Shown: positions 1 to 64,000 of the stretch, one piece after another | How the letters are laid out: the number at the start of each line of letters is the position of its first letter | Numbering within the stretch: position 1 is the stretch's first letter | Origin: Aureibacter tunicatorum | GTDB lineage: Bacteria; Bacteroidota; Bacteroidia; Cytophagales; Cyclobacteriaceae | Direction: 5' to 3' | Length of the DNA stretch: 64,000 nt | Assembly: GCF_036492635.1 (NCBI RefSeq) | Contig: NZ_AP025305.1 | Location: 2,914,001 to 2,978,000, forward strand | Notes under the pieces: model-generated | Told to the model about the DNA's origin: nothing | Database searches by the model: none | What the model saw: only the letters and a program-made list of their open reading frames with translations | Position numbers and translations under genes: made by a program

Positions 1-95
1 CCAACAGCCTGGATTATGAGAATAATACTTCAGACTTTGAATACGTGACCTCTGAAGTTGAAAGCAAGCTAAAAGGACTTTTTGCAACGATATAG
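1..95 (+). CDS. C-terminal end of an unidentified gene (partial)
   Basis: An open frame enters from the left edge (first full codon at base 3) and stops at TAG 93-95, giving about 30 residues ending in KLKGLFATI. No start is present and there is no recognisable motif, so I cannot name it. It lies 14 bp before the deoxynucleoside kinase on the same strand and could be cotranscribed with it. Acidic, polar composition suits a cytoplasmic C-terminus, but the stretch is too short to be sure. Confidence 0.5.
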   Translation, partial: NSLDYENNTSDFEYVTSEVESKLKGLFATI

Positions 96-109
96 AATCC
101 AATTTTATT

Positions 110-724
110 ATGCACATAGCGATAGCAGGAAATATAGGCTCAGGCAAAACAACACTCACGCAACTGCTTGCAAACCATTTTAATTGCAATGCAGAGTTCG
201 AATCGGTTGAAAACAACCCTTATTTGTCTGATTTTTACACAGACATGCCAAAGTGGGCTTTTCATCTTGAGCTTCATTTTCTTAACAGCAGATTCAGACA
301 AACAAGAAGAATTCAACAATCCAATGAATGGGTGGTTCAAGACCGGTCTATTGATGAAGGAGTTCATATATTTGCCAAAAATCTCTTCGACAGCAAATGC
401 TTGTCAAAAAGAGATTACAATACTTATATGACACTATACAATTTCATGTTGGAACAAATCAATAGCCCTGATTTGCTAATTTACTTAAAAGCCGATATTG
501 ATAAATTAGTTTCTCAGATTAAAATGAGAAACCGCTCATTTGAACAAGAGATCCCCGTCACTTATCTAGAAAACTTAAATGCACTTTACGCGGAATGGAT
601 AAACACCGTTCCTAAAGAAAGGTTGATGGTCATTGACATCCAAAGCACGGATTTCAAAGAAAATCCTAATGACTTTGAAAATATAGTGACTAAAATCGAT
701 TCTTTTCATTCACAAAGAGTGTAA
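110..724 (+). CDS. deoxynucleoside kinase (dAdo/dGuo kinase family)
   Basis: Phosphorylates deoxynucleosides with ATP in the salvage route to dNTPs, in the cytoplasm. The 204-residue length is normal for bacterial dNKs. The P-loop GNIGSGKTT lies at residues 7-15 and the family DRS motif (VVQDRSIDEGVHIFAKNL) at about residues 74-91. A later Arg-rich segment (KMRNRSFE) fits the LID region. Substrate preference (dA, dG or other) cannot be read from these motifs. The ATG at 110 starts directly into the first beta strand and P-loop, so the start is secure. It is followed 7 bp later by the pseudouridine synthase gene, which suggests cotranscription. Confidence 0.9.
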   Translation: MHIAIAGNIGSGKTTLTQLLANHFNCNAEFESVENNPYLSDFYTDMPKWAFHLELHFLNSRFRQTRRIQQSNEWVVQDRSIDEGVHIFAKNLFDSKCLSKRDYNTYMTLYNFMLEQINSPDLLIYLKADIDKLVSQIKMRNRSFEQEIPVTYLENLNALYAEWINTVPKERLMVIDIQSTDFKENPNDFENIVTKIDSFHSQRV

Positions 725-731
725 ATAAACA

Positions 732-1661
732 ATGAGTGACCTCTTTTTACATGAGTCTATCATTGCTGATAAACTCAACAAACCCACTAGGTTGGACAAA
801 TACTTGTCAATAACCATAAAAAATAAGAGTCGGTCAACGATACAGGATTACATCAAAAAGGGCAAAATCAGGGTAAATACTAAAATGTCAAAAAGCAATT
901 ATGTCGTTAAAGAAGGTGACTTAATTGAACTGTTTGAAACATATGAAAAAGAAAATGGCATTAAGCCGATGAACTTTGCCTTGGACATCATTTTTGAAAA
1001 TGATCACTATATCGTCATTAACAAACCATCAGGGATGCCTATGCATCCCGGCCTTGGGAATTATGACAACAGTCTGTTAAATGCTTTAAGTTTTCATTAT
1101 AACAACACCAAACAATTCGAAAACCTGCTTGAGGATTCATTAGTCCAAAGATTAGACAAAGACACAACAGGCTTAGTTGTTGTTGCCAAGACAAAAAAAG
1201 CATATGAAGGACTTTCAAAACAGTTCCAGAACAAGCAAAACCTTCAAAGAACTTACTACGCTCTGTGTTGGGGTACATTCAAAAACAAAAAAGGAACGAT
1301 TCGAAATTACATAGGCAGAAATCCAAACAATTTAAAATCGATAGAAGTGTCAAAGGATAAAAGCTTTGGCAAATTAGCAGTTACTCATTATGAAGTATTA
1401 AAAACTTCAAATAACTTTTCTTGGGTCAAATGCACATTGGAAACTGGCCGAACTCATCAAATACGTGTTCATATGCAGTCAATAAACCATCCTCTTGTGG
1501 GAGACTTAAGATATCAATCGAAGCTTTATCCTCAACGCAACACTCCCAAATCTATCAAGCATCACCTTCTCCATGCCAGTATACTACAATTCAGCGATCC
1601 CGAAAGCTCAAACTTATTAACCTATGAAAATGATCCTGATTGGGGTGATTTTCAATTATAA
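732..1661 (+). CDS. RluA-family 23S rRNA/tRNA pseudouridine synthase
   Basis: Isomerises uridine to pseudouridine in structured RNA. The 309-residue protein has an N-terminal S4-like RNA-binding region (about residues 15-75, including KYLSITIKNKSRSTIQDYIK) and an RluA catalytic domain. The catalytic motif VQRLDKDTTGL near residue 138 carries the conserved Asp, and GRTHQIRVHM near residue 240 is the family's second signature. Length and domain order match RluD/RluC-type enzymes, but the exact target uridine cannot be assigned. It follows the kinase by 7 bp. No clear terminator follows directly: the next hairpin, 300 bp downstream, belongs to the ilv attenuator. Confidence 0.92.
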   Translation: MSDLFLHESIIADKLNKPTRLDKYLSITIKNKSRSTIQDYIKKGKIRVNTKMSKSNYVVKEGDLIELFETYEKENGIKPMNFALDIIFENDHYIVINKPSGMPMHPGLGNYDNSLLNALSFHYNNTKQFENLLEDSLVQRLDKDTTGLVVVAKTKKAYEGLSKQFQNKQNLQRTYYALCWGTFKNKKGTIRNYIGRNPNNLKSIEVSKDKSFGKLAVTHYEVLKTSNNFSWVKCTLETGRTHQIRVHMQSINHPLVGDLRYQSKLYPQRNTPKSIKHHLLHASILQFSDPESSNLLTYENDPDWGDFQL

Positions 1662-1873
1662 CAAGCATCCTCGTCCACTGGCAATTTATCAATCCGCCCA
1701 AAGCAGATACTCATGGGAGAAACTCATCCATTTTCATTATTAGAATTAATGATTGCATAAATAAAAAAAAAATAAAATTATGTTTTGTTTTTTACTTCAA
1801 AAAGATCAAATTTGGAAAACAAGGAAGAGGAAAATTTCCTATCCTTATTTACTCTAACAACAGAATTAATAGA
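1662..1873 (+). other. intergenic region before the ilv leader
   Basis: An AT-rich stretch with no convincing ORF. A weak promoter-like match lies at 1753-1786: TTG at 1753-1755, then TATGTTTT at 1779-1786, close to the Bacteroidota -7 box TAnnTTTG. The 23-bp spacing is longer than the usual 19-21. It is the most plausible location for the ilv operon promoter because it lies upstream of the leader ORF, but I cannot place the transcription start. Confidence 0.3.
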
Positions 1874-1945
1874 ATGATCTCTCTCCTCACTCAAAATATA
1901 ATCGTCATTACTGTGAATGTCATTGACGTCATTATTATTGAATAA
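1874..1945 (+). CDS. ilv operon leader peptide (attenuator sensor)
   Basis: ATG at 1874 opens a 23-codon frame ending at TAA 1943-1945. Fourteen of the 23 residues are branched-chain: Ile at positions 2, 9, 10, 12, 17, 20, 21 and 22, Val at 11, 14, 16 and 19, Leu at 4 and 5. This is the composition expected of a ribosome-stalling sensor for isoleucine/valine supply. It lies 120 bp before ilvD, just ahead of a perfect terminator hairpin, and its codons overlap the first arm of an alternative RNA pairing. The known parallel is the ilv leader peptides of enterobacteria. Assignment is from sequence alone, but composition, position and RNA folding all agree. Confidence 0.85.
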   Translation: MISLLTQNIIVITVNVIDVIIIE

Positions 1946-2021
1946 TGAGGGAGGATTTGTATTATTATATAAAAAATTATAAAGCCTTTCTCTTGAATCA
2001 AATAAGAGAAAGGCTTTTTTT
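1884..2021 (+). promoter_or_regulatory. ilv transcription attenuator (three alternative hairpins)
   Basis: Three mutually exclusive pairings are visible. Protector 1:2 pairs 1884-1893 (TCCTCACTCA) with 1946-1955 (TGAGGGAGGA), 9 of 10 pairs. Antiterminator 2:3 pairs 1947-1958 (GAGGGAGGATTT) with 1981-1992 (AAAGCCTTTCTC), 11 of 12 pairs including two G-U. Terminator 3:4 pairs 1981-1994 with 2004-2017, 14 perfect pairs with a 9-nt loop and seven Ts at 2015-2021. A ribosome stalled at the Ile/Val codons 9-17 covers arm 1 and frees arm 2, so 2:3 forms and transcription reads into ilvD. A ribosome reaching the stop codon covers arm 2, so the terminator forms. Confidence 0.82.
1981..2021 (+). terminator. 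intrinsic terminator of the ilv leader
   Basis: A 14-bp perfect stem (AAAGCCTTTCTCTT at 1981-1994 with its complement at 2004-2017), loop 1995-2003 and a run of seven Ts. It lies 45 bp before the ilvD ATG, so it acts within the ilv leader rather than ending the upstream gene. Confidence 0.9.
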
Positions 2022-2065
2022 ATACCCTCAACCTAAATTTACAACGAAGAACACTGAATCAAGAA

Positions 2066-3745
2066 ATGGAAAAGGATCTTAACAAGTACAGCCAGACGAT
2101 CACTCAAGATGAGTCTCAACCAGCCTCTCAAGCAATGCTATATGCTGTGGGCCTTGAGGAAAAAGACATGAGCAAAGCTCAAGTTGGCATAGTCAGCACA
2201 GGATATGAGGGAAACCCATGCAATATGCATCTAAACGGACTCGCTGACAAAGTCAAAATAGGCGTCCAAGAAAATGGCTTGGTTGGTCTTGTTTTCCATA
2301 CTATTGGAGTAAGTGATGGTATTTCGAACGGAACTCCCGGCATGAGATACTCTCTTGTTTCTAGAGACATTATCGCAGACTCTATTGAAACCGTTGTAAA
2401 TGCGCAATACTATGATGCGGTAATTCCTGTAGTAGGTTGTGATAAAAATATGCCTGGAGCCATGATCGCTTTGGGAAGACTTAATCGACCTGGGATATTG
2501 CTATATGGAGGAACAATCAAATCCGGGAACTGGAAAGGTGAAAAACTAAATATTGTATCCGCTTTTGAAGCATATGGAGCTAAAATGAAAGGTGCAATTT
2601 GCGAAGAAGACTTCAAAGGAATCATTCAAAACTCCATTCCTGGAGCAGGCGCATGCGGTGGAATGTACACTGCAAACACCATGGCTTCAGCAATCGAAGC
2701 TTTGGGTATGACATTGCCGTACAGTTCTTCAAATCCAGCTGTAAGCGATGAGAAGAAAGTTGAATGCATCAGCATTGGCGAAGCCATCAAAAACTTGATG
2801 ATCAAAGACATCAAGCCAAGAGACATCATGACTAAGGAAGCTTTTGAAAATGCTCTAACAGTCATTATGGCATTAGGTGGATCTACGAACGCTGTATTGC
2901 ACATGATCGCTATGGCAAGATCAGTAGATGTGGATATCACTATCGATGATTTCCAAAGAATAAGCGACAAAACTCCATTTATCGCTGACCTCAAACCAAG
3001 CGGTAAATATTTGATGGAAGATCTTCATGATATTGGCGGTTTGCCTTCATTTATGAAAATGCTACTTGAAGAAGGCTTCTTGCATGGGGAATGCTTAACA
3101 GTTACTGGGAAAACTTTAACTGAAAACCTTGCGGAAGTTCCAGATCTACCGGAAGGGCAAGATTTAATCAGACCAATTTCCGACCCAATCAAGCCTGAAG
3201 GCCACTTGCAAATACTTTATGGAAACTTGGCATCAGAAGGTTCTGTGGCAAAAATCACAGGCAAAGAAGGGTTAAAATTCGAAGGTCCTGCCAGAGTATA
3301 CAACAATGAATTTGAAGCAATCGAAGGTATAAAAAGCGAAGTCAAAGAGGGTGAAGTCATCGTCATTAGATACTCAGGACCTAAAGGCGCTCCAGGCATG
3401 CCGGAGATGCTCAAGCCTACAAGCGCTGTCATGGGCTCTGGATTAGGTAAAAATGTGGCGTTGATAACTGATGGTAGATTCTCCGGTGGTTCTCACGGTT
3501 TTGTAGTAGGCCACGTAACTCCTGAAGCTCAAGAGGGAGGAATGATCGCCTTGGTTCAAAATGGAGACATCATTTCCATCGACGCAGTAAGCAATCAAAT
3601 TAATGTTCACCTCTCGGATGAAGAGATAGAGAAGAGAAGAAAGGAATGGGTTCAACCACCATATCCAGCCTCAAGAGGTGTCTTAGCTAAATACATCAGA
3701 TCAGTAAAATCCGCTTCAGAAGGATGTGTAACTGATGAAATTTAA
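2066..3745 (+). CDS. ilvD: dihydroxy-acid dehydratase
   Basis: Dehydrates 2,3-dihydroxy-isovalerate and 2,3-dihydroxy-3-methylvalerate to the 2-keto acids, the third common step of Val/Ile/Leu synthesis. The 559-residue length matches the family. Three conserved cysteines suited to iron-sulfur ligation are visible: C52 (NPCNMHL), C125 ([10 protein letters not shown]) and C197 ([14 protein letters not shown]). The C-terminal signature [11 protein letters not shown] is present. It is the first structural gene after the attenuator. ilvB begins 3 bp after its stop, so the two are almost certainly translated from one mRNA. Confidence 0.97.
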
Positions 3746-3748
3746 TTC

Positions 3749-5512
3749 ATGTCGGACTTAAAACAAATTGATATAGTGGAAGCAACAACAGAAACTGAAC
3801 AAATAAAGGAAACCGCTACCCCTAAGAAAAATGTTAGCGGATCAGAAGCGGTTATTCTTTCCTTGTTAGAGGAGGGAGTTGACACGATCTTTGGATATCC
3901 AGGCGGAGCGATTATGCCTATTTATGATGCTCTTTATGATTTCCAAGACAGAATCAACCACATACTTGTAAGACATGAACAAGGCGCAAGTCATGCGGCG
4001 GAAGGGTATGCTAGAATCAACAATAAAGTAGGAGTTTGTTGGGCGACATCAGGTCCTGGAGCTACAAATTTAGTAACAGGAATTGCGGATGCAATGATCG
4101 ACTCTACTCCAATGGTATGCATCACAGGACAAGTAGCAAGTCATTTGCTTGGCACTGACGCATTCCAAGAAACAGACGTAATGGGTATCACAATGCCCAT
4201 CACAAAATGGAGCTACCAAATTACTTCAGCTGATGAAATTCCTGAAGTAATTGCAAAAGCCTTTTATATCGCCAATTCAGGGAGGCCAGGTCCTGTATTG
4301 ATTGACATAACAAAAGATGCTCAATTTGCTAAAACGGATTTTGAATATAAAAAATGCACAGGCGTAAGAAGTTATGTAGCTGATGTTACTCCAAAAGAAA
4401 CCTCTCTTATAGCCGCTGCTGAAATTATAAATAATGCGCATAAACCTATGATTCTTGCAGGCCATGGAATTTTGCTTTCAGGCGCGCAAAAAGAATTCAT
4501 AGAATTTGTGGAAAAATCAGGAATACCTGTCGCTAGCACATTGCTAGGGTTGTCGGCTTTTCCTGAAGATCATGAATTGTACATGGGAATGCTTGGAATG
4601 CATGGAAACTATGCTCCAAATTTATTAACCAATGAAGCTGATGTTATCATCGCTATCGGAATGAGATTTGACGACCGTGTAACAGGAGACTTGTCTACTT
4701 ACGCGAAACAAGCAACCGTCATTCATATTGAAATAGATCCTGCCGAGATCAATAAAATAGTTAAAGCCGATGTAGCAATTGTTTCTGACGCAAAACTAGC
4801 TATTAATAAACTACTTCCATTAACTCAAAAAAGAACTTACCCAGATTGGTATCATAGATTCAATCATTTGAGACAAATGGAATTCGACAAAGTCATTAAA
4901 AACGATATTCACCCTAAAAGTGGGGGAATCAAAATGGCTGAGGTTATTAATCAAATCTCTGAAAAAACTAAAGGCGAAGCAATTATTGTAACTGATGTTG
5001 GCCAACATCAAATGATTGCAGCAAGATACTATAAGCATACAAAAACCGACAGTTGGGTAAGTTCTGGAGGTTTGGGAACTATGGGCTTCGCATTGCCGGC
5101 TGCATTTGGAGCTAAAATGGCTCAACCAACAAGAGAAGTAATCGCTGTCATTGGCGATGGAGGATTTCAAATGACTCTTCAGGAACTTGCAACAATCAAA
5201 CAAACTGGACTTCCTGTTAAAGTTCTAATTCTTAACAACAGCTTCTTAGGCATGGTAAGGCAATGGCAAGAATTATTTTTTGAGAAGAGATACTCTTCAA
5301 CAGAAATGGTAAATCCTGACTTTGTCGCTATCTCTAAAGGCTTCGGCATTGACGCCCTACAGGTATCTTCCAGAGAAAATCTCAACGAAGGCATCGACAA
5401 AATGCTCAATACCGATGATTCTTTCTTACTGGAAGTTATCGTGGAAAAAGAAGACAATGTTTTCCCAATGGTGCCTACTGGCGCTAGTGTTTCTGATTGT
5501 AGACTAGACTAA
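3749..5512 (+). CDS. ilvB: acetolactate synthase large (catalytic) subunit
   Basis: Thiamine-diphosphate enzyme that condenses pyruvate with pyruvate or 2-ketobutyrate, the first common step of Val/Leu/Ile synthesis. The catalytic Glu is E77 in RHEQGASHAAEGYAR. The ThDP/Mg motif starts with GDGGFQM at about 469-475 and continues to NNSFLGMVRQW. The 587-residue length is normal. The first 30 or so residues are a polar extension before the conserved GSEAVILSLLEEGV start of the domain. It is followed 8 bp downstream by the regulatory subunit gene, as usual for this heteromer. Confidence 0.97.
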   Translation: MSDLKQIDIVEATTETEQIKETATPKKNVSGSEAVILSLLEEGVDTIFGYPGGAIMPIYDALYDFQDRINHILVRHEQGASHAAEGYARINNKVGVCWATSGPGATNLVTGIADAMIDSTPMVCITGQVASHLLGTDAFQETDVMGITMPITKWSYQITSADEIPEVIAKAFYIANSGRPGPVLIDITKDAQFAKTDFEYKKCTGVRSYVADVTPKETSLIAAAEIINNAHKPMILAGHGILLSGAQKEFIEFVEKSGIPVASTLLGLSAFPEDHELYMGMLGMHGNYAPNLLTNEADVIIAIGMRFDDRVTGDLSTYAKQATVIHIEIDPAEINKIVKADVAIVSDAKLAINKLLPLTQKRTYPDWYHRFNHLRQMEFDKVIKNDIHPKSGGIKMAEVINQISEKTKGEAIIVTDVGQHQMIAARYYKHTKTDSWVSSGGLGTMGFALPAAFGAKMAQPTREVIAVIGDGGFQMTLQELATIKQTGLPVKVLILNNSFLGMVRQWQELFFEKRYSSTEMVNPDFVAISKGFGIDALQVSSRENLNEGIDKMLNTDDSFLLEVIVEKEDNVFPMVPTGASVSDCRLD

Positions 5513-5520
5513 ATAAACTC

Positions 5521-6036
5521 ATGACAAGGCAATATACATTCACAATATTTTCTGAAAACAATCCTGGGTTACTCAACAGAATCACGAGTATCTTCAACAG
5601 GAGAAAAATGAATATAGAAAGCATTACCACTGCTAAATCTGAAATTCCTGGCATCAGTCGATACAATATTGTAGTTGAGACAAACCAATTGGAAGCGGAC
5701 AAGATCAACCTTCAAATTGAAAAACAAATTGAGGTGATTAAATCACTCGTTTCCACTGATACGGAAATTATCCACAGAGAGGTCGCTTTGTATAAGCTTG
5801 AAAATACCAAAAGCAATAAAAAAGCTATTGAAACAATTATTTCAAGCGTTCCAACCAGCTTAATCGCTCGTGAGGAAAAAGAATACATAGTAGTACAAAA
5901 TACCGGTAGAGAAGACGAGAACGAATCCGTACTTGAAAAACTCAGTCCTCTGGGCGTAAGAGAATTTTCTAGATCAGGTAGAATCTGCGTAATGAAAGCC
6001 ATGGATCATATCAGTGAATATATCCAAGAAATATAA
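5521..6036 (+). CDS. ilvN: acetolactate synthase small (regulatory) subunit
   Basis: Regulatory subunit that binds valine through an ACT domain and controls the IlvB catalytic subunit. Residues 1-75 form the ACT domain, with the typical FSENNPGLLNRITSIFNRR helix and the following NIESI strand. The C-terminal part matches the ALS small-subunit second domain (VREFSRSGRICVMK). At 171 residues it is the usual IlvH/IlvN size. It lies 8 bp after ilvB and about 70 bp before ilvA, in the same transcription unit. Confidence 0.95.
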   Translation: MTRQYTFTIFSENNPGLLNRITSIFNRRKMNIESITTAKSEIPGISRYNIVVETNQLEADKINLQIEKQIEVIKSLVSTDTEIIHREVALYKLENTKSNKKAIETIISSVPTSLIAREEKEYIVVQNTGREDENESVLEKLSPLGVREFSRSGRICVMKAMDHISEYIQEI

Positions 6037-6105
6037 TTTTTAAATCCGGCAGTCAATACTGCCGGTACTCTTTTCTCTCTCCTACTTTAACAAAAACACT
6101 AAATA

Positions 6106-7377
6106 ATGCCTTCCGATAATATAACTAACACTAATGTCCTTGGTATAGATACTATACAACTAGCCTATCAAAGAATAAAAAATGTAGTAAGCAAAACACC
6201 TCTGCAACGTAGTAAAAATCTTTCGGACAAATACAACGCTAATATCTTTCTGAAGCGTGAAGATTTGCAAATCGTAAGATCTTACAAAATAAGAGGCGCT
6301 TACAATAAAATCAGTTCTTTGAACAGTGATGAGCAAGCAAAAGGTATCGTTTGCGCAAGCGCAGGGAACCATGCTCAAGGCGTAGCCTATTCATGCTTTG
6401 ATTTGAAAATCAAAGGCAAGATATTCATGCCTAGCACTACGCCAAAGCAAAAGGTCAACCAAGTTAGAATGTTCGGAAAGGATTATGTGGAGGTAATATT
6501 AACCGGGGACACTTTTGACGATGCATACAACAAAGCGCTAGACACTTGTGAAAAAGAAGGCATGACCTTCATTCATCCATTTGATGATGAAAAAGTCATG
6601 GCAGGGCAAGGCACAGTAGGTCTTGAAATATTGTTGGATGCGGAAGAACCAATAGATTACATCTTCGTAGCCATTGGCGGTGGCGGTTTAGCTTCTGGGC
6701 TAGGAAGTTATATCAAACAAATTAGTCCACACACAAAAATTATCGGGATTGAACCTGAAGGAGCTCCTGCGATGAAAAACTCTCTTCAAGCCGGCAAAGT
6801 TGTCAAACTCGATAATATAGAAAAGTTCGTAGATGGGGCGGCAGTGCAACAAGTCGGACTTAACACATTTGAAACTTGCAAAGAGGTTTTGGATGATGTG
6901 ATTTTAGTTCCAGAAGGCAAAGCCTGCACAACAATACTGAAACTGTATAATGAAGAAGCTATAGTCGTTGAACCTGCAGGGTCATTATCTGTAGCGTCAT
7001 TGGACTTCTTTCAAGAAGAAATCAAAGGCAAAAATGTTGTCTGCTTGATCAGTGGTGGAAATAATGACATAATGCGTACTGAAGAGATCAAAGAACGTTC
7101 GCTATTGTACGAAGGCCTGAAACATTATTTCATTGTTACATTCCCGCAAAGAGCTGGCGCGTTAAGAGAATTTCTAGTGAACGTATTAGGCCCGAATGAC
7201 GACATAACTCTTTTCGAATACACGAAAAAAAATAGCCGCGAAAATGGCCCAGCACTAGTGGGTATTGAGTCAAAATCAAAAGAAGATTACGATGAACTCA
7301 TCAAAAGAATGGACAAATTTAAAATCAACTATCGTTTATTGAATGACGAACCAGGTTTATTTCATTACTTGATATGA
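6106..7377 (+). CDS. ilvA: threonine ammonia-lyase (threonine deaminase)
   Basis: PLP enzyme converting threonine to 2-ketobutyrate, the committed step to isoleucine. The PLP lysine lies in RSYKIRGAYN near residue 64, the glycine loop is AIGGGGLASGLG, and SGGNND is the second phosphate-side motif. At 423 residues it is shorter than the roughly 514-residue E. coli enzyme. Residues about 335-423 (HYFIVTFPQRAGALREFL) form a single ACT-like regulatory domain, so feedback control by isoleucine/valine is likely. It is the last gene of the operon before a strong terminator. ilvC, often found in such operons, is not in this window. Confidence 0.95.
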   Translation: MPSDNITNTNVLGIDTIQLAYQRIKNVVSKTPLQRSKNLSDKYNANIFLKREDLQIVRSYKIRGAYNKISSLNSDEQAKGIVCASAGNHAQGVAYSCFDLKIKGKIFMPSTTPKQKVNQVRMFGKDYVEVILTGDTFDDAYNKALDTCEKEGMTFIHPFDDEKVMAGQGTVGLEILLDAEEPIDYIFVAIGGGGLASGLGSYIKQISPHTKIIGIEPEGAPAMKNSLQAGKVVKLDNIEKFVDGAAVQQVGLNTFETCKEVLDDVILVPEGKACTTILKLYNEEAIVVEPAGSLSVASLDFFQEEIKGKNVVCLISGGNNDIMRTEEIKERSLLYEGLKHYFIVTFPQRAGALREFLVNVLGPNDDITLFEYTKKNSRENGPALVGIESKSKEDYDELIKRMDKFKINYRLLNDEPGLFHYLI

Positions 7378-7382
7378 CAAAA

Positions 7383-7414
7383 AAAAGAGCAGGAGAATTT
7401 TTTCCTGCTCTTTT
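7383..7414. terminator. bidirectional terminator between ilvA and the redoxin gene
   Basis: A perfect 12-bp inverted repeat (AAAAGAGCAGGA at 7383-7394, complement at 7403-7414) with an 8-nt loop. Poly-A on one side and poly-T on the other let it terminate ilvA on the plus strand and the convergent redoxin gene on the minus strand. Confidence 0.88.
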
Positions 7415-7417
7415 CTA

Positions 7418-8020
7418 TTATAACTTTTCTAAAAGCTCGCTCACACTTAAACGCTTTGTATAATCTTCGTCAAAATATCTATACTCGATATTGCCATTTT
7501 GACCAATAACATAAACAGCAGGTATTGGCAAATTCTCTCCATTATCGCCATTGATAGAATTTAAATTAATACCATAGCCCAAGTATTTTTTCTTTATCTT
7601 TTCCGGCAGCTTAAAATCCACATCATAAGCTTTCATGATTTCCAAGTCCTTGTCATGAAGAATATTGAAACCTGCATCCAGTTTGCTTTGCACCTTCTTT
7701 ATTCCTTCTTTTCTTTCAGGAGTAACAGCTATAATTTCCGCTCCTTTCGCTGAAATTAGATTCAAAGAATCTTGTAGATCAGAGAGTTGTTTCTTGCAAT
7801 ATGGACACCAAGACCCTCTGTAAAAAAGAACAACAACTTTCCCATCTTTTAATTTATCTTTCAAGTTTATATTTTCACCGAACTGATTTATTCCCTTTAC
7901 TTCCGGAGCCTTATCTCCTACTTTCAACCCAACAGGACTGATGTCCTGTGAATTTACGTCTACGAAAGCCATTACTCCCACCAATACAATCAATGTTCTT
8001 AAAAAATTTCTTACTCCCAT
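7418..8020 (-). CDS. exported AhpC/TSA-type redoxin (peroxiredoxin-like)
   Basis: A 200-residue protein with an N-terminal hydrophobic export signal (about residues 1-24, ending near VNSQD), so it probably acts in the periplasm. The redoxin fold follows. The active-site segment is VVLFYRGSWCPYCKKQL, a CxxC pair in the position of the peroxiredoxin/thioredoxin nucleophile. The later segment AVYVIGQNGNIEYRYFDEDY is the typical C-terminal strand pair. The WCPYC arrangement fits peroxiredoxin-like proteins, but a thiol-disulfide exchange role is also possible. It stands alone on the minus strand, convergent with ilvA and divergent from dnaG. Confidence 0.82.
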   Translation of the reverse strand: MGVRNFLRTLIVLVGVMAFVDVNSQDISPVGLKVGDKAPEVKGINQFGENINLKDKLKDGKVVVLFYRGSWCPYCKKQLSDLQDSLNLISAKGAEIIAVTPERKEGIKKVQSKLDAGFNILHDKDLEIMKAYDVDFKLPEKIKKKYLGYGINLNSINGDNGENLPIPAVYVIGQNGNIEYRYFDEDYTKRLSVSELLEKL

Positions 8021-8145
8021 GTTTATCTTTTTTGCTCCTTAGTCGGATATGCTAGATTTTTACTTACAACATCGTAAAAAAAATACAATGAACGTTCTTG
8101 AACCTTGAATAATAATTCAATATGCGTGTAACTGTAAAATTTCGT

Positions 8146-8153
8146 TATCTTTG
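8146..8153 (+). promoter_or_regulatory. -7 box of the dnaG promoter
   Basis: TATCTTTG matches the Bacteroidota primary-sigma -7 consensus TAnnTTTG exactly. It implies transcription starting near 8157 and a leader of about 23 nt before the GTG start at 8180. No good TTTG box lies 19-21 bp upstream, so strength is uncertain. Confidence 0.6.
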
Positions 8154-8179
8154 CAAATCTCGAATCAAGATATCAAACT

Positions 8180-10117
8180 GTGAGCCTAAGCCAACTAACA
8201 ATACAAGAAGTCAAAGAGCGAGTAGACATTGAGGACGTAATATCCGACTTTGTCCCATTAAAGCGAAAAGGCAATAACTTATGGGCATGTTGTCCATTTC
8301 ACGACGAAAAAACACCGTCATTCTCAGTAGCCCCAAACAAAGGCATTTATAAATGCTTCGGATGCGGAGCCTCCGGTGACTCTATCAAATTTGTCATGGA
8401 TTTGGAAGGGTTGTCATACATTGAATCCATAAAGTATCTAGCAAAAAAATATGGTATTCAAATAACTGAGACCCAAGATACGCCTGAGGAAGTCGAACAT
8501 CAGCATAAAAGAGATTCTTTGATGATTGTCACAAATTTCGCGAACAAGAGATTTCAAGACAACCTTCGAAATGATCCTTCTTCAAGGGGCATAGGCTATA
8601 GTTATCTTCGCGAAAGAGGCTTTTCTCCAGAAACTATCGACAAGTTTGAACTTGGCTACGCCTCATCCAAAGGGGATGATATTTTTGCATTTGGATCCCA
8701 AAATGGCCACACGAAAGAACTTTTGGTTGAATCAGGCTTAGTTATTCAAAAAGATGACCGATTTTATGACAGGTTTAGGGGAAGAGTGACTTTTCCTATT
8801 CACAATCTTTCTGGGCAACCCATAGCTTTTGGCGCCAGAATATTAACGAATGACAAGAAGCAACCAAAATACCTAAACTCACCTGAAAGCGAGATCTACC
8901 ATAAGAGCAAAGTTCTTTATGGTATTGCCCAAGCCAAAAACACCATTCGTAAAGAAGACAATTGTTACCTTGTAGAAGGTTATACCGATGTCATCTCCAT
9001 GCATCAGGCAGGCATTGAAAATGTCGTAGCTTCTTCAGGAACCTCTCTGACAAAAGAACAGATCAAGCTTATCAAGAGATTTTCTCACAATATCACAGTA
9101 CTTTACGATGGAGATGCCGCGGGAATCAAAGCTTCACTGAGAGGTATTGACCTTATACTTGAGCAAGGACTAAATGTTAAAATTGTCAGATTTCCGGAAG
9201 GAGAAGATCCCGATAGTTATGCAAGAAAAAGCGGTGGATTTGGATTTAAAGACTTCTTGACCTCCCAAGCTCAAGATTTTATCAAATTCAAAATATCCCT
9301 ACTCAACCAAGATGCTGAGAATGATCCTGTCAAAAAAGCTGAAATGATTGGCGATATCGTTCAGACTATTTCTCAGATACCGGACGCTGTAAAAAGAACA
9401 CTTTATATCAAAGAAGCCAGTACTTTGCTGGAAATTGATGAGAACATTCTCATCAACGAGCAAAACAAGGTCATTCTAAATGAAAAGCATAAAAACCTAA
9501 ATCGTCAACAAAGGCAAGAAAACGCTGTTTCTTACCAAAATATTGAGCTTCCTCCACTGGAAGGAATCGCGCAACCACAGCAAACTGAAAAATTAGACAA
9601 AATTGTCGAGTCTTTAGAAAGAGAAAGCTTGAAATTGTTGATCAATTTTGGATTCAATAAAATTGAAGAGGAATACCATCTCTATAATTATTTGCTTGAG
9701 GAACTTACAGAAGTAGAATTCAAAACACCAAAATTCAAACAAATCCTTGAGGTATTTAAAGGGTATTTGGAAAAAGGAATAGTTGCTGATGCCAAATTCA
9801 TCATAAACAACATTTCTGATGAACTTAAACCTATCATTATAGACATGTTAAGTGAAAAATATGAACTTAGCAATAATTGGTTCGAACGACATCAAATTTA
9901 TGTTCCCTCCACTGAAGATTCCCTTAGAAGCTCCGTTTATGTTACAATCATGAGATTGAAATTAAGGATGATCAGCAAAATGGTAAAAGACAGTATGGAA
10001 GAATTGAAACATATCAAAGAGCCTTCCCAACTTATGGAGCAATTATCTGTTGTCAAAGAACTAAAAGAAGCTGAAAAACACTTTGCCAAAGCATTGGGAA
10101 TAGTTATAAACAGCTAA
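8180..10117 (+). CDS. dnaG: DNA primase
   Basis: Synthesises RNA primers for DNA replication. The N-terminal CHC2-type zinc-binding domain has its ligands at C38, H41, C59 and C62 (CPFH ... CFGCGASG). The catalytic core follows with the TOPRIM motif VEGYTDVISMHQAG and the metal-binding DGDAAG. The C-terminal region (about 430-645) is the helicase-interacting part. At 645 residues it has normal size. The start is GTG at 8180, supported by the consensus -7 box just upstream and by the conserved beginning of the protein (IQEVKERVDIEDVISDFVPLKRKG). ribBA follows after 69 bp without a visible terminator. Confidence 0.96.
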   Translation: MSLSQLTIQEVKERVDIEDVISDFVPLKRKGNNLWACCPFHDEKTPSFSVAPNKGIYKCFGCGASGDSIKFVMDLEGLSYIESIKYLAKKYGIQITETQDTPEEVEHQHKRDSLMIVTNFANKRFQDNLRNDPSSRGIGYSYLRERGFSPETIDKFELGYASSKGDDIFAFGSQNGHTKELLVESGLVIQKDDRFYDRFRGRVTFPIHNLSGQPIAFGARILTNDKKQPKYLNSPESEIYHKSKVLYGIAQAKNTIRKEDNCYLVEGYTDVISMHQAGIENVVASSGTSLTKEQIKLIKRFSHNITVLYDGDAAGIKASLRGIDLILEQGLNVKIVRFPEGEDPDSYARKSGGFGFKDFLTSQAQDFIKFKISLLNQDAENDPVKKAEMIGDIVQTISQIPDAVKRTLYIKEASTLLEIDENILINEQNKVILNEKHKNLNRQQRQENAVSYQNIELPPLEGIAQPQQTEKLDKIVESLERESLKLLINFGFNKIEEEYHLYNYLLEELTEVEFKTPKFKQILEVFKGYLEKGIVADAKFIINNISDELKPIIIDMLSEKYELSNNWFERHQIYVPSTEDSLRSSVYVTIMRLKLRMISKMVKDSMEELKHIKEPSQLMEQLSVVKELKEAEKHFAKALGIVINS

Positions 10118-10186
10118 AGCTTTTTCATTTAACTTATAACTCTTAATTTTACTTAAAGAATCAAGAAGCAAAGGTGCTTTATAAAT

Positions 10187-11413
10187 ATGAAAGAAGATAT
10201 TAAACTCGACACTATAGAAGAAGCCATAGAGGCGATAAAAAACGGTGAGGTTATCATCGTTGTGGATGATGAAGACAGAGAAAATGAAGGAGATTTCATA
10301 TGCGCTGCCGAAGCTATCACTCCCGAGATTATCAACTTCATGGCCACTCATGGCAGAGGATTAATTTGCGCCTCTCTTGAGGAAGAAAGATGCGAAGAAC
10401 TAGGACTTACTCCGATGGTACCTAAAAGCAACGCCACTTACGAAACAGCTTTCACAGTCTCTGTGGATTTGCTTGGACATGGCTGCACTACAGGTATTTC
10501 AGCCTCAGACAGAGCCAAGACTATACAAGCATTAGTAAATCCGGACACCAAGCCTGAAGACTTGGGCAGGCCAGGACACATCTTCCCATTAAAAGCTAGG
10601 AAAGGCGGTGTCTTAAGAAGAACTGGACATACTGAAGCTACTGTTGACTTTGCAAGATTGGCAGGATTCAAGCCAGCAGGGGTTTTGGTGGAAATTATGA
10701 ATGAAGACGGCACAATGGCGAGATTGCCAGACCTACGCCTTGTTGCTGACAAATTCAATCTTAAGCTCGTTACAATAAAGGATTTAATTTCATATAGATT
10801 AAAGCACGAATCTCTTATCCAAAGAGAAATTTCCATAAAAATGCCAACAGCATATGGAAATTTCGATCTTGTAGCCTATAAGCAAAAAAATTCCGGTGAA
10901 GAGCATATGGCTTTGATCAAAGGCGAGTGGACAGAAGATGACCCTGTTTTATTAAGAGTCCACTCTTCTTGTGTCACAGGAGACATATTTGGTTCTTGCA
11001 GATGCGATTGCGGAGAACAACTTCATCAAGCACTTAGAATGGTGGAAAAAGAAGGCCGTGGCGTTGTTCTTTACATGAATCAGGAAGGCAGAGGCATTGG
11101 CTTGATGAACAAGCTCAAAGCATACAAACTTCAAGAAAACGGTCTTGACACTGTCGAAGCAAACCTTAAGTTAGGCTTCAAAATAGACCAACGAGATTAT
11201 GGGGTTGGAGCTCAGATTATCAGAGACTTAGGTATCAAAAAAATCAGATTGCTTTCCAATAACCCAAAGAAAAGAGCAGGGCTTATGGGATATGGCTTAG
11301 AAATCATTGAAAATGTTCCATTAGAAATTCAAGCGAATGAATTCAATGAAAATTATCTTCAGACCAAAAGAGATAAAATGGATCATGAAATCATGAAGAA
11401 AGATAAAGAATAA
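10187..11413 (+). CDS. ribBA: bifunctional DHBP synthase / GTP cyclohydrolase II
   Basis: Makes both precursors of riboflavin: 3,4-dihydroxy-2-butanone 4-phosphate from ribulose 5-phosphate (N-terminal half) and the pyrimidine from GTP (C-terminal half). The RibB motif is [11 protein letters not shown] near residues 26-36, with the [14 protein letters not shown] segment further on. The RibA zinc ligands are in [12 protein letters not shown], with [10 protein letters not shown] and the [11 protein letters not shown]-binding motif nearby. At 408 residues it is a standard fusion. No FMN riboswitch is evident in the short upstream gap. A strong terminator follows. Confidence 0.97.
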
Positions 11414-11420
11414 TCTCACT

Positions 11421-11466
11421 AAGGGGCTAATCAATTAAAAATTATTAAATGTTTTGCCCCTTTTTT
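11421..11466 (+). terminator. terminator after ribBA
   Basis: AAGGGGC at 11421-11427 pairs with GCCCCTT at 11456-11462, followed by further Ts to 11466. The loop is long (28 nt) and AT-rich, with possible inner pairing. Confidence 0.75.
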
Positions 11467-11541
11467 ACAATCTTAAAAACTTTTTAAAATTCATTCGGTT
11501 TTTTCTATTGTTAATATGTATAGCAATATTAAAAATCGGCC

Positions 11542-14151
11542 ATGAGATACATTTACTCATTTCTCGCATTTGTGCTCTTGTTTATTTCCACCCTTGACTT
11601 AAGAGCTCAATCCTATCGTATTTCAGGTACGATATATGACCAAGATTTAAATGAGCCAATAATTGGAGCCAACGTAGTCATCAAAGACACTTCAGTTGGC
11701 ACTATAACTGATCTGGAAGGTAATTTCACCTTTACCACAAATCTGCAAGGAGAACAAACACTTCATATTTCTTATATTGGCTATGAAGAGATTGATCAAA
11801 AAATTACAATAAATAAAGATCTCAAATTAGGGAAGATCGTAATGAAACCCACTTCCATTGGATTAAAAGAAGTGGAAATTGTAGCAGACGTAGCTATTGA
11901 TCGAAAAACCCCTGTCGCTGTCTCTACAATCTCATTAAGAGAATTCGAAGCAAAAATCAGCAATCAAGACCTTCCAGAAATCCTAAAGTCGACTCCATCA
12001 GTCTATACTACTCCGGGCAATGGAGGCGGATTCGGAGACACAAGAATAAATGTCAGAGGCTTTGACGATACAAATACTGCTGTGCTTGTAAATGGAGTCC
12101 CCGTAAATGATATGGAAAATGGAAATGTCTATTGGTCGAACTGGGCAGGACTAGGTGACGTAACTAGATCAATGCAAGTGCAACGTGGTCTTAGCGCTTC
12201 AAAACTTGCGCTAAACTCCGTAGGTGGCACGATCAATATCATTACCAAAACGACGGATATCAAGAAAGGTGGAAATGCCTTTATGACTGTGGGAAATGAC
12301 GGTTATTTAAAATTTGGTTCCACTTTGTCCACAGGCAAACTTCCCGGTGATTGGGCCATCACCGCATCCGCAACAAGAACAACAGGTAGCGGATATGTCA
12401 GCAAAACATTTATCGATGCGTATTCCTATTATTTCTCCGTTTCCAAAACATTTTCTCCAACGCAATCGCTAACTTTTCTAGTAATTGATGGGCCTCAAGT
12501 CCATGGCAGAAGGTTTTTCAATCTAGGATATGATATAACCCCAAACTCGCCATACCCTAAAAGAGCAAATTATGAATGGGGATATTATGACGGAAATGTC
12601 ATCAATACCTCAGGTAATCAATATAGAAAACCACTGTTCATGCTGAATCATTATTGGACAATGAGTGACAAGACTGAACTATCCACTTCTTTATATTCTT
12701 CCATAGGATTTGGTGGAGGTTGGAGAACAAGGGCTGCTTCAGGGTTCAATTGGGACAACACCAAAGTCGACGGACCACAATCACCATATGATTTCAACGA
12801 GATTTACGCATTAAATAGGCAAAGAGCTATGGAAGGCAAAGGCGCTGCTTATTACCTTTCCATATCCAACAATAACCATAGGTGGTACGGACTTTTAAGC
12901 ACATTAAACCATTCGATTAATGAAAAACTTAACTTTGTAGGTGGACTAGACCTAAGAACATATAAAGGAATTCATGACACAAGAGTTTACGACCTGCTCG
13001 GCGCTGACTATGTAGATGCTAGTAAAACTTGGGATGTTAATAGACCCGATGGATACAAAGCATATTATAACGACCAAATCATCTATTACAACTTTGGATT
13101 TGTTAATTGGGTTGGCCTCTTTTCTCAACTTGAATACAGCACTGACAAGCTAACCATCTTTGGATCGCTTGCTCTAAATAATACATGGTATAAAAGAGAG
13201 GATTTCTTTAGATACAAGCCTGGAAATCAGAAATCAGAGACCAAATCCATACAAGGGATCAGCGGAAAAGCCGGGGCTAATTATAATATAACAGATCATC
13301 ATAATGTATTCATCAATGGTGGATATTTCTCCAGAGCACCTTTTTTCAATGCAGTATACTTAAACAACACCAATGAAATTAATTCTACGCTAAACAACGA
13401 AAAAGTATACAGTATTGAAGTCGGATACGGTTATCGTTCAGAGATTTTCTCAGCAAATGGTAACTTATACTACACCAATTGGAATGATCGCTTTTTGAGA
13501 AGAACCATTAATCTGGACACAATAGCCAACCTAACCGGGATTAAGGCCAGGCACATGGGGATCGAAATAGATTTTACATTCAAGCCAATAGACAAACTCA
13601 AGATCACTGGTGTAGCATCTATTGGCGATTGGATATATGAAAATGATGTTGATGCCGTACTAATTGATGAAGACAATAACGAAATTGTCGATTCCACTGG
13701 TATGAAACTAGAAGCAAGGTTGGCGATTAAAGGTCTAAAAATACCTAATTCGGCTCAATCTTCACTAGCACTTGGATTCAATTATGAACTAGTAAAAGGG
13801 TTAAATATCTATGGCGACTGGAATTACTACGCAAGACTATATGCCGACTTTGATATTGAAGACCGAATTTACAAACAAGATGTTGAACAAATTATAGATC
13901 GAAGCCAGTCATGGATATTACCAAAATACAGTTTGTTCAGCGGAGGAGTTTCATATTCATTCAACATTAACTGGGTCAGATTCACTGCAAGAGTAACTTC
14001 GAATAATTTATTAAATAGCAAATATGTAGTTCAAGCCACTGATAATGCTAAAAACCCTGAAGCTCAAACCAATCCACACACCAGAGAAGCGGCACTAGGC
14101 TACTGGGGCTTTGGTAGGACTTGGACAGCAGGGTTAAAGATAAATTTCTAA
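11542..14151 (+). CDS. TonB-dependent outer-membrane receptor with CarboxypepD_reg-like domain
   Basis: Outer-membrane gated channel energised by TonB/ExbBD. Residues 1-22 are a signal peptide (ending LRAQ). About 25-110 form a carboxypeptidase-regulatory-like domain (SGTIYDQDLNEPIIGANV ... GTITDLEGNFTF), typical of Bacteroidota receptors. About 130-235 is the plug (NVRGFDDTNTAVLVNGVPVND, then GGTINIITKT). The rest is the beta-barrel, ending in an aromatic residue (GLKINF). The ligand cannot be read from sequence: no SusD-like partner is adjacent, so a polysaccharide-uptake locus is unlikely. The downstream OmpA-like gene has its own promoter. Confidence 0.9.
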   Translation: MRYIYSFLAFVLLFISTLDLRAQSYRISGTIYDQDLNEPIIGANVVIKDTSVGTITDLEGNFTFTTNLQGEQTLHISYIGYEEIDQKITINKDLKLGKIVMKPTSIGLKEVEIVADVAIDRKTPVAVSTISLREFEAKISNQDLPEILKSTPSVYTTPGNGGGFGDTRINVRGFDDTNTAVLVNGVPVNDMENGNVYWSNWAGLGDVTRSMQVQRGLSASKLALNSVGGTINIITKTTDIKKGGNAFMTVGNDGYLKFGSTLSTGKLPGDWAITASATRTTGSGYVSKTFIDAYSYYFSVSKTFSPTQSLTFLVIDGPQVHGRRFFNLGYDITPNSPYPKRANYEWGYYDGNVINTSGNQYRKPLFMLNHYWTMSDKTELSTSLYSSIGFGGGWRTRAASGFNWDNTKVDGPQSPYDFNEIYALNRQRAMEGKGAAYYLSISNNNHRWYGLLSTLNHSINEKLNFVGGLDLRTYKGIHDTRVYDLLGADYVDASKTWDVNRPDGYKAYYNDQIIYYNFGFVNWVGLFSQLEYSTDKLTIFGSLALNNTWYKREDFFRYKPGNQKSETKSIQGISGKAGANYNITDHHNVFINGGYFSRAPFFNAVYLNNTNEINSTLNNEKVYSIEVGYGYRSEIFSANGNLYYTNWNDRFLRRTINLDTIANLTGIKARHMGIEIDFTFKPIDKLKITGVASIGDWIYENDVDAVLIDEDNNEIVDSTGMKLEARLAIKGLKIPNSAQSSLALGFNYELVKGLNIYGDWNYYARLYADFDIEDRIYKQDVEQIIDRSQSWILPKYSLFSGGVSYSFNINWVRFTARVTSNNLLNSKYVVQATDNAKNPEAQTNPHTREAALGYWGFGRTWTAGLKINF

Positions 14152-14199
14152 CAAAAATACAATTATTTATAGAAATGATATGTATTATACTAAATTAGC

Positions 14200-14230
14200 T
14201 TTGGCTTTGAGTTTAGATATCTTATCTTTA
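14200..14230 (+). promoter_or_regulatory. promoter of the PD40/OmpA gene
   Basis: TTTG at 14200-14203, a 19-bp spacer, then TATCTTTA at 14223-14230. This fits the Bacteroidota consensus TTTG-N19-21-TAnnTTTG with only the last base different. It predicts a start near 14234 and a 23-nt leader before the ATG at 14257. Confidence 0.72.
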
Positions 14231-14256
14231 CGATATCGCTCAAAATCAAAGCTAAT

Positions 14257-15819
14257 ATGAATTATAACTATACATTTATAATTGCTATTGTCTGTCTATT
14301 TTTTTATTCTGAAGCCTCATTCAGTCAAAGCAATATCAATATTCTCAATACTCCAGCAAACGAGCATACAATTATAATCTCTCCAAAAGGAGACTATGCA
14401 TATTTTGTCAGAGAAAACTCTAATGAAAATATTGGTGGAGCGATTGATAAAGGCGACATATGGAAAAGTAAAATTCTGTCAAATGGAATGTTTGGCCCTG
14501 CAGCAAACGCAGGCTCATTAGTCAATAATGAGAATGAAACGAAGTTGATTGGTTTCGACCCCACTGGAGATATCATGTATTTGATTTTTAAACCAAAGCT
14601 ACAGTCCAACCCTACGCTTGGGTTTTCAAGACTTCAAAACGGGAGGTGGTCTCAACCTAAAATTATAAACATCAAATTCCTGAGCAATACAGCAAAAATC
14701 AATAGCGGATGCATTAGTTCAAATGGCAACAAAATAGTTCTTTCAATTAGAAATCAAGGCTACGAAGATCTTTATCTTATATCAAAAATTTCTCAAACCG
14801 AATGGTCTTATCCAATGCACTTGGGTGAGACAATAAACACTTCTTCTCAAGAAATTTCTCCTTTTTTAGCTGAAAATGACACTAAACTATTCTTTATTTC
14901 AAATGGACTGAAAGGAGAAGGCAGCAAAGACGTATTTTACTCAAAAAGACTAAATGACAATTGGAAAGAATGGTCTAAGCCAAAAAATGCCGGCACTCAA
15001 ATCAACAGCCCTGGAATGGAAATCAGCTATTCACAAAATCTAGCGAATGACATCGCTTATACATCAACAATAATGAATAGTAAAACCTATGGAGAATTCA
15101 AGGCAACTAGCATCACTCCTCCTGTCCTTGCTAAAAAAGAACCCGTAAAAGAAGAAAGTAATCAAATTTTGGCCTCATTAGAAGAAAGCCCTACCAAAGA
15201 ACCCGCTCCAAAAAAATTAAATACCGAGAAGTTCACCGTAGAAATCGTAGATGAACAAACTCAAAAAAAGGTCAAGCCCAAATTTGAAATTATTGATAAA
15301 GATGGAAATGTACATTCTTTTGTGATGGATCCTGACAAAGATTTCGTCGAAATCGAAAGAGATTTAGACATATCAAAAATTCTAGTCAAAGGAGATGGTT
15401 ACAAAGCTAAAGAAATCAGCTATGACGATCTTAGAAAGGGTTTGAAATTAACTTTAGAGCCTTTCAAAGTCGGCGAAACTTTCACCCTAACAAATGTATT
15501 TTTCCAGCAAGGCACAGCCAGTTTTCTAGGCAATTCCAGTACCGTTGAACTTGACAAGCTTGTCAATATCCTTAATGATAATGATGATATGGTGATAGAA
15601 ATTTCAGGGCATACTGACAATAGAGGCTCTCTTAAAGCAAAAATGAGACTTTCACAGGAAAGAGCTGATAAAGTAAAAGAATATTTGCTTAGCAATGGTA
15701 TCGACAAAGACAGAGTTACTGCTAAAGGCTACGGCAGCATGAAACCTGTAACAGGAAATGGCACTGAAGAACAAAGAAAACAAAATAGACGCGTAGAATT
15801 CAAAATTCTAAAGCATTAA
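14257..15819 (+). CDS. PD40 beta-propeller / OmpA-family envelope protein
   Basis: A 520-residue exported protein (signal peptide about residues 1-23, ending ASFSQ). About 35-285 contain WD40-like (PD40) repeats, e.g. the IISPKGDYAYFV, GFDPTGDIMYLIF and ISPFLAENDTKLFFISNG blades. A short region follows that resembles the pre-OmpA domain of such proteins. About 400-520 is an OmpA C-terminal peptidoglycan-binding domain (GHTDNRG ... LSQERADKVKEYL ... NRRVEFKI). It should sit in the periplasm attached to peptidoglycan, with the propeller as an interaction platform. The same architecture occurs in gliding/T9SS-associated proteins of the PorE class, but here only the architecture is seen, so a T9SS role is a guess. 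Confidence 0.87.
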   Translation: MNYNYTFIIAIVCLFFYSEASFSQSNINILNTPANEHTIIISPKGDYAYFVRENSNENIGGAIDKGDIWKSKILSNGMFGPAANAGSLVNNENETKLIGFDPTGDIMYLIFKPKLQSNPTLGFSRLQNGRWSQPKIINIKFLSNTAKINSGCISSNGNKIVLSIRNQGYEDLYLISKISQTEWSYPMHLGETINTSSQEISPFLAENDTKLFFISNGLKGEGSKDVFYSKRLNDNWKEWSKPKNAGTQINSPGMEISYSQNLANDIAYTSTIMNSKTYGEFKATSITPPVLAKKEPVKEESNQILASLEESPTKEPAPKKLNTEKFTVEIVDEQTQKKVKPKFEIIDKDGNVHSFVMDPDKDFVEIERDLDISKILVKGDGYKAKEISYDDLRKGLKLTLEPFKVGETFTLTNVFFQQGTASFLGNSSTVELDKLVNILNDNDDMVIEISGHTDNRGSLKAKMRLSQERADKVKEYLLSNGIDKDRVTAKGYGSMKPVTGNGTEEQRKQNRRVEFKILKH

Positions 15820-15885
15820 ATAGATTTATTAGACAACAATTTATGTGCTATTTTATTATATCTATATTATCTAACACTATGATAT

Positions 15886-16350
15886 ATGAAAATAAAAATA
15901 GCACTTTTTATACTTTTATTAATTGTTTCTTATTCGAAATCTTATTCGCAAATCAGCAGAACTCCTTATAAAGGCACTAATATCATTCTCATCCAGACGG
16001 ATGAATCAATAGAGAAATCTTATGAAAATTTCTTGCAAGTGCTAGCCGATTGCAATTTCAAGATCAAATCAATTAATAAAGACGATTGGAGCATTGAAAC
16101 GGAGAAAAAATGGATCAGTGGAGCTAATTCAAGCTTAGCTATACTAGCAAAAGTTTATCCTGATGAGGGAAAAGATGGAGCTTTAATAGAGATTACGGGG
16201 ATTGTAACTTCAAGCATGGGCATGTCATATTTTGAAACTAAAGTTACATTCAATCCAAATATGGATGATAGTATCACTGAGGCATTTCAAACGATGCAAA
16301 GCATAGCTGTCAAATACCCTAAAGGAAAGATATTCTATACTGAAGAGTAA
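15886..16350 (+). CDS. small exported protein of unknown function
   Basis: A 154-residue protein with a clear signal peptide (about residues 1-22, hydrophobic core ALFILLLIVSYS, cleavage near SYSQ). The mature part begins RTPYKGTNIILIQTDESIEKSYENFLQVLADCNFKI and looks like a compact alpha/beta domain with one internal cysteine. I do not recognise the family. It follows the OmpA-like gene by 66 bp on the same strand and precedes a strong terminator, so it may be cotranscribed with it. Confidence 0.75.
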   Translation: MKIKIALFILLLIVSYSKSYSQISRTPYKGTNIILIQTDESIEKSYENFLQVLADCNFKIKSINKDDWSIETEKKWISGANSSLAILAKVYPDEGKDGALIEITGIVTSSMGMSYFETKVTFNPNMDDSITEAFQTMQSIAVKYPKGKIFYTEE

Positions 16351-16357
16351 AAGCAAG

Positions 16358-16391
16358 AAGGGCTGTCCCTCTTATGAAGAACAGCCCTTTT
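16358..16391. terminator. bidirectional terminator between the exported protein and the BI-1 gene
   Basis: AAGGGCTGT at 16358-16366 pairs perfectly with ACAGCCCTT at 16381-16389, with A- and T-rich flanks, between two convergent genes. Confidence 0.8.
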
Positions 16392-16409
16392 ATCAAAATA
16401 TTGCAGAAA

Positions 16410-17105
16410 TTATTTTCTATCTCCAAACAATCTCAACAACATTAAAAACAGGTTGATGAAATCTAAATACAATGACAAAGCACCAATGATCGACCCTTTT
16501 GTAGCAAGTTCTCCAGTTATTCCTGAATCATTGATACGTTTGATTTTTTGAGCATCGTAAGCTGTCAGACCAACAAATACTATCACACCTATAAAGGAAA
16601 TAATATAATCCATTGTAGAGCTTCCCAAAAATATATTAACCACGGAAGCGATAATAATCCCCAACAAAGCCATCATTGCCAAGTTTCCTACGGACGTCAA
16701 ATCTCTTTTTGTCGTCATGCCATAAACACTCATTATCCCAAATGTTCCTGCAGTAATAAAAAACACCTGAGCTATCGATGTTGCTGTAAAAGCAAAAAAG
16801 ATATATGAAATGGTTACGCCGTTCAATGCAGCATATATGAAAAACATCACCTTAGCTGTTAATGAACTCATTTTATGTATTGATGAGCTTAAGTACATAA
16901 CCAACCCCAACTCACCGAATATCAAAACATAAAAAACTATCTGATTGCCATACACTAACTGAAGCAATGCTTCACTAGAAATTGTAACCATAGACATAAC
17001 AGCAGTAACAACTAATGCCAAAGCCATCCACCCATAAACTTTAGAAATAAAGGACGTTTCTGAAGTTGTACTCGCATAATTTCGCGAAAACACTTGATCT
17101 CTCAT
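16410..17105 (-). CDS. Bax inhibitor-1 (BI-1/YccA) family membrane protein
   Basis: An inner-membrane protein of 231 residues with about seven hydrophobic helices, the size and topology of bacterial BI-1 proteins. Recognisable pieces are SFISKVYGWMALALVVTA near the N-terminus, AALNGVTISYIF in the middle, and GLTAYDAQKIKRI followed by GALSLYLDFINLFLMLLRLFG at the C-terminus, where the family's conserved acidic residues lie. Members are implicated in Ca2+ leak or membrane-protein quality control, but no specific function can be assigned. It is a single gene, convergent with the small exported protein. Confidence 0.93.
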   Translation of the reverse strand: MRDQVFSRNYASTTSETSFISKVYGWMALALVVTAVMSMVTISSEALLQLVYGNQIVFYVLIFGELGLVMYLSSSIHKMSSLTAKVMFFIYAALNGVTISYIFFAFTATSIAQVFFITAGTFGIMSVYGMTTKRDLTSVGNLAMMALLGIIIASVVNIFLGSSTMDYIISFIGVIVFVGLTAYDAQKIKRINDSGITGELATKGSIIGALSLYLDFINLFLMLLRLFGDRK

Positions 17106-17177
17106 ATTTTAAACAGTTATTTGCTCAAATTTCGAAAAACAATAATCAGAAACAACGATTTTCGCTAAACTTTTGTT

Positions 17178-18533
17178 CTAATCTACATCTATTTTCTTTT
17201 TTCCCTCCAAAAAATCCTTGTACCAGTACCCTGAACCTTTAACAATACGCTTCTGTGTCTTATAATCTGTATAAACCAAGCCAAACCTCGGAAAGTAGCC
17301 TTCATTCCACTCAAAATTATCAGTAAATGTCCAAACAAAATACCCTCGACAATCCACTCCTTCAGCCATTGCTTTACTCATTCCCTTAATCGCATTCTTC
17401 AAATAATAAATTCGTTTTGGATCATTCACTTTACCGCCAATTACAAAATCTTTCATTGCAGCACCATTTTCAGTCACTATAATTGGAGGGAGATTTTTAT
17501 ACTTGTTAAACCTTTTTAGCATACGATACACTGCCTTGGGATAAACCTCCCACCCCATCTCGGTTGTAGGAACATTTCTTTTTTCGGGACTCACCAATTG
17601 GGCTTTCACATATGGCATCCACATACTGAATCTTACTTTTTCCCTTGTATATGTTTGCAAACCGACAAAATCTAAATCAGCTTTTAACTTAACATCGTCT
17701 CCGGATTCATAATATTTATAAATTTTCTTCATTACCGGCAGCGTATCTACTGGATAGCCTAATCCTAAAATTGGCTCGATAAAAATTCGATTGAAAATAG
17801 CGTCGCCTTTCTTTGCAGCATCCTGATCATCAGATTTTTCTTTTCTATATGGTTGAATATAGGAACATGAGAAAGTACTGCCAATATAACCATCACTAAC
17901 TTCAGACTTCAATATTCTATATCCTTCGGCTTGAGCCAAAGCTGCATGATGAATCGCTGGAATAAAATTACTGAATCCTCTTAATCCAGGAGCATGCATA
18001 CCTAGATAATGTCCCAAACCAGTAAACACCATTGGCTCATTCAATACCATCCAGTTTTTCACCGTTTTCCCAAATTCCCTACCGCATATGCTCGTATATT
18101 CTTCGAAGTATTTCAACACATCCCTATTGGTCCAACCTCCTTTATCTTGAATCCATTGTGGCAAGTCCCAATGATAGACTGTCAGCCAAGGTGTAATTCC
18201 ATTTTCCAAGCACTTATCGATGACTCTGCGATAATAGTCCAGTCCTTTGGTATTGATCTTATTGCCCCCTTCTTTAATAATTCTAGACCAAGACAACGAA
18301 AGCCTAAAATTTGGTATAGACAATGACTGCATTAAATCCAAATCATCTCCATACCTATGATAAAAATCACATGCTTGTTTAGCGTTATCCCCATTTTTTA
18401 TTTTCCCAAACCCTTCTGTGAACGTATCCCAAATTGATAGACTCTTCCCACCATCTTTATATGCTCCCTCTGTTTGAAAAGCTGCGGAAGAGACACCCCA
18501 ATAGAAATTAGGGTCGAAATCATTAATATGCAT
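17178..18533 (-). CDS. family GH1 beta-glucosidase
   Basis: Retaining glycoside hydrolase of family 1, acting on beta-glucosides or related disaccharides. The acid/base Glu is E166 in LNEPM and the nucleophile Glu is E355 in VTENGAA. The N-terminal FYWGVSSAAFQTEGA and the C-terminal GYFVWTFTDNFEWNEGYFPRFGLVY are family hallmarks. At 451 residues it has the usual length. No signal peptide is visible, so it is probably cytoplasmic, working on imported oligosaccharides. No transporter or polysaccharide-utilisation genes are adjacent, so its natural substrate is open. Confidence 0.95.
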   Translation of the reverse strand: MHINDFDPNFYWGVSSAAFQTEGAYKDGGKSLSIWDTFTEGFGKIKNGDNAKQACDFYHRYGDDLDLMQSLSIPNFRLSLSWSRIIKEGGNKINTKGLDYYRRVIDKCLENGITPWLTVYHWDLPQWIQDKGGWTNRDVLKYFEEYTSICGREFGKTVKNWMVLNEPMVFTGLGHYLGMHAPGLRGFSNFIPAIHHAALAQAEGYRILKSEVSDGYIGSTFSCSYIQPYRKEKSDDQDAAKKGDAIFNRIFIEPILGLGYPVDTLPVMKKIYKYYESGDDVKLKADLDFVGLQTYTREKVRFSMWMPYVKAQLVSPEKRNVPTTEMGWEVYPKAVYRMLKRFNKYKNLPPIIVTENGAAMKDFVIGGKVNDPKRIYYLKNAIKGMSKAMAEGVDCRGYFVWTFTDNFEWNEGYFPRFGLVYTDYKTQKRIVKGSGYWYKDFLEGKKKIDVD

Positions 18534-18670
18534 GATGATTAACTATTTTTTATCATTAGAATTAAATCTGACCTGTACTAGCTTTGCCAATAAGGTTTCT
18601 CAAAGGTATACTTTTTAAAAGCTGGTATGTTATTGATTCTTTATGATAAAATTAAATATGAAAATCAAGC

Positions 18671-18868
18671 TTATTCTTTAATCCCTTTTTCAATCGCGAT
18701 TCTCTTTTTGATATTGCTAAGCTCATTGCTATACTTAATCACAAGCTTTTTATGTCTATTCCTAAAAGCATGCAATACTAGGTCCGCTTCTGATTGTCTT
18801 CTTAGCTTCACCAAATTTTGCTCAAGCTCATTTTTTCTCTTAATCAATTCATTTAAAGTATTTCTCAT
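18671..18868 (-). CDS. small charged coiled-coil protein (putative)
   Basis: A 65-residue frame, very rich in Lys/Glu/Arg with heptad-like Leu/Ile/Val spacing (MRNTLNELIKRKNELEQNLV), predicting one or two long helices. It overlaps a longer plus-strand frame (18627-18875) whose translation is an implausible run of Leu/Ser/Phe, so I prefer the minus-strand reading. No family is recognised. It could be a small regulatory or structural coil. It lies upstream of the GH1 gene on the same strand, about 140 bp away, and diverges from the PagL-like gene. Confidence 0.5.
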   Translation of the reverse strand: MRNTLNELIKRKNELEQNLVKLRRQSEADLVLHAFRNRHKKLVIKYSNELSNIKKRIAIEKGIKE

Positions 18869-18931
18869 CTTCTAACTTTTATAAGACAACCATGTTATAA
18901 ATCATAACTACGTAGATTTACAACATTTATA

Positions 18932-20107
18932 ATGAAATATATTTTATTACACTTGGCATTGAGCTTCATATTCATTACCAATGCATCGGCAAGCGACTCG
19001 TTGAAAACAGCAAATACGAATCCTCCCCAAAAGCATTCCTTTCTGAAAGTAAGCTTTCAACATGCAAATGTACTCAAAGGCAACGATTTTGTCGAAGGCA
19101 TTAATAAAGATATGAAAAGAATCGAACATGCTTTCACATATGAGGCGCAATGGGGATATCAGTCAACGGGCACTAAGCACTGGCAACAACTTCTAAATTA
19201 CCCATTCTACGGTTTTGGCTTTTGGGGAGCTCACTTTCCAACAACTGAAATAGGCAATCCATTTGGCGTTTATGGTTTCTTCGGAGGATTTGTTAAAAGG
19301 TGGAACAGGTTCAATATCGCTTATGAAGTTAAGTCGGGAATAGCTTATTACGGGAACCCCTACGATCCAGACACAAATCCATACAATATCGCTATCGGAG
19401 GGTATATAAACTACTTCATGGGAGTAGAACTCAACTTCAATTATATGTTAGCCGAACATTGGGACATACTTCTTGGCCTTAGCGCAAGCCACGATTCTAA
19501 TGGCATGGTGACTGTTCCTGATTTTGGAATCAACCTATTCGGACCCAAAATTGGAGCAAGGTACAGGTTTTACAGAAGAGAATATCAATGTGATAAGCTT
19601 CCTGACCCACCGCTTGAAAAAGATATTTCGATGTATGTTACTTTCAACGCAGGAACGAAACAATACGACGACAGTCCAAAAGTTTATAGAGACAAAGCAA
19701 ACTATTTTATTGGAAGTTTATCCGTAGCGGCTCACAAACGACTTACGTATATTTCATCTGTAGGTGGAGGTTTTGACTTTACTTATGATAATTCCCTAAG
19801 AGGAAACTACAAACAATCAGTAGGAACATACAATATACCTGAGCAAGATAAATACTCTGTCGCCTTTTTCGTATCGTACAAGGCCTCAATTTCAAGATTC
19901 AATCTAATACCACAAATAGGTGGATACATCATTAGAAAATCTATTCCTGATGAGCAAGATCCTATTTTTTTTCAACGAGTTTGTCTACAATATGAAATCA
20001 CTGATCACATATTTGTAAGTGTGGGCTTAAGAGCGTATGATTTCTCTGTAGCCGATTTTATTGAATGGGGATTTGGATATCAATTTAGTTTAACCAAACA
20101 AAAATAA
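18932..20107 (+). CDS. PagL-like outer-membrane protein (putative lipid A 3-O-deacylase / acyloxyacyl hydrolase family)
   Basis: A 391-residue protein with a signal peptide (about residues 1-21, ending ASAS) and a beta-strand-rich, aromatic-rich body. The segment at about 183-207 (LSASHDSNGM followed by PDFGINLFGPKIG) resembles the PagL active-site region, with a His and Ser close together followed by a conserved Pro/Asn-Gly stretch. PagL removes the 3-O acyl chain of lipid A. This protein is about twice as long as PagL, as is common for Bacteroidota relatives, and ends in a second barrel-like region. Activity is not proven by the sequence. A general outer-membrane barrel of unknown function is the alternative. 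Confidence 0.6.
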   Translation: MKYILLHLALSFIFITNASASDSLKTANTNPPQKHSFLKVSFQHANVLKGNDFVEGINKDMKRIEHAFTYEAQWGYQSTGTKHWQQLLNYPFYGFGFWGAHFPTTEIGNPFGVYGFFGGFVKRWNRFNIAYEVKSGIAYYGNPYDPDTNPYNIAIGGYINYFMGVELNFNYMLAEHWDILLGLSASHDSNGMVTVPDFGINLFGPKIGARYRFYRREYQCDKLPDPPLEKDISMYVTFNAGTKQYDDSPKVYRDKANYFIGSLSVAAHKRLTYISSVGGGFDFTYDNSLRGNYKQSVGTYNIPEQDKYSVAFFVSYKASISRFNLIPQIGGYIIRKSIPDEQDPIFFQRVCLQYEITDHIFVSVGLRAYDFSVADFIEWGFGYQFSLTKQK

Positions 20108-20160
20108 ACTTTAACTGTAGATTCTTTATTAATCAAGATCTTTTATTTAACCAAATTCTT

Positions 20161-20460
20161 ATGAAAAGCTACGACACGCTTAGTGAAGCAATCAACGATA
20201 TGACATCAAGAGGCTATGAGCATGATTTTCAAATCGAGAATGATTATATCAAATCAAGCAAGGGTATAAAACTAGGTCCTAAAGAATTTGAAATAATCGA
20301 AATTCACAGATTCGAAGGCATGAGCAGTACGGATGACAATGAAATACTTTTTGTCATAGAAAGCAATGATGGTACAAAAGGCTATATAATTGATGCTTAC
20401 GGAGTCTATGGAGACAATATTTCGCCAGAACTTCTTACTAAATTCAAAGAAAAATACTAA
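20161..20460 (+). CDS. conserved small Bacteroidota protein of unknown function
   Basis: A 99-residue soluble protein beginning MKSYDTLSEAINDMTSRGYE and continuing with EIIEIHRFEGMSSTDDNEILFVI and KGYIIDAYGVYGDNIS. From memory, this matches a widespread small family in Bacteroidota sometimes labelled phosphoribosylpyrophosphate synthetase. It is far too short for that enzyme and has no PRPP-synthetase motif, so that label should not be used. It lies 53 bp after the PagL-like gene on the same strand. Its role is unknown. Confidence 0.72.
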   Translation: MKSYDTLSEAINDMTSRGYEHDFQIENDYIKSSKGIKLGPKEFEIIEIHRFEGMSSTDDNEILFVIESNDGTKGYIIDAYGVYGDNISPELLTKFKEKY

Positions 20461-20566
20461 GTCAAAATTCCATTTCATCAAAATTAAACAATTAAAACTC
20501 ATTTAAGATAAAATAATACGCATTTAACTACTTTTTATTCAGTAAATTGTAATAAAAAATAGTTTT

Positions 20567-21241
20567 ATGCGATTTAATATACTACTAACACTATTTCTAT
20601 CAATATTCTTTCTTGCTTCATGCGATCAAATAGACAGTATTTTCAATGGAGAAGATGATGACGACGCTTCAAATAAGCTCGAAATTCAAAATGTTTCGTT
20701 CAAATTAGCTCCAATTACAGATGAAACTGTATCCATTGAGGCTTTTGAAAGAAACTCGCAATCCTATGTGTTTCTTATAGACAATGGATCCGATACTATT
20801 GCAACAGACTCTATTACTGTTGTGGGAAAATTCAAATTCGACATTTCCTCGACAGACTCACTTAGCTTTCCTTGCGAGCAAATGATCATTTCATTCCAGA
20901 AAAAAGAAAGCGTTGACTTGCTTGAAATGAATGAAGATATGATTTATTCTTACACGGATTTGGAAATCGCACAAAAGAGTCTTTTTGAAAGCTATGATGA
21001 CATTACCATTCAATACAATCATTGTGAGTTATTCTCAAGGTTTTCAACACATGATGACGCTTCTGCATTCCAATTGACAAACATTGAATATTCTCCTAAT
21101 GAACTTGGAGAAATTAGCTTAAAATTAGAAGGGTACTTCGAAGGAATTTCTAGAACTCATGGAGATGCATCAAGTCCTGCTGGAGAACCATTATTCCACA
21201 TCAGAGAAGGATATATGAATATTGAGCTAAAAGAATTGTAA
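20567..21241 (+). CDS. lipoprotein of unknown function, probably surface-directed
   Basis: A 224-residue protein with a lipoprotein signal: hydrophobic core then lipobox LASC, the lipidated Cys being about residue 19. Shortly after the Cys comes an acidic run (EDDDD), which resembles the acid-rich lipoprotein export signal that sends Bacteroidota lipoproteins to the cell surface. The mature part has no recognised domain and looks mostly beta (DTIATDSITVVGKFKFDIS). The start is the ATG at 20567, directly before the signal core. It is followed by a strong terminator. Confidence 0.75.
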   Translation: MRFNILLTLFLSIFFLASCDQIDSIFNGEDDDDASNKLEIQNVSFKLAPITDETVSIEAFERNSQSYVFLIDNGSDTIATDSITVVGKFKFDISSTDSLSFPCEQMIISFQKKESVDLLEMNEDMIYSYTDLEIAQKSLFESYDDITIQYNHCELFSRFSTHDDASAFQLTNIEYSPNELGEISLKLEGYFEGISRTHGDASSPAGEPLFHIREGYMNIELKEL

Positions 21242-21265
21242 GCTTAGCAATAAGAAATTTAAATA

Positions 21266-21299
21266 ACAAAAGGCCTTCATGAACTTGAAGGCCTTTTGT
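21266..21299. terminator. bidirectional terminator between the lipoprotein and aminotransferase genes
   Basis: A perfect 14-bp stem (ACAAAAGGCCTTCA at 21266-21279, complement at 21286-21299) with a 6-nt loop, flanked by A and T runs, placed between two convergent genes. Confidence 0.9.
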
Positions 21300-21328
21300 A
21301 TTACATTTGAATCGAAATATTACTTTAA

Positions 21329-22420
21329 TTAATATTTCTCAATTATATCCGATAACATCATCGCATGCTCCTTGGAGTGAGTAGGGAAATTCGCTATTCT
21401 AATTTGCTTTCCTTTTTGTTGTCCATACCCACTGCCTACCACTAATTTTCGTTTTTTCAATTCATCAGATAAGTCGCCAAACACAACTTCATCAATTATA
21501 TCAGTAACTATAACGGTATCAGACCTTAATTTCTCAGAACGCACTGACAATTCAAGGCACTTGCTCGCCTTGATCGCATTTGATATAATAATATTTTTAT
21601 ACTTTGTTTCATTGCTTATCAAGTCAAGACTCTTTTCATTCATATCTTGAGCTATTCTACCCAACAAATAAATTCCAAGCATATTAGGAGTCTCTGGCGT
21701 TTGATAATTTTCAGCTTGTTTTTCCATGCTAGACAACGAGTGGTAAGCGCTAACATGCGTTCCAGTCAATTCAATTTCCTTTCCTCTAGCTAAGCATTTC
21801 TCATTAACAATCCATACTCCCAAGCCTGAAGGCAATCCAAAGCACTTTTGAACTGAAAAATATATTGAATCGACAATATTATAGTCCAAGTCTATCACTG
21901 GAGCTGCTGAAACAACATCAACCATCAATAACGAATCAGCATATTTATTCTTCATTGCGTAAACAGATTCCATATCCGCTTTTACTCCTGTGCTCGTCTC
22001 GTTATAAACTACATTTATAACCTCTGGCTCAAATTCAACATTCGCGCTATCCAAATTTGGGAAAGCACCCCATTCAGATTCAATCATCTGAGCATTCTTC
22101 ACCCCTGACTTTAATGCTGCATCATATGACTTTTTCGAAAAAGCTCCATTTACAATATGCAATGATGAATCTTTGATTAAATTTTGTGCAGTACGCTCCC
22201 ACACTTCTGTAGCAGAACTCAGAAAAAAGATTTTAAATCCCTCGGGAAGACTCAACAAGTTCTTAAGCTGTTCGCTTGTATGCTTATAAATTTCCTGAAA
22301 TTCATTAGATCGATGCGAAATACTGGCTATTTTCATTGCCAAAGCATTTTTTATATGATGATCTACAGTGAAATAAAGCTCTGAAGGGCCGGGAGTGAAG
22401 AAAATATCGTGTCTTCTCAT
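21329..22420 (-). CDS. class V aminotransferase (phosphoserine/alanine-glyoxylate aminotransferase type)
   Basis: PLP-dependent fold-type I aminotransferase. MRRHDIFFTPGPSELY is the typical start of this family, FFLSSATEVWE is the phosphate-binding region, and the PLP Lys lies in YFSVQKCFGLPSGLGVW. I choose the ATG whose complement is at 22418-22420, giving about 363 residues. A frame extends 23 codons further upstream, but those residues are unlike the family and would run through a hairpin. Relatives include SerC-like enzymes of serine synthesis and serine-pyruvate aminotransferases. No serA is adjacent, so the exact substrate is unsettled. Confidence 0.87.
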   Translation of the reverse strand: MRRHDIFFTPGPSELYFTVDHHIKNALAMKIASISHRSNEFQEIYKHTSEQLKNLLSLPEGFKIFFLSSATEVWERTAQNLIKDSSLHIVNGAFSKKSYDAALKSGVKNAQMIESEWGAFPNLDSANVEFEPEVINVVYNETSTGVKADMESVYAMKNKYADSLLMVDVVSAAPVIDLDYNIVDSIYFSVQKCFGLPSGLGVWIVNEKCLARGKEIELTGTHVSAYHSLSSMEKQAENYQTPETPNMLGIYLLGRIAQDMNEKSLDLISNETKYKNIIISNAIKASKCLELSVRSEKLRSDTVIVTDIIDEVVFGDLSDELKKRKLVVGSGYGQQKGKQIRIANFPTHSKEHAMMLSDIIEKY

Positions 22421-22460
22421 ACTTTGGTAGCAATAAATAGTGTAAAATAATAAAATAGAA

Positions 22461-22486
22461 GAGGTTGCCTCCTCCAAGGCAACCTC
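22461..22486 (-). terminator. hairpin between the porin and aminotransferase genes
   Basis: A 10-bp perfect inverted repeat (GAGGTTGCCT at 22461-22470, AGGCAACCTC at 22477-22486) with a 6-nt loop. On the minus strand it is followed by a T-rich stretch, so it probably ends the lpxK-porin transcript. It could instead fold in the leader of the aminotransferase mRNA. Confidence 0.6.
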
Positions 22487-22615
22487 CAAAAACTAAAAAC
22501 CACTAAACTAAAACTACATGAAACATTATACTTATGTATAAGAACAAGTTTGTAGTTAATACATTTTTGAAGGCCAATCCCCTACTTTTAATTTCATTTT
22601 TTTCTAAAAAAACAA

Positions 22616-24511
22616 TTAGTCAAAGAAATACCATCTGAAACCGATGTCTATACCCGTCTTAGGTCCAGTATAATATGGTGTTACAAAATATCCTTCTCCT
22701 TGACTTTGTAAAATATTTGTAGCCTTAATATAAGCAGTTAACGTACTAATGGTAAAACTTATATATGCATCCAATACAGGAAAATTTTCCACTAACTGAT
22801 TATTCTGAAGAATAAACTGTTGTGTCGTCGGATCATAATCGTAAGCGTAATACTCAGAAGTATAATGCAAATCAAGACCTCCTTGAAAATTAATCTTTCC
22901 GCCAAAGATATTATTCGCAAAATAGAATCTAGTATTTGTGTACAAATCCGGAATTCTAAAAATATCTCGTGATCCGCCAGTAACAACAGAATAAATTATA
23001 CTCGTCTCAAAATTAAGATATTTGAAAAATCTCAACTTCAGGTCAAAACCAGGTGAAATCATTTGGGCAGGGGCTCCGGATTGTTGCGGGTTCCCATTTT
23101 CATCCAAATAAACAAAATCAAATACGTTAGTAAACGTAAAATGTGGCTTCAACCTCAAATTATTATTCCACAACGATAATTTTATAGCACCTTTTATTTG
23201 GTCCGCTTGATTAGCTCTAAAATTATTGGACCACGAATGATGATTGGATAAATAATCTTCATATAGATAAGGCACAGCAAATTGCGTTCTATTGTAAGAT
23301 ACATCAAATAGCTTATGCGTATATTTACCATATAAAATATGGTCTCCAAATTGATTAAATTCAGCTTTCAACTCAACATTGCTCAAAGAGTCTAGATCAA
23401 GCCTCATATAACCTCCAAGATAGTTTTCGCCTCTGCTCTGCAAGCCTGAGATATATTTTGTCTCAAAGAAAGTGTCCCTACGCCTAAAATAAGCCAATAC
23501 ATACCAATTTTTCCAATTTCCTTTCAGTCCCACCTCATTTGAAACTGAATTGAATCTGGACAACTCATTAGTCATACGCTCATCAAAAATTGGAGGATAT
23601 TTGTACTTTATAAAAAGGGAGTCAACCGTCCAATCATCATCAGAAAAAGTATTTGTCTGAGATAATATATCCGCTTCGTGATAAGCAGTAAAACCATTAG
23701 CCAGCTCATACTGATGATACAAGTGATAATTAAATCGCATATCCTGCGATTGAGCTTGAGTCAAATAAACAGGAGCTTGCTCATTCAAATAAAATAACGA
23801 ATCCTCATTAATAATCCCTCCTTGCTCAAATACCTTGTGATCAAATCTCGTAAAATTGAACAAAGCTTTATACTTGTTATTCTGAGACGTATAATTCGTA
23901 AAAAACTGAAGTTGATAATTCAATACATTGAAATCATTTTTTCCAGCTCTATCAAGTATCTTGTCTATAGAATAATGCGTAAACTTTAAACCTACATTCC
24001 ATCTTGGGTTTACATTTCTAGTAAAACCAACATCCAATATCGACCTTGTTTGGCTCCCCAACACTAAGTCTATGCTCGTTACTGGAGATTTTGTATCATA
24101 ATACTTAATCGAATTATGATCATTGAAGTACAAGTCATAATTTTGAAAACCAGAGTTTTTGCCAATCTGATCCGGCATTACAAAATATATAGGCCTTACT
24201 GCTGTCCCTGGATTTCCTAAATTTTGAACTAAATAATCATTAGCTTCTCTTGTTCCCCACAATCTTACTCGTTGCAATGTTGTGTCTATGCTATACCAGC
24301 GTTTTTGATCAAACTTAACGTCCTTCAATGTTGTGTATTGAATTGTTGACGCATCATATACTAGCTTCGTGGAATCATCAAGAATACTTTGTCTATTGGA
24401 CTTCTCTCTTTCTACATTTTGAGAGAAATTGTCTATATTCTGAGCCATTGCGCTGATAGAACAAAAAAAGCCAACAACTACTAATAATACCCAACCAAAA
24501 ATATTTCTCAC
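22616..24511 (-). CDS. Porin_10-type putative outer-membrane porin
   Basis: A 631-residue protein with a signal peptide (about residues 1-23, ending AMAQ) and a long series of alternating beta strands rich in Tyr, Phe and Asn, ending in an aromatic C-terminus (FRWYFFD) as outer-membrane barrels do. From memory, the early segment WYSIDTTLQRVRLWGTREAND followed by NLGNPGTAVRPIYF matches the Bacteroidota 'putative porin' family. Substrate specificity is unknown. It lies 13 bp after lpxK on the same strand, so lipid A synthesis and this barrel are probably cotranscribed. Confidence 0.85.
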   Translation of the reverse strand: MRNIFGWVLLVVVGFFCSISAMAQNIDNFSQNVEREKSNRQSILDDSTKLVYDASTIQYTTLKDVKFDQKRWYSIDTTLQRVRLWGTREANDYLVQNLGNPGTAVRPIYFVMPDQIGKNSGFQNYDLYFNDHNSIKYYDTKSPVTSIDLVLGSQTRSILDVGFTRNVNPRWNVGLKFTHYSIDKILDRAGKNDFNVLNYQLQFFTNYTSQNNKYKALFNFTRFDHKVFEQGGIINEDSLFYLNEQAPVYLTQAQSQDMRFNYHLYHQYELANGFTAYHEADILSQTNTFSDDDWTVDSLFIKYKYPPIFDERMTNELSRFNSVSNEVGLKGNWKNWYVLAYFRRRDTFFETKYISGLQSRGENYLGGYMRLDLDSLSNVELKAEFNQFGDHILYGKYTHKLFDVSYNRTQFAVPYLYEDYLSNHHSWSNNFRANQADQIKGAIKLSLWNNNLRLKPHFTFTNVFDFVYLDENGNPQQSGAPAQMISPGFDLKLRFFKYLNFETSIIYSVVTGGSRDIFRIPDLYTNTRFYFANNIFGGKINFQGGLDLHYTSEYYAYDYDPTTQQFILQNNQLVENFPVLDAYISFTISTLTAYIKATNILQSQGEGYFVTPYYTGPKTGIDIGFRWYFFD

Positions 24512-24524
24512 CTGTCGTGTTTAT

Positions 24525-25562
24525 TTAACTCCTATTAAAATAATTCTCAATCTTATCATTTATCACCTTCTCAAATCCAACAGCATCGTTCAGTTCCGCT
24601 TCTATTGGAATATAAAACAAAGGAAGGCTTTTAGAACACTCTGCCAATTCCTTGCTCAAAAACTTCACATAATCTTTTTCCGTAGTGATCAATGAAAGAT
24701 TTTCATGCTCATCAACAATTTTTTTCAAATCCGAAATATCAGCTTCAGTATAATTATGATGATCTTTAAAAGCCTTTTTGCCTTTAACATTTAAAAAGCT
24801 ATCAATGTGACCATGAAAAGGCTCTGGCTTGGCAATTCCCGTAAATATAAAAACATTTTCAGACAATGTATTTCCTTCTTGAAAAGGTTTTGGGCTTCCA
24901 TATTTTATTTTTGAGAAAAAAATATTCGCATTCTCATTATATTTTCGAATGCGTGTAATGTATTCCTCTTTATTTTCTATGAGCTCAGGACACTTGGTAA
25001 CTATGATAATATCAGCACGGTCAGCGCCTTTTCTCGACTCTCTCAATCTCCCTGCGGGTAGGACATAATCATTAAAGAATGGCTTCGAGTATTCCGTCAA
25101 CAATATGTTGACATCCGGTTGAACATATCTATGTTGATATGCGTCATCAAGCAATATAAGATTCGTTTCTTCATGAGCCATCAAAATCTCAGGTATCGCT
25201 CTAGCTCTTTCCTCCCCTACTGTCACCAACACATCTTCTCCGTATTTGCGAAAAAACTGGAACGGTTCATCTCCCAAAGTCTGGGCCGAATCATCCAAAG
25301 AAGCTATTCTAAATCCTCTTGTCATACGACCGTATCCTCTGCTTAGAGTCGCCGCAACGTATTTTTCAGACAACATCCGAATTAAATACTCCACCATTGG
25401 ACTTTTACCTGTGCCACCGACAGACAAATTCCCTACATTTATTATAAATGGCTCAAACTTCAATGATCTTTTGGAACCAATATTGAATAAATGATTCCTA
25501 AAGTCCGTCGCCTGTTTATAAATTAAAGAAAACGGCATTAATAGCAACTGGCCTATTTTCAT
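24525..25562 (-). CDS. lpxK: tetraacyldisaccharide 4'-kinase
   Basis: Phosphorylates the 4' position of the lipid A disaccharide precursor at the inner membrane. The P-loop VGNLSVGGTGKSP lies at about residues 43-55. LLDDAYQHRYVQPDVNILL is the family's second motif (D-D-x-x-Q-H-R), and LRESRKGADRADIIIVTK the third. At 345 residues it has normal length, with a short hydrophobic N-terminus that can insert in the membrane. It is the first gene of a two-gene unit with the porin, and its start diverges from the Nif3-like gene 72 bp away. Confidence 0.95.
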   Translation of the reverse strand: MKIGQLLLMPFSLIYKQATDFRNHLFNIGSKRSLKFEPFIINVGNLSVGGTGKSPMVEYLIRMLSEKYVAATLSRGYGRMTRGFRIASLDDSAQTLGDEPFQFFRKYGEDVLVTVGEERARAIPEILMAHEETNLILLDDAYQHRYVQPDVNILLTEYSKPFFNDYVLPAGRLRESRKGADRADIIIVTKCPELIENKEEYITRIRKYNENANIFFSKIKYGSPKPFQEGNTLSENVFIFTGIAKPEPFHGHIDSFLNVKGKKAFKDHHNYTEADISDLKKIVDEHENLSLITTEKDYVKFLSKELAECSKSLPLFYIPIEAELNDAVGFEKVINDKIENYFNRS

Positions 25563-25634
25563 AGATAGACAAGACTTTTGTTTTGTTAAATTCTATTTTT
25601 TACAGTAATTCGTGGCTACAAAAGTGACCTAAAT

Positions 25635-26732
25635 ATGCCTAAAATAAAAGAAGTCATTCAATTTTTAGAAAATATCGCCCCGTTATCTTATCAGGAAAGC
25701 TATGATAACTCAGGGCTAATTGTTGGCAACCAAAACACAGAGATCACCGGTATCTTGGTAACTTTGGACACGACTGAAGAGGTGATTAAAGAAGCTATCG
25801 AAAAGAATTGCAATTTGATCGTATCACATCACCCGATCATCTTCAAAGGCCTAAAAAAAATCAACGGCAAGAACTATGTGGAACGCACAGTCATAGACGC
25901 TATCAAAAACGATATTGCCATCTACGCCATTCACACGAATTTGGACAATGTCTCCGAGGGCGTCAACAAAAAGCTTGCTGACAAGATCGGACTAAGCAAC
26001 GTAAGGACTTTATCTCCAAAAACAGGCTTGCTAAAAAAACTTGAAGTGTTTTGTCCACCGGAAAAGATGGCGGATATCAAAAACGCGCTCCACAAAGCAG
26101 GTGCCGGAGAAATTGGGAATTACGAGCAAGCAAGTTTCATATCTAATGGCACAGGAACTTTTCTTCCCAAAGCAGAAGCGAATCCATATTCTGGCGAAAA
26201 AGGGGAACTATCAAATGTCGAAGAAAAAAAGCTCGAGTTGATTTTCCCTGCTTATCTGGAAGGACGAATATTATCCGCTATGCAAAGCGCTCATCCATAT
26301 GAGGAAGTTGCTTACTTTGTTCATGACCTCGGAAATTCTTTTCAAACCGTAGGCTCAGGCATGATTGGAGAATTAACAGAAGCTCTTTCACCCATTGAGT
26401 TCTTAACCCTTTTGAAAAAAAATCTAAACCTTGAAGCATTACGATACACAGAGACTCATAAGAAACAAATCAAGCGCGTCGCCATATGCGGAGGAGCCGG
26501 CAGTTTTTTACTGAGAAACGCTCTTCACCAATCCGCAGACGCTTTTGTGACCGGAGATTTCAAATACCATGAATTTTTTGACGCTGAACAAAAACTTATC
26601 ATAGCCGACATCGGTCATTATGAAAGTGAAGTTTATACAAAAGAATTAATTTGCGGGTTTTTGTCAAAAAAATTCATTAGCTTTACGGTCTATCATTCTG
26701 AAATTAATACAAATCCAGTTCGGTATATATAA
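25635..26732 (+). CDS. Nif3-like dinuclear metal-centre protein
   Basis: A 365-residue member of the Nif3/YbgI family, which forms hexameric toroids with two metal ions per subunit. Metal-binding residues are visible in IVSHHPIIFKGLKKI near residue 65 and in FVTGDFKYHEFFDAE and DIGHYESE in the C-terminal part. The middle, about 135-235, is the inserted PII-like domain found in the longer family members (KLEVFCPPEKMADIKNALHKAG). Enzymatic function is unsettled; older GTP cyclohydrolase I type 2 labels are doubtful. The next gene starts 6 bp later, so they form an operon. Confidence 0.92.
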   Translation: MPKIKEVIQFLENIAPLSYQESYDNSGLIVGNQNTEITGILVTLDTTEEVIKEAIEKNCNLIVSHHPIIFKGLKKINGKNYVERTVIDAIKNDIAIYAIHTNLDNVSEGVNKKLADKIGLSNVRTLSPKTGLLKKLEVFCPPEKMADIKNALHKAGAGEIGNYEQASFISNGTGTFLPKAEANPYSGEKGELSNVEEKKLELIFPAYLEGRILSAMQSAHPYEEVAYFVHDLGNSFQTVGSGMIGELTEALSPIEFLTLLKKNLNLEALRYTETHKKQIKRVAICGGAGSFLLRNALHQSADAFVTGDFKYHEFFDAEQKLIIADIGHYESEVYTKELICGFLSKKFISFTVYHSEINTNPVRYI

Positions 26733-26738
26733 TATAAG

Positions 26739-27524
26739 ATGGAAAATACTGTAGCACAAAAACTTGAAGCACTTGTAAAGCTTCAATCAATTGATACGCA
26801 ACTTGACGAAATAAAAAAAATAAGAGGAGCGCTTCCTGAAGAAGTTAACGACTTAGAGGATGACATCGCCGGATTCGAAACAAGAATTCAAAAATACAAC
26901 GATGAAATCCAAGCGCAAGAAACGCGTATCGATGAGCTTAAAGTTGCAAAAAAAGACGCTGAAAATCTTATAGTAAAATATAACGATCAGCAAATGAACG
27001 TTCGTAACAACAGGGAGTATGACGCGATCACTAAGGAAATAGAATTGCAAAATCTAGAAATCCAAGTGTGCGAAAAGCGTACTAAAGAAGCCAATGCGAC
27101 TATCGAACGAATCAATTCTCAGATCGAAGAAACAAATCAACTTTTGAATGACAAGAAAGAAGATTTGGAAACTAAGCAAAACGAACTGGGCGTTATCATC
27201 TCTGAAAGCGAAGATGACGAAAACAAGCTTCTTAAAAGCAGAGACAAGGCTTATAAAATCGTTGACGAGAGATTAAGAACTGCTTACGATAGAATTCGTA
27301 AAAACGCGAGAAATGGCTTGGCAGTAGTTAATGTTGAAAGAAATGCTTGTGGCGGTTGCTTCAACATGGTTCCTCCTCAAAGACAATCTGATATTCGCGA
27401 GAAGAAGAAAATCATCGTTTGCGAACACTGCGGAAGAATCTTAGCAGATGTTGAAATCGAGCTTGTTCCTGAAGAGAAACCGAAAAGAACAAAAAGAACG
27501 ACAACGAAGAAAAAATCATCATAA
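26739..27524 (+). CDS. coiled-coil protein with C4 zinc ribbon (CdsZ-like)
   Basis: A 261-residue cytoplasmic protein. Residues about 30-180 form a long charged coiled coil. The C-terminal zinc ribbon has its ligands at C204, C207, C228 and C231 (CGGC ... CEHCG), and a basic tail (KPKRTKRTTTKKK) follows that would suit nucleic acid binding. This architecture is widespread next to Nif3-like genes. Its role is not well defined, and a nucleic-acid or ribosome-linked function is a guess from the tail and ribbon. Confidence 0.88.
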   Translation: MENTVAQKLEALVKLQSIDTQLDEIKKIRGALPEEVNDLEDDIAGFETRIQKYNDEIQAQETRIDELKVAKKDAENLIVKYNDQQMNVRNNREYDAITKEIELQNLEIQVCEKRTKEANATIERINSQIEETNQLLNDKKEDLETKQNELGVIISESEDDENKLLKSRDKAYKIVDERLRTAYDRIRKNARNGLAVVNVERNACGGCFNMVPPQRQSDIREKKKIIVCEHCGRILADVEIELVPEEKPKRTKRTTTKKKSS

Positions 27525-27527
27525 TTC

Positions 27528-27557
27528 AAAAGCTAACTTATGTTAGCTTTTTTTTAT
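27528..27557 (+). terminator. terminator after the zinc-ribbon gene
   Basis: AAAAGCTAAC at 27528-27537 pairs with GTTAGCTTTT at 27542-27551 around a TTAT loop, followed by a T run. Confidence 0.88.
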
Positions 27558-27587
27558 CCTGCTAATGCCTTTACAACCTAACCCAAT

Positions 27588-28007
27588 ATGCTGAATACTT
27601 CCATTCCCTTGGAGCAACTAAATGCGCAAAGCAAAAACACCCTTATTGAACACCTCAACATACGCTATACCGAGATTACCGAGTCTTACATCAAAGGAAC
27701 AATGCCAGTAAACCCAACAACGCACCAACCTTTGGGACTATTGCATGGTGGAGCTTCTGCGGCTTTGGCTGAGACTTTAGCCAGCGTTGGAGCAAATCTT
27801 ACTATAAACCCTAAGACTCACTATTGCGTTGGACTTGAAATCAACGCTAATCACATTAAAAGTGTCAAAGATGGCATTGTAACCGGAATTGCGACACCCT
27901 TGCATATGGGTAGGACTACGCAAGTATGGGAGATTCGCATAAGCAATGAGGACAACAAGTTGCTTTGCATCAGCAGAATGACTGTGGCTGTTATGGCTAA
28001 AAAATAA
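27588..28007 (+). CDS. menI: hotdog-fold thioesterase, probable DHNA-CoA thioesterase
   Basis: A 139-residue hotdog-fold thioesterase. The active-site segment LGLLHGGASAALAETLASVGA has the His-Gly-Gly and the catalytic Glu (about E62) spacing of the EntH/YdiI (MenI) group. MenI hydrolyses 1,4-dihydroxy-2-naphthoyl-CoA in menaquinone synthesis. That assignment rests on the subfamily motif and on its neighbour, isochorismate synthase, which starts at most 39 bp downstream. Another acyl-CoA substrate remains possible. Confidence 0.8.
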   Translation: MLNTSIPLEQLNAQSKNTLIEHLNIRYTEITESYIKGTMPVNPTTHQPLGLLHGGASAALAETLASVGANLTINPKTHYCVGLEINANHIKSVKDGIVTGIATPLHMGRTTQVWEIRISNEDNKLLCISRMTVAVMAKK

Positions 28008-28046
28008 TTATTTTTGAGGAAGAAAGACAAGTGCAGAAAGCTATAT

Positions 28047-29258
28047 ATGGAAACTATACAGGAAACATCAATGGCTAATACCATCTTCGAAAAGATGGCT
28101 GTTATTTTTAATGCGGCAATTGAAGCAAAACTTCCAATTGCAATATGGAGAAGTCCTAATTCAAATACTTTCAATACTGTTATTCAAACAACTAAATCTG
28201 ACAATATTTGGCTTAATAGTATCGAAGATGTAATGAAACAAGAGGGCTTCATATTTGCTCCATTCAACACTGATTCTCGCAAAATCATTTGTATATCATC
28301 TGAATTAGCTTACGAAATTACTGAAAGCACATGTACTCATAACGCCACATCAAGTGTTGCAAGAGAATTTCATAAAACATTGGATTTTTCCTCATTGAAA
28401 AATTCCATCAAATACCATTTCCCTAATAAAGGCCAAGAAAAGCATCATAGCACGTATAAAGAAACGTTTATTAATAATGTTAAAAATGGAATAAAAAACA
28501 TAAATGAAGGAAGCTTAACTAAAATTGTACCCTCTAAGACGAAATCTATCCAGCTAAGGTCTGATTTTGATCCATTGAACACTTTCCATAATCTTTCTTC
28601 ATCATATTCAAACGCATTCATTTCCCTAATATCGATACCAGAAATAGGCACTTGGATGGGAGCAACACCTGAAATACTTATACAGGTGAATCAAAACCAC
28701 ATTTTCAAAACCGTTGCCTTAGCGGGAACCCAACTCTATACTGGCCAAAAATTAGGCGATGTGAGTTGGAAACAAAAAGAAATTGAGGAACAAGCTTTAG
28801 TTAGCAGGTACATCATCAATCGTTTCAAAAAAATCAGACTAAGGGAATTTGACGAATACGGGCCAAAAACAATCAAAGCAGGCAATTTGCTTCATTTAAA
28901 AACATCTTTCGAAGTTGATATGAAAGAAACAGAAAGGCCCGATCTGCCCCAAAAAATGCTTGAACTGCTGCACCCTACTTCAGCCGTTTGCGGCATGCCA
29001 AGAGAAGAGGCCTTGAAATTTCTAAATAATAATGAAAAACACGATAGAAAATATTTTAGTGGATTTTTAGGCCCAATAAATGTGCAAGACAATAGTAGCC
29101 TATTTGTTAATCTTCGTTGCATGGAACTTCTTGAAGGCCAAGCCATTCTTTATGCAGGCGCTGGAGTAACAGAGGATTCTGATCCTGAGTCGGAATGGAA
29201 CGAAACAGAACAAAAGTGCAATACTTTATTGAACTATCTTCAAACAAATTTAGACTAA
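28047..29258 (+). CDS. menF: isochorismate synthase
   Basis: Converts chorismate to isochorismate, the first step of menaquinone synthesis. The chorismate-binding C-terminal half shows PTSAVCGMPREEALKFL, KYFSGFLGPI and SDPESEWNETEQKC, which are diagnostic. I choose the ATG at 28047 (403 residues) rather than a TTG at 28014, since the extra residues are short and unlike the family; another ATG at 28071 is also possible. Because the upstream gene is a MenI-like thioesterase and no siderophore genes are present, a MenF role is likelier than EntC. The other men genes are not in this window. Confidence 0.88.
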   Translation: METIQETSMANTIFEKMAVIFNAAIEAKLPIAIWRSPNSNTFNTVIQTTKSDNIWLNSIEDVMKQEGFIFAPFNTDSRKIICISSELAYEITESTCTHNATSSVAREFHKTLDFSSLKNSIKYHFPNKGQEKHHSTYKETFINNVKNGIKNINEGSLTKIVPSKTKSIQLRSDFDPLNTFHNLSSSYSNAFISLISIPEIGTWMGATPEILIQVNQNHIFKTVALAGTQLYTGQKLGDVSWKQKEIEEQALVSRYIINRFKKIRLREFDEYGPKTIKAGNLLHLKTSFEVDMKETERPDLPQKMLELLHPTSAVCGMPREEALKFLNNNEKHDRKYFSGFLGPINVQDNSSLFVNLRCMELLEGQAILYAGAGVTEDSDPESEWNETEQKCNTLLNYLQTNLD

Positions 29259-29347
29259 TCTAGTATAATTAAAAAATATTCAATTTTTCTATGCAACGCT
29301 TTCAACCTATAGGGTGTCTTTAGTTCGGAGTTAAATATTACGTTACT

Positions 29348-29566
29348 ATGATTAAAAACATCGTTTATTTTCTTATTTTCCAAACTATTGCATGGGGTGT
29401 ATTTTTCAATTCAGATATCATTGTCAAGAATCAAGACCAATCAATTGACACGAATCTAGCTGTACTCATGTCACATGAATTTCACACAAGCTCAACAGTG
29501 AAAGACTCAGTTATTCATTCCAATCTTTTTGGAAACTTATTTCTTAATATTGATTATTTGAATTAA
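29348..29566 (+). CDS. small protein with N-terminal hydrophobic segment (putative)
   Basis: A 72-residue frame beginning with a hydrophobic stretch (IVYFLIFQTIAWGVFF), a possible signal or membrane anchor, followed by a polar tail with no cysteine. It lies between menF and the radical SAM gene, 87 bp before the latter's ATG. No family is recognised. It may be a real small membrane or exported protein. A substrate role for the radical SAM enzyme is conceivable but unsupported by any known precursor motif. Confidence 0.4.
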   Translation: MIKNIVYFLIFQTIAWGVFFNSDIIVKNQDQSIDTNLAVLMSHEFHTSSTVKDSVIHSNLFGNLFLNIDYLN

Positions 29567-29641
29567 TCCTTGATTTTCACATAATAGTCTGAATCACTGC
29601 AAGTATCTTTATTTTAAGCCATAAATTCATCTTTTGATGAT

Positions 29642-29649
29642 TATTTTTG
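29642..29649 (+). promoter_or_regulatory. -7 box abutting the radical SAM gene
   Basis: TATTTTTG at 29642-29649 matches TAnnTTTG exactly but lies only 3 bp before the ATG at 29653. If used, transcription would begin at about the start codon, giving a leaderless mRNA. No TTTG is found 19-21 bp upstream. Confidence 0.35.
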
Positions 29650-29652
29650 CAT

Positions 29653-30888
29653 ATGGCTAATACTGAAGACACACCTAACAATATTCCAATACCCAATGCA
29701 TTCTGCATTATGCCTTGGGTTCATTTTCACTCTACTTACCAAGGAACCGTTCAAGCATGTTGCAATGCAAATATCAAATTTGGCAACATTAACCAACAAA
29801 GCATCGATGAAATTTGGAACGGAGATGACATAAAGAACATTCGACAAAATTTCCTTGAAAACAAAAAAGACAATCGATGTTCTATATGCTATAATCAAGA
29901 GGAGTCGGGAAAAAAAAGCTTAAGGCAAATTTCCAATGAGAAATTCATTACTCTTAGCCAAGAAATTATTTCTCAGAACACAACACATTCTCCCAACCCC
30001 AAATACTACGACATTCGTTTCTCTAATCTATGCAATCTACGATGCAGAACTTGCTGGCACGGATACAGTTCTAAATGGCACTCAGATGCATTAGCACTAA
30101 AAAGCACAAAAGCGAAAAAAGCATTGATCCAAAACGTCTCCGATATTTCTGATTTCATTAATCAATTCGCCAAACATATTAATGCAATTGAAGAAATTTA
30201 CTTCGCAGGTGGAGAGCCATTAATCATGCAAGAGCATTATGACATACTCAAACTTTTGCATGAAAAAAGGCTTTTCAACATTAGAATTCGCTACAATACC
30301 AATCTTACCAAACTTGAATTCAATAATCATTCTATCTTGAACTTATGGAAAGACTTCACAAATATTGAAATTGGGATAAGCATTGACAGTACCACAAATC
30401 AAAATAACTATATTAGAAAAGACTCTCGATTCGAAAGTCTTATCGAAAACATTAATCAAGTTAAAAATCATTGTTCCCACGCAAAACTCACCCTCACTCC
30501 AACCATCAGCATTTTCAATATACATCGCCTGACATCGCTTCATGACTATTTCATTAAGCACAAATTAATTTCTCCCAATGACGTCTATTTAAACTTGCTA
30601 GAACGGCCTTATCATTACAACATATGCCTACTTCCCAAACACCTCAAGCAAGAATACTCTTTAGAAATCAAATCTTACACCCAATCCCTATTTGACCTTC
30701 AAACAATAAATGAAAACACCTATAATGACTTTCTTTCCATATGCGAATACATGCATGGCAAGGATTTAAGCAATAAAATCCCCAAGTTAAAACTCGAGCT
30801 TGATAAGCTTGATCAAATAAGGAATGAATCATTTCAAGAAAAAATTCCCGAATTGGGAAAAATTTTTCAAAAAAATGCTTGGAAGTGA
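29653..30888 (+). CDS. radical SAM protein with N-terminal SPASM/twitch-like cysteine cluster
   Basis: A 411-residue enzyme. The radical SAM [4Fe-4S] motif CNLRCRTC has ligands C127, C131 and C134. Before it, residues 18-79 hold C18, C36, C37, C76 and C79 (FCIMPW, QACCNAN, CSICYN), resembling a SPASM/twitch auxiliary cluster placed at the N-terminus instead of the C-terminus. The GGEPLI motif that follows the radical SAM cysteines is at about residue 186. I use the ATG at 29653; a TTG two codons earlier is less likely. No precursor peptide, transporter or peptidase is evident nearby, so the substrate is unknown. SPASM relatives modify peptides or proteins. Confidence 0.85.
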   Translation: MANTEDTPNNIPIPNAFCIMPWVHFHSTYQGTVQACCNANIKFGNINQQSIDEIWNGDDIKNIRQNFLENKKDNRCSICYNQEESGKKSLRQISNEKFITLSQEIISQNTTHSPNPKYYDIRFSNLCNLRCRTCWHGYSSKWHSDALALKSTKAKKALIQNVSDISDFINQFAKHINAIEEIYFAGGEPLIMQEHYDILKLLHEKRLFNIRIRYNTNLTKLEFNNHSILNLWKDFTNIEIGISIDSTTNQNNYIRKDSRFESLIENINQVKNHCSHAKLTLTPTISIFNIHRLTSLHDYFIKHKLISPNDVYLNLLERPYHYNICLLPKHLKQEYSLEIKSYTQSLFDLQTINENTYNDFLSICEYMHGKDLSNKIPKLKLELDKLDQIRNESFQEKIPELGKIFQKNAWK

Positions 30889-30903
30889 AACCTTTTATTC
30901 ACA

Positions 30904-30923
30904 ATATTTGTAAATACAAATAT
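30904..30923. promoter_or_regulatory. palindromic site upstream of yceI
   Basis: ATATTTGTA at 30904-30912 and its exact complement TACAAATAT at 30915-30923 flank an AA centre, 26 bp before the YceI start. It may be an operator for a dimeric regulator and overlaps the AATATTTG element (one mismatch to TAnnTTTG) at 30903-30910. Confidence 0.45.
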
Positions 30924-30949
30924 CAATAATACGAATAAACTTAACAAAC

Positions 30950-31537
30950 ATGAAAAAGGTACTTTACATTGCCCTAGCGTTGATCACTTTTGCTTTTACT
31001 AACGCATCCGCTCAAACAGTTGACTCAAAAAAAAGCTCTATCCAGTGGACTGGAGAAAAGGTTACTGGCAAGCACTGGGGGCATATCAACATCAAATCCG
31101 GAGATGTTGAAACTAAAAATGGCAAACTAGTGGGCGGACATTTTGTGATAAACATGAATTCTATCACTTGCGATGACATAGAAAACAAAGACTACAATCA
31201 AAAATTGGTAGGCCACTTGAAGAATGAAGATTTCTTTGATGTTGCTAAGTTCCCTGAAGCTAAGTTTGTAATCACCAAGGCTGTTGAGAAAAAGGGCAAA
31301 AATGGCAACAATTATGAAATCACAGGAGACTTGACAATCAAAGGCATTTCTCACTCGATCACTTTCCCGGCAAGAGTAGACATCAAAGGAAATTCTGCAA
31401 CTGCTAATGCAAGTGTTGATATCGACAGAACGAAGTGGAATGTTAAATATGGTTCAGGATCTTTCTTCGACAACTTAGGAGACAGAACGATCTATGACGA
31501 ATTCAACTTGAAAATCTCTTTGGCAACCAAAGAATAA
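30950..31537 (+). CDS. exported YceI-family lipid-binding protein
   Basis: A 195-residue periplasmic protein with a signal peptide (about residues 1-21, ending ASAQ). The rest is the YceI lipocalin-like barrel, which binds polyisoprenoid lipids. Family features are SSIQWTGEKVTGKHWGHI at the N-terminus, HLKNEDFFDVAKFPEAKF in the middle and DLTIKGISHSITFPARV before the last strands. Related proteins respond to stress or take part in quinone-related processes, but no specific role can be read here. A palindrome lies in its promoter region and a strong hairpin follows it. Confidence 0.94.
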   Translation: MKKVLYIALALITFAFTNASAQTVDSKKSSIQWTGEKVTGKHWGHINIKSGDVETKNGKLVGGHFVINMNSITCDDIENKDYNQKLVGHLKNEDFFDVAKFPEAKFVITKAVEKKGKNGNNYEITGDLTIKGISHSITFPARVDIKGNSATANASVDIDRTKWNVKYGSGSFFDNLGDRTIYDEFNLKISLATKE

Positions 31538-31554
31538 GCTCAAAGCCTAAGAAA

Positions 31555-31600
31555 AACGCCAAACTTGCAACCAACTTAGCAGGTTTGGCGTTACTTTTTG
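31555..31600 (+). terminator. terminator after yceI
   Basis: AACGCCAAAC at 31555-31564 pairs with GTTTGGCGTT at 31583-31592, then ACTTTTT. It lies within 20 bp of the PPK2 ATG, so the PPK2 promoter or readthrough must work around it. Confidence 0.75.
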
Positions 31601-31611
31601 TAAAAAACCGG

Positions 31612-32496
31612 ATGCACCATTTAGATCCTAATATACTTTTTAATGGAGATCGTAAGATAAAACTTAGCGAATTTTCTCCGAATTATATAAATCATTATCA
31701 CTCTGAAAAAGAAGCTTTATCCAAGCTTGCAAATGACATTGAGTCGCTTAAAGCCCTCCAGTACAAACTTTACGCTCAATCCAATTACTCTATACTTATC
31801 GTATTGCAAGCAATAGACGCAGCAGGAAAGGATAGTTTGATAAAACACGTTTTTAGCGGAATAAACCCTCAAGGGTGCAATGTACATAGCTTCAAAACAC
31901 CAAACGATGAAGAGTTAAAACACAATTATCTCTGGAGGTACTATAAAGCATTACCCCCCAAAGGAATGATAGGGATTTTCAACCGCTCATATTATGAGGA
32001 TGTCTTAATCAAAAAAGTTCATCCTGAATTAGTTCTCCACGAAAACCTCCCAAACATCAAATCCACCAAAGACATTGATGAAAAGTTTTGGAACGCGAGA
32101 TACAAAGAGATCAAACGCTTGGAAAAAACTTTATTAAACACAGGAACAATTATCCTAAAATTCTTTCTTAACTTATCCCAAGAAGAACAAACTAAAAGAT
32201 TCATATCAAGAATCGATGAAGAAAGAAAGAATTGGAAATTCTCCAACTCTGACATGACTGAAAGGCAATATTGGAATGACTACCAATTAGCATTTGAGAA
32301 TATGCTGAACAAAACTGCTACAAAAGAAGCGCCATGGTACATCATACCTGCAGACAACAAATGGTTCACAAGAGTGGCAGTTGGGGATATCATTTCTTCA
32401 AAACTAAATGAACTGGACCTGCATACACCTGAAGTAAGCAAGGAAAAGAAAAAAGAGCTCAACAAAATTAAAAATATTCTAAAAAAAGAACTTTAA
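31612..32496 (+). CDS. polyphosphate kinase 2 family protein (PPK2)
   Basis: Transfers phosphate between polyphosphate and nucleotides. I choose the ATG at 31612 (294 residues); a TTG nine codons upstream lies inside the terminator stem. The Walker A-like motif AIDAAGKDSLIKHVFSG starts near residue 67, and GIFNRSYYEDVLIKKVHPE is the Walker B/lid region. The fold and the NPQGCNVHSFKTP segment fit the ~290-residue class that makes NDP/NTP from polyphosphate (class III-like), though class assignment by eye is tentative. It is followed by a small gene 1 bp after its stop. Confidence 0.9.
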   Translation: MHHLDPNILFNGDRKIKLSEFSPNYINHYHSEKEALSKLANDIESLKALQYKLYAQSNYSILIVLQAIDAAGKDSLIKHVFSGINPQGCNVHSFKTPNDEELKHNYLWRYYKALPPKGMIGIFNRSYYEDVLIKKVHPELVLHENLPNIKSTKDIDEKFWNARYKEIKRLEKTLLNTGTIILKFFLNLSQEEQTKRFISRIDEERKNWKFSNSDMTERQYWNDYQLAFENMLNKTATKEAPWYIIPADNKWFTRVAVGDIISSKLNELDLHTPEVSKEKKKELNKIKNILKKEL

Positions 32497-32497
32497 A

Positions 32498-32779
32498 ATG
32501 GCATCTATCAAAGATTTAAAAAAAGTCAGCAAACATTTAACGAATGACATCATAATTGAGGCTATGTTTTACTATGAATTCAGCACGACTGAGGAAAAAA
32601 GAAAATCAGCAGAGGAAATCATGCGTGAAGCGGCTAGCTTGCAAAGGACTGTAGTGTCTCAAATCAACCACTTCAGAAAACAAAAAACAGAAAAGGCCAA
32701 ACCATATTTTGATAAAACCTTCAAACTATTGGTCGATAGCTCTGACAAGTTAATAGAAAGACTCTATCAAGACAATTAA
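32498..32779 (+). CDS. small conserved helical protein
   Basis: A 93-residue protein rich in Lys and Glu that should be largely helical (NDIIIEAMFYYEFSTTEEKR, later REAASLQRTVVSQINHF). It starts 1 bp after the PPK2 stop, so it is surely cotranscribed and probably translationally coupled. No family name comes to mind. A role tied to polyphosphate metabolism is only suggested by position. Confidence 0.75.
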   Translation: MASIKDLKKVSKHLTNDIIIEAMFYYEFSTTEEKRKSAEEIMREAASLQRTVVSQINHFRKQKTEKAKPYFDKTFKLLVDSSDKLIERLYQDN

Positions 32780-32785
32780 TAAAAA

Positions 32786-32818
32786 GGCCAACCCATTTAC
32801 AGGTTGGCCCAATATTTT
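32786..32818. terminator. bidirectional terminator between the small helical protein and nfu
   Basis: GGCCAACC at 32786-32793 pairs with GGTTGGCC at 32802-32809, with an A run on the left and AT-rich sequence on the right, between convergent genes. Confidence 0.72.
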
Positions 32819-32844
32819 AAAATTAAAGTTGAAAACTTAATCAG

Positions 32845-33096
32845 CTACACAGTCTCATCCAAAGTATTCACCGCCTCTACTGATTTTATCTCAGGCACAG
32901 CTTTTTTAACAGCTTCTTCCACCCCAGCCTTCAAAGTCATCGTAGACATCGGGCAAGAACCGCAAGCTCCAAGAAGCTCTACTTTTAAAACCATTTCTTC
33001 TGTAACCTCCACAACTCTAACATTGCCTCCATCAGCTTCCAAATATGGCCTGATGTTATCCAATGCTTTTTCAACTTTTTCTAAAAGCTCTTCCAT
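32845..33096 (-). CDS. NifU-like C-terminal (Nfu) iron-sulfur carrier
   Basis: An 83-residue Nfu domain alone. The cluster-binding CxxC is C45-C48 in LLGACGSCPMSTMTLK, preceded by IRPYLEADGGNVRVVEV. Such proteins bind and deliver [4Fe-4S] clusters. The gene follows mrp by 14 bp on the same strand, making a small iron-sulfur-delivery operon. Confidence 0.95.
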   Translation of the reverse strand: MEELLEKVEKALDNIRPYLEADGGNVRVVEVTEEMVLKVELLGACGSCPMSTMTLKAGVEEAVKKAVPEIKSVEAVNTLDETV

Positions 33097-33110
33097 TTAA
33101 GTATTATAAA

Positions 33111-34214
33111 TTAATGAGTTGAAAATTCTACCTTTTTCGTCGCCTCCACATTAGCATTTCTAATAGCAACTTGTCTAGCTACTTCTTCGCCTAATGCTCT
33201 AAACGCATTTGCTGTGACATCATCTTTCAAAACCGCAGGATAACCATTGTCTCCAGACTCTCTAATATTCTGAACCAAAGGAATTTGACCTAAAAACGGC
33301 ACTTCATGATTTTCAGCCAATTGCTGGCCACCATCTTTCCCGAAAATATAATATTTATTGTCAGGAAGCTCTTCAGGTGTAAAATAAGCCATATTTTCGA
33401 CAATTCCGAGAATTGGCACATTGATTTGCGGTTGCTTGAACATACCTACTCCTTTTCTAGCATCCATCAAAGCGACTTTCTGAGGAGTTGTAACAATCAC
33501 AGCACCTGTTACTGGAACAGTCTGAACCAAACCTAAGTGGATATCGCCTGTGCCCGGAGGAAGGTCAATCAATAAATAATCAAGCTCGCCCCATTCTGTA
33601 TCAGTAATAAACTGCTTCAAAGCCGAGTTTGCCATTGGACCTCTCCAAATCACCGCATTGTCCGGACCTCCTGTCAAAAAACCAATAGACATAATCTTAA
33701 CGCCATATTGCTCCACAGGTATGATTATGCTCTTATCTCCCTCCTTCTTAACTTCAGGATATTCCATCTCACAATTGAACATTGTTGGCATAGATGGCCC
33801 ATAAATATCAGCGTCGATCAAACCAACTTTCGCGCCACCTTTAGCCAACGCTACGGCTAAGTTCGCGCTTACTGTAGATTTACCCACACCGCCTTTACCT
33901 GAAGCGATAGCAATAATATTCTTCACATCAGGCAATACAGGAGAATTATCCCTTATCGATGTCACATTGGAAGTCATAAATGGCTCAACAACCAAATCAG
34001 GATTTCCAACCTCTTCTCGAACAGCTTCAATACAATCATTTTTGATTTTTTCCTTCAAAGGACATGCAGGCGTGGTCAATACGACGCTAAAGCTTACTTT
34101 TTCGTCAGACACCTCAATTTTTTCAATCATGCCCAAAGTAACTAAATCTTTGTGTAGATCTGGGTCTTGAACCTTAGACAGCGCTTTAAGCACTATTTCT
34201 TTGCTAATATTCAT
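33111..34214 (-). CDS. Mrp/ApbC-type P-loop ATPase, iron-sulfur cluster carrier
   Basis: A 367-residue cytoplasmic protein. Residues 1-85 are a MIP18/DUF59-type domain (LSKVQDPDLHKDLVTLGMI). The rest is the Mrp NTPase with deviant Walker A ASGKGGVGKST (about 104-114) and IDADIYGPSMPTMF. The cluster-binding CxxC normally following VENM is absent here: the sequence reads VENMAYFTPEELPDNKYYIFG. From memory, this is usual for Bacteroidota members of the family and means cluster binding must differ or use other ligands. Coexpression with nfu supports an iron-sulfur role. Confidence 0.92.
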   Translation of the reverse strand: MNISKEIVLKALSKVQDPDLHKDLVTLGMIEKIEVSDEKVSFSVVLTTPACPLKEKIKNDCIEAVREEVGNPDLVVEPFMTSNVTSIRDNSPVLPDVKNIIAIASGKGGVGKSTVSANLAVALAKGGAKVGLIDADIYGPSMPTMFNCEMEYPEVKKEGDKSIIIPVEQYGVKIMSIGFLTGGPDNAVIWRGPMANSALKQFITDTEWGELDYLLIDLPPGTGDIHLGLVQTVPVTGAVIVTTPQKVALMDARKGVGMFKQPQINVPILGIVENMAYFTPEELPDNKYYIFGKDGGQQLAENHEVPFLGQIPLVQNIRESGDNGYPAVLKDDVTANAFRALGEEVARQVAIRNANVEATKKVEFSTH

Positions 34215-34300
34215 AAGTAATATTTATTCGAAGCTAATTACAGAGTATACATTGTTATGTATTAAAGCACATATAATTCCAGCTAATGTATAAACGAAAT

Positions 34301-34332
34301 CAAATTTAACTTATTTTTCCAAAAATGACAAT
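34301..34332 (-). promoter_or_regulatory. promoter of the mrp-nfu operon
   Basis: Read on the minus strand: ATTG (complement of 34329-34332), a 20-bp spacer, then TAAATTTG (complement of 34301-34308), an exact match to the Bacteroidota -7 box. It predicts a leader of roughly 80 nt before mrp. Confidence 0.55.
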
Positions 34333-34357
34333 TACACACATCTTACAAAATGAAAAA

Positions 34358-34376
34358 ACCCCGCATCCGCGGGGCT
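34358..34376 (-). terminator. terminator of the giant metalloprotease gene
   Basis: CCCCGC at 34359-34364 pairs with GCGGGG at 34369-34374 around ATCC. On the minus strand it is followed by a run of six Ts, so it ends the transcript of the 8-kb gene. Confidence 0.85.
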
Positions 34377-34453
34377 TTGAAAAACTATAGATGCCATACA
34401 TGAAAATTCATTCATAGCATCATTAAAAAAATGAAACAAAACAACACTATTTA

Positions 34454-37400
34454 TTATTTAACGACGAATTTAATTACTGATCTTTCATTCTTTTTCGTCT
34501 CAATAATTTGCAATAAATAAATCCCTGAAGGCAGCTCCGACACATCAAGCTTGTATTTGTTATCTCTAACCATTCCTTCTTGCTGAATCACCAATTGCTG
34601 ATCAATGCTCATCACGCTGATTTTCAATATTGACGCGTTCGGATAATCTATAATCAACTGATCATCCGCAGGTTGCGGGTAAATTTTCAAATCAACTACC
34701 TTATCAATAGATGTCAATCTAGAACCGCAATTCTCAGGAGCTACAACAATTGACTCCAAACCAAAATTAACTGTTGGATCTTCTTTCAAATATGCGTAGA
34801 CTCCCAGCTCGTCACCAGCAATACCGATAAACTTGACTTTTAACGTTTGTGGACTTGACATCAAAGTAAATGTTTGATCATTAACAACCACTTCTTTGCC
34901 AGCTAAACCTTCAAAGGCAACATCGATATCTTGATAGAATTTTCTATATCCATCAGCACAATCCGTTTTATCGCCTAAGGTAATGGACTTGATCAAAGGC
35001 TTATCCTCTTCTTCAACCTCGCAAGGAATAGGAGCTTGATACGCTTCTTCCTCCTCATAAACACAAGACGGCTTTTCACTAAAGTAAGCTTGCAATTGAT
35101 GCGTTCTTCCATCAGCAAATAGTCCTTCCAAATGAATCCTCTGAGAATTTTGACGATAATCATACTCAAAACTTACTCCTTCTACTACCAAATAACCATA
35201 TTCAGGCGCATTGTCATATTCCACAATAGCAACAATCGCATGCTCTTTAGTATTAGGATCACAAGCATCTACCTCAACAACATCAATACCCATAATAGCG
35301 CAGTCAGAGTTTGTACACTCTGGAGCCCTGAACAGATTATTTTCATTGAATAAGCAATTCTCTTTCTCCGAGAAATAAGCATCTATTGAAACAAATTTCC
35401 CATCCGATTTCAGATTTTTTAATTCAACTATTTGGGGACTGGATTCAATAGAATACGACTGTCCATTCACCACTAAACTTCCAGTGTTTGGCGCATTTTC
35501 ATAGTACACAAGCACCTTTTGATCAAATGATTCATTCAAACCATCGCAATTGGCTATCGGCTCTACCACTTCTACAGCATAAATCTCACACGCATCACAT
35601 GATTCCGGACTATTAAAAGCGTCTAATACTTCATACTGGCAATTACCATCTGAAAACTCAACACTTAAATCAACAGAACCTCCGTCAGCAACCAACTCTT
35701 CAAGTACAACAATCTGCGGACTCTCTAACACAGAAAAACGTTGTCCATTGATCACTAATTCTCCTGTATTGGATTTATGCTCATAATGAACTTGCAATAC
35801 TTGCGAATATGTATTAGACCCTGCCATGCAAGATGTTTGTTCTTTAATCTCAACGTTCAGGATTTCACAAGCTGGCATTTCGCATTCAGGAGCAATCAAC
35901 AATGATTCATTATTGTAAGCACATTCAGGAATTCCATCCATGCGAACTTCAACAGCCAAAGGTTCTCCATCAGCATTTAAGTTCTCCAATAAAATTGACT
36001 GAGGACTTCCTGTCGCTTGGTAAACATCTCCATTAACAATCAAATAACCGTCATTAGGAGCATGTTTGTAATGAACAAATATTTCTTGCGCAAACAACCC
36101 ATCTTTGCATGTTCCTAATTCTTCAAATGTAACATCTGTAATTTGACAGTTTAGACATGCCTCAGGAGAATTTATCAAACCATCAACTTCATACTCGCAT
36201 TCGCTTCCATAGAACTTGGCTTTTACATCCAGTGAATTCCCATTAGACTCTAATTCGTCCAATATCACTCGAGCAGGACTTTCTTCAACGACAAATTCTT
36301 GATCATTAACTAACAACACTCCATGCGAAGGTGCATTTTCAAACTCAATAATCAATTCTTGCTTAAATGTATTTGTCTCAGAATTACATGCTTCTTGCTC
36401 GCCTAAACTAATGGAAGTAATCTCACAAGGCGGACATGGTTCTGGAGATTCTAAGAATTCCTCTCGTGTAAATATGCATTGTTCATTGTCTTTGACATAA
36501 ACAGTCAAGTCTTTGGAAATGCCATTGGCTTCAAGATTTTCCAAAACCACTTTCTGTGGACTCGTCTGCAATTCAAATTCCTCTCCATTTACAACAAGAA
36601 TATCCGTGTCACCTACATTCTCAAACTCAACATATATTGTTTGACTATATTTATTGGTTAGCGGGTCACAAGTACTTTGATCACCTAACACCACACTAGA
36701 AATTAAACAGTCTTCACAGGATTCCGGAGCTCTGAACAATTTAGTTTTCATAATTGAGCATTCTTCATTTTCCGAGAAGTAAGCAATTACGTCAACATCT
36801 TTGCCGTCAGCTTTCAATTGATTAATCTCTATATCCATTGGGCTTGCAGTCACCTCAAGCTCCTTATGAAATTCCGCTCCTGAAATTATCAATACCCCTG
36901 CATTATCAGCATTTTCATGTGCAACTCTTAAAGTAGCAGAATACTCGTCATTAGCACCATTGCATTCACCTACTTCAATAACTTCCAATGAACTTATTTC
37001 ACAAATCAAGCAAGATTCAGGTGCAACATAAGCATCTTCCAATAGATAAGAGCACGCTTGATTCTCCGAAAATTCAACTTCAATATCATGAGCCAATCCA
37101 TCAGAATCAAGACCTTCCAACATAACCACCTGAGGGCTCTTGGAAATTTCAAAACTTTGACCATTTACAACCAACTCCCCTGTCTCTGGCGCATGGTCGT
37201 AACTTACAGATACATAAAGATTAAATTGATTTGTCAATGGATTGCATGCTGTGTTTTCCACTACATTCACCTCATTAATGATACAAGGCTCGCAATTACC
37301 CGGTGCTTTATACGCTTCTTCAATAATCAATGAACATGCTTCACTATTATCAAAATCGATATTCAAATCATGATATTTCCCATCAGCATCCAAACCTGTC

Positions 37401-40400
37401 AATTCCACAATCATTGGACTTTCCTCCAACTCGAACAATTGGTCATTGACCTTTAATTTTGCCCCATCAGGCGCATGTTCATAAGCAATTTTCACAGATA
37501 CTCCATAACCATTTGACATTGGAGAACACTCGCCCACCTCAATTACAGTAGCTTCCAAAATATTGCATTTTGAGCATTCTGCTGGAGCTTGTATCAATTC
37601 ACTTGCTTCATAAACACAATTTGGAGATGCCGTAAACATCGCATCAATATCCAATGGTTGTCCATTTGCCTCCAAGCCATTTAACTGAACAAGTTGAGGA
37701 CTTTCTTCAATTTCGAATTCCTGTCCATTCACAAACAAGCTACCGTGACTAGGAGCATTCTCAAATGAAACTTCAACCATGGCTTCAAAAGTATTTGTTT
37801 CTGGATCACAAGACCCTTGTTCCACCAATTTTATATCATTGATCATACATGGAGCACAAGTACTTGGAGACTCAAAAGCTTCCTCTAAATTAAATTCGCA
37901 ATCATCTTTTTCAGAAAAATAAACATTCAAGTCAACTGAAGCTCCATTTGTTTCCAAAGCTTCCAAAATGACTTTTTGAGGACTTCCGGTTATCTCAAAT
38001 TCTTGTTCATTGACAACCAAAACACCAGAGTTTGGCGCAAATTCGTAAACAACATACACTTCTTGAGAATAAGTACTAGTCAATGGGTCGCATATGCCCT
38101 GTTCTCCAATTTCCACTTGTGAAATTTCGCAAATGCCACAATCAACTGGCGCGACATATGCGCTTTCAACCAATTTTACACATTCCTCATTTTCACTAAA
38201 CCTTGCGATCAAATCCACAGGGTTTCCATCCGAATTCAACCCACTCAAAACTATCTTCTGAGGGCTTTCTCCTATTTCAAACTCTTGCTCGTTGACGATT
38301 AATTTGCCTCCAGCAGGGTGTTTATCAAAATGGATAAATACTTCCTGATCATATGTACCTGTTTCTGGATCGCATTCACCAACTCCTGTAATTGTAATAT
38401 CGAAAATATCACATGGTTCGCAGTTTTCAGGTGCTATAAACAGAGATTCTTTAAAATATTTACAATCTGTACCATCAATTTTCAAATCCACATGCACAGC
38501 TTGTCCATCCGAGTTCAAATCACTTAGCGTTATTTCTTGAGGGCTTGATTCGATCACAAACTCTTGGTCATTTACAATCATTATACTTCCTGCCTCTACA
38601 CCCTCGTATTCTACAAGTAGCTTTTGAGTATAAGTATTTGTTGTCGGATCACAAATCGATTGTTCAACAGCTTCCACAGAAATTATTTCACAATCATGAC
38701 AAGGTTCTGGGGCTTTTATAAAACCTTCAGCTTCAAACACGCATTCTTCAGCTTCAGAAAACAATACGCTGATGTCTTTTAGTTCCCCATCTGAAGGCAA
38801 GCCTTTTAGAGTTACTATTTGCGGACTTGTCTCAATAAAATGCTTTTCGCCATTTACAATCAAATAACCTTCAGTAGGAGCATTATCATACTCTACTATA
38901 ATATCCTGAGAAAATGTATTGGTAAAAGGATCACAAGAAGATTGATCACCTAATTCAACTGTTTCAATCACACAGGAAACGCAAGGATTTGGCGACCTGA
39001 AGAAAATTTCTCGCTCTATAATACACTCAGTATTTTCTGAAAAGAAAACAGATATCCCCATCGTCTGACCGGTTGCTTCCACCCCTTCAATTTCAATTCT
39101 TTGAGGGCTTCCTGTCACCTCCACCTCTTCATCTATTCCTTTACCTAGTACCTTAATAAAGCTATTTTTAGGTGGTTGAACATACTCAAAATCAAAAGCA
39201 AAGCTATATGTATTGTTTTCCGGATTACATTCGCTTAGCTCAACCATTTCGATATTATTAGCTTCGCAAGGACGACAAGACTCTGGCGCGCTGAACAATC
39301 CTTGTTCAAAAAATGTACAAGGTCCGTCAGTTCCATCTTCAACAAATCTAACATTCACATCCACAGGCTCTCCATCCGCATCCAAATCATCCAACCTAAC
39401 TGTCATAGGAGAAAAGAAGACATCGAACAACTTTCCATTCACCTCAATTTGTCCTGTCTTCGGAGGATGAATATACTCAATCTGCAAATCTTGAGAATAT
39501 TTGTTTGTGATTGGATTACACTCTGTTTGATTTACAGCTGTTACACTCAATATTTCACAAGGCTCGCAACCTTCAGGTGAAATAAACAACTCTTCAAAAA
39601 TAGCCATGCATTCATCATCGCCTTCAAAAGAAACTGTCACTTCATGTTGCAACAAATCCGCAGGCAATTCTAAAATCAACTCTTGTTCAGATGTAAATTC
39701 ATTATTGGTCGATCTAACTACTGGGAATCTAAAAATGCCCGGCACATCTGACACCTCAACCAATATATCACCATCTTCAGGCGCTTTCTTATGGTTAAGA
39801 ACTAATTTCCTTTTATAAGTATTTGTAGCAGGCACGCATTCAGACACTATACCTCCATCCGTTAGCGACAAAATTTCGCAAGGCTCGCAATTTTCAGGTG
39901 CTTGGCCAATTTCCACAAACCTTCTGCACTCTTCATCATTCTCGAAATATGCTTCAAATGGAATCGACATTCCATCAGCCACTAAACCTGTTATTCTTAA
40001 TTTTTGAGGGCTTTCAGTAATATCAAACCTCTGGCCATTGACAATAAGCTTGCCCGACTCAGGCGGTTTTTGATAGTCCACGATTATATCCGCATAAAAC
40101 CTGTTGGTTAAAGGATCACAAGCGCTCACTTCTCCTTCTTCATCCAATGCAATATCCCATACACGACAAGCCAAACATGTCTCAGGTGCAACAAATAACT
40201 CATCTGCAACCCAAGCACAACCAGGCTTTTCTTCAAAATAAACTTCAATGTCTACCGGCAAACCATCGGAATTCAAATTTTCCAATGTAACAACCATTGG
40301 ACTCGGAGTCACATCAAATTTTTGATCATTAACCACCAACTTGCCAGTGATCACTTCCTCGTCAGTATAAGTAATCGTCAGTTCTTTAGAATAAATATTA

Positions 40401-42487
40401 TTATCAGGATTGCATTCCTCAAAAGGTGTGATTTCCTCCTCTACAGTCACTGACACTATCTCGCAAGTAGAACATCTTTCAGGAGCTTGAAAAACGTCTT
40501 CAAATGTTGAGTTGCAAAACAATACATCTTTCGTAAAATAAGCGTTCACATCCACTAACGCTCCCGTAGCAGGAAGATTAACCAATGTCACAACTTGAGG
40601 ACTTCCAGTAATATCGAATTCTTGCTTATTCACTACAAGCTTGCCTTCAGTTGGATTGTCTGTATAATGAACTCTAACTTCTTGTGTATAAAAATTTGTT
40701 TGCTCCACACAAGCTGTTTGACTACCAGCGACAGACTCTATTTTTGTAATCGCGCATGGCAAACCTGATGATGTGACTTTCACCAAGTAATCTTCAGCCT
40801 CGCCACTATTGTAACCTTCACAAGGACCGTTAATCAAACTATTGGAAGAGACTACTCTCAAAACCATTTCACCTTCTATGGCTGGTCTAGGCACTGTGAA
40901 TGTCCCTGTTGAAGTTGTCGCATTATCCAAGATCTTCTCATTGTCCTCAAAAGTTCCATTTTGATTCCCATCAATCCAGATTGTAGAATAAGTAAGCCTC
41001 TCGTCTTTCAAAATCTCATAGTCGTAATCTAAGTCTATTCCCAAATAAGCAAGCTCAACACTACTCTTAAAATTTTGATAATTATAATTGGTGCTGTTGT
41101 CTCTTCTATAACTTTGACATCCAGAGTTCAAATTCTCCAATACCTCGTTTTTATTATCATTTCTGGCAATTGTGAAACCTCTGATTTTTCCACCGTCGCA
41201 ATTTTCCGAAAAATGAGGCAAACATTTATCAACGACTTCGACTTCAACCACATCCGAGTAAATCGATCCATTCCCGTTTGAAGGCTTGACTCTATAATAA
41301 TATGTCTTTCCTTTTTCAGCTGTCATATCGGTATACTGCTCCACATTAGGACCTACACCGCCTCCGCCTAAGCACAAAAATCCATCATCAGGAGACTCTG
41401 AACGTTCAATTAGATAACCTGTTTCATTTACAAAAGGATTTCCTTCTATATCAGTACCGGTTCCATCCGCAACATCTTGCCACTTAATTTGAACAACGCC
41501 ATTAATAGCAAGACCTCCAATATTTTGAGGCACTGGAACATTATCAAATGGATCACTAAAGCTATAAGATCTGTGTGACTTTCTTACCAATAAAAAATCC
41601 TCCATTGCACGATATTGTTCCGCTGAGAACCTATCCTGACAACCAGAATAATAACTCATAATATTTCTTATAGGAGGCTCATACAAAACTCCATGCCGAT
41701 CTCTGCTATTTCCAGTATAAGTACAAGTTTGTCTATTCCAGTTAGGATTTCTAAAATTAGCTCCTGGATCAGCATTTGTATCGCAAAATCCATCCCCTGC
41801 CACATCGCAATTGGCTTGGCTTCCCGTTCTTGCTACATTTTCAGCTGTAAAAGCATTCGGATTATACGACCAGTCCATACCAGCCTTCCCTGTGCCCTCA
41901 AATGTGTGAGCCAAACCGAAAAAGTGTCCGACCTCATGAATCATGGTGGTACCAACAGCTACTCCACAGTTCCTCATCAAGATACGAGTGGAACCAACTG
42001 CGTCAAATGGCATATAAGCATATCCCATGGTTCCCGAACAGCCATTCCCGCCAAATAAAGTACCAACAAAGTATACATTGACAGCGTCTCGCACATCATT
42101 GTTATTTGCAAGCCCCGGCTCTTCGCCTTGATCAAAATTATAATATTGAGTTCTATCGATATAATTCGGCTCGCCAGTAATATAAAACTCCATAAAAGAG
42201 CCTTTATAATACTTGTTAAGCCAGGCAACCATCGAATTAACATCCGCCATAGGAAGACCTCCCGTACCATCATCACGCCTTACAATATGAGGCTTAATAG
42301 GTATGTAAGTCATTTCTCCCACATCTATGGCAACACGACTAGACCTGAGTCTCTCAAGCTGTTCAAGAAGTTCTTGTTTTTGCTCATGAGTATGATCTGG
42401 AGCTCCACACTTCCATTCATCATATTGAGCATGAGATTTTACGAATATTAAAAAAAATAATATCAGTAAAGTGTATTTTTTCATCAT
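34454..42487 (-). CDS. giant T9SS-secreted zinc metalloprotease with 21 tandem repeats
   Basis: A 2677-residue secreted protein. Residues 1-21 are a signal peptide. About 50-300 form an M43/pappalysin-like metalloprotease: zinc site H184-E185-H188 with third ligand H194 (HEVGHFFGLAH) and a Met-turn NIMSYY near 275. About 308-420 is fibronectin III-like and about 425-572 a GEVED domain (ending EAEDYLVKV). From C578 to about 2588 come 21 repeats of about 95 residues, each with C, CDPxTN, LVVNGQxF, ESPQ, GLxADG and APExCxxC elements. The last 87 residues are a T9SS type A sorting domain (LKIYPQPADDQ ... GIYLLQI), so it should end on the surface or outside. Repeats 4 and 20 are degenerate. Confidence 0.92.
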   Translation of the reverse strand: MMKKYTLLILFFLIFVKSHAQYDEWKCGAPDHTHEQKQELLEQLERLRSSRVAIDVGEMTYIPIKPHIVRRDDGTGGLPMADVNSMVAWLNKYYKGSFMEFYITGEPNYIDRTQYYNFDQGEEPGLANNNDVRDAVNVYFVGTLFGGNGCSGTMGYAYMPFDAVGSTRILMRNCGVAVGTTMIHEVGHFFGLAHTFEGTGKAGMDWSYNPNAFTAENVARTGSQANCDVAGDGFCDTNADPGANFRNPNWNRQTCTYTGNSRDRHGVLYEPPIRNIMSYYSGCQDRFSAEQYRAMEDFLLVRKSHRSYSFSDPFDNVPVPQNIGGLAINGVVQIKWQDVADGTGTDIEGNPFVNETGYLIERSESPDDGFLCLGGGGVGPNVEQYTDMTAEKGKTYYYRVKPSNGNGSIYSDVVEVEVVDKCLPHFSENCDGGKIRGFTIARNDNKNEVLENLNSGCQSYRRDNSTNYNYQNFKSSVELAYLGIDLDYDYEILKDERLTYSTIWIDGNQNGTFEDNEKILDNATTSTGTFTVPRPAIEGEMVLRVVSSNSLINGPCEGYNSGEAEDYLVKVTSSGLPCAITKIESVAGSQTACVEQTNFYTQEVRVHYTDNPTEGKLVVNKQEFDITGSPQVVTLVNLPATGALVDVNAYFTKDVLFCNSTFEDVFQAPERCSTCEIVSVTVEEEITPFEECNPDNNIYSKELTITYTDEEVITGKLVVNDQKFDVTPSPMVVTLENLNSDGLPVDIEVYFEEKPGCAWVADELFVAPETCLACRVWDIALDEEGEVSACDPLTNRFYADIIVDYQKPPESGKLIVNGQRFDITESPQKLRITGLVADGMSIPFEAYFENDEECRRFVEIGQAPENCEPCEILSLTDGGIVSECVPATNTYKRKLVLNHKKAPEDGDILVEVSDVPGIFRFPVVRSTNNEFTSEQELILELPADLLQHEVTVSFEGDDECMAIFEELFISPEGCEPCEILSVTAVNQTECNPITNKYSQDLQIEYIHPPKTGQIEVNGKLFDVFFSPMTVRLDDLDADGEPVDVNVRFVEDGTDGPCTFFEQGLFSAPESCRPCEANNIEMVELSECNPENNTYSFAFDFEYVQPPKNSFIKVLGKGIDEEVEVTGSPQRIEIEGVEATGQTMGISVFFSENTECIIEREIFFRSPNPCVSCVIETVELGDQSSCDPFTNTFSQDIIVEYDNAPTEGYLIVNGEKHFIETSPQIVTLKGLPSDGELKDISVLFSEAEECVFEAEGFIKAPEPCHDCEIISVEAVEQSICDPTTNTYTQKLLVEYEGVEAGSIMIVNDQEFVIESSPQEITLSDLNSDGQAVHVDLKIDGTDCKYFKESLFIAPENCEPCDIFDITITGVGECDPETGTYDQEVFIHFDKHPAGGKLIVNEQEFEIGESPQKIVLSGLNSDGNPVDLIARFSENEECVKLVESAYVAPVDCGICEISQVEIGEQGICDPLTSTYSQEVYVVYEFAPNSGVLVVNEQEFEITGSPQKVILEALETNGASVDLNVYFSEKDDCEFNLEEAFESPSTCAPCMINDIKLVEQGSCDPETNTFEAMVEVSFENAPSHGSLFVNGQEFEIEESPQLVQLNGLEANGQPLDIDAMFTASPNCVYEASELIQAPAECSKCNILEATVIEVGECSPMSNGYGVSVKIAYEHAPDGAKLKVNDQLFELEESPMIVELTGLDADGKYHDLNIDFDNSEACSLIIEEAYKAPGNCEPCIINEVNVVENTACNPLTNQFNLYVSVSYDHAPETGELVVNGQSFEISKSPQVVMLEGLDSDGLAHDIEVEFSENQACSYLLEDAYVAPESCLICEISSLEVIEVGECNGANDEYSATLRVAHENADNAGVLIISGAEFHKELEVTASPMDIEINQLKADGKDVDVIAYFSENEECSIMKTKLFRAPESCEDCLISSVVLGDQSTCDPLTNKYSQTIYVEFENVGDTDILVVNGEEFELQTSPQKVVLENLEANGISKDLTVYVKDNEQCIFTREEFLESPEPCPPCEITSISLGEQEACNSETNTFKQELIIEFENAPSHGVLLVNDQEFVVEESPARVILDELESNGNSLDVKAKFYGSECEYEVDGLINSPEACLNCQITDVTFEELGTCKDGLFAQEIFVHYKHAPNDGYLIVNGDVYQATGSPQSILLENLNADGEPLAVEVRMDGIPECAYNNESLLIAPECEMPACEILNVEIKEQTSCMAGSNTYSQVLQVHYEHKSNTGELVINGQRFSVLESPQIVVLEELVADGGSVDLSVEFSDGNCQYEVLDAFNSPESCDACEIYAVEVVEPIANCDGLNESFDQKVLVYYENAPNTGSLVVNGQSYSIESSPQIVELKNLKSDGKFVSIDAYFSEKENCLFNENNLFRAPECTNSDCAIMGIDVVEVDACDPNTKEHAIVAIVEYDNAPEYGYLVVEGVSFEYDYRQNSQRIHLEGLFADGRTHQLQAYFSEKPSCVYEEEEAYQAPIPCEVEEEDKPLIKSITLGDKTDCADGYRKFYQDIDVAFEGLAGKEVVVNDQTFTLMSSPQTLKVKFIGIAGDELGVYAYLKEDPTVNFGLESIVVAPENCGSRLTSIDKVVDLKIYPQPADDQLIIDYPNASILKISVMSIDQQLVIQQEGMVRDNKYKLDVSELPSGIYLLQIIETKKNERSVIKFVVK
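35041..40752 (-). repeat. tandem array of ~285-bp coding repeats (about 95 residues each)
   Basis: The array inside the giant protease gene comprises 21 units covering protein residues 578 to about 2588, i.e. roughly 34720-40755 in the window; the bounds given here are its well-conserved core. Units share spacing and cysteines but differ in DNA sequence, so they are old duplications rather than recent identical copies. Linker cysteines CxxC join successive units, so disulfide bonding along the chain is likely. The fold of the unit is unknown to me; it looks beta-rich (Ig/FN3-like). Confidence 0.85.
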
Positions 42488-42858
42488 AATGTTAAAGTCT
42501 AATTGTACTCTATTACTATACTTTTAGATTTTACATTACACCCTTTCATAAATATAATAAATATTATGCTGTAAATAAACTTTTAACGCATTTTTTTAAT
42601 AAAAACTATCTTTATTGAATATTTATAAAAACATTGAATTAACAAATAGATAAAATAATACATTTACATATATTAAATATTATCTAAATATTTTCAGAAA
42701 TCTCAATAAAAACGACAAATTAAAATCAAGTTATAGAATTATTAATGTTTTGGATAAAATAACACCTCAATATATCAGTAGACACTTTCATATAACTATC
42801 TTATATTCAATAAATACATTATGCCCTCCACAAACATTTTCTAAGATTCAAACTCATT
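42488..42858. other. 371-bp AT-rich divergent intergenic region between two giant genes
   Basis: No ORF worth keeping. It must hold the promoters of both giant genes. Weak -7-like elements are present (complement of TATTTATG for the minus gene), but I cannot place either start with confidence. Unusually A/T-rich even for this genome, with many short inverted repeats expected by chance. Confidence 0.5.
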
Positions 42859-45800
42859 ATGAAAAGATATTTACTAATCATACTGCTACTGTACGCCCCC
42901 CTGTACGAGCTATTTGCGCAGTGCGATCCAATACCAGAAAACGTCCTGCATCATAATCAAAGAACTACAAATGTCAATATAGGTGGTATTGAAAAAGAAG
43001 TAGTTGTCATTACTGAAGGAGAAACAACCAGCTTAAGCCTTCCTGATTCCTATGAATTTAGCGAGAATACTACATTCCAATGGTTCGACAAACAAGGCTT
43101 GTTAGTTAGCGAAGAAAAGTCAATCGATGTCAGTGAAGAGGGCTCTTTCAGACTTGTCATCAACCAAGTTCTTGATGAACAAAACCTTATAAACAATGCT
43201 AGCTTCGAAAATACTTCTCAAGCAGTGGGCAGCGATTACGTATGGAAAAACAGAAGGTTCAATACAGCTTTATGGAATGAAGGCACTTACGCCCTTGGGG
43301 ATAAGCCTCAAGATTTTCATAGATTCTTTCCAAATTGCCAAGCCAAGGATCAAGACAATATGATGATCATCAACGGTGCTCCTGATACCAACCAAGAAGT
43401 ATGGTTTCAAAGAAATATACCCGTTGAGCAAAACACTTATTATATATTCATTGGCTGGGGACAAAATATTGGCGGAGGAAGTCCAGCTAAATTAAACTTC
43501 ACATTCAATAATAGAGAAGTTGGAAATGCCATAAGCCTTTCTAAAGGTTCTTGCAACTGGGAACGCTTCTACTATGTATGGTATTCAGGGAATAACACGA
43601 TAGTAAAGCTAGGCCTTGAAAATGCCAATCCAAGCAGAAGCGGAAATGACTTTGCCATAGACAATCTATTCTTCGGGAAGCCTTGCGAATACAATTTCGA
43701 AGTAGATGTAATCTTTGGACCCAAAGTAGAGGTTGAGGACCAGATAATTTGTCCAAAAGAAACTAAGACCATAGATGTATATGGCACAACTGCTGCTGTA
43801 AATACAATCACATGGCACAATGAGGATGGCACAGAAATTACTTCTGGAAATCAATTTGACATCACTCATAGTTTTGATTTAAATTCGATTGAAAAGGATA
43901 CTATAATAAAATATCTTGTCAAAGCAGAATACCAAAATGTAGACTACACTGACACTTTCGAAGTAAGATATGTAAAACCTGTCTTGGAACTTGATGCTGA
44001 TCAAATAACTTGTGCTCCGGATTTCAACATTGCTGCATTAATCGATAGCTCAAACGAACTAAACAATAGCAAATTAAGATACGAGTGGCTTTACAACAAT
44101 ACGTCACTGACTGACAATAATGATTTGGATAATTTCTTAGCGACAAACTCAGGAGAGTATGTTCTAAGAACAAATAGGTACGGCTGTCCTACCCAAGACA
44201 CCATTAATATTGAATTTATCACTGATTTCAATTTAGACTTAGGTAAAGACACTATACTTTGCGATCTCAACGAGTTTAAAATCACAGGAAACATTAGCCA
44301 TCCTTTGACTCAATATGAATGGACTAAAGATGCCGATCCTACGGTAATCGGAAACGAAAGAAGTTTAATCGCAACAGAAGACGGGACATACACCCTAAAA
44401 GCTACTTTAAATGATTGTATATCTGAAGATGAAATAATATTAACTTTTAGAAATACGCCTGAAATAACATTTGCTGATGACTTCTTCTTCTGTTACTACG
44501 ATACCGAAAAACAAATAAGAGCTGATCAAGATGAAAACCCGAGCACTACTTACGAGTGGAGTCTATTAGAGGATCCTAGTTTCAGTTCAAACGATTATAT
44601 ATTAGACATTTATCAATCTGGAACTTATCAACTCAAAGCGAACAACTTAACTTGTGTAAATGAAAAAGCAGTAAAAGCTACAATTTCAGAAGAGATCAAA
44701 CTAAACATCCCTGATCATTTCGACCTATGTAGAGGCGATAGCATTCATATATTTAATTTAGAAGCTTATAAATTCGACAGCGTCACATGGGTAAATAAAT
44801 TGGACAACACCCTAATCTCAACAAAAGATACTTTAGTTGTTGAAAATTCAGGCGATTTTATCTTTACTGGCTACAAACAAGGTTGCTTTAGAAGTGCTGA
44901 GGTGAATGTTACAGAACGAAATTTGCCTTTCTTTACTTTTGCAGAAGACTCCATCAATTTCTGTTCATATGATACGCCAATAGCAAGAACAGTGGAGGAT
45001 GAAATTTATCCTAAATACCAATGGAAATTAGTTAATGGCTTGGGAGCTTTAGAAACTTCGACTTTTGAGCTAAAAGATATGAGCGAAGGCTTATACGAAT
45101 TGACTACTGAAAATGAATTTTATTGTCAATTCAAAGACTCTATATATATTCATATCAAACCCGAAATACAAATCGACTTAGGCGATGATATCATACTGTG
45201 TGAAGGTGGCACTGCTACTTTGTCCAATCAATTAAATCAAGATTATGATGAAATATACTGGACGAAAAAATCAGATCCATCATTTAGGGAAAATACGGAG
45301 ACAATAGATGTAACTGAATCTGATATATATTACCTAAACATAACAAAAGACAATTGCACAGGAATCGACTCCATTAAGTTTGATTTAATTCTCAACCCAA
45401 TCTTCTCATTCGACGCTGACATGGTGCAGTTTTGCCACGAAGATTCAAAAGTCGTCTCTCACTCAGGAGATTCGTTGTTATTCAATTATGAATGGAGAAA
45501 ATCTGGCGAGACAGGACCTGCAATTAGTTCAAATCATTACTTTACAGTCCCGGAATCCGGAACGTACGAACTTGAACTATCAACGAAAGAACTAACAACC
45601 GAAGGCAATTCTTGTAAAGTTGCCAACAGCTTGCAAGTCAATATCATTGAAGAAATAGATGTTGACCTGCTTGAAGATCAAGTTGTCTGCGAAGGGAACC
45701 AAGTAATCCTTAACAATAATGAAGCAACAGATTATGAATCCTTGGAGTGGATAAATTTATCGACAAACAATACTATTGGCTCTGATAATCAATTACTTGT

Positions 45801-48657
45801 TACTTCTTCTGGAAATTACAGACTTATTGTCACTAATCAAGGTTGTACGCAACAAGATGACATAAATGTTACTTTTAGTTCAAACCCTGAGTTTGTACTG
45901 AAAGAATCGGAACTTTTCTGTCATGAAGATCAAAAAACTGTCAATATCATTGGCCCTTCAAGTTTTGATTATCAATGGTATAGACAAAACGACCCAATTA
46001 GCGGCGAAACAAACAAATCCCTTCAAGTGGATGAAAGCGACGACTATAAAGCTATCGCAAGCAAAACACTTGTTTCAGGAAATGTGTGTCAATTCAATGA
46101 TATCATCAATGTTACTGTTGTCGAAGAAATCTTGGTAGATCTAGGCACTGAACAACATTTATGTTCAAGCGAAACTATTGATTTAAGCAACTTGGCCAAT
46201 GTCAATGATCCTTCATCATACAATTACACATGGTCATTAAATCAAACTGAAAATGTAATATCTAATAACGAAGTGATCAGTAACATAAACGTATCGGGAA
46301 CTTACGAACTACAACTTGAAAAGATGGGATGTGTTAATAGCACTCAAGTCCAAATCACTTTCAATGAAATACCGGACTTCTCATTGGCAACTAGTGTGAA
46401 ATTCTGCTTCGATGAATCCGAAAAAGTAATTTCAGCTGATGGCATCGAAAATCCTGAGTGGGAATACACTTGGCAAAAAGCATCCGACCCAGCCTTCATA
46501 TCCAACGATTACAAATTAGACGTAAGCGTTTTAGGCTCGGACATTTACCGTTTGACAATAAATGATCGCAATGCTACTGCCTCTTGCCCTTCCATAACCA
46601 AGGAAATCGATGTGAAAATTATTGATGACATTCTTATTGACGTGCCTTCTGAAATTGAAGTTTGCTCAGGAGAAAACATATCAATTGAAAATAGAGCGAA
46701 CTTTACGGCAGATCAAACAGAATGGTATTTTGCAAACGATCTTGATACTCCTGTTTTTATTGGTGAAACTTTAGTAGATCCAGTTGATGATGGCATATAC
46801 ACAATTAAAATATACAAAGGCGACTGTTTCAAAACTGCCCAAACTAGAGTAATTCGCAAGGAAACGCCTACCTTTAGTATTGAACCGGTGAGCTATTTCT
46901 GCTACGAAGATGACATTAAATCGCTTATTGCTAATGGTGATGACAAGTACACATATCATTGGTATGAAAATAACGACTTAATTCATACTGGACGCACTTT
47001 CAATCCTTCATCGGAAGGAGATTTTGAAGTTTCAGCGGAATATATGGGATGTCAATCCAACTTAATGAATACTAAAGTTGAAATTTCTAATAAAATTGAA
47101 TTTGATATATCTCCATTATCTCCAATTTGCGAAAACAACTCTACCAACATTAGTATTACAAGCGATCAAAACCTAAGTTATGAATGGTATCATAAATCAA
47201 ATTTAATCGCAACTGACATACTTACTATTGAGACGGGAGATGAAGGGTTTTACACAATTAGTGCATCTAAAGTATATCATGGCAAAACTTGTTCTACAAC
47301 TAAAGAAACGGAACTTGTTGTAGCACCATTGCCTCAAGCTACAATTAAAGGCAGATCCAATGAAACACATTGTTCTACAACAAAGCATATTTTGGAACCA
47401 AATGAATCAAAAAGCAATCAACTTAGATACATTTGGAGCAAAAAAGCTAATGAACAAGACGAGTTTACTGAAATAAGCAATGAATATATTCTTGACATAA
47501 GCAATCAGCCAGGGATTTATCAACTTGTAGTAGAATCAATCGTAGCAGGTAAATCTTGCTATTCTCACCCAGTAGAGGCTACTAGAAGATTTGTTGATCC
47601 AGGAACCTCGTCTTATAGCATTGATACAACCTTCTGCGAAGCTAATATAACTAATTCAGGTATCGCTTTAGCGACTCCATCAGACCTTAGTTATAGTTAC
47701 GAATATTATTACTTTAAAGACGATGTTGAACAGCACAACATCAATGACATAGTTGTATACAATAGTACTGATGAAGGGATATTTTATGAAAGAAAAACTT
47801 TGATAGACAATCATTGCAAAGTCGTCGAAACAACAGAATTCATAGTCAATATCGACCGCATGCCTAAGAAAGAAGAGTTTCTTTGGGAAGAATCTCATGA
47901 AAAGTGCTTGGGAGAAAAGCTTGAAATAGCTCCTCCATTGAAGGATGGATATTTCTTCATCTGGCAAGATTCCATTGCAAGCGATAGGTTTTCAACTTAC
48001 AGTGCTGGAGATATTAATCTGGACGTATACAATGGCAAGTGCGTATTAAACTTGCAAGCTCAACTAAAAACGTATGAACACCCGTTTCTTAATCTTGGAG
48101 CGGACTCATTAGAGCATTGCAATCTTCCATCGCTTGAACTTTACGCAGGCAGTGACAGTACTAAATATCAATATTCTTGGACTGCAACAAATGAGAATAA
48201 AGAAATCTTAGAAGGCTATGAATCGGAAAATCAACCAATATTGAATGCTACTGAACAAGATCAATACATCAAGTATACAGTAAAAGCAAACAATATTAGC
48301 CCAAACAATACTGTTTGCTCATCTACAGACTCTATTTTCGTATTGCTTAAAACGTGCAACAGCCGCATGAAGCTTCCAAATGTATTTACTCCAAATGGAG
48401 ATTTCACCAACAATTCATTTGGTCCTTATGACTATGACGGTATTGATGAATTTAATATGAAAATATATAATAGATGGGGAGTTCTAATGTGGGAAACAAA
48501 TAACATCAAAGAGAGATGGGACGGCAAGAAAGACGGCAATGACTGCCCTGCTGGAGTATATTTCTGGGTTATAAAATCCACATACTTACACCCAAAACCT
48601 GAAGATCTTATAGAAGACTACAGCAACAACGCTGGTTCAGTCACCTTATTAAGATAA
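42859..48657 (+). CDS. giant T9SS-secreted multi-module surface protein (type B sorting signal)
   Basis: A 1932-residue protein. Residues 1-21 are a signal peptide (ending LFAQ). A short Ig-like region follows, then about 111-272 is a galactose-binding-like (lectin/CBM-type) beta sandwich (NASFENTSQ ... DFAIDNLFFG). From about 375 to 1830 there are about 18 modules of roughly 80 residues. They alternate between type A (P-x-F ... FC, with YxW) and type B (I-x-V-D-L ... C-x-G), giving a superrepeat of about 160. The C-terminus (about 1835-1932) is the CHU_C/T9SS type B domain: LPNVFTPNGD, YNRWGVLMW, WDGKKDGNDCPAGVYFW. Likely an adhesin or surface scaffold. No enzymatic domain is visible. Confidence 0.9.
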   Translation: MKRYLLIILLLYAPLYELFAQCDPIPENVLHHNQRTTNVNIGGIEKEVVVITEGETTSLSLPDSYEFSENTTFQWFDKQGLLVSEEKSIDVSEEGSFRLVINQVLDEQNLINNASFENTSQAVGSDYVWKNRRFNTALWNEGTYALGDKPQDFHRFFPNCQAKDQDNMMIINGAPDTNQEVWFQRNIPVEQNTYYIFIGWGQNIGGGSPAKLNFTFNNREVGNAISLSKGSCNWERFYYVWYSGNNTIVKLGLENANPSRSGNDFAIDNLFFGKPCEYNFEVDVIFGPKVEVEDQIICPKETKTIDVYGTTAAVNTITWHNEDGTEITSGNQFDITHSFDLNSIEKDTIIKYLVKAEYQNVDYTDTFEVRYVKPVLELDADQITCAPDFNIAALIDSSNELNNSKLRYEWLYNNTSLTDNNDLDNFLATNSGEYVLRTNRYGCPTQDTINIEFITDFNLDLGKDTILCDLNEFKITGNISHPLTQYEWTKDADPTVIGNERSLIATEDGTYTLKATLNDCISEDEIILTFRNTPEITFADDFFFCYYDTEKQIRADQDENPSTTYEWSLLEDPSFSSNDYILDIYQSGTYQLKANNLTCVNEKAVKATISEEIKLNIPDHFDLCRGDSIHIFNLEAYKFDSVTWVNKLDNTLISTKDTLVVENSGDFIFTGYKQGCFRSAEVNVTERNLPFFTFAEDSINFCSYDTPIARTVEDEIYPKYQWKLVNGLGALETSTFELKDMSEGLYELTTENEFYCQFKDSIYIHIKPEIQIDLGDDIILCEGGTATLSNQLNQDYDEIYWTKKSDPSFRENTETIDVTESDIYYLNITKDNCTGIDSIKFDLILNPIFSFDADMVQFCHEDSKVVSHSGDSLLFNYEWRKSGETGPAISSNHYFTVPESGTYELELSTKELTTEGNSCKVANSLQVNIIEEIDVDLLEDQVVCEGNQVILNNNEATDYESLEWINLSTNNTIGSDNQLLVTSSGNYRLIVTNQGCTQQDDINVTFSSNPEFVLKESELFCHEDQKTVNIIGPSSFDYQWYRQNDPISGETNKSLQVDESDDYKAIASKTLVSGNVCQFNDIINVTVVEEILVDLGTEQHLCSSETIDLSNLANVNDPSSYNYTWSLNQTENVISNNEVISNINVSGTYELQLEKMGCVNSTQVQITFNEIPDFSLATSVKFCFDESEKVISADGIENPEWEYTWQKASDPAFISNDYKLDVSVLGSDIYRLTINDRNATASCPSITKEIDVKIIDDILIDVPSEIEVCSGENISIENRANFTADQTEWYFANDLDTPVFIGETLVDPVDDGIYTIKIYKGDCFKTAQTRVIRKETPTFSIEPVSYFCYEDDIKSLIANGDDKYTYHWYENNDLIHTGRTFNPSSEGDFEVSAEYMGCQSNLMNTKVEISNKIEFDISPLSPICENNSTNISITSDQNLSYEWYHKSNLIATDILTIETGDEGFYTISASKVYHGKTCSTTKETELVVAPLPQATIKGRSNETHCSTTKHILEPNESKSNQLRYIWSKKANEQDEFTEISNEYILDISNQPGIYQLVVESIVAGKSCYSHPVEATRRFVDPGTSSYSIDTTFCEANITNSGIALATPSDLSYSYEYYYFKDDVEQHNINDIVVYNSTDEGIFYERKTLIDNHCKVVETTEFIVNIDRMPKKEEFLWEESHEKCLGEKLEIAPPLKDGYFFIWQDSIASDRFSTYSAGDINLDVYNGKCVLNLQAQLKTYEHPFLNLGADSLEHCNLPSLELYAGSDSTKYQYSWTATNENKEILEGYESENQPILNATEQDQYIKYTVKANNISPNNTVCSSTDSIFVLLKTCNSRMKLPNVFTPNGDFTNNSFGPYDYDGIDEFNMKIYNRWGVLMWETNNIKERWDGKKDGNDCPAGVYFWVIKSTYLHPKPEDLIEDYSNNAGSVTLLR
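43983..48350 (+). repeat. alternating A/B Ig-like modules of the type B giant protein
   Basis: About 18 modules of roughly 240 bp each. Odd modules start with P-x-F/I followed by a phenylalanine-cysteine pair (e.g. FFFCYYD, VQFCHED, SYFCYED). Even modules start I-x-V-D-L/I followed by a cysteine (e.g. DTILCDL, DIILCEGG, DQVVCEGN). Each has one central Trp/Tyr pair and a second Cys near the end. The strict alternation implies that a two-module unit was duplicated. Confidence 0.8.
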
Positions 48658-48660
48658 ACA

Positions 48661-48688
48661 AAAAAGCCTCTTCTCAGAGGCTTTTTTT
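48661..48688. terminator. bidirectional terminator after the giant type B gene
   Basis: AAAAAGCCTCT at 48661-48671 pairs perfectly with AGAGGCTTTTT at 48676-48686, loop TCTC, between two convergent genes. Confidence 0.9.
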
Positions 48689-48694
48689 ATATTT

Positions 48695-50089
48695 CTAATC
48701 TTTCCAGCACTCAACTCCTTCATCCAAGCCAATATCAGAAGCCTTGAACTTAGGATCTTTTCCTGCCGATTTTTGCTTATAATAATCCAGCAAAGCTCTT
48801 TTAGCAATCGGTGACAATCTTATAATCGCATATAAATTTATTATAGCCATTAAGCCCATGAAAAAATCAGCCATATCCCATACGAGACTTACTTTAGCAA
48901 CCGAGCCAAAAACAATCATTGACAAAACAAAAACCCTATAAAAGAATACCATCTTACTATCATCTTTGATGAACTCAATATTGGATTCTCCATAATAATA
49001 GTTGCCGATAATGGAGCTAAAAGCAAACAAAAAGATACATACCGCTACAAATATACCTCCCCAATCACCAACTTGGCTTTCCAATGCTTTCTGAGTCAAT
49101 TGAATCCCGTCCAATTCACCATTAGTATATTCTCCTGAAGAAAGGATCAAAAAGGCCGTCGCAGAACAAATCAACAATGTATCGGTAAATACTCCCAAAG
49201 TCTGAATCAAACCTTGCTTGACCGGATGTGTGACATCAGCAGCTGCGGCGGCATTAGGAGCAGAACCCATACCTGCCTCATTTGAAAACAAGCCTCTTTT
49301 AATACCATTCATCAGTGTCGCTCCAATCGCACCACCTGCTACTTCCTTGATACCAAAAGCATTTTCAATAATCAAAGCGAAAACTTTAGGCAATTCGCTG
49401 AAGTTCGCAATCATCACGTAGATAACCACTAAAATATATAATATCGCCATGATCGGAACGATCTTCTCCGTTACGCTGGCAATTCTTCTCACACCTCCAA
49501 AAATCACTAAAGCAGCCATTACAAACAAAGCCAAACCTATATACAGTGGATCAATCGAAAATGATCTGGAAAATGCCATTGAAATTGTATTCGCTTGGAC
49601 GGAATTAAAAATAAAGCCAAAAGAAACAGTAATAAAAACAGAAAAGACAACCCCCAAGCTTCTATTTTTCAAAGCTTTCTCTATATAATAAGCTGGACCT
49701 CCTCTAAATGAATCAATATGTCTTTCTTTATAAATCTGGGCTAATGTACTCTCCACAAATGCAGATGCGGAACCAAGCAATGCAATCACCCACATCCAAA
49801 ACACAGCACCTGGTCCACCAGCAACAACAGCGATAGCCACACCCGCCAAGTTACCAGTACCTACACGAGACGCTGTACTCATACAAAAAGCTTGAAATGA
49901 AGACACTCCGTCTTTAGTACTGCCCGCGCTTTCTGTCAAAAGGCGTATCATCTCCCTAAACCCTTTGAACTGTATAAACTTATTTTTGAATGTAAAATAC
50001 AATCCTGCACCAATCAGCAAAATGATCAAAACATATGACCAGAGAATTGTATTAGCTTGTGAAATAAATTGCTCGAGTACTTCTAGCAT
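48695..50089 (-). CDS. AGCS-family sodium:alanine/glycine symporter
   Basis: A 464-residue inner-membrane transporter with about ten hydrophobic helices that imports small amino acids with Na+. Family segments include QAFCMSTASRVGTGNLAGVAIAVVAGGPGAVFWMW near the N-terminus and GLFSNEAGMGSAPNAAAAADVTHPVKQGLIQ in the middle, the classical AGCS signature. The C-terminal tail is soluble and acidic. It stands alone on the minus strand, convergent with the giant type B gene. The exact substrate is not readable. Confidence 0.93.
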   Translation of the reverse strand: MLEVLEQFISQANTILWSYVLIILLIGAGLYFTFKNKFIQFKGFREMIRLLTESAGSTKDGVSSFQAFCMSTASRVGTGNLAGVAIAVVAGGPGAVFWMWVIALLGSASAFVESTLAQIYKERHIDSFRGGPAYYIEKALKNRSLGVVFSVFITVSFGFIFNSVQANTISMAFSRSFSIDPLYIGLALFVMAALVIFGGVRRIASVTEKIVPIMAILYILVVIYVMIANFSELPKVFALIIENAFGIKEVAGGAIGATLMNGIKRGLFSNEAGMGSAPNAAAAADVTHPVKQGLIQTLGVFTDTLLICSATAFLILSSGEYTNGELDGIQLTQKALESQVGDWGGIFVAVCIFLFAFSSIIGNYYYGESNIEFIKDDSKMVFFYRVFVLSMIVFGSVAKVSLVWDMADFFMGLMAIINLYAIIRLSPIAKRALLDYYKQKSAGKDPKFKASDIGLDEGVECWKD

Positions 50090-50463
50090 AGATAAAATCG
50101 TTTATTAAAGTGAAAAATTGGAAAACTCTTGTTTCATGAGCTTCCTGCAACTGGAATAGTGTCGGACAAATAATCAAGCCTCGACTACGAAATTTTAATT
50201 CGCACAGTTTTGAAACGCTTCATTTATTTTTTTAGTATTTTTCAAACAAAGCTTTCCTTTTATCACTTTTTCAATTCAATTAATAAAATTTGTTTTTCAA
50301 TGCTTTCCTTCAAGTCATTTTTTTGAAAAAACGCAATAATCAAAGGCGAACTCTTTGACTACAATTTGTAAAACCAATGTCTTTAAATTCTGTTCATCAA
50401 CTATTGACAAATAAAAAAAGGGGCTAAAAGCCCCCTTAATATCTTATAGTCTTGAATTTGAGA
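50090..50463. other. 374-bp intergenic region between purF-type and AGCS genes
   Basis: AT-rich with no plausible ORF or RNA gene. The left part should carry the promoter of the symporter (minus strand), but no consensus box stands out. The right end holds the terminator of the purF-type gene at 50413-50436. Confidence 0.5.
50413..50436 (-). terminator. terminator of the purF-type gene
   Basis: GGGGCT at 50420-50425 pairs with AGCCCC at 50429-50434. On the minus strand it is followed by a run of Ts (complement of 50413-50419). Confidence 0.75.
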
Positions 50464-52347
50464 TTAATAAGCTCTCAAATGATCATTTCCTTCATAGAAA
50501 TTAATAAATGACTGATTAACAACTCTATTACCACCAACTGTAGGATAATCACCTGTAAAATACCAATCACCTGAATTATTTGGACACGCCACATGCAAAT
50601 CCTCAACTGTTTGATAAATCACCTCAACTTGAGCTTCCATCTGATCAGGAGTAACAATTTCCGCAATCTTATCAGAGATTTGCTCATAAGTGAACTTCGA
50701 ATAAATCTCTTTCACATAGTTGACTGTTGAGTTTTTCTTAACAGCTTCTTTGCACTTGTGATAAACCTCTTCCAACAAACTCTCTTGATTTGTGTCTTTC
50801 AACAATTCCAAAATAGCTCTGAAAGCAACAAAACTTCTCATCTTGGACATATCAATGCCATAGCAGTCAGGAAACCTAATTTGCGGAGCTGAAGAAACAA
50901 TTATAATCTTCTTAGGCTCCAATCTATCCAACATCTTCAAGATACTCTTTTCCAATGTCGTTCCTCTAACAATAGAATCGTCAATAACCACCAAGGTATC
51001 AACTTTTTTCTTCACGATCTCATATGTAGTATCATATACATGGGCTACCAAGTCATCTCTATGCTCATCGTCCGTGATAAAAGTTCTAAGTTTCGCATCT
51101 TTGATCACCAGCTTCTCTACCCTAGCTTGCAATGAAAGAACCTCATCTATTTTAACTTGGTCTCCTGTTTTGATCACTTCTTTTCTCAAGTCCACCAAAT
51201 ATTCGTTGATTCCTTCGATCATTCCAATGAACGAGGTTTCTGCCGTATTCGGAATATAAGAAAATACAGTATCGCAAAGATTGTGATTTACTTTTTCCAA
51301 GATTTTAGGAATCAATAGCTTCCCAAGCTCTTTTCTTTCCTTGTAGATATCTGGATCAGATCCTCTTGAGAAATAAATTCTCTCAAAGCTACAAGGCTTT
51401 TTCTCCAATGGCGTTGTAAATTGCTTGAATCTAAAATCGCCATTTTTCTCAATGATTATCGCATGGCCTGGATCAAGCTCTTTAATCTCATCATAGTCAG
51501 CGCCAAAAGCTGTCTTGATAGCCGGCTTTTCTGATGCGATAACAACCACTTCCTCATTAGCATAGTAAAATGCTGGTCTTATTCCCGCAGGATCTCTTGC
51601 CACAAAAGCAGATCCAAATCCTGTCATGCCTGCCATTGCATAACCTCCGTCAAAATCCTTGCATGATCTTGATAAAACCTCTCCAAGATCCAACTCTTCT
51701 TCGATCTTTTGCGTGATCTCCACATTATTCATAGACCCTCTGTATTGATTGAAAATCTTTTGATTCTCATCATCCAAGAAGTGTCCTATTTTCTCCATCA
51801 CAGTGATTGTATCCACTTTCGCAACAGGGTGTTGTCCAAGGTCCAAAAGCTTTTGATACAACTCTTCAACGTTGGTCATATTGAAATTACCTGCAACCAC
51901 CAAGTTTCTGCTTCTCCAATTGCTTCCTCTAAGCATCGGGTGGCAATTATCTATGCTGTTGCCTCCATGAGTACCGTATCTCAAATGCCCCAACCAAAGC
52001 TCCCCAGTAAAGTCGCAATTATTTTTCATCCAATCAGGATTCAAATAATTTTCAGGCTTTTTCTCCTGAATTTCCGCGAATTGACTCGATATTTTTTTGA
52101 AGATGCTTTCTATAGGCTTAGCATCAATCGATCTGTATCTGCTGAAAAATTTCTTCCCAGGCTGTATATCCAATTTGATGTTAGCGACACCTGCCCCATC
52201 CTGGCCTCTATTGTGCTGCTTCTCCATCAACAAATACAGCTTATTCATACCGTATGTAGGCGTACCATACTTTTCATAATAGTATTCCAACGGCTTTCTC
52301 AAGCGGATCATTGCAATACCGCACTCGTGTTTAATAGCGTCACTCAT
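50464..52347 (-). CDS. purF: amidophosphoribosyltransferase (PurF-type)
   Basis: First committed enzyme of purine synthesis, making phosphoribosylamine from PRPP and glutamine. The N-terminal class II glutamine amidotransferase has its nucleophile Cys at C9 (KHECGIAMIRL), so eight residues must be removed to free it. Glutamine-site residues lie in GHLRYGTHGGNS. The C-terminal phosphoribosyltransferase half has the PRPP loop VVIDDSIVRGTTLEKSIL. At 627 residues it is about 120 longer than E. coli PurF, a size that I recall for Bacteroidota paralogues. A shorter classical purF may exist elsewhere. It has its own promoter downstream of nuoN. Confidence 0.85.
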   Translation of the reverse strand: MSDAIKHECGIAMIRLRKPLEYYYEKYGTPTYGMNKLYLLMEKQHNRGQDGAGVANIKLDIQPGKKFFSRYRSIDAKPIESIFKKISSQFAEIQEKKPENYLNPDWMKNNCDFTGELWLGHLRYGTHGGNSIDNCHPMLRGSNWRSRNLVVAGNFNMTNVEELYQKLLDLGQHPVAKVDTITVMEKIGHFLDDENQKIFNQYRGSMNNVEITQKIEEELDLGEVLSRSCKDFDGGYAMAGMTGFGSAFVARDPAGIRPAFYYANEEVVVIASEKPAIKTAFGADYDEIKELDPGHAIIIEKNGDFRFKQFTTPLEKKPCSFERIYFSRGSDPDIYKERKELGKLLIPKILEKVNHNLCDTVFSYIPNTAETSFIGMIEGINEYLVDLRKEVIKTGDQVKIDEVLSLQARVEKLVIKDAKLRTFITDDEHRDDLVAHVYDTTYEIVKKKVDTLVVIDDSIVRGTTLEKSILKMLDRLEPKKIIIVSSAPQIRFPDCYGIDMSKMRSFVAFRAILELLKDTNQESLLEEVYHKCKEAVKKNSTVNYVKEIYSKFTYEQISDKIAEIVTPDQMEAQVEVIYQTVEDLHVACPNNSGDWYFTGDYPTVGGNRVVNQSFINFYEGNDHLRAY

Positions 52348-52400
52348 CGAAAGAACTTCAGTGTTATTAAAATTATATATTTAGCGTAGTAATCGTCGTT

Positions 52401-52433
52401 TAAAGATAATCATTTATTAGCTATTTGTCCAAA
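52401..52433 (-). promoter_or_regulatory. promoter of the purF-type gene
   Basis: Minus-strand reading: TTTG (complement of 52430-52433), 21-bp spacer, TATCTTTA (complement of 52401-52408). One mismatch to the Bacteroidota consensus. It gives a leader of about 50 nt. Confidence 0.7.
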
Positions 52434-52443
52434 CTGTCCACAT

Positions 52444-53973
52444 TTAATGTGAAATTATAGTGTTGACATATCCACAAAAGCTATATACAATTTCCGGCTT
52501 AAAAAATAATATTAACAATGGAAGTGTGAAAATTATTAAAACAATGCAATCCAATGCATTTAGAGTAAAATCTTTGAACGGTTCTTTTTCGTTATCCTTA
52601 AAGTACATGAAATACGGCACCTTCAAATAATAAAATAAAGACACAACCGTATTGACCAAAGCAACGATGATCATACCAATCAGCCAAGGGTCTTGAATCG
52701 TCTGGCTTGCTTCCCATAAAGCGGAAAATATCATCAATTTACCTGTAAAACCAGCTGTAGGAGGCAAACCGGTCAATGAAATCATAACCACAACTATGAC
52801 AACGCCAATAAAAGGAGCCTTATGTCCCAGACCTGCAAAACTTTCAATACGATCATCTCCAAATTTATTTTCAACAACTTGAACTAGGTAAAAAGCCGCA
52901 AAATTCATAAAAGCATAAACTATCGCGTAAAATAAAACAGCTTTCATTCCCAACGTTGAAAAACATACAAGTCCGGCCAAAAACATTCCGCTTTGAGCGA
53001 CAGATGAATATCCAAGCATTCTTTTGACAGATTGCTGATTTATCGCCAGAATATTCCCGAGAGTCATCGTCACAGAAGCAATCACTACCAATGTCGCTCT
53101 CCAGATTTCAACAGCATCAAGCAACTCAAAACTATTCGTCATCGCTTCAAGCATTCTAAATAAAATCGCGATCCCCATGAATTTAGGCACAGTAGAGAAA
53201 AACGCTACTGATGGCGTTGGAGCGCTTTCATAAACATCTCCTACCCAAATGTGAAAAGGCACTGCGGATACTTTAAATAAAACCCCTACCGCCGCTATGC
53301 ATGACACACCAAACACAGCCCAAACCGCGGGCTTGCCAAAGTCAATCGCATAAAGATTTAATTCATGATTAATACCATACAATAGAGAGAAACCATAAAG
53401 CATAACTGCTCCGCATACAGCTCCAAACAATAAGTATTTAAGGGAAGCTTCAGCGCTTTTCGCGCTATGTCCCAAATTCGTTATAGCATAAGCGCAAAGG
53501 GAAACAAACTCTATCGCTATGAATAATAATAGCAAATTATTAGACTTAACCCCAATTACCGCACCTAACAACATCCCAAGTATCAATACATAATATTCAC
53601 CAGTCTTGCTCGATTTCAACAGATAGCTTTTGTTCATTACAATAAACAACAGCGTCCCAAGCATAATGACAATCGTCCATATCAACCCAAAAGAGTCAAC
53701 ACTCATCATTCGATTGAAAATCAATTGTCCTCCCTGACCACTCACAACCTCCAACAGATTAATATTAACGGCTAAAGCCATTAAGGTAGTCAAAGCACTA
53801 ATGCCAATATATATCAACTCTTTCAAACCTTTAGAAATTGGCAAAATAACAACTATAGTTACCAATATAATGGCTGCGATCAAGAGCAATTCGGAGGTGA
53901 TATAACCGAAACTGTCTATTATATCATTAAGCTTATCAAAAATGCTAAGTTGACCCACTAACTTCGATTCCAC
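52444..53973 (-). CDS. nuoN: NADH-quinone oxidoreductase subunit N
   Basis: Proton-pumping membrane subunit of complex I, 509 residues with about 14 helices. Diagnostic segments are FKVSAVPFHIWVGDVYESAPTPSVAFFSTVPK (with the conserved Lys/His/Glu) and SVKRMLGYSSVAQSGMFLAGLV. It follows nuoM by 7 bp. The purF-type gene comes 96 bp later but has its own promoter. No other complex I subunit is in this window. Confidence 0.95.
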   Translation of the reverse strand: MESKLVGQLSIFDKLNDIIDSFGYITSELLLIAAIILVTIVVILPISKGLKELIYIGISALTTLMALAVNINLLEVVSGQGGQLIFNRMMSVDSFGLIWTIVIMLGTLLFIVMNKSYLLKSSKTGEYYVLILGMLLGAVIGVKSNNLLLLFIAIEFVSLCAYAITNLGHSAKSAEASLKYLLFGAVCGAVMLYGFSLLYGINHELNLYAIDFGKPAVWAVFGVSCIAAVGVLFKVSAVPFHIWVGDVYESAPTPSVAFFSTVPKFMGIAILFRMLEAMTNSFELLDAVEIWRATLVVIASVTMTLGNILAINQQSVKRMLGYSSVAQSGMFLAGLVCFSTLGMKAVLFYAIVYAFMNFAAFYLVQVVENKFGDDRIESFAGLGHKAPFIGVVIVVVMISLTGLPPTAGFTGKLMIFSALWEASQTIQDPWLIGMIIVALVNTVVSLFYYLKVPYFMYFKDNEKEPFKDFTLNALDCIVLIIFTLPLLILFFKPEIVYSFCGYVNTIISH

Positions 53974-53980
53974 GATTTAT

Positions 53981-55675
53981 TTACTTTACAAAAGGCCCAA
54001 AATGACTGAGAAAAGAAGCTACCGTAGTACTTGTCAAATCAAATACAATATTTGGCATTAATCCAAATACGATCATCAACGCGACTAAAGGAACCAAAAC
54101 CAAGTACTCTTTCATGTTTAGATCCTTAAGCGAATCTTTCCATGAATTTTCCTTCACAGAAAACTTTCCAAAGAACATTCTTTGCAATGTCCATAGATAA
54201 TATGCCGCCGTAATCACTAAGCTCAACGCCGCTACCACTGTCATCCATCTTGGCAGAAGAAAATTAGTAGTAGAAGATCCAAAGGCTCCTAAAAACACTA
54301 AAATTTCAGCTATAAAACCCGAGAAGCCCGGCAAACCTAAAGAGGCGAAAAAGCTTATAATTACTATGGAAGTAAAATAAGGCATTTTCTTAGCCAATCC
54401 GCTATAGTGATTTATCATTCTATCATGCGTTCTTTCATACACTACTCCTGCGATCAAGAATAAAGCGGAAGAAATCAATCCATGACTGAACATCTGATAC
54501 AAAGCGCCGCTCACTCCTTCATTAGTCAAAGAAGCTAATCCAAGCAACACAAATCCCATATGCGACACGGAAGAATAAGCAATCAGTTTCTTCAAGTCTT
54601 TCATGGCCAAAGCATTCAAACTTCCATACAGTATAGTCACCACGCCAATCAAACCTACAGTCCATGCCAACTCGGTAGCCATATCCGGGAATATAGAATA
54701 ACCAGTTCTAATCAAACCATATCCACCAATCTTCAATAATATTCCCGCAAGAATAACCGAAATCGGTGTAGGTGCTTCCACGTGAGCATCAGGCAGCCAT
54801 GTGTGAACTGGCACAGCAGGCAATTTAATCGCAAAGCCTATCAATAATGCGATAAATGCGATCATTCTCAATGAAACGCCCATGAACAAATCTGTATTTG
54901 CGATATCCAACAAGCTTCCCGGTATAAAATTGGCGGAATTTTGCATTGCTATTATATCAAAAGTTCGCACCAATTTATCCATTTGAAGCTCGCCACTAGC
55001 CAGCATAAGCTGAACTTTTTCAACGATCTGAGGAGTCACAAGATTCTTGCTTTCCGCCAAGCCTAGATTAACAGCGGTTTCTACAGGGTCGATTACTGAT
55101 AAATACAGCCCAACCATCGCCAAAAGGATAAAAACAGACCCTAGCAAGGTATATAAAAAGAACTTAATTGCAGCGTATTCTTTTCTTGGACCACCCCAAA
55201 GGCCAATCAAGAAGTACATTGGCAAAAGCATAAATTCAAAAAACAGGAAGAATAAGAAAAAGTCCAAGGCTAAAAAGCAACCCATAACAGACGTTGCCAA
55301 GAGCATCAACAATAAATAATAACCTTTAGTTTTTTCACTAATACCCCAGCTTGAAAATGTGCCTATGGCCATAACAATACCTGTCAGCAAAACCATGCTA
55401 ACGTTAAAGCCATCAACTCCCAAGTAATAATCTATCGACATTGAGCCTAAACTGCCCAAATCAAGCGATATCCAATCCACTCTCTCAACAAAATTGAACA
55501 ATCCAGAGCTAGCTTCGTAACAACAAAATACACATACAGAAGCTATAAGCTGGAGAATAGATCCAATATTTGCCAACAAGCGGATCAACCCTTTCTTTTC
55601 TGAAGGAATGAAAAGAATCACCAATGCCATCGCCAAAGGAATGAAAACGGCAAAGCTAAGTAGGTAGTTTGTCAT
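53981..55675 (-). CDS. nuoM: NADH-quinone oxidoreductase subunit M
   Basis: Proton-pumping membrane subunit of complex I, 564 residues. Conserved segments are FEFMLLPMYFLIGLWGGPRKEYAAIKFFLYTLLGS, KLPAVPVHTWLPDAHVEAPTPISVILAGILLKIGGYG and DLKKLIAYSSVSHMGFVLLG, which carry the pumping residues. Between about 190 and 260 there is an extra soluble loop (ESKNLVTPQIVEKVQLML) longer than in E. coli NuoM. The gene is first in a two-gene unit; its upstream neighbour diverges, so the rest of the nuo operon is elsewhere. Confidence 0.95.
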   Translation of the reverse strand: MTNYLLSFAVFIPLAMALVILFIPSEKKGLIRLLANIGSILQLIASVCVFCCYEASSGLFNFVERVDWISLDLGSLGSMSIDYYLGVDGFNVSMVLLTGIVMAIGTFSSWGISEKTKGYYLLLMLLATSVMGCFLALDFFLFFLFFEFMLLPMYFLIGLWGGPRKEYAAIKFFLYTLLGSVFILLAMVGLYLSVIDPVETAVNLGLAESKNLVTPQIVEKVQLMLASGELQMDKLVRTFDIIAMQNSANFIPGSLLDIANTDLFMGVSLRMIAFIALLIGFAIKLPAVPVHTWLPDAHVEAPTPISVILAGILLKIGGYGLIRTGYSIFPDMATELAWTVGLIGVVTILYGSLNALAMKDLKKLIAYSSVSHMGFVLLGLASLTNEGVSGALYQMFSHGLISSALFLIAGVVYERTHDRMINHYSGLAKKMPYFTSIVIISFFASLGLPGFSGFIAEILVFLGAFGSSTTNFLLPRWMTVVAALSLVITAAYYLWTLQRMFFGKFSVKENSWKDSLKDLNMKEYLVLVPLVALMIVFGLMPNIVFDLTSTTVASFLSHFGPFVK

Positions 55676-56020
55676 TTTTTGCGTTTGAATGTTTAATCAA
55701 TTGTGCTGAATAGTCTACGAAATTATGTATCATAGGCATCTCATGCAAGAAATATCATGAGTTCTTATTAAGAATAATTATTAACACTTAAAAAACAGAG
55801 CAATATAATACAGCACAATGCGAATAAGTTAACAATACGCACCAACTAAAGCCAAGAGTCTTGACAAAATTCATGCCTTATAGCAATTCATTTAACTCTA
55901 AAATCACCATAAAACGAGCTTATCCTCCAGAGTTTGCTAAAAGTTTCATGTCATAGACAAACAAATTTCTTAGATTTGCACTTAATAGCAGTATTTAGAA
56001 GAACATTAAACAACAACAAC
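55676..56020. other. intergenic region between nuoM and the DEAD-box helicase
   Basis: About 345 bp when the true helicase start (56021) is used. AT-rich, no RNA gene or ORF seen. It contains the helicase promoter at 55971-55978 and presumably that of nuoM, which I cannot place. Confidence 0.5.
55971..55978 (+). promoter_or_regulatory. -7 box of the DEAD-box helicase promoter
   Basis: TAGATTTG matches TAnnTTTG exactly, predicting transcription start near 55982. This places the start codon downstream of it, at the TTG of 56021. The -33 region is weak. Confidence 0.6.
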
Positions 56021-57133
56021 TTGAAAAGCTTCTCTGAATTGGGTGTATCCAAATCATTCATCAAAGGCCTTGATGAATTGAAAATCCAAAAGCCAACTGA
56101 AATCCAAGAAAGAATCATTCCGATTCTTCTTCAACAAAAAACAGACATCGTTGGCTTGGCCCATACTGGGACTGGTAAAACTGCCGCATTCGGCCTTCCT
56201 ATCCTGCAAAATATCGACCCGAAAGATAAAAAGATTCAAGCTTTAATTCTCGCTCCCACTCGAGAGCTGTGCCAACAAATACAAAAACAACTGTTTCGTT
56301 TCACGAAATATTCCGAAAAAATATTTTCAGAAGCTGTTTATGGAGGCGCTCCGATTGACGATCAGATATTCAGGCTATCACGTCCTACCCACATAATCGT
56401 AGCAACTCCTGGAAGACTTTTGGATCTACTTGAAAGAAAAGCTCTAAGCTTGGAGCATATAAATACAATCGTTCTTGATGAAGCTGATGAGATGCTAAGA
56501 ATGGGCTTCAAACAAGATATTGATAAAATTCTTAAGAATGTAAAAAGCCAAAGAAACATATGGCTTTTCTCCGCAACATTGCCTAATGGCATACAACAGT
56601 TAATCAAAAGGTTTTTAAAGCCAAACGCGCCTAGGGTTCAAGTAAAGAACATTTCGGAAGTTAATCAAAATATACAACACCAATACGTTCTCAGTCCGGG
56701 TGTTGACAAATTAAAACTGTTAGTTTATTTTCTTAATGCTCACAAAGAAGATCGCGGGATCATATTTTGCAGCACTAAAGCAAGTGCTCAGAAGCTTTCA
56801 AGAGATCTTAATCAAAAAGGTCTTTCCATTGATGTTATCGAAGGAGACATGACTCAAAAGGAAAGAAATAAAGTTTTAAGAGCATTCAGAGCCGAAAAGC
56901 TTCAATTTCTAGTAGCCACAGATGTTGCCGCCAGAGGACTGGACATTCCCAACCTAGCTTTTGTAGCTCACTTTGAGCTTCCAGACCAATTAGAGTTTTA
57001 TACCCATCGAAGCGGTAGAACAGGTCGAGCTGGAAACACTGGTCTTTCCGTAAGTTTTGTGGATGACAAGCAATACAAGGACTTAGTCAAGATCTCAAAA
57101 GAATTGAAATTTTCATTAAAAATGGCAAAATAA
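56021..57133 (+). CDS. DEAD-box RNA helicase
   Basis: ATP-dependent RNA helicase for ribosome assembly or mRNA handling. Motifs in order: PTEIQ (Q-motif), AHTGTGKTAA (I), PTRELCQQ (Ia), TPGRLLD (Ib), VLDEADEML (II), FSATLP (III), ATDVAARGLDIP (V) and HRSGRTGRAG (VI). The frame is open from 55934 but no ATG occurs in it. The -7 box at 55971 lies inside that extension, so I take the TTG at 56021, directly before LKSFSELGVSKSFIKGLDELK, giving 370 residues. It is a core-only helicase without a long C-terminal tail. Confidence 0.9.
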   Translation: MKSFSELGVSKSFIKGLDELKIQKPTEIQERIIPILLQQKTDIVGLAHTGTGKTAAFGLPILQNIDPKDKKIQALILAPTRELCQQIQKQLFRFTKYSEKIFSEAVYGGAPIDDQIFRLSRPTHIIVATPGRLLDLLERKALSLEHINTIVLDEADEMLRMGFKQDIDKILKNVKSQRNIWLFSATLPNGIQQLIKRFLKPNAPRVQVKNISEVNQNIQHQYVLSPGVDKLKLLVYFLNAHKEDRGIIFCSTKASAQKLSRDLNQKGLSIDVIEGDMTQKERNKVLRAFRAEKLQFLVATDVAARGLDIPNLAFVAHFELPDQLEFYTHRSGRTGRAGNTGLSVSFVDDKQYKDLVKISKELKFSLKMAK

Positions 57134-57164
57134 TCATTTTGCCATATGCATGATAAAAATACTT

Positions 57165-57190
57165 AAGGCTCACAATAACGTGAGCCTTTT
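57165..57190. terminator. bidirectional terminator after the helicase gene
   Basis: AAGGCTCAC at 57165-57173 pairs with GTGAGCCTT at 57180-57188, followed by Ts. It lies between convergent genes. Confidence 0.82.
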
Positions 57191-57191
57191 C

Positions 57192-57506
57192 TTATTTATG
57201 AGCAGGTGTTAATGGCTCAGCAGGCCGTTCGCTTGGCATAATTGGTTCCGCAGGCATTGACTCGGGAGGATTAATCGGAGTCCATGGTGTAGTCTTCGGT
57301 GGCTGTATAGGATAAGCCGGGATCTCTCTATGATGCGGATGAGGATGATAGGGATAAGGGTATGGATAGGGGTAATAACCTCCACCACCATAAAAGTAAG
57401 GATCAGGATAATAATGGTAATGATAATGAGTAGCTGGAGTCGATTGTGAAGCACACGATGTTGCAAAAATCGCTATCAGCCCTAAAACAAAGAAGTGAAG
57501 TTTCAT
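57192..57506 (-). CDS. small His/Tyr/Pro-rich lipoprotein
   Basis: I choose the ATG whose complement is at 57504-57506, directly before MKLHFFVLGLIAIFATSC, a lipoprotein signal with lipobox ATSC; a frame opens 11 codons earlier but adds a polar stretch before the signal. The mature part is low-complexity: histidine-tyrosine pairs (HYHYHYYPDPYFYGGGG), PY repeats, then HPHPHH and a Pro-rich tail. The His clusters could bind metal, but this is only a guess. Total length is 104 residues. The start region is enclosed in a perfect hairpin. Confidence 0.7.
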   Translation of the reverse strand: MKLHFFVLGLIAIFATSCASQSTPATHYHYHYYPDPYFYGGGGYYPYPYPYPYHPHPHHREIPAYPIQPPKTTPWTPINPPESMPAEPIMPSERPAEPLTPAHK

Positions 57507-57533
57507 GACTTTTTGATCAAAAAACTTCACTTC
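57492..57533 (-). promoter_or_regulatory. hairpin enclosing the lipoprotein start codon
   Basis: A 12-bp perfect inverted repeat: 57492-57503 with 57522-57533, loop 57504-57521. On the minus-strand mRNA the start codon is the last loop triplet, and the 3' arm is codons 2-5. Such a fold could hide the start from ribosomes. Confidence 0.5.
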
Positions 57534-57569
57534 CAGCAAATTTGTTTATTGTAAACCTAATACTTAGGC

Positions 57570-58214
57570 TTAGTTCATGCTCTTCATTTTTTTCTTCAAA
57601 TCCTCTACCTTATTCATCTCAGTAGTAAGCTCTCTTCTAAGCTTCGTTTCTCTTTCCAAAACACGCTTCTTATACTCTTCCATTTCCAATTGAAGGTCAT
57701 CAAAGCTCTTCTTCGCATCCTTAGCATTTTTCACGTTGACTTTTCCTGTCACAAACATCACTGCAAGCAACACGATCAAGATTAAAATAACGCTTATGTT
57801 GATGAATTTATAGTTTGATTTTGAAAAATCTATGCCAATGAAGCTAATATGATCTTCCTTAAACTGGCTTTCAGACAAAGCGTTTCTTGTCAAACTCAAT
57901 GTGTCTTGCGTACTTACCAAAGATTGATCACGTTTGATGATTTCTTCTTTCAGCAACGATATCTCTGATTGCTTTTCAGCCAAAGAATCACTCACCACAT
58001 TCCAAAATGCATTCAATTTTGGTTCGTCAATAATCTTAAACCCTTTCCAAGAATTGCTTGACTTCTTCAATTCCATAAATTGATTTGCCAATTTGTCATC
58101 ATTTTGACTTGGCGAACCACCTCCAGCAACTTGTTGAGCACTGCAAACTGTCGTTACCCCCAACACCATGCATGTAAAGGCCAATAGAGCCTTTTCTTTC
58201 AAAAACTTTCCCAT
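57570..58214 (-). CDS. conserved Bacteroidota coiled-coil membrane protein
   Basis: A 214-residue protein with an N-terminal signal or anchor (about residues 7-26), a coiled-coil region (SLAEKQSEISLLKEEIIKRD), a transmembrane helix at about 138-158 (ISVILILIVLLAVMFVTG), and a C-terminal cytoplasmic coiled coil (KSFDDLQLEMEEYKKRVLER, then REL). From memory, it belongs to a widespread Bacteroidota family sometimes labelled tRNA (guanine-N1)-methyltransferase. Nothing in the sequence supports a methyltransferase fold. Two hydrophobic segments flanking coils suggest an envelope or membrane-linked role. It lies 63 bp before the small lipoprotein on the same strand. Confidence 0.75.
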   Translation of the reverse strand: MGKFLKEKALLAFTCMVLGVTTVCSAQQVAGGGSPSQNDDKLANQFMELKKSSNSWKGFKIIDEPKLNAFWNVVSDSLAEKQSEISLLKEEIIKRDQSLVSTQDTLSLTRNALSESQFKEDHISFIGIDFSKSNYKFINISVILILIVLLAVMFVTGKVNVKNAKDAKKSFDDLQLEMEEYKKRVLERETKLRRELTTEMNKVEDLKKKMKSMN

Positions 58215-58590
58215 GAATATATTATCTTATCTTTCCAATCAAAACCTAATAGATTTCACAAAAATATAATGAGCCAATCGAAAAAAAAAGTATTTGCGCT
58301 GATAGAATAAGCTCAATATTAAAATTAGAAACTTCACTATTTATCCCACAAATCTTCAAAACTGATAAATATAAATTTACTTCGCGCCATCATAACTATG
58401 TGTTGTTCCTAAATAAAGCAATCCAAAGACCCAATATTACGTAGTCTATTTTAACATTATTTACCATTCATATTATCTAGCTGTATCTTGAGGCCTCTCA
58501 AATATATTGACAAATCTCAAGACAACTATTTGACAAAATTGCATAAATTGTGCAAATAACTTTTAGAACGAATTATTATCAACTTTTCTT
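58215..58590. other. 376-bp divergent intergenic region
   Basis: Between the coiled-coil protein gene and the aminopeptidase gene. Only the -7 box at 58259-58266 (minus) stands out. A weak plus-strand element TAACTTTT at 58557-58564 could serve the aminopeptidase, but the spacing to the TTTG at 58529-58532 (24 bp) is poor. No ORF or RNA gene seen. Confidence 0.45.
58259..58266 (-). promoter_or_regulatory. -7 box of the coiled-coil membrane protein gene
   Basis: Complement of CAAAAATA is TATTTTTG, an exact TAnnTTTG. It predicts a leader of about 40 nt before 58214. No clear -33 box. Confidence 0.45.
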
Positions 58591-59706
58591 ATGAAAGATC
58601 CAAGAATAAATAAACTCGCGCATAATATTATCAATTACTCATGCGCTCTTAAACCTGGTGAAAAAATCTTAATAGAAAACTTCGGACTCCAAAAAGAATT
58701 TGTCAATGCCTTGGTGCAGGAAACCTATAAAGCAGGCGCAATTCCTTTTGTAAGCTTAAAGGATGCTCAAGTGGAAAGAGAGTTGAGGCTTGGCGCTACT
58801 AAAGAACAATACGAATTGATGGCTTCATATGAATCCAATGTCATGAAAGACATGGACGCATATATAGGTCTAAGGTCAGGCGACAATGTAAGCGAACTGT
58901 CAGACGTTCCTTCGGATAAAACAGCCATCTTCAATGACACTGTGTTAAGACAAGTGCATTTTGACATAAGAGTAAACAAAACTAAATGGGTCGTGCTTAG
59001 GTTCCCTAACGCTTCCATGGCTCAACTTGCCAATATGTCCACAGAAGCATTCGAAGATTTTTATTTCGATGTTTGCACGCTAGACTATGAGAAGATGGGT
59101 GAAGCTATGGAATCATTGGTTGAATTAATGAACAAAACCGACAAAGTTCGCATCACTGGGCCAGGCACGGACTTATCATTCTCCATCAAGGATATTCCTG
59201 CTATTAAATGCTGCGGCAAGAGAAATATTCCTGACGGTGAAGTATTTAGCGCACCGGTAAAGGATTCAGTGAATGGAACAATTAGCTATAATGCTCCTTC
59301 TCCATACCAAGGTTTCACTTTTGAGAATGTAGTTCTCAAGTTTGAAAACGGCAAAATAGTGGAAGCTACAGCCAATGACACCGAAAGAATCAATAAAATC
59401 TTCGACACGGATGAAGGCTCCCGATTTGTAGGTGAATTCGCTATAGGTGTAAACCCGTACATCCTGCACCCTATGGGAGATATTTTATTCGACGAAAAAA
59501 TCGACGGCAGCTTTCATTTCACTCCAGGACAAGCCTACGAGCAAGCATATAATGGCAACGATTCAAAAGTACATTGGGATCTTGTAAACATTCAAAGAGC
59601 AGATTATGGAGGTGGAGAAATCTACTTCGATGACGTACTCATCAGAAAAGACGGAAGATTCGTAATTGAAGAGTTGCAAAAACTGAATCCAGAGAATTTG
59701 AAATAG
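58591..59706 (+). CDS. family M29 aminopeptidase
   Basis: Metal-dependent aminopeptidase of MEROPS family M29 (thermophilic aminopeptidase T/PepS type), cytoplasmic, 371 residues. Metal and active-site residues lie in NIPDGEVFSAPVKDSVNG (first Glu), GEFAIGVNP (second Glu), DGSFHFTPG (His) and KVHWDLV (His, Asp). RITGPGTDLSFSI precedes them as in the family. The ATG at 58591 is secure since MKDPRINKLAHNIINYS is the usual beginning. It has no operon partners. A strong hairpin follows. Confidence 0.93.
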   Translation: MKDPRINKLAHNIINYSCALKPGEKILIENFGLQKEFVNALVQETYKAGAIPFVSLKDAQVERELRLGATKEQYELMASYESNVMKDMDAYIGLRSGDNVSELSDVPSDKTAIFNDTVLRQVHFDIRVNKTKWVVLRFPNASMAQLANMSTEAFEDFYFDVCTLDYEKMGEAMESLVELMNKTDKVRITGPGTDLSFSIKDIPAIKCCGKRNIPDGEVFSAPVKDSVNGTISYNAPSPYQGFTFENVVLKFENGKIVEATANDTERINKIFDTDEGSRFVGEFAIGVNPYILHPMGDILFDEKIDGSFHFTPGQAYEQAYNGNDSKVHWDLVNIQRADYGGGEIYFDDVLIRKDGRFVIEELQKLNPENLK

Positions 59707-59711
59707 AGATT

Positions 59712-59746
59712 TAAACCATGCTTATCGCATGGTTTATTTTTTCCTA
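59712..59746. terminator. bidirectional terminator between the aminopeptidase and FkbM genes
   Basis: TAAACCATGC at 59712-59721 pairs with GCATGGTTTA at 59726-59735, loop TTAT, then TTTTTT. The 3' end of the FkbM gene (59734) overlaps the stem. Confidence 0.85.
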
Positions 59747-60531
59747 ATCGCAACGATATTTTGAAATGCAAACACTTCGCAAGTTATGCTATGATACTTT
59801 TCTATTTTCAACATGCTATCCGGCATTAATCGATAAACATCATAATTTTCAAGCAGTTCATAAAAATCTTTGAAAAACACCTTGCTTACAGTATTCATCT
59901 GATCAAACTCAAACTGAATAACATTAATTCTACCGCTATCAATCATCTGTTTTGCTCCAATCAAAACACTTAATTCATGACCTTCTGTGTCTACTTTTAA
60001 GAAATCAATTTGCTCTATCCCATTTTCATCGCAATATTCATCCAAAGTAGACAAACTGATATCTATTTCATTAACAGTCCTTGAACTATTTTCACTATGA
60101 TTAGCAACAACTTCTTTGAATAAAGATGCTTTGGGTGTTCCTTCTTTGTCCCCAATATCAAACAGAGTCAACATTCCTTTATGATCCGACATACCCATGT
60201 TATGAAAAGAAATATTATCTCCTTTGATCTGATTTTTTAACCGTTGAAAAGTATCAGGATGAGGTTCAAAAGCATGCAAGCTATCAAAGTCTATATATTC
60301 TTGAAGCATTTGAATATATTTCCCCTCATTAGCACCCACATCAAAAATCACTTTGGGAGACATACGGCTCAATACTTTGGAAATAAAATGTCTTTCACCT
60401 GTCAGAAAGTGATTTTGATAATTCAATATTCCAAGCCCCTTCATTCCCCATATGACCAAAGCCTTATGAAATCTCGCAAATATTGGTTTGCAGAAAAACC
60501 TTAGATAGATCGCAAAAAAAGCATCTTTCAT
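59734..60531 (-). CDS. FkbM-family methyltransferase
   Basis: A 265-residue SAM-dependent methyltransferase. Motif I is VIFDVGANEGKYIQML at about residues 61-76. SLHAFEPHPDTFQRL and IDFLKVDTEGHELSVLIGA are the next family motifs. FkbM proteins often O-methylate sugars in surface glycans. The gene is last in a three-gene unit (flippase, glycosyltransferase, FkbM); its ATG is directly adjacent to the glycosyltransferase stop, so the two are translated together. This context supports action on a surface glycan. The N-terminal 25 residues are hydrophobic/basic and may touch the membrane. Confidence 0.9.
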   Translation of the reverse strand: MKDAFFAIYLRFFCKPIFARFHKALVIWGMKGLGILNYQNHFLTGERHFISKVLSRMSPKVIFDVGANEGKYIQMLQEYIDFDSLHAFEPHPDTFQRLKNQIKGDNISFHNMGMSDHKGMLTLFDIGDKEGTPKASLFKEVVANHSENSSRTVNEIDISLSTLDEYCDENGIEQIDFLKVDTEGHELSVLIGAKQMIDSGRINVIQFEFDQMNTVSKVFFKDFYELLENYDVYRLMPDSMLKIEKYHSITCEVFAFQNIVAIRKK

Positions 60532-61458
60532 TTAACTAAATATTTTTTTCATTCGATATAATACATAAGATGGAATATGCTTTATCTTATTCCACCAATA
60601 ATATTTTCTATACGCTTTGTATACTTGCTCATCAAGCTTTTCCAATGGTTTCTCGAACTCAATCTCATCAACTACCTTTGAACTCAACTTGATATTGAAA
60701 TGCGTCCCAGAGCCATCATCTCCTATAGTTCTAACCATGGATTTAGTACTTATCAAGCACAGTCCGCCACGAAGATAAACCGATGCGTACCAACGTACAG
60801 CCCATGAATCAATCACCCCTTTAGCCGCATTATTCAACATTCTGTAAAAATTCATGCTTCGATCAAAATCAAAACGCTTTTTATCAGTAGAGTTGAAACC
60901 CTTGATAAGCAAATTCACATCATCTTCATAATATTGCCAAGCTCGCTTCCATGTCCCCCAACCTAATGAATGAGGCAGTTGGCTAAAGCTAACTTCTTGA
61001 TAACCCACCGGTAAATCCAAAGGCGGAACATAAGCGCTTACATGCAATACTTTTTCATTATCAGCATACTCTTTCAAAGCTCGGTGCATAAATGCCAGAA
61101 AACCGGTACTGAAAATCAAATCATCTTCCAATACTACTATGCTTCCATATTCATCCAAAACATCCCTAACTCCGCTAGTCACATTTTTACGAAGTCCCCA
61201 ATTTACTTCTCTTTCAATGATTTTAATATCAGCATAGCCTTTTTGCAACTTCATCAATCTCCTCACTTCAGCAATTCCTTGCAAATCTTGTTCAGACGCT
61301 CCTTCTCTAGGGCCATCAGAATAGACAATCAAAAGAGAGTTTTTTGCTTCTGGATTATTAGCCAATGAATCCAAAGTTCTTTTTGCATGTTCTGGCCTAT
61401 TGTATGTAAACAAGACCAAAGGCGGATAGCTTTGATTCAATTTATTCTTTTCTCCCAT
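60532..61458 (-). CDS. glycosyltransferase, GT2/GNT-I-like
   Basis: A 308-residue GT-A fold enzyme. PPLVLFTYNRPEHAKRTLDSL begins the nucleotide-sugar binding domain, and VVLEDDLIFSTGF carries the acidic DxD-like metal motif. SLGWGTWKRAWQYYEDD is a recurrent segment in this family. Donor and acceptor sugars cannot be read. It overlaps the flippase gene end by 17 bp (61442-61458), a sign of translational coupling. Confidence 0.88.
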   Translation of the reverse strand: MGEKNKLNQSYPPLVLFTYNRPEHAKRTLDSLANNPEAKNSLLIVYSDGPREGASEQDLQGIAEVRRLMKLQKGYADIKIIEREVNWGLRKNVTSGVRDVLDEYGSIVVLEDDLIFSTGFLAFMHRALKEYADNEKVLHVSAYVPPLDLPVGYQEVSFSQLPHSLGWGTWKRAWQYYEDDVNLLIKGFNSTDKKRFDFDRSMNFYRMLNNAAKGVIDSWAVRWYASVYLRGGLCLISTKSMVRTIGDDGSGTHFNIKLSSKVVDEIEFEKPLEKLDEQVYKAYRKYYWWNKIKHIPSYVLYRMKKIFS

Positions 61459-62935
61459 AAATTTTATTTAAAATCATTCGCTCGATATTGCTTAGAAGTT
61501 CCTTTAAGTCTATTGACACATTGGTTTTCTTTACCGCTAAGTAAAATAACAAGGAAATGACTAAAGATCTCATTAGAAATTGTAACATAATGGAATCAAT
61601 ATTAATCCAAAGACTAATTAAAGCAATCATTGAAATCAAGGCAAAAGCAATTAACGTATTCTTGTCAAAAGGCCAAACGCTCAATACTCTCTTCAAAAAA
61701 ATCAATCTAATTGTATTAAGGATCACAACAGACAATAGCGTGGCAAAAGCGGCTCCACTAATACCGTATTGAGGGATAAGCAGGTAATTGAAAAGAAACA
61801 TGAAGAAGGCTAAAAGCACATTGAACCAATAATTGTATTTATAATATTTAGAAAAATAAAGAAGCTCGCTATTCATGCCAAACAGTAAATCAACAACTTT
61901 AGAAAGCCCTATAAAAAGTATAACAAGTTTTCCTTCTTCAAATGCTTTCCCATTAGGCATAATATGAAATATGAAATCAACATTAACCCATATCATCAAA
62001 AACAAAAATGCCCCTATAATCAACTGAGTAATACTTGATTTAGAATATATTTTCATAATTTCTTCAGTGTCGTTATGTTCAAATGCTTTTGAAAGAATTG
62101 GCAATGAAATTTGGGTAAGAGCCCGCTTAGGAATCTCTATGAATGCAGCCATATAAAAACAAGTAGCATACACTCCCAAGCTCGCAGCTGATGAAAAATA
62201 CGGAATCATCAAAATATCTATTTTATTAACCAACAAGCTTCCTGCACCACCTAAAAACATATACATGCTAAAGGTTAGAAAATGCTTCACTTCTGGCCTT
62301 TGAGGCTTCAATACCCCTCCTTTTGACAAAACTAAATCCCGTTCATCATAAACTAACAACAGCATATTTGCCAGATATGCGAAGGTCGTTAACAAAATAA
62401 ATCCACCTAGATCTATCCATTTCAAATAAAAAAGAAATAAAAAAACGATACTAGCAACCCTCAATAACAACTCTCGATAAAATGCGGGCCGAGAAACTCT
62501 CAATGACGCTCTAGAAACCGCTTCCAAAATCGTTCGGTATAATACCAATATCATCAACGGTATGATATAAACTATATATTCACCTATCATTGGTGAACTT
62601 TTTAAATAGCTATCAACAAAAAAGCCTTTCCCAAAAATAAAAACTATAATAAATAAAGATAATATTGGCGCTGGATACAGCATTAAAAACTTGACAAAAG
62701 CAGCGGATTTATTTTCTTTGGCGTACTTTGGAAAATATCTATCGGCCAAGTTAGCAGCTCCAAACTGAAGAATTGTCCCCAAAAACACGCCCATATCCAC
62801 AACATATCTATATGCTCCAATCTCCTCAGGCGATAACAGCTCCGGCATTATAAAAATGGTGATCAAAGCGCCTAATGCCACTCCTATATAGCTAATGAAT
62901 GTTGTTTTTATGCTTGATTTGATTATTACTCCCAT
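61442..62935 (-). CDS. oligosaccharide flippase (Wzx/MATE-type)
   Basis: A 497-residue membrane protein with about 12-14 helices, of the polysaccharide-biosynthesis (Wzx-like) exporter class. It carries lipid-linked glycans across the inner membrane. The N-terminus (SSIKTTFISYIGVALGALITIFIMPELLSPEEIGAYRYV) and FLGGAGSLLVNKIDILMIPYFSSAASLGVYATCFYMA in the middle are typical. It is the first gene of the minus-strand glycan unit and diverges from a GT4-like gene 112 bp away. Confidence 0.92.
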   Translation of the reverse strand: MGVIIKSSIKTTFISYIGVALGALITIFIMPELLSPEEIGAYRYVVDMGVFLGTILQFGAANLADRYFPKYAKENKSAAFVKFLMLYPAPILSLFIIVFIFGKGFFVDSYLKSSPMIGEYIVYIIPLMILVLYRTILEAVSRASLRVSRPAFYRELLLRVASIVFLFLFYLKWIDLGGFILLTTFAYLANMLLLVYDERDLVLSKGGVLKPQRPEVKHFLTFSMYMFLGGAGSLLVNKIDILMIPYFSSAASLGVYATCFYMAAFIEIPKRALTQISLPILSKAFEHNDTEEIMKIYSKSSITQLIIGAFLFLMIWVNVDFIFHIMPNGKAFEEGKLVILFIGLSKVVDLLFGMNSELLYFSKYYKYNYWFNVLLAFFMFLFNYLLIPQYGISGAAFATLLSVVILNTIRLIFLKRVLSVWPFDKNTLIAFALISMIALISLWINIDSIMLQFLMRSLVISLLFYLAVKKTNVSIDLKELLSNIERMILNKIYGRKE

Positions 62936-63047
62936 TACGGAAAATCTTCATTTCGTTAAAACGCCACAAGTTACTAGTTTCAAAGCAAAAATTAGCATAT
63001 TTTTAAAACTACATAAGCATCGCTAATCTCTAATATTGATAAAACCA

Positions 63048-64000
63048 ATGAATATAACCTTTTTAAATAGTTTTGCTGTCTCTGGAGGCGCCGCAAGCGC
63101 AACAAATAGATTATACAAAGCATTGAAATCTAAAGGTGTAAATGTTAATGGAATTGGTTTATATAGGGAAAACTCTAATTTTGATTACTACTTTTACAAA
63201 CATGGTCTTGCGCTACTGGCTCTAGAAAAACTGTGCTTTCTACCGTACGAAAAAAATAAAAATGTTAGGTTTCAATTCTCAACGGCACTATTTGGCAAAA
63301 ATCCAATCAACAACCAACTGATACAAGAAGCAGATATCATTCATTTGCATTGGATCAACCAAGGACTCCTTTCATTGAAATCTCTCGAAGCCCTAGCGGG
63401 TCTTGGCAAACCAATCGTTTGGACTATGCATGATATGTGGCCGATAACTGGCGGATGCCATCATAGCAGGTCCTGCGATCATTATAAAAATGAGTGTGGT
63501 GATTGTTTTTATTTGAGAAAGCCCCGCAAGGACGACCTGTCTCATAAAATTTGGGAAAAGAAAAAAAGAATCTACAGCAAAGGGAATTTTCACCTTATTG
63601 GCGTGAGTGATTGGATAACTAGCTTCGCTCGAAATTCATCATTAGGCGAAGAAACAACTATACATACCCTCCCCAATCCGCTGGATACAACTCTTTTCCA
63701 ACCCAAAGAAAAAGCTTCCATCAAGGAATTGAAAGGCATAAGCCCTGAAATAACGACCATTAGCTTTTCCGCTTTCAATCTAGAAAACAAACAAAAAGGG
63801 TTCTACATATTCAAAGAAGCATTATCCATCTTAATTAATCAAAAGCCTGAATTAGCCAACACATGTCTTCTGCTTCTTAGCGGTAAAATATCAAATGAGA
63901 TAGCACTTGAAACATTGCCCATTCCTTATCAATATCATGGGTTGATTACTAATGAAGATGAAATGGCTCAATTTTACCAAAGCTCTGATATCTACGTTAC
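63048..64000 (+). CDS. GT4-like glycosyltransferase (partial, runs off the window)
   Basis: ATG at 63048 opens a frame with no stop before base 64000 (317 complete codons). The start is MNITFLNSFAVSGGAASATN, a common beginning for GT-B enzymes of colanic-acid-like clusters. Further motifs are DIIHLHWINQGLLSLKSLE, IVWTMHDMWPITGGCHHSRS with C-x-C clusters, and LIGVSDWITSFA. These fit a family 4 glycosyltransferase. The C-terminal nucleotide-sugar domain is only partly present. It diverges from the flippase gene, so it belongs to the same glycan locus. Confidence 0.88.
   Translation, partial: MNITFLNSFAVSGGAASATNRLYKALKSKGVNVNGIGLYRENSNFDYYFYKHGLALLALEKLCFLPYEKNKNVRFQFSTALFGKNPINNQLIQEADIIHLHWINQGLLSLKSLEALAGLGKPIVWTMHDMWPITGGCHHSRSCDHYKNECGDCFYLRKPRKDDLSHKIWEKKKRIYSKGNFHLIGVSDWITSFARNSSLGEETTIHTLPNPLDTTLFQPKEKASIKELKGISPEITTISFSAFNLENKQKGFYIFKEALSILINQKPELANTCLLLLSGKISNEIALETLPIPYQYHGLITNEDEMAQFYQSSDIYV

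Follow-up and report, generated by a model that had tools for sequence, protein, structure and literature searches.

Attenuation by leader peptides requires fast ribosome loading and a ribosome that stays close behind RNA polymerase. A comparative study by Vitreschak and colleagues in 2004 reportedly predicted attenuators of branched-chain operons, some of them in Bacteroidetes/Chlorobi. The Bacteroid-trp RNA (RF01692) we take to be the RNA at the tryptophan operon. It has been described as a Bacteroidetes cis-regulatory RNA (PMC2864571), and attenuation is listed for the ilvGMEDA, ilvBN and leu leaders of Escherichia coli and Salmonella (PMC1183508). In Bacteroidia ribosomes the anti-Shine-Dalgarno sequence is sequestered (PMC9976891).

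Here we describe a probable element of this kind in the window, the whole 64,000-nucleotide stretch of DNA that was analysed. It ends 45 nt before ilvD and precedes the genes making the amino acids presumed to be sensed, ilvD-ilvB-ilvN-ilvA (Table 1); the closest gene on the upstream side runs to 1661 and codes for a pseudouridine synthase of the RluA type. The original prediction described a 23-codon ORF with 14 branched-chain residues, and both the coordinates and the counts (8 Ile, 4 Val and 2 Leu) were reproduced. The stop codon abuts arm 2 as claimed, and a second stop, TGA, follows the TAA in tandem. The three mutually exclusive pairings came out with the very figures predicted: 1:2 joins arm 1, inside the ORF, to 1946-1955 (9/10 paired), 2:3 joins 1947-1958 to 1981-1992 (11/12, two G-U) and 3:4 joins 1981-1994 to 2004-2017 (14/14), folding adding a G-U pair to give 1981-1995/2003-2017. 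The prediction also added seven Ts to this pairing; these are present, with the small correction that the run is 2015-2021 and its first three Ts therefore lie inside the terminator stem. The folding energy is -19.2 kcal/mol for the terminator (1974-2021) compared to -12.9 kcal/mol for the antiterminator with arm 4 absent.

We interpret the locus, from its sequence, as a ribosome-mediated transcriptional attenuator that would sense charged Ile/Val (and Leu) tRNA and control ilvD-ilvB-ilvN-ilvA, and we put the probability of this reading at roughly 0.92. The attenuation geometry originally proposed is supported by the exact anatomy and by recurrence and covariation in relatives. A tentative promoter lies upstream, where CAAATTTG has one mismatch to the Bacteroidota -7 element TAnnTTTG, a consensus since revised to TAHHTTTG (PMC6847099). 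The exact TAnnTTTG is found at most 90 nt upstream in 11/46 relatives against 3.0 expected.

Table 1. Positions of the ilv operon, the elements of its probable attenuator and the tandem copies in other genomes
Feature	Position	Strand	Remarks
Putative promoter (tentative)	1783..1814	+	TTTTG 1783-1787 and CAAATTTG 1807-1814
Leader ORF	1874..1945	+	23 codons, MISLLTQNIIVITVNVIDVIIIE then stop; no Shine-Dalgarno-like site; type conserved in relatives
Arm 1 (partner: arm 2)	1884..1893	+	9/10 pairs; z -1.9, p 0.04
Regulatory codons (Ile/Val run, codons 9-23, 3' of arm 1)	1898..1942	+
Tandem in-frame stops TAA TGA, start of arm 2	1943..1948	+	Stop overlapped or directly adjoined by arm 2 in almost every relative
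Arm 2 (5' half of antiterminator; predicted to be masked by ribosome at stop)	1946..1958	+
Arm 3 (terminator 5' half and antiterminator 3' half)	1981..1995	+
Arm 4 and T-run 2015-2021 of intrinsic terminator	2003..2021	+
ilvD, dihydroxy-acid dehydratase	2066..3745	+	NCBIfam TIGR00110, 727 bits
ilvB, acetolactate synthase large subunit	3749..5512	+	NCBIfam TIGR00118, 745 bits
ilvN, acetolactate synthase small subunit	5521..6036	+	NCBIfam TIGR00119, 98 bits
ilvA, threonine ammonia-lyase	6106..7377	+	NCBIfam TIGR02079, 655 bits
Tandem attenuators before ilvE (relatives)	L020 458-686; L027 3796-4028; L077 3656-3960
Tandem attenuators before ilvD (relatives)	L033 2356-2602; L037 4662-4986

We propose that a ribosome would initiate at ATG 1874, in an A-rich context and without Shine-Dalgarno pairing. 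When amino acids are ample, the anatomy suggests that it would reach the stop at 1943-1945 and mask arm 2, so that the 3:4 terminator forms and the transcript ends at about 2021. When Ile/Val-tRNA is scarce, a ribosome stalled in codons 9-17 would cover arm 1 and leave arm 2 free; 2:3, a pairing supported by co-variation, could then form and the polymerase would be expected to enter ilvD. If the leader is left untranslated, 1:2 would pair, 3:4 would be freed and termination may follow, the weakest step given how much arm 1 varies among relatives. One point counts against the model: a ribosome halted on the final three Ile codons (20-22) would mask arm 2 and favour termination.

To gather relatives we used IlvD, drawing loci from named genomes, from other members of the family and order and evenly over the class. 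Upstream regions were inspected directly, arms and leader starts being picked partly by hand, and the loci are phylogenetically non-independent. The ilvD set comprised 33 attenuators at first and 46 after the addition of 13 from the class draw and the remaining family members. With 14 more before an ilvE that heads the operon, among them those of Fulvivirga and four Chitinophaga species, about 60 Bacteroidota loci have the same anatomy. The original prediction had looked to relatives for conservation, and there the ORF composition, arms 2, 3 and 4 and the stop at arm 2 do recur across these loci; the nearest relatives are also consistent with a placement in Bacteroidota and Cytophagales. The leader peptides consist of 52 % Ile, Val and Leu (33 leaders).

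Of the 45 genomes with ilvD that were sampled in the family and order, no fewer than 23 have the element upstream of ilvD or ilvE. This is a minimum, since for several operons headed by ilvE the upstream stretch that was examined was too short. The distribution is patchy, since the closest IlvD relative (L083, 78 % identity) has no element upstream. Left out of the counts were L011, with a weak leader before ilvB, and L150, a weak detector match. Five genomes carry tandem attenuators, two before one ilv operon (Table 1). Serial regulators before a single operon are more familiar among T-boxes and riboswitches.

A covariance model was built from 31 ilvD attenuators, blind to gene position, and searched against the whole genomes of 19 relatives. 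The best matches were mostly at the heads of ilv operons, and in three genomes with an ilvE-headed operon the match was upstream of ilvE and followed a leader, MLNNNIYIVLVITVVNLVKRGDG, MFIKRILAPFLLILLVVNW or MLFNIVVLVIILLPIVG respectively. In 79 named loci, matches beyond the training set stood upstream of ilvE (Fulvivirga imtechensis, four Chitinophaga species and others), and an Ile/Val/Leu-rich leader preceded nearly all of the non-training matches. The element goes with whichever gene heads the ilv operon, be it ilvD or ilvE. The weaker matches inspected in the window's own genome proved to be ordinary gene-end terminators; the model alone is therefore unspecific and the leader ORF is required.

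Two records named as gammaproteobacteria, L069 (Marinicella sediminis) and L002 (Psychromonas sp.), have a Bacteroidota-like IlvD, which may reflect horizontal transfer or mislabelled or contaminated records. In L069 an attenuator is also present before ilvE.

Covariation of the arms in relatives had been put forward as a check, and it holds for 2:3 and 3:4 while being weak for arm 1. In the terminator, 9 of the 11 consensus pairs show compensatory double changes. For the antiterminator, the arm-2 region of each locus was paired with its own arm 3 and compared to shuffled arm-2 regions and to the arm 3 of other loci. The mean z was -3.35 over 33 loci, where the cognate partner had a median rank of 2 of 33, and -4.1 in the 13 additional loci; the window itself is moderately special (z -2.6, cognate rank 11/33). 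Co-varying arm 2/arm 3 pairs can be seen by eye in GAGAATGG/CCATTCTC, GAGAAAGG/CCTTTCTC, GGTGTGAG/CTCACACC, GAGGCAC/GTGCCTC and GAAGCGC/GTGCTTC.

Of all the elements, arm 1 shows the lowest conservation across relatives, its pairing being individually significant in just 10/33 loci. It is conceivable that attenuation has only two states, with arm 1 idle and no 1:2 hairpin for the untranslated leader. Indeed, because arm 1 is poorly conserved, the no-translation state may lack enforcement by a 1:2 hairpin in some loci. On the other hand, the mean z for arm 1 over the 33 loci is -1.5 and the window has a good 1:2 pairing. We consider this variant, which is compatible with the main reading, rather unlikely though worth keeping in mind.

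A further explanation is that the hairpin simply terminates the upstream rluA-type transcript and that the Ile-rich ORF arose by chance in AT-rich DNA, where Ile codons are cheap; the hairpin of the terminator is a normal one, and L016, which we rejected as an attenuator, is exactly such a case, its terminator belonging to the upstream gene. However, the Ile/Val/Leu ORF, the stop at arm 2 and the 2:3 complementarity are found in about 60 loci, including those before ilvE, while ordinary terminators of the same genomes are without such upstream complementarity (mean z -0.65 for 140 at the same loci versus -3.7 for the 46 attenuators; p=2e-16). The Val codons are also GC-richer (GTC, GTG) than expected, the opposite of AT drift. 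When 450-nt upstream regions are shuffled, 0.35 % of them contain an Ile/Val/Leu-rich ORF with a terminator at most 60 nt downstream, and the Ile/Val/Leu score observed at this locus was reached by 0/60 shuffles. We regard an upstream terminator as very improbable.

Alternatively, the nascent chain or a hydrophobic small protein may be what acts, the terminator being regulated otherwise (Rho, NusG or a trans factor), as the hydrophobic leaders, a peptide shared by L157-L160, the long N-terminus common to Chitinophaga leaders and a conserved membrane peptide before ilvD in another family (L121, L123, L124) might suggest, yet throughout the set just composition and arms are kept and peptide sequence is not, the mutual exclusion of 2:3 and 3:4 has been retained, and we hold this to be most unlikely.

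Some groups of loci have features of their own. Within the window's family, a distinct terminator, AAAGTGCYTCA..TGARGCACTTT, sets apart one subgroup (L157-L163 and L148-L149), and part of this subgroup (L157-L160) shares the leader peptide MFxIVTPLSFIILI; given this partial conservation, the sequence of the peptide may be important in its own right in these loci. In L005, L121, L123 and L124, which belong to one family, a membrane peptide of about 41 residues (MIIFLILLVIFLIIYLIDN..) stands before ilvD and resembles a small protein gene. These four were positive with the detector and were rejected as leaders, what they hold being a conserved membrane peptide gene (MIIFLILLVIFLIIYL..) plus a terminator.

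The proposed attenuator is further characterized by its codon usage. Compared to the expectation from the adjacent ilvD genes, the Val codon GTC is found 54 times versus 20 in the 33 leaders and the Ile codon ATT 114 times versus 83. Arm pairing alone was rejected as the cause of the GTC bias, because the excess persists outside the predicted paired arms (22 versus 9.4 expected). In the window the Val codons of the leader are three GTC and one GTG, codons used at 23 % and 12 % in the neighbouring genes. Strong codon bias is known in attenuation leaders and has been explained in E. coli by selective isoacceptor charging (PMC1183508). The GTC bias of the ilv leaders is of the kind discussed there, its tie to selective charging being by analogy only.

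How such leaders would be started is suggested by the sequence around their ATG. A Shine-Dalgarno-like site (GGAG, GAGG or AGGA, 4-20 nt 5' of the leader start) is absent in the window and present in just 2/33 leaders, leaving 31/33 without. ATG 1874 has A at -3, -6, -12 and -14, an A-rich context that resembles the start determinants measured in Flavobacterium johnsoniae (PMC6847099). A Shine-Dalgarno-like GGAGG occurs within arm 2 at 1950-1954, and likewise in L028, L050, L107 and Chitinophaga; since Shine-Dalgarno sequences are disregarded in this phylum, it presumably does no harm.

Upstream of trpE, the window's own genome carries a leader with Trp-Trp-Trp, MSNIQLHTNFWWWHSNVNIR, and a canonical terminator behind it (L120 reverse complement 748-810); the closest Rfam family of this leader is RF00513, whose score of 29.2 bits is below the cut-off, and RF01692 is unmatched. 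Before hisG there is a His-rich ORF with a GTG start, MKRYTHISPLNATAHAHARHFHHSL (L119 775-852), for which a 1:2 pairing is possible and no U-run terminator was recognisable. No leader ORF was recognised upstream of thrA and leuA. With Trp, His and ilv leaders in one genome, leader peptides therefore appear to serve up to three pathways.

In Rfam searches of the window and 16 relatives, no model reached its gathering cut-off, the Leu, Thr, Phe, Trp, His and Bacteroid-trp leaders included; the best amino-acid leaders scored 14-18 bits with E above 1 against cut-offs of 55, and sub-threshold matches to a plastid 3'UTR, PyrR and miRNAs were judged to be chance. In the open-access literature we found no Bacteroidetes ilv attenuator. 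We lean towards a Bacteroidota-wide, uncatalogued family of ilv attenuators that is independent of Shine-Dalgarno pairing, and hence implies close coupling of ribosome and polymerase, with two in series in some members. Attenuation conserved in a phylum that hides its anti-Shine-Dalgarno would offer a natural reporter of initiation on short ORFs and of the tightness of transcription-translation coupling. It also supplies a model for the regulation of branched-chain synthesis in Bacteroidota, an RNA family that Rfam lacks and hosts that can be grown in culture (Chitinophaga, Neolewinella, Fulvivirga).

Like the ilvGMEDA, ilvBN and leu systems of E. coli and Salmonella, the element combines an Ile/Val/Leu-rich ORF with biased regulatory codons, exclusive 2:3 and 3:4 pairings, a 1:2 pairing that is seen in the window though weak across relatives, and an intrinsic terminator before an ilv biosynthetic operon. 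Unlike in those leaders, no Rfam relationship was detected, its stop lies at or inside arm 2, it is without a Shine-Dalgarno site and it occurs as tandem copies in some Bacteroidota genomes. With RF01692 it shares being a cis-regulatory RNA of an amino-acid operon in Bacteroidetes, in a genome that has a Trp leader before trpE as well, but RF01692 concerns the tryptophan operon and its model gives no match to the ilv element. To Thr_leader (RF00506) and Phe_leader (RF01859) there is a weak, sub-threshold likeness of leader and terminator (14-18 bits against 55), and the element is a member of neither. Relative to the attenuators reportedly predicted in 2004 by Vitreschak and colleagues, the roughly 60 loci, the ilvE-headed operons and the tandem copies would exceed the genomes of that time. 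The ilv attenuator is thus a new and well-supported family of a familiar kind, because its principle is textbook and attenuation in Bacteroidetes had reportedly been predicted before.
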